Assembly (NCBI GenBank): GCA_903821905.1
Contig: CAIJMQ010000015.1
Coordinates: forward strand, 1-14,191
Length of the DNA: 14,191 nt
Source of the DNA: an uncultured bacterium
Lineage (GTDB): Bacteria > CAIJMQ01
Direction: 5' to 3'
The position numbers and the translations under genes were made by a program. Shown here in pieces: positions 1 to 14,191 of this stretch. The notes under the pieces were generated by a model. That model was given only the letters and a program-made list of their open reading frames with translations, did not search any database and was not told the DNA's origin. How positions within the stretch are numbered: position 1 is the first letter of the stretch; each line of letters starts with the position of its first letter.

Positions 1-1307
<1,307 letters not shown>

Positions 1308-1313
1308 GAAAAA

Positions 1314-2639
1314 ATGTTTCAGAATTTAACAGATAAATTACAAACTATCTTCAAAAACTTAAGAGGACAGGGAGTAATCAGTGAGAGCAACATAAAAGAA
1401 GGATTACGCGAGATTCAGCTTGCTCTGCTTGAGGCAGACGTAAATTATCGTATAGTAAAAGAATTTATTGAAAGCGTCACTCAAGAAGCAATAGGTCAAA
1501 AGGTCCTAAACAGTATTACTCCGTCTCAGAAACTGGTTAAGATCGTAAATGATAAACTAATAGAACTCCTCGGGCAGAATGCATCACCTTTAAATCTTTC
1601 CTCAACACAATTAAACATAATTATGCTTGTTGGACTTCAAGGGAGCGGTAAAACAACAACCTGCAGTAAACTGGCTAAATTTTTACATAATAAAGGCAAA
1701 AGTATTCTTCTTGCGGGAACAGACACCCAAAGGCCTGCGGCAAGAGAACAACTGCAGTTCCTCGGGAAAAATCTGGGACTGCCTGTTATAACAGAAGGGG
1801 AAAACCCGCTTGATATCGCTTTAAACTCCGTAAAAAAAGCTAATTCATCAGGAGTAGACACACTAATTATAGACACCCAAGGCAGACTTCATATAAATGA
1901 TGAATTAATGGATGAACTTTTAAAGATGAAAGAAGCAATTTCTCCTAAAGAAATTCTATTCGTAGCAGATGCCATGACAGGGCAAGACGCGGTCAACATT
2001 GCAAAAAGTTTCAACGAGAAACTGGGCATTACCGGTGTAATCCTTACCAAATTAGACACGGATACCCGCGGAGGAGCAGCAATTTCAATTAGAAAAGTTA
2101 CGGGTGTACCTATTAAATTTATAGGCATGGGAGAAAAGGGAGAAGATTTAGAAATATTTTATCCCGAGCGCCTGGCTTCACGAATACTTGGCATGGGGGA
2201 CATTCTAACTTTAGTAGAGAAAGCCGAAGGTGAAGTAAAGCAGGATGAAGCCGAAAAATTAGTAAAAAAACTTAAAGCAGAAACTCTTGACCTTGAGGAT
2301 TTCTTATCGCAACTTCGGCAGATGAAAAAAATGGGGCCTTTATCTAAAATGATGGATTATCTGCCGGTAGAACCTTCTTTGAAAAATATGGATGTTTCCG
2401 AAGAACGGTTTAAACATATAGAAGCTATAATTTTATCTATGACTCCCGAAGAAAGAAGTAACCCGAAGATAATAGATGGAAGCCGAAGGAAAAGAATAGC
2501 AAGCGGAAGCGGAACAAATGTCCAAGAAATTAACCAGTTATTAAAACAATTTTATTCTGTCCGCAAGTTCATCAAAGAGATGATGAACAAAGGGACTGAA
2601 ATGAAAAAGAAAGGTTGGCTACCTAAACTAGCAACTTAA
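1314..2639 (+). CDS. ffh: Signal recognition particle GTPase Ffh (SRP54)
   Basis: Protein component of the signal recognition particle. It binds 4.5S/6S RNA and signal sequences, and delivers ribosomes to FtsY at the membrane. Its 441 residues match the usual length. The N helical bundle spans about 1-90 and the G domain about 100-295. G motifs: GLQGSGKTTT (107-116), TDTQRPAAREQL (136-147), DTQG (187-190), TKLD (245-248) and GMGEKGEDLE (271-280). The M domain (about 300-441) has the methionine-rich segment LRQMKKMGPLSKMMDYLP and the RNA-binding region SRRKRIASGSG. The G3 motif is odd: it reads DTQGR where the family almost always has DTAGR. The DxxG core survives, so activity is likely. The gene lies 6 bases after the ftsB-like gene, with a weak purine tract as ribosome-binding site. 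Confidence 0.97.
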   Translation: MFQNLTDKLQTIFKNLRGQGVISESNIKEGLREIQLALLEADVNYRIVKEFIESVTQEAIGQKVLNSITPSQKLVKIVNDKLIELLGQNASPLNLSSTQLNIIMLVGLQGSGKTTTCSKLAKFLHNKGKSILLAGTDTQRPAAREQLQFLGKNLGLPVITEGENPLDIALNSVKKANSSGVDTLIIDTQGRLHINDELMDELLKMKEAISPKEILFVADAMTGQDAVNIAKSFNEKLGITGVILTKLDTDTRGGAAISIRKVTGVPIKFIGMGEKGEDLEIFYPERLASRILGMGDILTLVEKAEGEVKQDEAEKLVKKLKAETLDLEDFLSQLRQMKKMGPLSKMMDYLPVEPSLKNMDVSEERFKHIEAIILSMTPEERSNPKIIDGSRRKRIASGSGTNVQEINQLLKQFYSVRKFIKEMMNKGTEMKKKGWLPKLAT

Positions 2640-2658
2640 ATTTCAAATTGGAGGAATT

Positions 2659-2937
2659 ATGGCAATAAAAGTTAGGCTAAAGAGAATAGGTAAAAAGAAA
2701 CAAAGTTATTACAGAATAGTAGTTGCAGATGTACGTTTCTCAAGAGATGGCAGAACAATAGAGGAGCTTGGCTCTTACGACCCTAATCAAAATCCTGCCA
2801 AAGTAGAGGTAAATAAAGAACGTTTAACGTATTGGCTTGGGAATGGAGCTCTCATTACTCCTACAGTTGCAAATATTCTTAAAACCAGACCTAAAAAAGC
2901 CGTTGCTGAGAAACCAAAAGATAAAAAAGCAAGTTAA
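2659..2937 (+). CDS. rpsP: 30S ribosomal protein S16
   Basis: Small-subunit assembly protein of 92 residues, the usual size. The family signature is strong at the N terminus: IKVRLKRIGKKKQSYYRIVVADVRFSRDGR, followed by IEELGSYDPNQNP. The middle segment LTYWLGNGALITPTVANIL is also typical, and the tail is Lys/Ala-rich (KKAVAEKPKDKKAS). A clean GGAGG lies 6 bases before the ATG (ttggaggaattATG). It sits 19 bases after ffh and 32 bases before trmD. The KH-domain protein and RimM genes that commonly follow rpsP are absent. Confidence 0.97.
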   Translation: MAIKVRLKRIGKKKQSYYRIVVADVRFSRDGRTIEELGSYDPNQNPAKVEVNKERLTYWLGNGALITPTVANILKTRPKKAVAEKPKDKKAS

Positions 2938-2969
2938 CGCATAGTTAGCTGATATTAACCATAAGGAAA

Positions 2970-3734
2970 ATGGACATCCACATAATTACCCTATTTCCAG
3001 AAATGTTTCGGGGTGTTTTTGAGGAGAGCATAATAAAAAGGGCACAAGAAAAAGGACTTGTCAATATTTTTATGCACAACTTAAGAGAACTTGGCTTGGG
3101 TAAACACAAAAGTACAGACGATTATCCATACGGTGGTGGAGCCGGCATGATTATGATGATAGAACCCATTTATAAAGCAATAAAAAAGATTAAAAGCGGT
3201 AACAAAAAGAAAAAAATAAAAAGCAAAACGATACTCTTAACGCCGCAGGGTGAAGTTTTAAACGAAGATAAGAGCAAAGAATTAGCCAAAAACCCATCTA
3301 TTACACTCATATGCGGACATTATAAGGGATTAGACGAAAGGATAAGAACAAATCTTGTCGATGAAGAAATTTCCATAGGCGATTACGTTTTAAGCGGAGG
3401 TGAAATTGCCGCTATGGTTATTGTAGATGCTGTAGCAAGACTAATACCCGGGGTTTTGGGAAACAAAGAATCGATGGAGTTAGATTCTTTCTACCAAAAC
3501 ATATTAGAAGGCCCTTTATATACACGGCCGGCAGTCTTTAAAAATATGAAAGTACCTGATATACTTCTATCCGGCAACCACGGAGAAATTTCTCTATGGA
3601 GAAGAAAAGAAGCTTTAAGAAGGACCTATTTTCAAAGACCGGAAATTCTTGATATGATTAGCTTGAACAAAAAAGATAGGGAATTATTAAAAGAAATAAA
3701 AAAAGAACAACGGGGGGCAACAAAATGTTATTAG
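2970..3734 (+). CDS. trmD: tRNA (guanine37-N1)-methyltransferase TrmD
   Basis: SPOUT-family dimeric methyltransferase that makes m1G37 next to the anticodon from S-adenosylmethionine, which prevents +1 frameshifting. It has 254 residues, a normal length. Visible motifs: IITLFPEMF (5-13), [11 protein letters not shown] (50-60), [13 protein letters not shown] (113-125), and the trefoil-knot AdoMet loop [11 protein letters not shown] (135-145). ARLIPGVLG contains the conserved Arg157. Asp172 in ELDSF aligns with the catalytic Asp169 of the E. coli enzyme. [13 protein letters not shown] follows near 200-212. A Lys-rich stretch at 75-86 replaces a short neutral loop. AAGGA lies just upstream of the ATG. 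The 3' end overlaps rplS by 10 bases. Confidence 0.97.
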
Positions 3735-4099
3735 ATATTAGACAGACTGTAGAAAATCCCAGATTAAGAAAAAATATTACACCTTTCAGAGTTGGAGATA
3801 CAGTAAGGGTTTCAATTACAGTTAAGGAAAGAATTACAGAAGAAGAAAGAGATAAAAAGAAAGGCAGTAAAGAAAAAATCACTGAAAGAGAAAAAACCTA
3901 TCCGTTTCAGGGTATAGTGATAAAAAGAAAAGGCGGCGGGATAAGAGAAACTTTCACTGTCCGTAAAGACAGTTTCGGCATAGGAGTTGAAAGAGTATTT
4001 CCACTTCATTCACCAATAATCAGTGAAATAAAAGTGTTGAAAAAAGGCAACGTCCGCAGAGCAAAGCTTTACTATTTGAGGGATGGAAAGAAGAGATAA
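3725..4099 (+). CDS. rplS: 50S ribosomal protein L19 with an internal insertion
   Basis: Large-subunit protein at the 30S-50S interface. The family core is intact: [15 protein letters not shown], then [34 protein letters not shown] and [11 protein letters not shown]. At 124 residues it is slightly long. The extra length comes from a charged segment at about residues 36-54 ([18 protein letters not shown]) between two beta strands normally joined by a short turn. The start codon lies inside trmD and is preceded by a G-rich ribosome-binding site (gggggg, about 6 bases upstream). It is the last gene of the eno-to-rplS operon. Transcription then runs toward an opposing gene, and no strong hairpin terminator is visible after the stop. 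Confidence 0.96.
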
Positions 4100-4110
4100 G
4101 ATTAATTCTT

Positions 4111-4138
4111 GATTCTGGATGCTCGATACTAGATACTC
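4111..4138. repeat. Four tandem degenerate heptads, GATnCTn
   Basis: Four adjacent 7-base units read GATTCTG, GATGCTC, GATACTA and GATACTC, fixed at five of seven positions. They lie in the 75-base gap between the convergent stops of rplS and the 117-residue membrane protein gene. There is no long inverted repeat or U-tract, so this does not look like a terminator. Its role is unknown. It marks the left edge of the antisense block that splits rplS from rnhB. Confidence 0.7.
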
Positions 4139-4174
4139 GTAAAAGCAAGTAACAAAGATTTATAACGATTAAAA

Positions 4175-4528
4175 CTATTTGTTCTGTTTCTTCAACTCGT
4201 CATAAAATTTGAGCATTAGTCGTTTTGTCCTGTCGCCCAACAAATACTGGACTGCAAAGACTGCATGAGATGCAGCAAAGATAAGGAGCAATCCTTCAGT
4301 CGCACCAAGCATTATTCCTATGCGAACTCCAGACTCAATTGTCTCATTTAATTTGTTTATTGTTGAATCTCCTGAACCATAAACCTTCTGCCACAGTAAC
4401 CAGTATGCTAACAGAAAACCGACGGATAAACATCCAAGAAACAAAGCAAGCCATTTTGAGCGTCCTACATGTTTTCGAATAAGTTCTACGTATTCAGCAT
4501 CAGTTTTCGGTTTCGGATAGAGCTGCAT
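4175..4528 (-). CDS. Small two-helix membrane protein, function unknown
   Basis: 117-residue protein that I do not recognise. A charged N-terminal region (residues 1-24, AEYVELIRKHVGRSK) precedes a hydrophobic helix at about 25-47 (WLALFLGCLSVGFLLAYWLL). A short polar loop follows (about 48-66, GSGDSTINKLNETIESG), then a second long helix at about 67-94 (GIMLGATEGLLLIFAASHAVFAV) and a basic tail ending KFYDELKKQNK. Both termini are predicted cytoplasmic. AGGAGG (4540-4545 on the complement) gives a strong ribosome-binding site about 11 bases before the ATG. It starts 20 bases after the stop of the dual esterase gene, so the two are probably co-transcribed. A job alongside an exported polysaccharide esterase is possible, but nothing in the sequence itself shows it. 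Confidence 0.8.
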   Translation of the reverse strand: MQLYPKPKTDAEYVELIRKHVGRSKWLALFLGCLSVGFLLAYWLLWQKVYGSGDSTINKLNETIESGVRIGIMLGATEGLLLIFAASHAVFAVQYLLGDRTKRLMLKFYDELKKQNK

Positions 4529-4548
4529 ATTGGGGTATCCCTCCTATA

Positions 4549-6864
4549 TTATTTCCCCAAAATTTCTTTTTTAAGAAACGCTGTTAGTTCTTCCGCAAGT
4601 TTCGCGTGGGTGTCTACTCTTGGGTGGTTATAGCTGAATGCAGTAAATATATACGAATATAATTTGTTATCTGTGGTTTTCAATTCATCTATGGCTTTAC
4701 CAAAAGCTGCTTGCAATTCCTTTGAATCGTGATATGCGGACATCCCTCCTTCAACACAAACAATTTTAGCGTCGGGATATAAACTACGGATATTCCGCAC
4801 AAGTGGAACATATTTTTCTGTAAAATCGGAAGGGAAAGGCAAACCTTTACTTGCGGGATATCCATAATCATTTTGCCCGAGATTTATAACTACGATGTCA
4901 GGTTTTCTTCCTGAAAAATCATACCTCTTGCTTATTTTATCGGGATACAGTTTGTCGTAAACATCCGCCATAAATATGGGGTTCCAACTATAGCAAATAC
5001 CTGTCCCGCTTACAGCAATGGATATATATTCTGCATTAAGATTGCGCGCAGTAATTGAACCATAGGATAAATAATTATTGTGTGTTGAATAATCTGCGTA
5101 CTGGTCTTCAGCAGGGTCTTCATTACAAGCACCCGCAGTCATCGAATCACCAAAAAATTCAATCCGCAGCGGAAGAGGTTGTGGTTTGGAACCAAGTTTT
5201 GCATTTTTTTCAAGGATTAAACCGCAAAATGCCGATTTACTGAATATTGACTCTGTCCGCTTATATAGTATGAGTTCGTGTTGTCCTGCGGGCAAGGTTT
5301 CAGTTAGCAAATAGTCATGAGTTCCTCCTTCATTAAGCTTGAGTATGGTTATTTTCCCGTCAATGATAACATTGAAAAAATTCTGTCCTGAAGCATTCTC
5401 AAATTTAAAACCGATATTCTTACCAGAAAAATTTGCGCGAACTTCTGTCCCCTGCCAGATTAATATTGGTGCTTTTGGGTCATTAGTATCAATCCTGCCT
5501 ATGTAATACAAAGCTGAATTATCTGCAGATATAAATTGCCAGTCCTTTTCTTTAATATTGTCTATTGTAAACATTGATTTTGATGGTTGTTTGGTTGTTT
5601 GTTCAGAAACAGGTGTTGAACTTATCATTTTTGTAGAAGCAGATTCAGAGATACCCCCAATCATTATACTTACAATATCGGCTTTTTTACCGCTACCCTG
5701 AAATTTATCATTTTTCATCCTGATATGAAGAGTATGTTCACCTTCGGGCAAATCTCTGGCAATTAAATGATATGCCCAGCCAAGATATCCAGTGCGATAA
5801 GAAACATAACAGGTAAGTTCAACCGGTTTATTATCATCAACCCATGCTTCAAGATTTCTATATTGGTCACTTTCGGAATAGAAAATACCGACCATTTTTC
5901 CGCTTACTTTAAACTCAAGCAAGGCATCATCAGTTGTTGTACTCCAACCTTCCTTTGAACCGCCGTGTGCAAGCCATTCGCCATGTATATCACTCCCCAT
6001 CTGCCAACCTTTTATTGTTATTGGTTTGATATCCTTGTTGCCTAAATTTTGCGTGAACTCATAATAGTTGGAATATAAAGGTGCAGGAACAGGCAGTATT
6101 TTGGGTAGTTTTTCATCTTTTGGTAAATTTTTCCATACATTATCTAAATATTCATTAATGCATTTGGCAATAAACTCATGTCCTTTATTGTTGGGATGGA
6201 TAACCTCGCTACCATTGAAAACATCATCCCATGAAGCCAATTTTTTATCTACTTCACTTTGGAATGAATCACCGAAACTCACCATTGGAAGTCCATAATA
6301 TTTTCCGATTGGTTCCTGTTCCGATTGTTGCCCTTGTTTTAAATTTGCTTTTTGATTAAGGAATAAAAGCATAACAGCAATATCTCCTGGAGCATCCAAG
6401 ATTTGACGAAGAACGCCTTCGTAAGTCTCTTTCCTGCAGCTCGGGTCTAACCATTGGTCATTCATCGCAAACTCTACGATAACAAAATCGACTTTATTAT
6501 CAATGATTTGTTGTTTTACACGACAAGCTGCTGCAGCAGAATCAGTACCACTTACCCCTTCATTGTAATATTGTACTTTTGCATTACATTCTTTGGCTTT
6601 TGCCTGCCACCAATTATTTACAAGATTAGCCCAACCGGCGGATTGCGGCGGCACTGCTGCATAACCGGTTGTTATTGAACCTCCCATACAAGCTATGCTA
6701 ACGGTTTCTCCGCGTCTTAGCTTAGCCATCACATGTTGAAGCCGTGCGTTAGACAATGAATTCTCCTCTTTTATGTTTTGGGTTTGTTCGGACATAACCG
6801 TAATATAACTGCTCAATATGAAACAAACAATCACAACAACTGAAACTAATCCCAGTTTTTTCAT
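4549..6864 (-). CDS. Exported protein with two SGNH esterase domains; C-terminal half is CE2-like
   Basis: 771 residues, with an N-terminal signal or anchor helix (about 4-24) and no lipobox. Domain 1 (about 50-242) is an SGNH hydrolase. It has GGSIT (nucleophile Ser63), NEGVSGT (101-107), FAMND (132-136) and EVIHPNNKGH, where Glu220 and His223 stand in the DxxH position. A beta-sandwich follows (about 265-405). A Ser/Thr/Lys/Pro-rich linker spans about 407-430. A second beta-sandwich (about 433-555) precedes a second SGNH domain (566-771) with FFGDSMTAG (Ser574), VSGTG, LGQND (663-666) and NHPRVDTH (His747). The last two units match the plan of carbohydrate esterase family 2: jelly roll then SGNH. 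The Asp three residues before His747 is Ser744, so this site may use a Ser-His dyad, as described for some CE2 enzymes. Likely role: removal of acetyl or other acyl groups from polysaccharide outside the cytoplasm. AAGGAG precedes the ATG. Specificity is unknown. Confidence 0.88.
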   Translation of the reverse strand: MKKLGLVSVVVIVCFILSSYITVMSEQTQNIKEENSLSNARLQHVMAKLRRGETVSIACMGGSITTGYAAVPPQSAGWANLVNNWWQAKAKECNAKVQYYNEGVSGTDSAAAACRVKQQIIDNKVDFVIVEFAMNDQWLDPSCRKETYEGVLRQILDAPGDIAVMLLFLNQKANLKQGQQSEQEPIGKYYGLPMVSFGDSFQSEVDKKLASWDDVFNGSEVIHPNNKGHEFIAKCINEYLDNVWKNLPKDEKLPKILPVPAPLYSNYYEFTQNLGNKDIKPITIKGWQMGSDIHGEWLAHGGSKEGWSTTTDDALLEFKVSGKMVGIFYSESDQYRNLEAWVDDNKPVELTCYVSYRTGYLGWAYHLIARDLPEGEHTLHIRMKNDKFQGSGKKADIVSIMIGGISESASTKMISSTPVSEQTTKQPSKSMFTIDNIKEKDWQFISADNSALYYIGRIDTNDPKAPILIWQGTEVRANFSGKNIGFKFENASGQNFFNVIIDGKITILKLNEGGTHDYLLTETLPAGQHELILYKRTESIFSKSAFCGLILEKNAKLGSKPQPLPLRIEFFGDSMTAGACNEDPAEDQYADYSTHNNYLSYGSITARNLNAEYISIAVSGTGICYSWNPIFMADVYDKLYPDKISKRYDFSGRKPDIVVINLGQNDYGYPASKGLPFPSDFTEKYVPLVRNIRSLYPDAKIVCVEGGMSAYHDSKELQAAFGKAIDELKTTDNKLYSYIFTAFSYNHPRVDTHAKLAEELTAFLKKEILGK

Positions 6865-6932
6865 TAATTCTTCTCCTTGTGTTATATATCATAAACCAGA
6901 ATAGTACTAAGAAACAATTGCTATTTCTTCGG

Positions 6933-7766
6933 TTATATTGTCAATTTTTCATTCTTGGCTACTGACCTGATATATTCTGCAGCCAACTTATAATCGTTCT
7001 CATTACTGAGATGTTCTATTATAAGAGGCATATCATTTCCAAGCGCTGCAATTTCCTTTAAATATGTCCGATAATCAAGTTTCCCTAGCCCGGGTCTGAC
7101 TTCGTCTAAATGTACGGTAAGAGTACTTCTCAGAATTATATCTTTGGCATGACAGGATTTTATATATGGTCCAAGTTTTGAAAAGAAATCCTTCAGAAAA
7201 GTCTTATTGTTAAAATAAATTTGCGGACTGCAGATAATATTTACGGGGTCAAGATGCACTGCAAATGCTTTTCTGTCGATAGCTTTTATAAGACGCACAT
7301 AACTATCCGTAGAATCAGGATACATCCAAGGCATTGGCTCGAGAGTATAAAAAGTCCGCTTAGGATTTACGTTGTCAATAATATCCCTCACAACATCAAC
7401 AACCATCTGAAATGTTTCTTCCGAAAAGTTGGACTCTGCAGGACCATCCCACTGTTCTCCACGTGAACCGGAAATATTCACACAACAAACCGCATCAATC
7501 CTCTCTGCCAACTCCAAAGATTTTTTACAATGTTCAACCGCTTTATTACGAGTTTCTTCATCCTTGCTCAATGGATTATTCCAAGCTCCAACTTCAGCAA
7601 TAACGATATCATTTTTCTTTGCTATAGATGCATATGCCTTAATAGTCGCTTCATCGGTATCAACCGAAACAGGACAAAGAGCAGCTCTGCATCCCATTCT
7701 CTTTATGATATCCACCCAAGATTTTGGGTCAGTATACTTACTAAAAACCTGTCCGCCGAGTCTCAT
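6933..7766 (-). CDS. Sugar phosphate isomerase/epimerase-like TIM barrel (xylose isomerase-like)
   Basis: 277-residue soluble protein of the AP-endonuclease-2 / xylose-isomerase-like superfamily, which includes hydroxypyruvate isomerase, tagatose-3-epimerase, inosose dehydratase and similar sugar enzymes. The barrel begins MRLGGQVFSKY. The divalent-metal ligands expected for the family are visible: Glu143 (TLEPMPWMYPD), Asp173 (VHLDPVN), His206 (SCHAKDI) and Glu251 (IIEHLS). Glu58 lies in IAEVGAW, and PGLGKLDYRTYL (225-236) is the usual family signature. The substrate cannot be read from the sequence. It is the first gene of a probable three-gene minus-strand unit, 68 bases ahead of the dual esterase, which suggests one sugar-related pathway. 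No Shine-Dalgarno precedes the ATG. The upstream bases are almost pure A/T, with a TATAAA 8 bases before the start. Confidence 0.87.
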   Translation of the reverse strand: MRLGGQVFSKYTDPKSWVDIIKRMGCRAALCPVSVDTDEATIKAYASIAKKNDIVIAEVGAWNNPLSKDEETRNKAVEHCKKSLELAERIDAVCCVNISGSRGEQWDGPAESNFSEETFQMVVDVVRDIIDNVNPKRTFYTLEPMPWMYPDSTDSYVRLIKAIDRKAFAVHLDPVNIICSPQIYFNNKTFLKDFFSKLGPYIKSCHAKDIILRSTLTVHLDEVRPGLGKLDYRTYLKEIAALGNDMPLIIEHLSNENDYKLAAEYIRSVAKNEKLTI

Positions 7767-7894
7767 CTTATTATTTTATATTTTAAAAATAGCTAATTTG
7801 GTATGTTGCAACAATCAACCGTGTCTGATAACATTATTTAAGTTATATTTTATGTGGCAATTATAACATAGTACCTTTCACCGGCAGGAATTTT
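7767..7894. promoter_or_regulatory. Divergent control region between isomerase and rnhB
   Basis: A 128-base AT-rich gap separates the divergent isomerase (-) and rnhB (+) genes, so it must hold promoters for both. On the + strand, TTGCAA (7806-7811) and TAACAT (7829-7834) lie 17 bases apart but match consensus at only 4 of 6 positions each. TATAAC (7862-7867) is an alternative -10. On the - strand, TATAAA (7780-7775) lies 8 bases before the isomerase ATG. A perfect 10-base palindrome, TGTTGCAACA (7804-7813), overlaps the candidate -35 and could be a half-turn operator. All assignments are by eye and weak. The divergence itself is certain. Confidence 0.4.
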
Positions 7895-8518
7895 ATGTCT
7901 GAAAATATAGACCTAATCTTTTATGAAAGAAGCATATGGCAAAATAATATACAATTCATAGGCGGCATAGATGAAGCCGGAAGAGGCCCTTTAGCAGGTC
8001 CGGTAGTAGCCGCAGTGGCAATTTTTTCCCCTTTCAAAAAAATAGAAGGAGTAAAAGACAGCAAAAAACTTTCGCCTTCAAAAAGGGAACAACTTTTCGA
8101 ATTGATAACTAAAGAAGCTTTGGACTGGGGAGTTGGTATAGTTAGCGAAAGAATAATAGAAGAAATAAATATCCTCCAAGCAACACGTTTGGCAATGACA
8201 AAAGCTGTGCAAAATTTGAAAATCTTTCCTGAGTTCCTTTTAATAGACGGGCCGATTTCCCTTGACATAAAAATATCACAAAAACCCATCATAAAAGGCG
8301 ATGAAAAATCTTTTTCTATCGGCGCAGCTTCAATAATAGCAAAAGTTCTAAGAGACAGATTAATGTTAAAATATCACAGATTATTTCCGAAGTACGGATT
8401 CAGTGAAAACAAGGGATACCCAACTTCTAAACATCTTAACGCACTTCAAAAATATGGACCCTGTCCCATCCATAGGAGGACTTACTATCCTGTTCAAAAA
8501 CTTCTTTGGAAAGATTAA
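7895..8518 (+). CDS. rnhB: Ribonuclease HII
   Basis: Endonuclease that cuts RNA in RNA-DNA hybrids, including single ribonucleotides misincorporated in DNA. At 207 residues it has typical length. The DEDD metal site is complete: Asp26 and Glu27 in GGIDEAGRGPLAGPVVAA, Asp118 in LLIDG, and Asp136 in KGDEKSFSIGAASIIAKV. Other family blocks are KDSKKLSPSKRE and AKVLRDRLM, and the C-terminal GYPTSKHLNALQKYGPCPIHRRTY is diagnostic. GGCAGGAA lies just before the ATG as ribosome-binding site. It restarts the rplS-rnhB-yraN order seen in many bacteria, here broken by three opposing genes. Its 3' end carries the translation signal of yraN. Confidence 0.96.
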   Translation: MSENIDLIFYERSIWQNNIQFIGGIDEAGRGPLAGPVVAAVAIFSPFKKIEGVKDSKKLSPSKREQLFELITKEALDWGVGIVSERIIEEINILQATRLAMTKAVQNLKIFPEFLLIDGPISLDIKISQKPIIKGDEKSFSIGAASIIAKVLRDRLMLKYHRLFPKYGFSENKGYPTSKHLNALQKYGPCPIHRRTYYPVQKLLWKD

Positions 8519-8891
8519 ACTCTCTATCACCCCTAAAAAAAGAGATACGGGTAAAATTGGGGAGGATATAGCAGCTAAATTTCTCGCCAGGAAAGGCTAT
8601 AGTATCTTAGAAAGAAACTGGAGGATGAAAGGCGGGGAAATAGATATAGTTGCAAAAGACCGCGATACTATTGTTTTTGTAGAAGTTAAAGCCCGTTCAT
8701 CCACAGAATATGGAACAGGAGAAGAAGCAATCACTCCTCAAAAGAAAGAAAAAATAATTAACGCTGCTAAAGCCTGTTTACAATACAAAGGAGAAGACCA
8801 GCCGTGCCGTTTTGATGTAATCTCTATACTCTTTGACAAAAGGAAAAGAGTGAAAGAAATCAATCATATTGAGGATGCGTTCACTTTGTAG
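8454..8891 (+). CDS. yraN: YraN family (UPF0102) nuclease-like protein
   Basis: Member of the UPF0102 family, with a predicted PD-(D/E)xK nuclease-like fold. The family is widespread, usually next to rnhB, and of uncertain function. Signature blocks: TGKIGEDIAAKFLARKGYSI, LERNWRMKGGEIDIVAKD, and TIVFVEVKARSS, with GGEID and FVEVK supplying the acidic/Lys core. The C-terminal part CRFDVISILFD is also typical. The start is uncertain. GTG 8403 and ATG 8454 lie inside rnhB without a ribosome-binding site. A strong AGGAGGA (8474-8480) stands 9 bases before an in-frame CTG at 8490, and no ATG, GTG or TTG follows before the conserved core. The mature product is then 133 residues (CTG) or 145 (ATG, given here). 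Either way translation is coupled to rnhB. Confidence 0.88.
   Translation: MDPVPSIGGLTILFKNFFGKIKLSITPKKRDTGKIGEDIAAKFLARKGYSILERNWRMKGGEIDIVAKDRDTIVFVEVKARSSTEYGTGEEAITPQKKEKIINAAKACLQYKGEDQPCRFDVISILFDKRKRVKEINHIEDAFTL
8474..8480 (+). promoter_or_regulatory. Strong Shine-Dalgarno inside rnhB for yraN
   Basis: AGGAGGA is one of the best ribosome-binding sites in the window and lies within the rnhB coding sequence. The only in-frame start candidate at a suitable distance is CTG at 8490 (9-base spacing). It therefore argues for a rare CTG start rather than the upstream ATG 8454 or GTG 8403. Confidence 0.5.
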
Positions 8892-8910
8892 CAATTTTAA
8901 CCAAACAAAA

Positions 8911-9867
8911 ATGTACCCTATTTATTTGGAATCATTCGATAATGGAAAGTTATCAAAGGTAATCGAAAAAACTTTTAAGCTGTTGGAATCCTGTGTTATA
9001 TGTCCGCGTAAATGCAAAGTAAACCGTTTAAAAGGCGAAAAAGGGTTCTGTAAAACCGCTCTTTTGCCGAAAGTTTTTAGTTGCACTCCTCATCACGGCG
9101 AAGAACCGCCAATTTCAGGATACAACGGCTCAGGCACAATCTTCTTTTCAGAATGTAATATGCGATGTTGTTATTGTCAGAATTTTGAATTCAGCCAATC
9201 AGGAAAAGGGACAGAAGTAGAAATAGAAAAGTTAGCCGATTATATGTTACGGCTGCAAGATATAAAATGCCACAACATCAATCTGGTTACCCCAACTCAT
9301 ATCATGCCGCAGATTTTAAAGGCACTTCATATTGCAATTCCAAAAGGTCTTAAGATTCCGATTTGTTATAACACCAGTGGTTATGAATTGCCCGAGATAA
9401 TTAAATTACTTGACGGTATTGTAGATATTTATCTTCCCGATATGCGTTACAGTGATAATAAGTCAGCTAAAAAATATTCTTTTGCGCCGGATTATCCTTC
9501 ATACAACCAAAAATCTATAAAAGAAATGCACCGTCAAGTCGGCATTGCCCAAATAGGCGAACTTGGAATAATAAAAAGGGGCATGATCATAAGACATCTT
9601 GTCCTGCCCAATAGAATTTCGGGCACCGAAAAGATTATGAAATTTATTGCAGAAGAAATTTCTAAAGAAACATACATCAGCTTAATGAGTCAATACTTCC
9701 CTTGTCATAAAGTAAAGAAAACAGACCCGATTGGCAGAAGAATCACGTTTGAAGAATATCAGGAAGCACAGGATATAATGCACAAATACGGTTTAAAAAA
9801 CGGTTGGATTCAAGAACCGGATGGATTGGAAAGGTTTGCCGGCACAAATATGAAACAGAATTTATAG
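8911..9867 (+). CDS. PflX-like radical SAM protein (PFL-activase homologue)
   Basis: Radical SAM protein of the group often labelled PflX, homologous to pyruvate formate-lyase activating enzymes. The actual substrate is not established. With the start at ATG 8911 it has 319 residues. An N-terminal Cys cluster (Cys28, 31, 35, 47; CVICPRKCKVNRLKGEKGFC) resembles a family-specific metal site. GYNGSGTIFFSECNMRCCYCQNFEFSQ follows, with Cys82, Cys86 and Cys89 as the 4Fe-4S/AdoMet motif. Later family blocks are NLVTPTHIMPQ, CYNTSGYE, DIYLPDMRY and RHLVLPN. In-frame alternatives TTG 8869 and ATG 8875 overlap yraN. I prefer 8911 because the conserved homology begins MYPIYLE, although no ribosome-binding site is visible. 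No glycyl-radical enzyme gene is nearby. Its stop overlaps that of the opposing TPR gene by 6 bases. Confidence 0.88.
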   Translation: MYPIYLESFDNGKLSKVIEKTFKLLESCVICPRKCKVNRLKGEKGFCKTALLPKVFSCTPHHGEEPPISGYNGSGTIFFSECNMRCCYCQNFEFSQSGKGTEVEIEKLADYMLRLQDIKCHNINLVTPTHIMPQILKALHIAIPKGLKIPICYNTSGYELPEIIKLLDGIVDIYLPDMRYSDNKSAKKYSFAPDYPSYNQKSIKEMHRQVGIAQIGELGIIKRGMIIRHLVLPNRISGTEKIMKFIAEEISKETYISLMSQYFPCHKVKKTDPIGRRITFEEYQEAQDIMHKYGLKNGWIQEPDGLERFAGTNMKQNL

Positions 9868-10653
9868 ATTTTCTGCCCTTGTTAAACCAGCTATCTCTTC
9901 CTGGATTTTATTGGACAGAACCTTCTCGCCTACTTTATCGTAAACTTCAGCTAAAGTTCTAAGGATATCCAACTCATCATAGAATAAACCCAGCTCGAAT
10001 TTTTTCCTATTTTTAATTTTGATTCTCTGCCTTAATTCCTCCAAATGCTTGATTGCTTCTTTATCTATTCCCTGAAGAGCAGCGATTTTGCCTAAAATAT
10101 ACAAGATAACATCTCTGGATTTGGCAGAAAATTTTTCCACATTTTTACAACCGGCTTTTACTTTTTCTATTTCTGTATCCATTTCAGTTATAAATCCGCT
10201 TTCATGATAAATTAAAGCAAGCCAGAAATGCAGAGCCATATCTCCTTTGCTACCGTCAACAGCCATCCTAAACCAGCCAACAGCTTTAGAAGTTTCACTT
10301 TTTTCAAAATAAATATAACCTATCCCCTTCAAAGCACGCCAATCATTAGAAGAAATAGAAAGCGCATTCTCAAAGTTTAAAAGCGCTCTTTTTTCATCAC
10401 CTTTAAGTATATAGACATTCGCAAGTTCAACATGCGCTTTTACGGAAACTGGGTTAATTTCAATTTCTTTTGTGTACATTTCTTCTGCCATATCAATCCT
10501 GTCTTGTTTTAAATAGATATCTCCAAGCCCTGAATGAACACCTTTTAGCCCGGGATTCTGGGTAAGTGCCTTTGTTAAATAATCCTCAGCTTTTATTAAA
10601 TCGCCTTTTAGTTGAGAAGTTAATCCAAGGTCTAATAATTCTTCTGCATCCAT
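9862..10653 (-). CDS. Tetratricopeptide repeat protein
   Basis: 263-residue, probably cytoplasmic TPR protein without signal peptide or membrane segment. Repeats of about 34 residues run from near residue 4: LTSQLKGDLIKAEDYLTKAL, then GLGDIYLKQDRIDMAEEMYTKEIEINP (about 37-69), ELANVYILKGDEKRALLNFENAL (about 71-103) and GIGYIYFEKSETSKAVGWFRMAV (about 105-137). More degenerate helices follow to the end. The C-terminal third (about 182-257) looks like further helical pairs. TPRs form protein-binding superhelices, and the partner is unknown. It begins 20 bases after the radical SAM gene on the same strand, so the two are likely one transcript and may act together. There is no clear ribosome-binding site. 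The stop overlaps that of the convergent PflX-like gene. Confidence 0.85.
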   Translation of the reverse strand: MDAEELLDLGLTSQLKGDLIKAEDYLTKALTQNPGLKGVHSGLGDIYLKQDRIDMAEEMYTKEIEINPVSVKAHVELANVYILKGDEKRALLNFENALSISSNDWRALKGIGYIYFEKSETSKAVGWFRMAVDGSKGDMALHFWLALIYHESGFITEMDTEIEKVKAGCKNVEKFSAKSRDVILYILGKIAALQGIDKEAIKHLEELRQRIKIKNRKKFELGLFYDELDILRTLAEVYDKVGEKVLSNKIQEEIAGLTRAENL

Positions 10654-10673
10654 AGCAAAGATTTTACACTCTC

Positions 10674-12002
10674 TTAAACAATTTTTCTATTCAGGGAAGA
10701 AACATAGTCTCTTAACGCTTTTATTCTTTTAAGAGAAAAGTCGTCCTGTATCAGCGAAAAAATAGTATCATTATGCCATAGTGGGTCTAAGTCACTATTT
10801 ATTATTCCTTCTTTTTTCAACATCTTCTCATCTATTGTATTGGGGACAAGCGAATATGTTACAAGAGTGATATGAACTTTAAGATTATGCAAGAATTCAA
10901 TGCCATCTCTCACTTCTTTTTCATCCTGATGTGGCATACCAACCATGAGATATACTCCAATTTCTTTACCGCTGTAGCCAACGCTTTTTAAATTCTCCAC
11001 TGCTGTCTTGAATTCTTCGGTGGTAACTTTGCCACCTGTGTTTCTCTGGCGCAAAGGATTGACCGTTTCAAAAGATAACGTTACAGTTTTGAAATTTGCT
11101 TCCTTGAGTTTCTTAGCTAATTTCTTATCTATAAACCTTACGTGTAAACCGTTAGGCGTATGGAAATTAACGCTTATGCCCTTTTTCAAAACCCCATCCA
11201 GAATAGGGATGATATGCTTGTCAGCATTGACCAGCAGAGCATCGTCATAAAAAGCAATATCTTTTACTTTATAATTTTCCCGGTAAAATTCGATTTCATC
11301 AACAATTTCTTCCGGATTTCTTTGGATAAAACGCTTATTAAACAGCTTAGAACCGCAATAAGAACAATTAAAAGGACATCCTTTGGAAGTTTCTATGACC
11401 AATGATGAAGTATCGGAAAGGAGACTGTAGTCAGGATAAATATAGCATTCTGGAAATTTGATATCTTTCCCCAAGATTAATGACAACTGCAAACAAACCG
11501 AAGGTAAATCACTGCCTGTTACAACATAATCTATTCCTTCTAAACTTTTTACATGTTCGGGAAGCAAAGTAGCATATATACCACCCAGGACAATCGGAAC
11601 ATCGGGAAACCTTTTCTTTAAAAACCTTGCAGTGTATTCTAATCCAGGATACCAGTATGTCATTCCCGAAGTCATGAGAATAAAGTCGGGCTTAGGAACA
11701 TTTTTTACTTCCTTCAGAGCAATCTCTTCCGGCAAGCCGTAAATAGAATAAGGGCGCTCGACATCTTTTATCGGTTCCGGTTTTTGTATATGTCTTTTAT
11801 AAAATTTACCACACCCGAAATCATCATTCTTTACCAGTTTTTTTATTTTAGGATGGTAACGGTTCAGAAAATCAATATATGAGATGTTATACCTATTAGC
11901 TTTAAGCAGAGAAGCTATCCGCAACAGCCCAAAAGGCCTCATCCATAAATCATAAGCCGCAAAATCACATATCCAGGGATTAATTAAAAGAATGTTATTC
12001 AT
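10674..12002 (-). CDS. B12-binding-type radical SAM protein (uncharacterised)
   Basis: 442 residues with the layout of cobalamin-binding-domain radical SAM enzymes. An N-terminal Rossmann-like part (about 1-180) opens with ILLINPW and contains PDFILMTSGMTYW and the family loop IVLGGIYATLLPEH (137-150). The DxHxxG cobalamin-ligating motif is not visible, so base-off cobalamin binding is doubtful. The radical SAM core starts at SKGCPFNCSYCGSK, with Cys199, Cys203 and Cys206 as the 4Fe-4S ligands. FYDDALLVN, LSFETVNPLRQRNTGG and YLMVGMPHQDEKEV are barrel motifs also seen in B12-rSAM proteins. Such enzymes carry out methylations, thioether or C-C bond chemistry on lipids, cofactors and peptides. 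The substrate here is unknown. It is divergent from the rdgB-trpF fusion and followed by a TPR gene. No Shine-Dalgarno precedes the ATG. Confidence 0.86.
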   Translation of the reverse strand: MNNILLINPWICDFAAYDLWMRPFGLLRIASLLKANRYNISYIDFLNRYHPKIKKLVKNDDFGCGKFYKRHIQKPEPIKDVERPYSIYGLPEEIALKEVKNVPKPDFILMTSGMTYWYPGLEYTARFLKKRFPDVPIVLGGIYATLLPEHVKSLEGIDYVVTGSDLPSVCLQLSLILGKDIKFPECYIYPDYSLLSDTSSLVIETSKGCPFNCSYCGSKLFNKRFIQRNPEEIVDEIEFYRENYKVKDIAFYDDALLVNADKHIIPILDGVLKKGISVNFHTPNGLHVRFIDKKLAKKLKEANFKTVTLSFETVNPLRQRNTGGKVTTEEFKTAVENLKSVGYSGKEIGVYLMVGMPHQDEKEVRDGIEFLHNLKVHITLVTYSLVPNTIDEKMLKKEGIINSDLDPLWHNDTIFSLIQDDFSLKRIKALRDYVSSLNRKIV

Positions 12003-12036
12003 TTTTGAATTTTTAATAAAAATTTGTTTATCATTT

Positions 12037-12045
12037 TGATATAAT
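12037..12045 (+). promoter_or_regulatory. Extended -10 promoter for the rdgB-trpF fusion
   Basis: TGATATAAT is a perfect extended -10 element (TGnTATAAT) for a sigma-70-type polymerase. No good -35 is present 16-18 bases upstream, which fits the extended class. Transcription should start about 7 bases downstream, near 12052, leaving only about 6 bases before the ATG at 12058. No Shine-Dalgarno occurs, so the transcript would be nearly leaderless. Confidence 0.65.
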
Positions 12046-12057
12046 TTAGCATAACAT

Positions 12058-13269
12058 ATGGAAATTGTTCTGGCTACTCAAAACAAAGATAAGATAAAAG
12101 AGATTAGGGAAATCCTAAAAGGTATTTCCGTTAAACTCATAACTTTCCAGGAACACTCGCGCGAACTCTCGGTTAAAGAAGATGGAAAAACATTGGAAGA
12201 AAACGCAATAAAGAAAGCTGAAGTGTGGATGAAAGAGACCGGGAAACCTGCTTTAGCCGATGATTCAGGGCTTGAAGTAGATTATCTAACCGGAGCACCT
12301 GGAGTATACTCGTCTCGTTTTGCAGGAGAGGATGTAACCTATGCCGACAACAACGCAAAATTACTAAAGATAATGAATGGTGTTCCAGAAGAAAAAAGAA
12401 CAGCACGGTTCAGATGTATTGCTGCTTTAGTCTTTCCCGACGGAAGAAAAGAAGTTTTTCAGGGGATAATAGAAGGAATAATAATAACCGCTCCTCGCGG
12501 TAAATCGGGTTTCGGCTATGACCCCGTGTTTCTAGTCCCGGAATACAACAAAACATTGGCAGAACTTAGAGACGAGATAAAAAACAAGATTTCACACAGA
12601 GCAGTAGCATTCAAGAAAGTAAGAGAATACCTTTCGCAAGACAAGAAAACAACTAAAATAAAAGTTTGCGGTATAACAAATAGAGAAGACGCTTTTCTTG
12701 CTTTATCACTTGGAGTTGATGCGGTTGGTTTCATATTTGCCGAAAGCAAGAGAAGAATAACTGCAGTAGAAGCCTGTAAAATTATTGATGCACTCCCGCA
12801 AACTATCCTAAAAGTAGGCGTATTTGTCAACGAAGAAGAAAAAAGAGTAAGACAGATACTTGAACTCTGTCATCTTAATATGCTCCAATTCCACGGTGAG
12901 GAATCACCGGAATATATATTGAAATTCCGAGAAAAAACAATCAAATCTTTCAGAATAGAAGATGAAGATTCTTTGAAGAACATTCCTAACTATAAAGCGA
13001 GCGCATATCTTCTGGATACATATTCGGAAGAAACATATGGAGGCACAGGTAAAACTTTTAATTGGGATTTGGCAGTGGAAGCCAAAAAATTCGGCCCGAT
13101 ATTTTTGGCAGGCGGTTTAAACCTGGATAATGTTGAAGAAGCAATCCGGAAAGTAGAACCCTACGCAGTAGATGTCTCTTCAGGCGTCGAATCCTATCCC
13201 GGCAAAAAAGACCCCAAGAAGTTAGAGGAGTTTGTGAGAAGGGTGAGGGGAATTTCAAACGCAGATTAA
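12058..13269 (+). CDS. RdgB-TrpF fusion: dITP/XTP pyrophosphatase plus phosphoribosylanthranilate isomerase
   Basis: One 403-residue frame joins two complete enzymes. Residues 1-192 are RdgB/HAM1, which hydrolyses non-canonical purine triphosphates (XTP, dITP) to monophosphates. Its motifs are ATQNKDK (6-12), ADDSGLEVDYL with catalytic Asp69, PGVYSSRFAG (81-90), GFGYDPVF (151-158) and KNKISHR. Residues about 200-400 are TrpF, which converts N-(5'-phosphoribosyl)anthranilate to CdRP in tryptophan synthesis. Its motifs are KVCGIT (Cys204, general base), VGVFVNE, LQFHGEE, LLDTY (Asp320, general acid), GGTGKTFNWD, AGGLN and VDVSSGVE. The linker SQDKKTTK is short and no ATG, GTG or TTG precedes the TrpF part, so it cannot be made alone from a standard start. 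Both active sites are intact. No other trp gene is in view. The promoter lies immediately upstream. Confidence 0.95.
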   Translation: MEIVLATQNKDKIKEIREILKGISVKLITFQEHSRELSVKEDGKTLEENAIKKAEVWMKETGKPALADDSGLEVDYLTGAPGVYSSRFAGEDVTYADNNAKLLKIMNGVPEEKRTARFRCIAALVFPDGRKEVFQGIIEGIIITAPRGKSGFGYDPVFLVPEYNKTLAELRDEIKNKISHRAVAFKKVREYLSQDKKTTKIKVCGITNREDAFLALSLGVDAVGFIFAESKRRITAVEACKIIDALPQTILKVGVFVNEEEKRVRQILELCHLNMLQFHGEESPEYILKFREKTIKSFRIEDEDSLKNIPNYKASAYLLDTYSEETYGGTGKTFNWDLAVEAKKFGPIFLAGGLNLDNVEEAIRKVEPYAVDVSSGVESYPGKKDPKKLEEFVRRVRGISNAD

Positions 13270-13282
13270 AGCAGGATAGCTA

Positions 13283-13519
13283 CTACTCCTTAAAAATTTG
13301 TGTTTTACCTTTATACTCCCGCAAAAAACTTGTTTTGGAATCTTCCCAGACACCTTTGTTTGGATTACTTAACAACGTAGCAATTACAATCCCCTCCAAT
13401 AGGTCATTGAATTTCTGTTGCTGTTCTTTATACATTATGTAATTTCGCCATGTTAATATACCAATAACAAAGGTAGCAAATGCAGAAACCGCTGCGGATA
13501 TTCCTATAACAATACTCAT
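13283..13519 (-). CDS. Small single-helix membrane protein, function unknown
   Basis: 78-residue protein that I do not recognise. One N-terminal hydrophobic helix (about residues 3-24, IVIGISAAVSAFATFVIGILTW) is followed by a basic/aromatic juxtamembrane stretch (RNYIMYKEQQQKF) and a soluble tail of about 45 residues ending YKGKTQIFKE. The topology is probably N-out/C-in, with the tail in the cytoplasm. AAGGAG lies about 7 bases before the ATG. It is convergent with the rdgB-trpF fusion, with 13 bases between stops. It follows the 211-residue membrane protein gene by 32 bases on the same strand, so the two may be co-expressed. Confidence 0.7.
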   Translation of the reverse strand: MSIVIGISAAVSAFATFVIGILTWRNYIMYKEQQQKFNDLLEGIVIATLLSNPNKGVWEDSKTSFLREYKGKTQIFKE

Positions 13520-13551
13520 TATTTTTCTCCTTCTTTTATGTTACTTTAAAT

Positions 13552-14187
13552 TTATATCAAAGTATTAGCCGGTGTGGGGTCGTTTTCTTTGATTCTTTTT
13601 CTGCAAATCTCTTCAACTACAAATGTATTAGGTATCCCACAAATATAAATTACATCCGGGACATATTGGTCCGGTGCATTTTTTCTACTGACCATTCTAC
13701 CGGTTCTCATTTGTAAGGAAATGTTTCCTTTCTCGGGATTACTGCTAACTTCGATATCTCCCGAGAACTGTTCCCAATCAATAGACCTTACATTGTTTTT
13801 CTTATAGATAATCAATCTTTTGGCAGTACCGATATACCAGCCACCTTTAGCAAGTAAAGAATAAATACCGTAGATAATCATACCAAGCCCGACTAAAACA
13901 AATATACCCATTACTAAAACTGGAATAAGCAAGGGTTTTAAATTCCCTGGGCTTACTACAGTAGGAACATTATTGACGGTAAGATGTATTTCTTTCCCGG
14001 AAAATATCGGCCCCAAAAAAGCAAAAAACAATACACCACCAGTACAACCCAACCAAATTAGACCGAATATTAAAGACGGTAATGAGGTTTTAAGTGGAAA
14101 GCTGCGTTTTGCTTTTACAATGAAGTCCTGAGATTCTCCACCGAGTATGGTATTTATCTCGGAAGGAACGTTTTCTTGAGATATCAT
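13552..14187 (-). CDS. Two-helix membrane protein, possibly with a bacterial PH-like domain
   Basis: 211 residues. A soluble N-terminal segment (1-34) precedes a hydrophobic helix at about 37-60 (LIFGLIWLGCTGGVLFFAFLG). A polar, probably external loop follows (about 61-84), then a second helix at about 85-113 (LLIPVLVMGIFVLVGLGMIIYGI). The cytoplasmic C-terminal part begins GGWYIGTAKRLIIYKK (about 115-130) and continues with strand-like IDWEQFSGDIEV. The W-Y-x-x-T-x-x-R-L-I pattern after two helices resembles bacterial PH-like membrane proteins (bPH families), but the match is by eye only. The start ATG lies 4 bases from the window edge, so its promoter and ribosome-binding site are not visible, and an earlier start cannot be excluded. 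Confidence 0.7.
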   Translation of the reverse strand: MISQENVPSEINTILGGESQDFIVKAKRSFPLKTSLPSLIFGLIWLGCTGGVLFFAFLGPIFSGKEIHLTVNNVPTVVSPGNLKPLLIPVLVMGIFVLVGLGMIIYGIYSLLAKGGWYIGTAKRLIIYKKNNVRSIDWEQFSGDIEVSSNPEKGNISLQMRTGRMVSRKNAPDQYVPDVIYICGIPNTFVVEEICRKRIKENDPTPANTLI

Positions 14188-14191
14188 ATTA

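Follow-up and report, generated by a model that had tools for sequence, protein, structure and literature searches.

A predicted RdgB-TrpF fusion protein, probably formed from neighbouring genes, in an uncultured bacterium

In the draft genome of an uncultured bacterium we found rdgB and trpF joined in one reading frame. Very probably this frame specifies a single polypeptide that carries two independent enzymes, RdgB and TrpF, and that arose by fusion of neighbouring genes; the protein is presumed to be bifunctional. The fusion looks real, and it is probably recent and mechanistically ordinary. RdgB hydrolyses XTP, dITP and ITP and has a role in nucleotide clean-up, and TrpF isomerises phosphoribosylanthranilate, one step of tryptophan synthesis.

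Results

The DNA analysed here (the window) makes up an entire contig, 14,191 nucleotides long, belonging to a draft genome of 1.30 Mb in 121 contigs, 84% complete. A single uninterrupted open reading frame runs on the plus strand from an ATG at 12058 to a stop codon ending at 13269 and encodes 403 amino acids. The features of the locus are as follows.

10674..12002, minus strand: divergent B12-binding radical SAM gene, the upstream bound of the rdgB-trpF unit, kept in family members
12058..13269, plus strand: rdgB-trpF fused reading frame, 403 amino acids (open reading frame, Pfam and NCBIfam)
12058..12636, plus strand: RdgB/HAM1 XTP/dITP diphosphatase domain, residues 1-193 (PF01725 over residues 3-191; PDB 3tqu, 1k7k and 2pyu by sequence and fold)
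12634..12654, plus strand: joint, residues 193-199, SQDKKTT (comparison with relatives; block 191-200 has a mean pLDDT of 69)
12655..13266, plus strand: TrpF/PRAI phosphoribosylanthranilate isomerase domain, residues 200-403 (PF00697 over residues 202-394; PDB 1nsj and 1lbm)

The N-terminal half matches the Pfam family Ham1p_like (PF01725) at residues 3-191, covering model positions 1-186 of 186 (E-value 3e-66, 223 bits against a cut-off of 22.5), and scores above the cut-off of the NCBIfam equivalog for XTP/dITP diphosphatase (NF011397). It matches HAM1 structures from E. coli, Coxiella and Staphylococcus, and the conserved motifs DDSG (position 68), GFGYDP (151) and SHR (179) are present. 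DDSG and SHR have aligned counterparts in E. coli RdgB (1k7k), and the motifs were also aligned with 3tqu. The catalytic Asp69, which the initial annotation had called intact, lies within DDSG. This half is thus predicted to be an RdgB/HAM1 non-canonical purine NTP pyrophosphatase hydrolysing XTP and dITP.

The C-terminal half matches PRAI (PF00697) at residues 202-394, covering model positions 2-192 of 193 (E-value 3.9e-42, 145 bits against a cut-off of 22.7), exceeds the cut-off of the NCBIfam equivalog for phosphoribosylanthranilate isomerase (NF002298) and matches the Thermotoga maritima TrpF structures. The catalytic residues Cys204 and Asp320, likewise reported as intact, were found in the motifs CGIT and LLDT, which align with CGIT and LLDT of the T. 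maritima enzyme (1lbm/1nsj). Domain and catalytic residues together predict a TrpF phosphoribosylanthranilate isomerase. The protein does not fall among the known bifunctional TrpC-TrpF or TrpF-TrpB enzymes: the NCBIfam models NF006945 and NF010376 scored far below their cut-offs, and the partner of TrpF here is RdgB and no trp enzyme.

The in-frame fusion proposed at the outset is therefore borne out by one frame of 403 codons in which both domains score well above curated cut-offs, and since both are full-length, chance is no explanation for it. The last RdgB helix ends at residue 194 and the first TrpF strand starts at residue 200, giving a joint of 5-8 residues, in line with the estimate of about 8. 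As the annotation had it, TrpF has no standard start of its own: no in-frame ATG, GTG or TTG occurs between residues 167 and 275, a stretch that includes the ~90 nucleotides before TrpF strand 1. Near the junction, the other two frames contain stops and no usable start just upstream of TrpF. An in-frame ATA is present at 12658, from which TrpF might also, or instead, be made separately, as it might by internal processing of the fusion. This is extremely improbable: ATA is a very rare start in bacteria, initiation here would cut into TrpF strand 1, the sequence before the ATA (GACAAGAAAACAACTAAA) has no clear Shine-Dalgarno stretch, and the trpF starts of relatives are ATG codons.

We compared the locus with those of relatives. 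In the three other members of the family (G001, G002 and G003) rdgB and trpF are adjacent and co-directional but are separate genes in different frames, and trpF starts with ATG. Between the stop of rdgB and the start of trpF lie 22 or 31 nucleotides in G001, 157 in G002 and 113 in G003. The window shares with all three the gene order rpsP-trmD-rplS-rnhB-yraN-rSAM-TPR-B12rSAM-rdgB-trpF. The joint of the fusion replaces the RdgB tail, the stop codon, the 22-157 nucleotide spacer and the trpF ATG of these relatives; where trpF begins ATG-ACT-AAA in G002 and ATG-GTT-AAA in G003, the matching codons of the fusion genome read ACA-ACT-AAA. In a sister family (G004-G006), rdgB and trpF stand on different contigs where both were found, and trpF lies among the trp genes, between trpC and trpB; G006 has a complete trpEGDCFBA.

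The suggestion of a frozen operon fusion receives direct support from the family members, which keep the two genes adjacent and separate. On this comparison of gene order, trpF would first have left the trp operon, then settled behind rdgB in the family ancestor, and in the fusion genome the spacer, the rdgB stop and the trpF ATG would have been lost in frame. Separate genes in all relatives, which had been named as grounds against a fusion, are indeed what every relative compared displays, yet they do not undo the fusion, since this genome lacks the spacer and the start codon alike. They place it instead, as far as can be seen, in this genome or genus alone.

That all relatives have separate genes, and that the fusion is seen in a single draft genome of 121 contigs, would also be expected of an assembly or base-calling artefact, in which the spacer had partly collapsed or an indel had removed the stop between genes that are really separate. 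We consider an artefact quite unlikely. About 900 bp of sequence separate the fusion from the contig end and its surroundings agree with those of three relatives, a one-base error cannot explain the missing spacer and start codon, and a spacer collapse exactly in frame needs a coincidence. We infer that the junction is free of assembly error.

The window also differs from its relatives in gene content. Between rplS and rnhB (4175-7766) it carries three minus-strand genes, namely a small ORF, a 771-amino-acid GDSL/CE2 esterase and a xylose-isomerase-like TIM barrel, with no match at the same place in G001-G003, whose rplS and rnhB stand closer. Downstream of the fusion (13283-14190) are two minus-strand ORFs with no Pfam or NCBIfam match and no match in the compared downstream regions of the relatives. 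A search of the window against Rfam returned no trp leader, T-box or other known RNA, and pattern scans for promoters and terminators yielded roughly what shuffled sequence did.

The initial annotation had advised a check for a second trpF or rdgB. Searches of the 84%-complete draft by protein and by Pfam model detected one PRAI domain and one Ham1p_like domain, both in the fusion, which thus holds the sole copies found. A different contig carries trpB and trpA; trpE and trpC were not found in this draft. In the relative G002, genes for a Nudix protein and an M16 peptidase precede trpE-trpG-(PC4-like gene)-trpD-trpC. The fusion genome has the M16-Nudix pair on a 3-kb contig (C120) that breaks off within the Nudix gene, beside the usual place of trpE, so the simplest account of the missing trpEGDC block is a gap in the assembly. 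We therefore do not favour an orphan TrpF left by loss of the remaining trp pathway. The idea of an orphan trpF holds in one respect: trpF stands outside the trp operon in this family and inside it in the sister family. The further proposal that TrpF has another role here found no support, given that no other TrpF was found, that trpB and trpA are present, and that the missing trpEGDC genes fall at a contig end.

Two side observations concern these trp-linked contigs. In C120 the match to the Nudix gene breaks off 125 bases short of the contig end (L068:1-125), possibly a chimeric end or a truncated gene. The PC4/p15-like gene inside the G002 trp cluster (L055:4340-8488), between trpG and trpD, encodes 93 amino acids (PF02229) and occurs also in G001 (L060).

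To describe selection on the two halves we calculated pairwise dN/dS between the fusion genome and the family members, which was 0.07-0.09 for RdgB and 0.12-0.20 for TrpF; dN of both halves lies in the range seen between relatives of similar distance. Both halves look constrained, although the nearest relatives stand at such a distance (dS about 0.6-1.5) that a large part of this purifying selection may be older than the fusion. An AlphaFold model of the fusion, built from 16 sequences, contains two well-predicted domains (mean pLDDT 88) with a weaker joint at residues 191-200 (mean pLDDT 69). The pTM of 0.54 gives no confident interdomain packing, and we read the model as two independent folds on a flexible joint.

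Discussion

The RdgB-TrpF protein would be translated as one chain in which each domain folds and works alone, as when separate. The fusion would be neutral or nearly so, with fixed 1:1 expression as its sole effect, and no metabolite would be passed between the domains. The initial annotation saw no obvious pathway link between the two enzymes, and our analysis likewise lends none any support.

The pairing was new to that annotation, and it remained single in our searches. Among the matches listed from 386 diverse genomes, 7 of its phylum, 17 of a nearby phylum and plasmids there was no other RdgB-TrpF fusion, nor was one met when genome contigs were scanned by peptide patterns, a scan that reaches close relatives only. 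One of the match lists was cut short, but a fusion would have stood among its first entries. These ~400 other genomes are a fraction of those known, so other cases may exist. We found no paper on an RdgB-TrpF or an RdgB-CoaE fusion.

Although this pairing is new, there is precedent for TrpF joining the product of an unrelated neighbour. In a Sargasso Sea contig, TrpF is fused to TruA, truA being a usual neighbour of trpF (Kagan et al. 2008, PMC2395257). As here, TrpF merged with the unrelated enzyme of a habitual neighbour gene; the partner there is a tRNA pseudouridine synthase, and the fusion was reported as F-TruA (PMC2395257). TrpC-TrpF and TrpF-TrpB fusions are known as well, the latter in archaea and bacteria (PMC11237513). 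TrpC-TrpF of E. coli (PDB 1pii) resembles our protein in carrying TrpF as the C-terminal of two enzymes on one chain, but its halves catalyse successive reactions of a single pathway. TrpF-TrpB (NF010376) also joins TrpF to another enzyme, but there the partner belongs to the pathway and TrpF is N-terminal.

A closer parallel lies on the RdgB side. A nearby phylum, that of G033, includes eight genomes (G180, G390-G394, G396 and G398) in which the RdgB C-terminus is fused to dephospho-CoA kinase, CoaE (loci L069-L076, for example L071:1296-2477, plus strand). Two genomes of the same phylum (G316 and G397) have rdgB and coaE as separate neighbours (L080 and L081), suggesting the same route, adjacent and then fused. 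In both fusions RdgB is N-terminal, the joint is short and the partner is the gene downstream of rdgB in relatives; RdgB-CoaE differs in its partner and in being kept across several genera, and is arguably the more interesting of the two.

The adjacency of rdgB and trpF in all four family members means that some linkage has persisted, and could be taken as a sign that the fusion was selected for mutual benefit, for example co-regulated nucleotide sanitation and PRPP-consuming tryptophan synthesis. We find this highly doubtful, since the enzymes share no metabolite or known pathway link, the model predicts no confident domain packing, RdgB also fuses to the unrelated CoaE in the nearby phylum, and the fusion itself is not conserved. 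Equally little credence goes to an undescribed bifunctional enzyme whose joining is beneficial, through coupled expression or reciprocal stabilisation, in a lineage with RdgB as a repeated N-terminal fusion partner. RdgB has merged on more than one occasion with the gene behind it, and the partners differ. A tolerant C-terminus and closely spaced genes account for this better than functional coupling would, and the CoaE case suggests that this end of RdgB accepts fusion to whichever gene follows.

Two independent enzymes merged from neighbouring genes carry a warning against Rosetta-stone logic, by which functional links are drawn from domain fusions, because the partner of RdgB varies with the downstream gene, TrpF here and CoaE in the nearby phylum. 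The steps of the fusion are preserved in living relatives, with trpF in its pathway operon, then behind an unrelated neighbour and finally merged with it.
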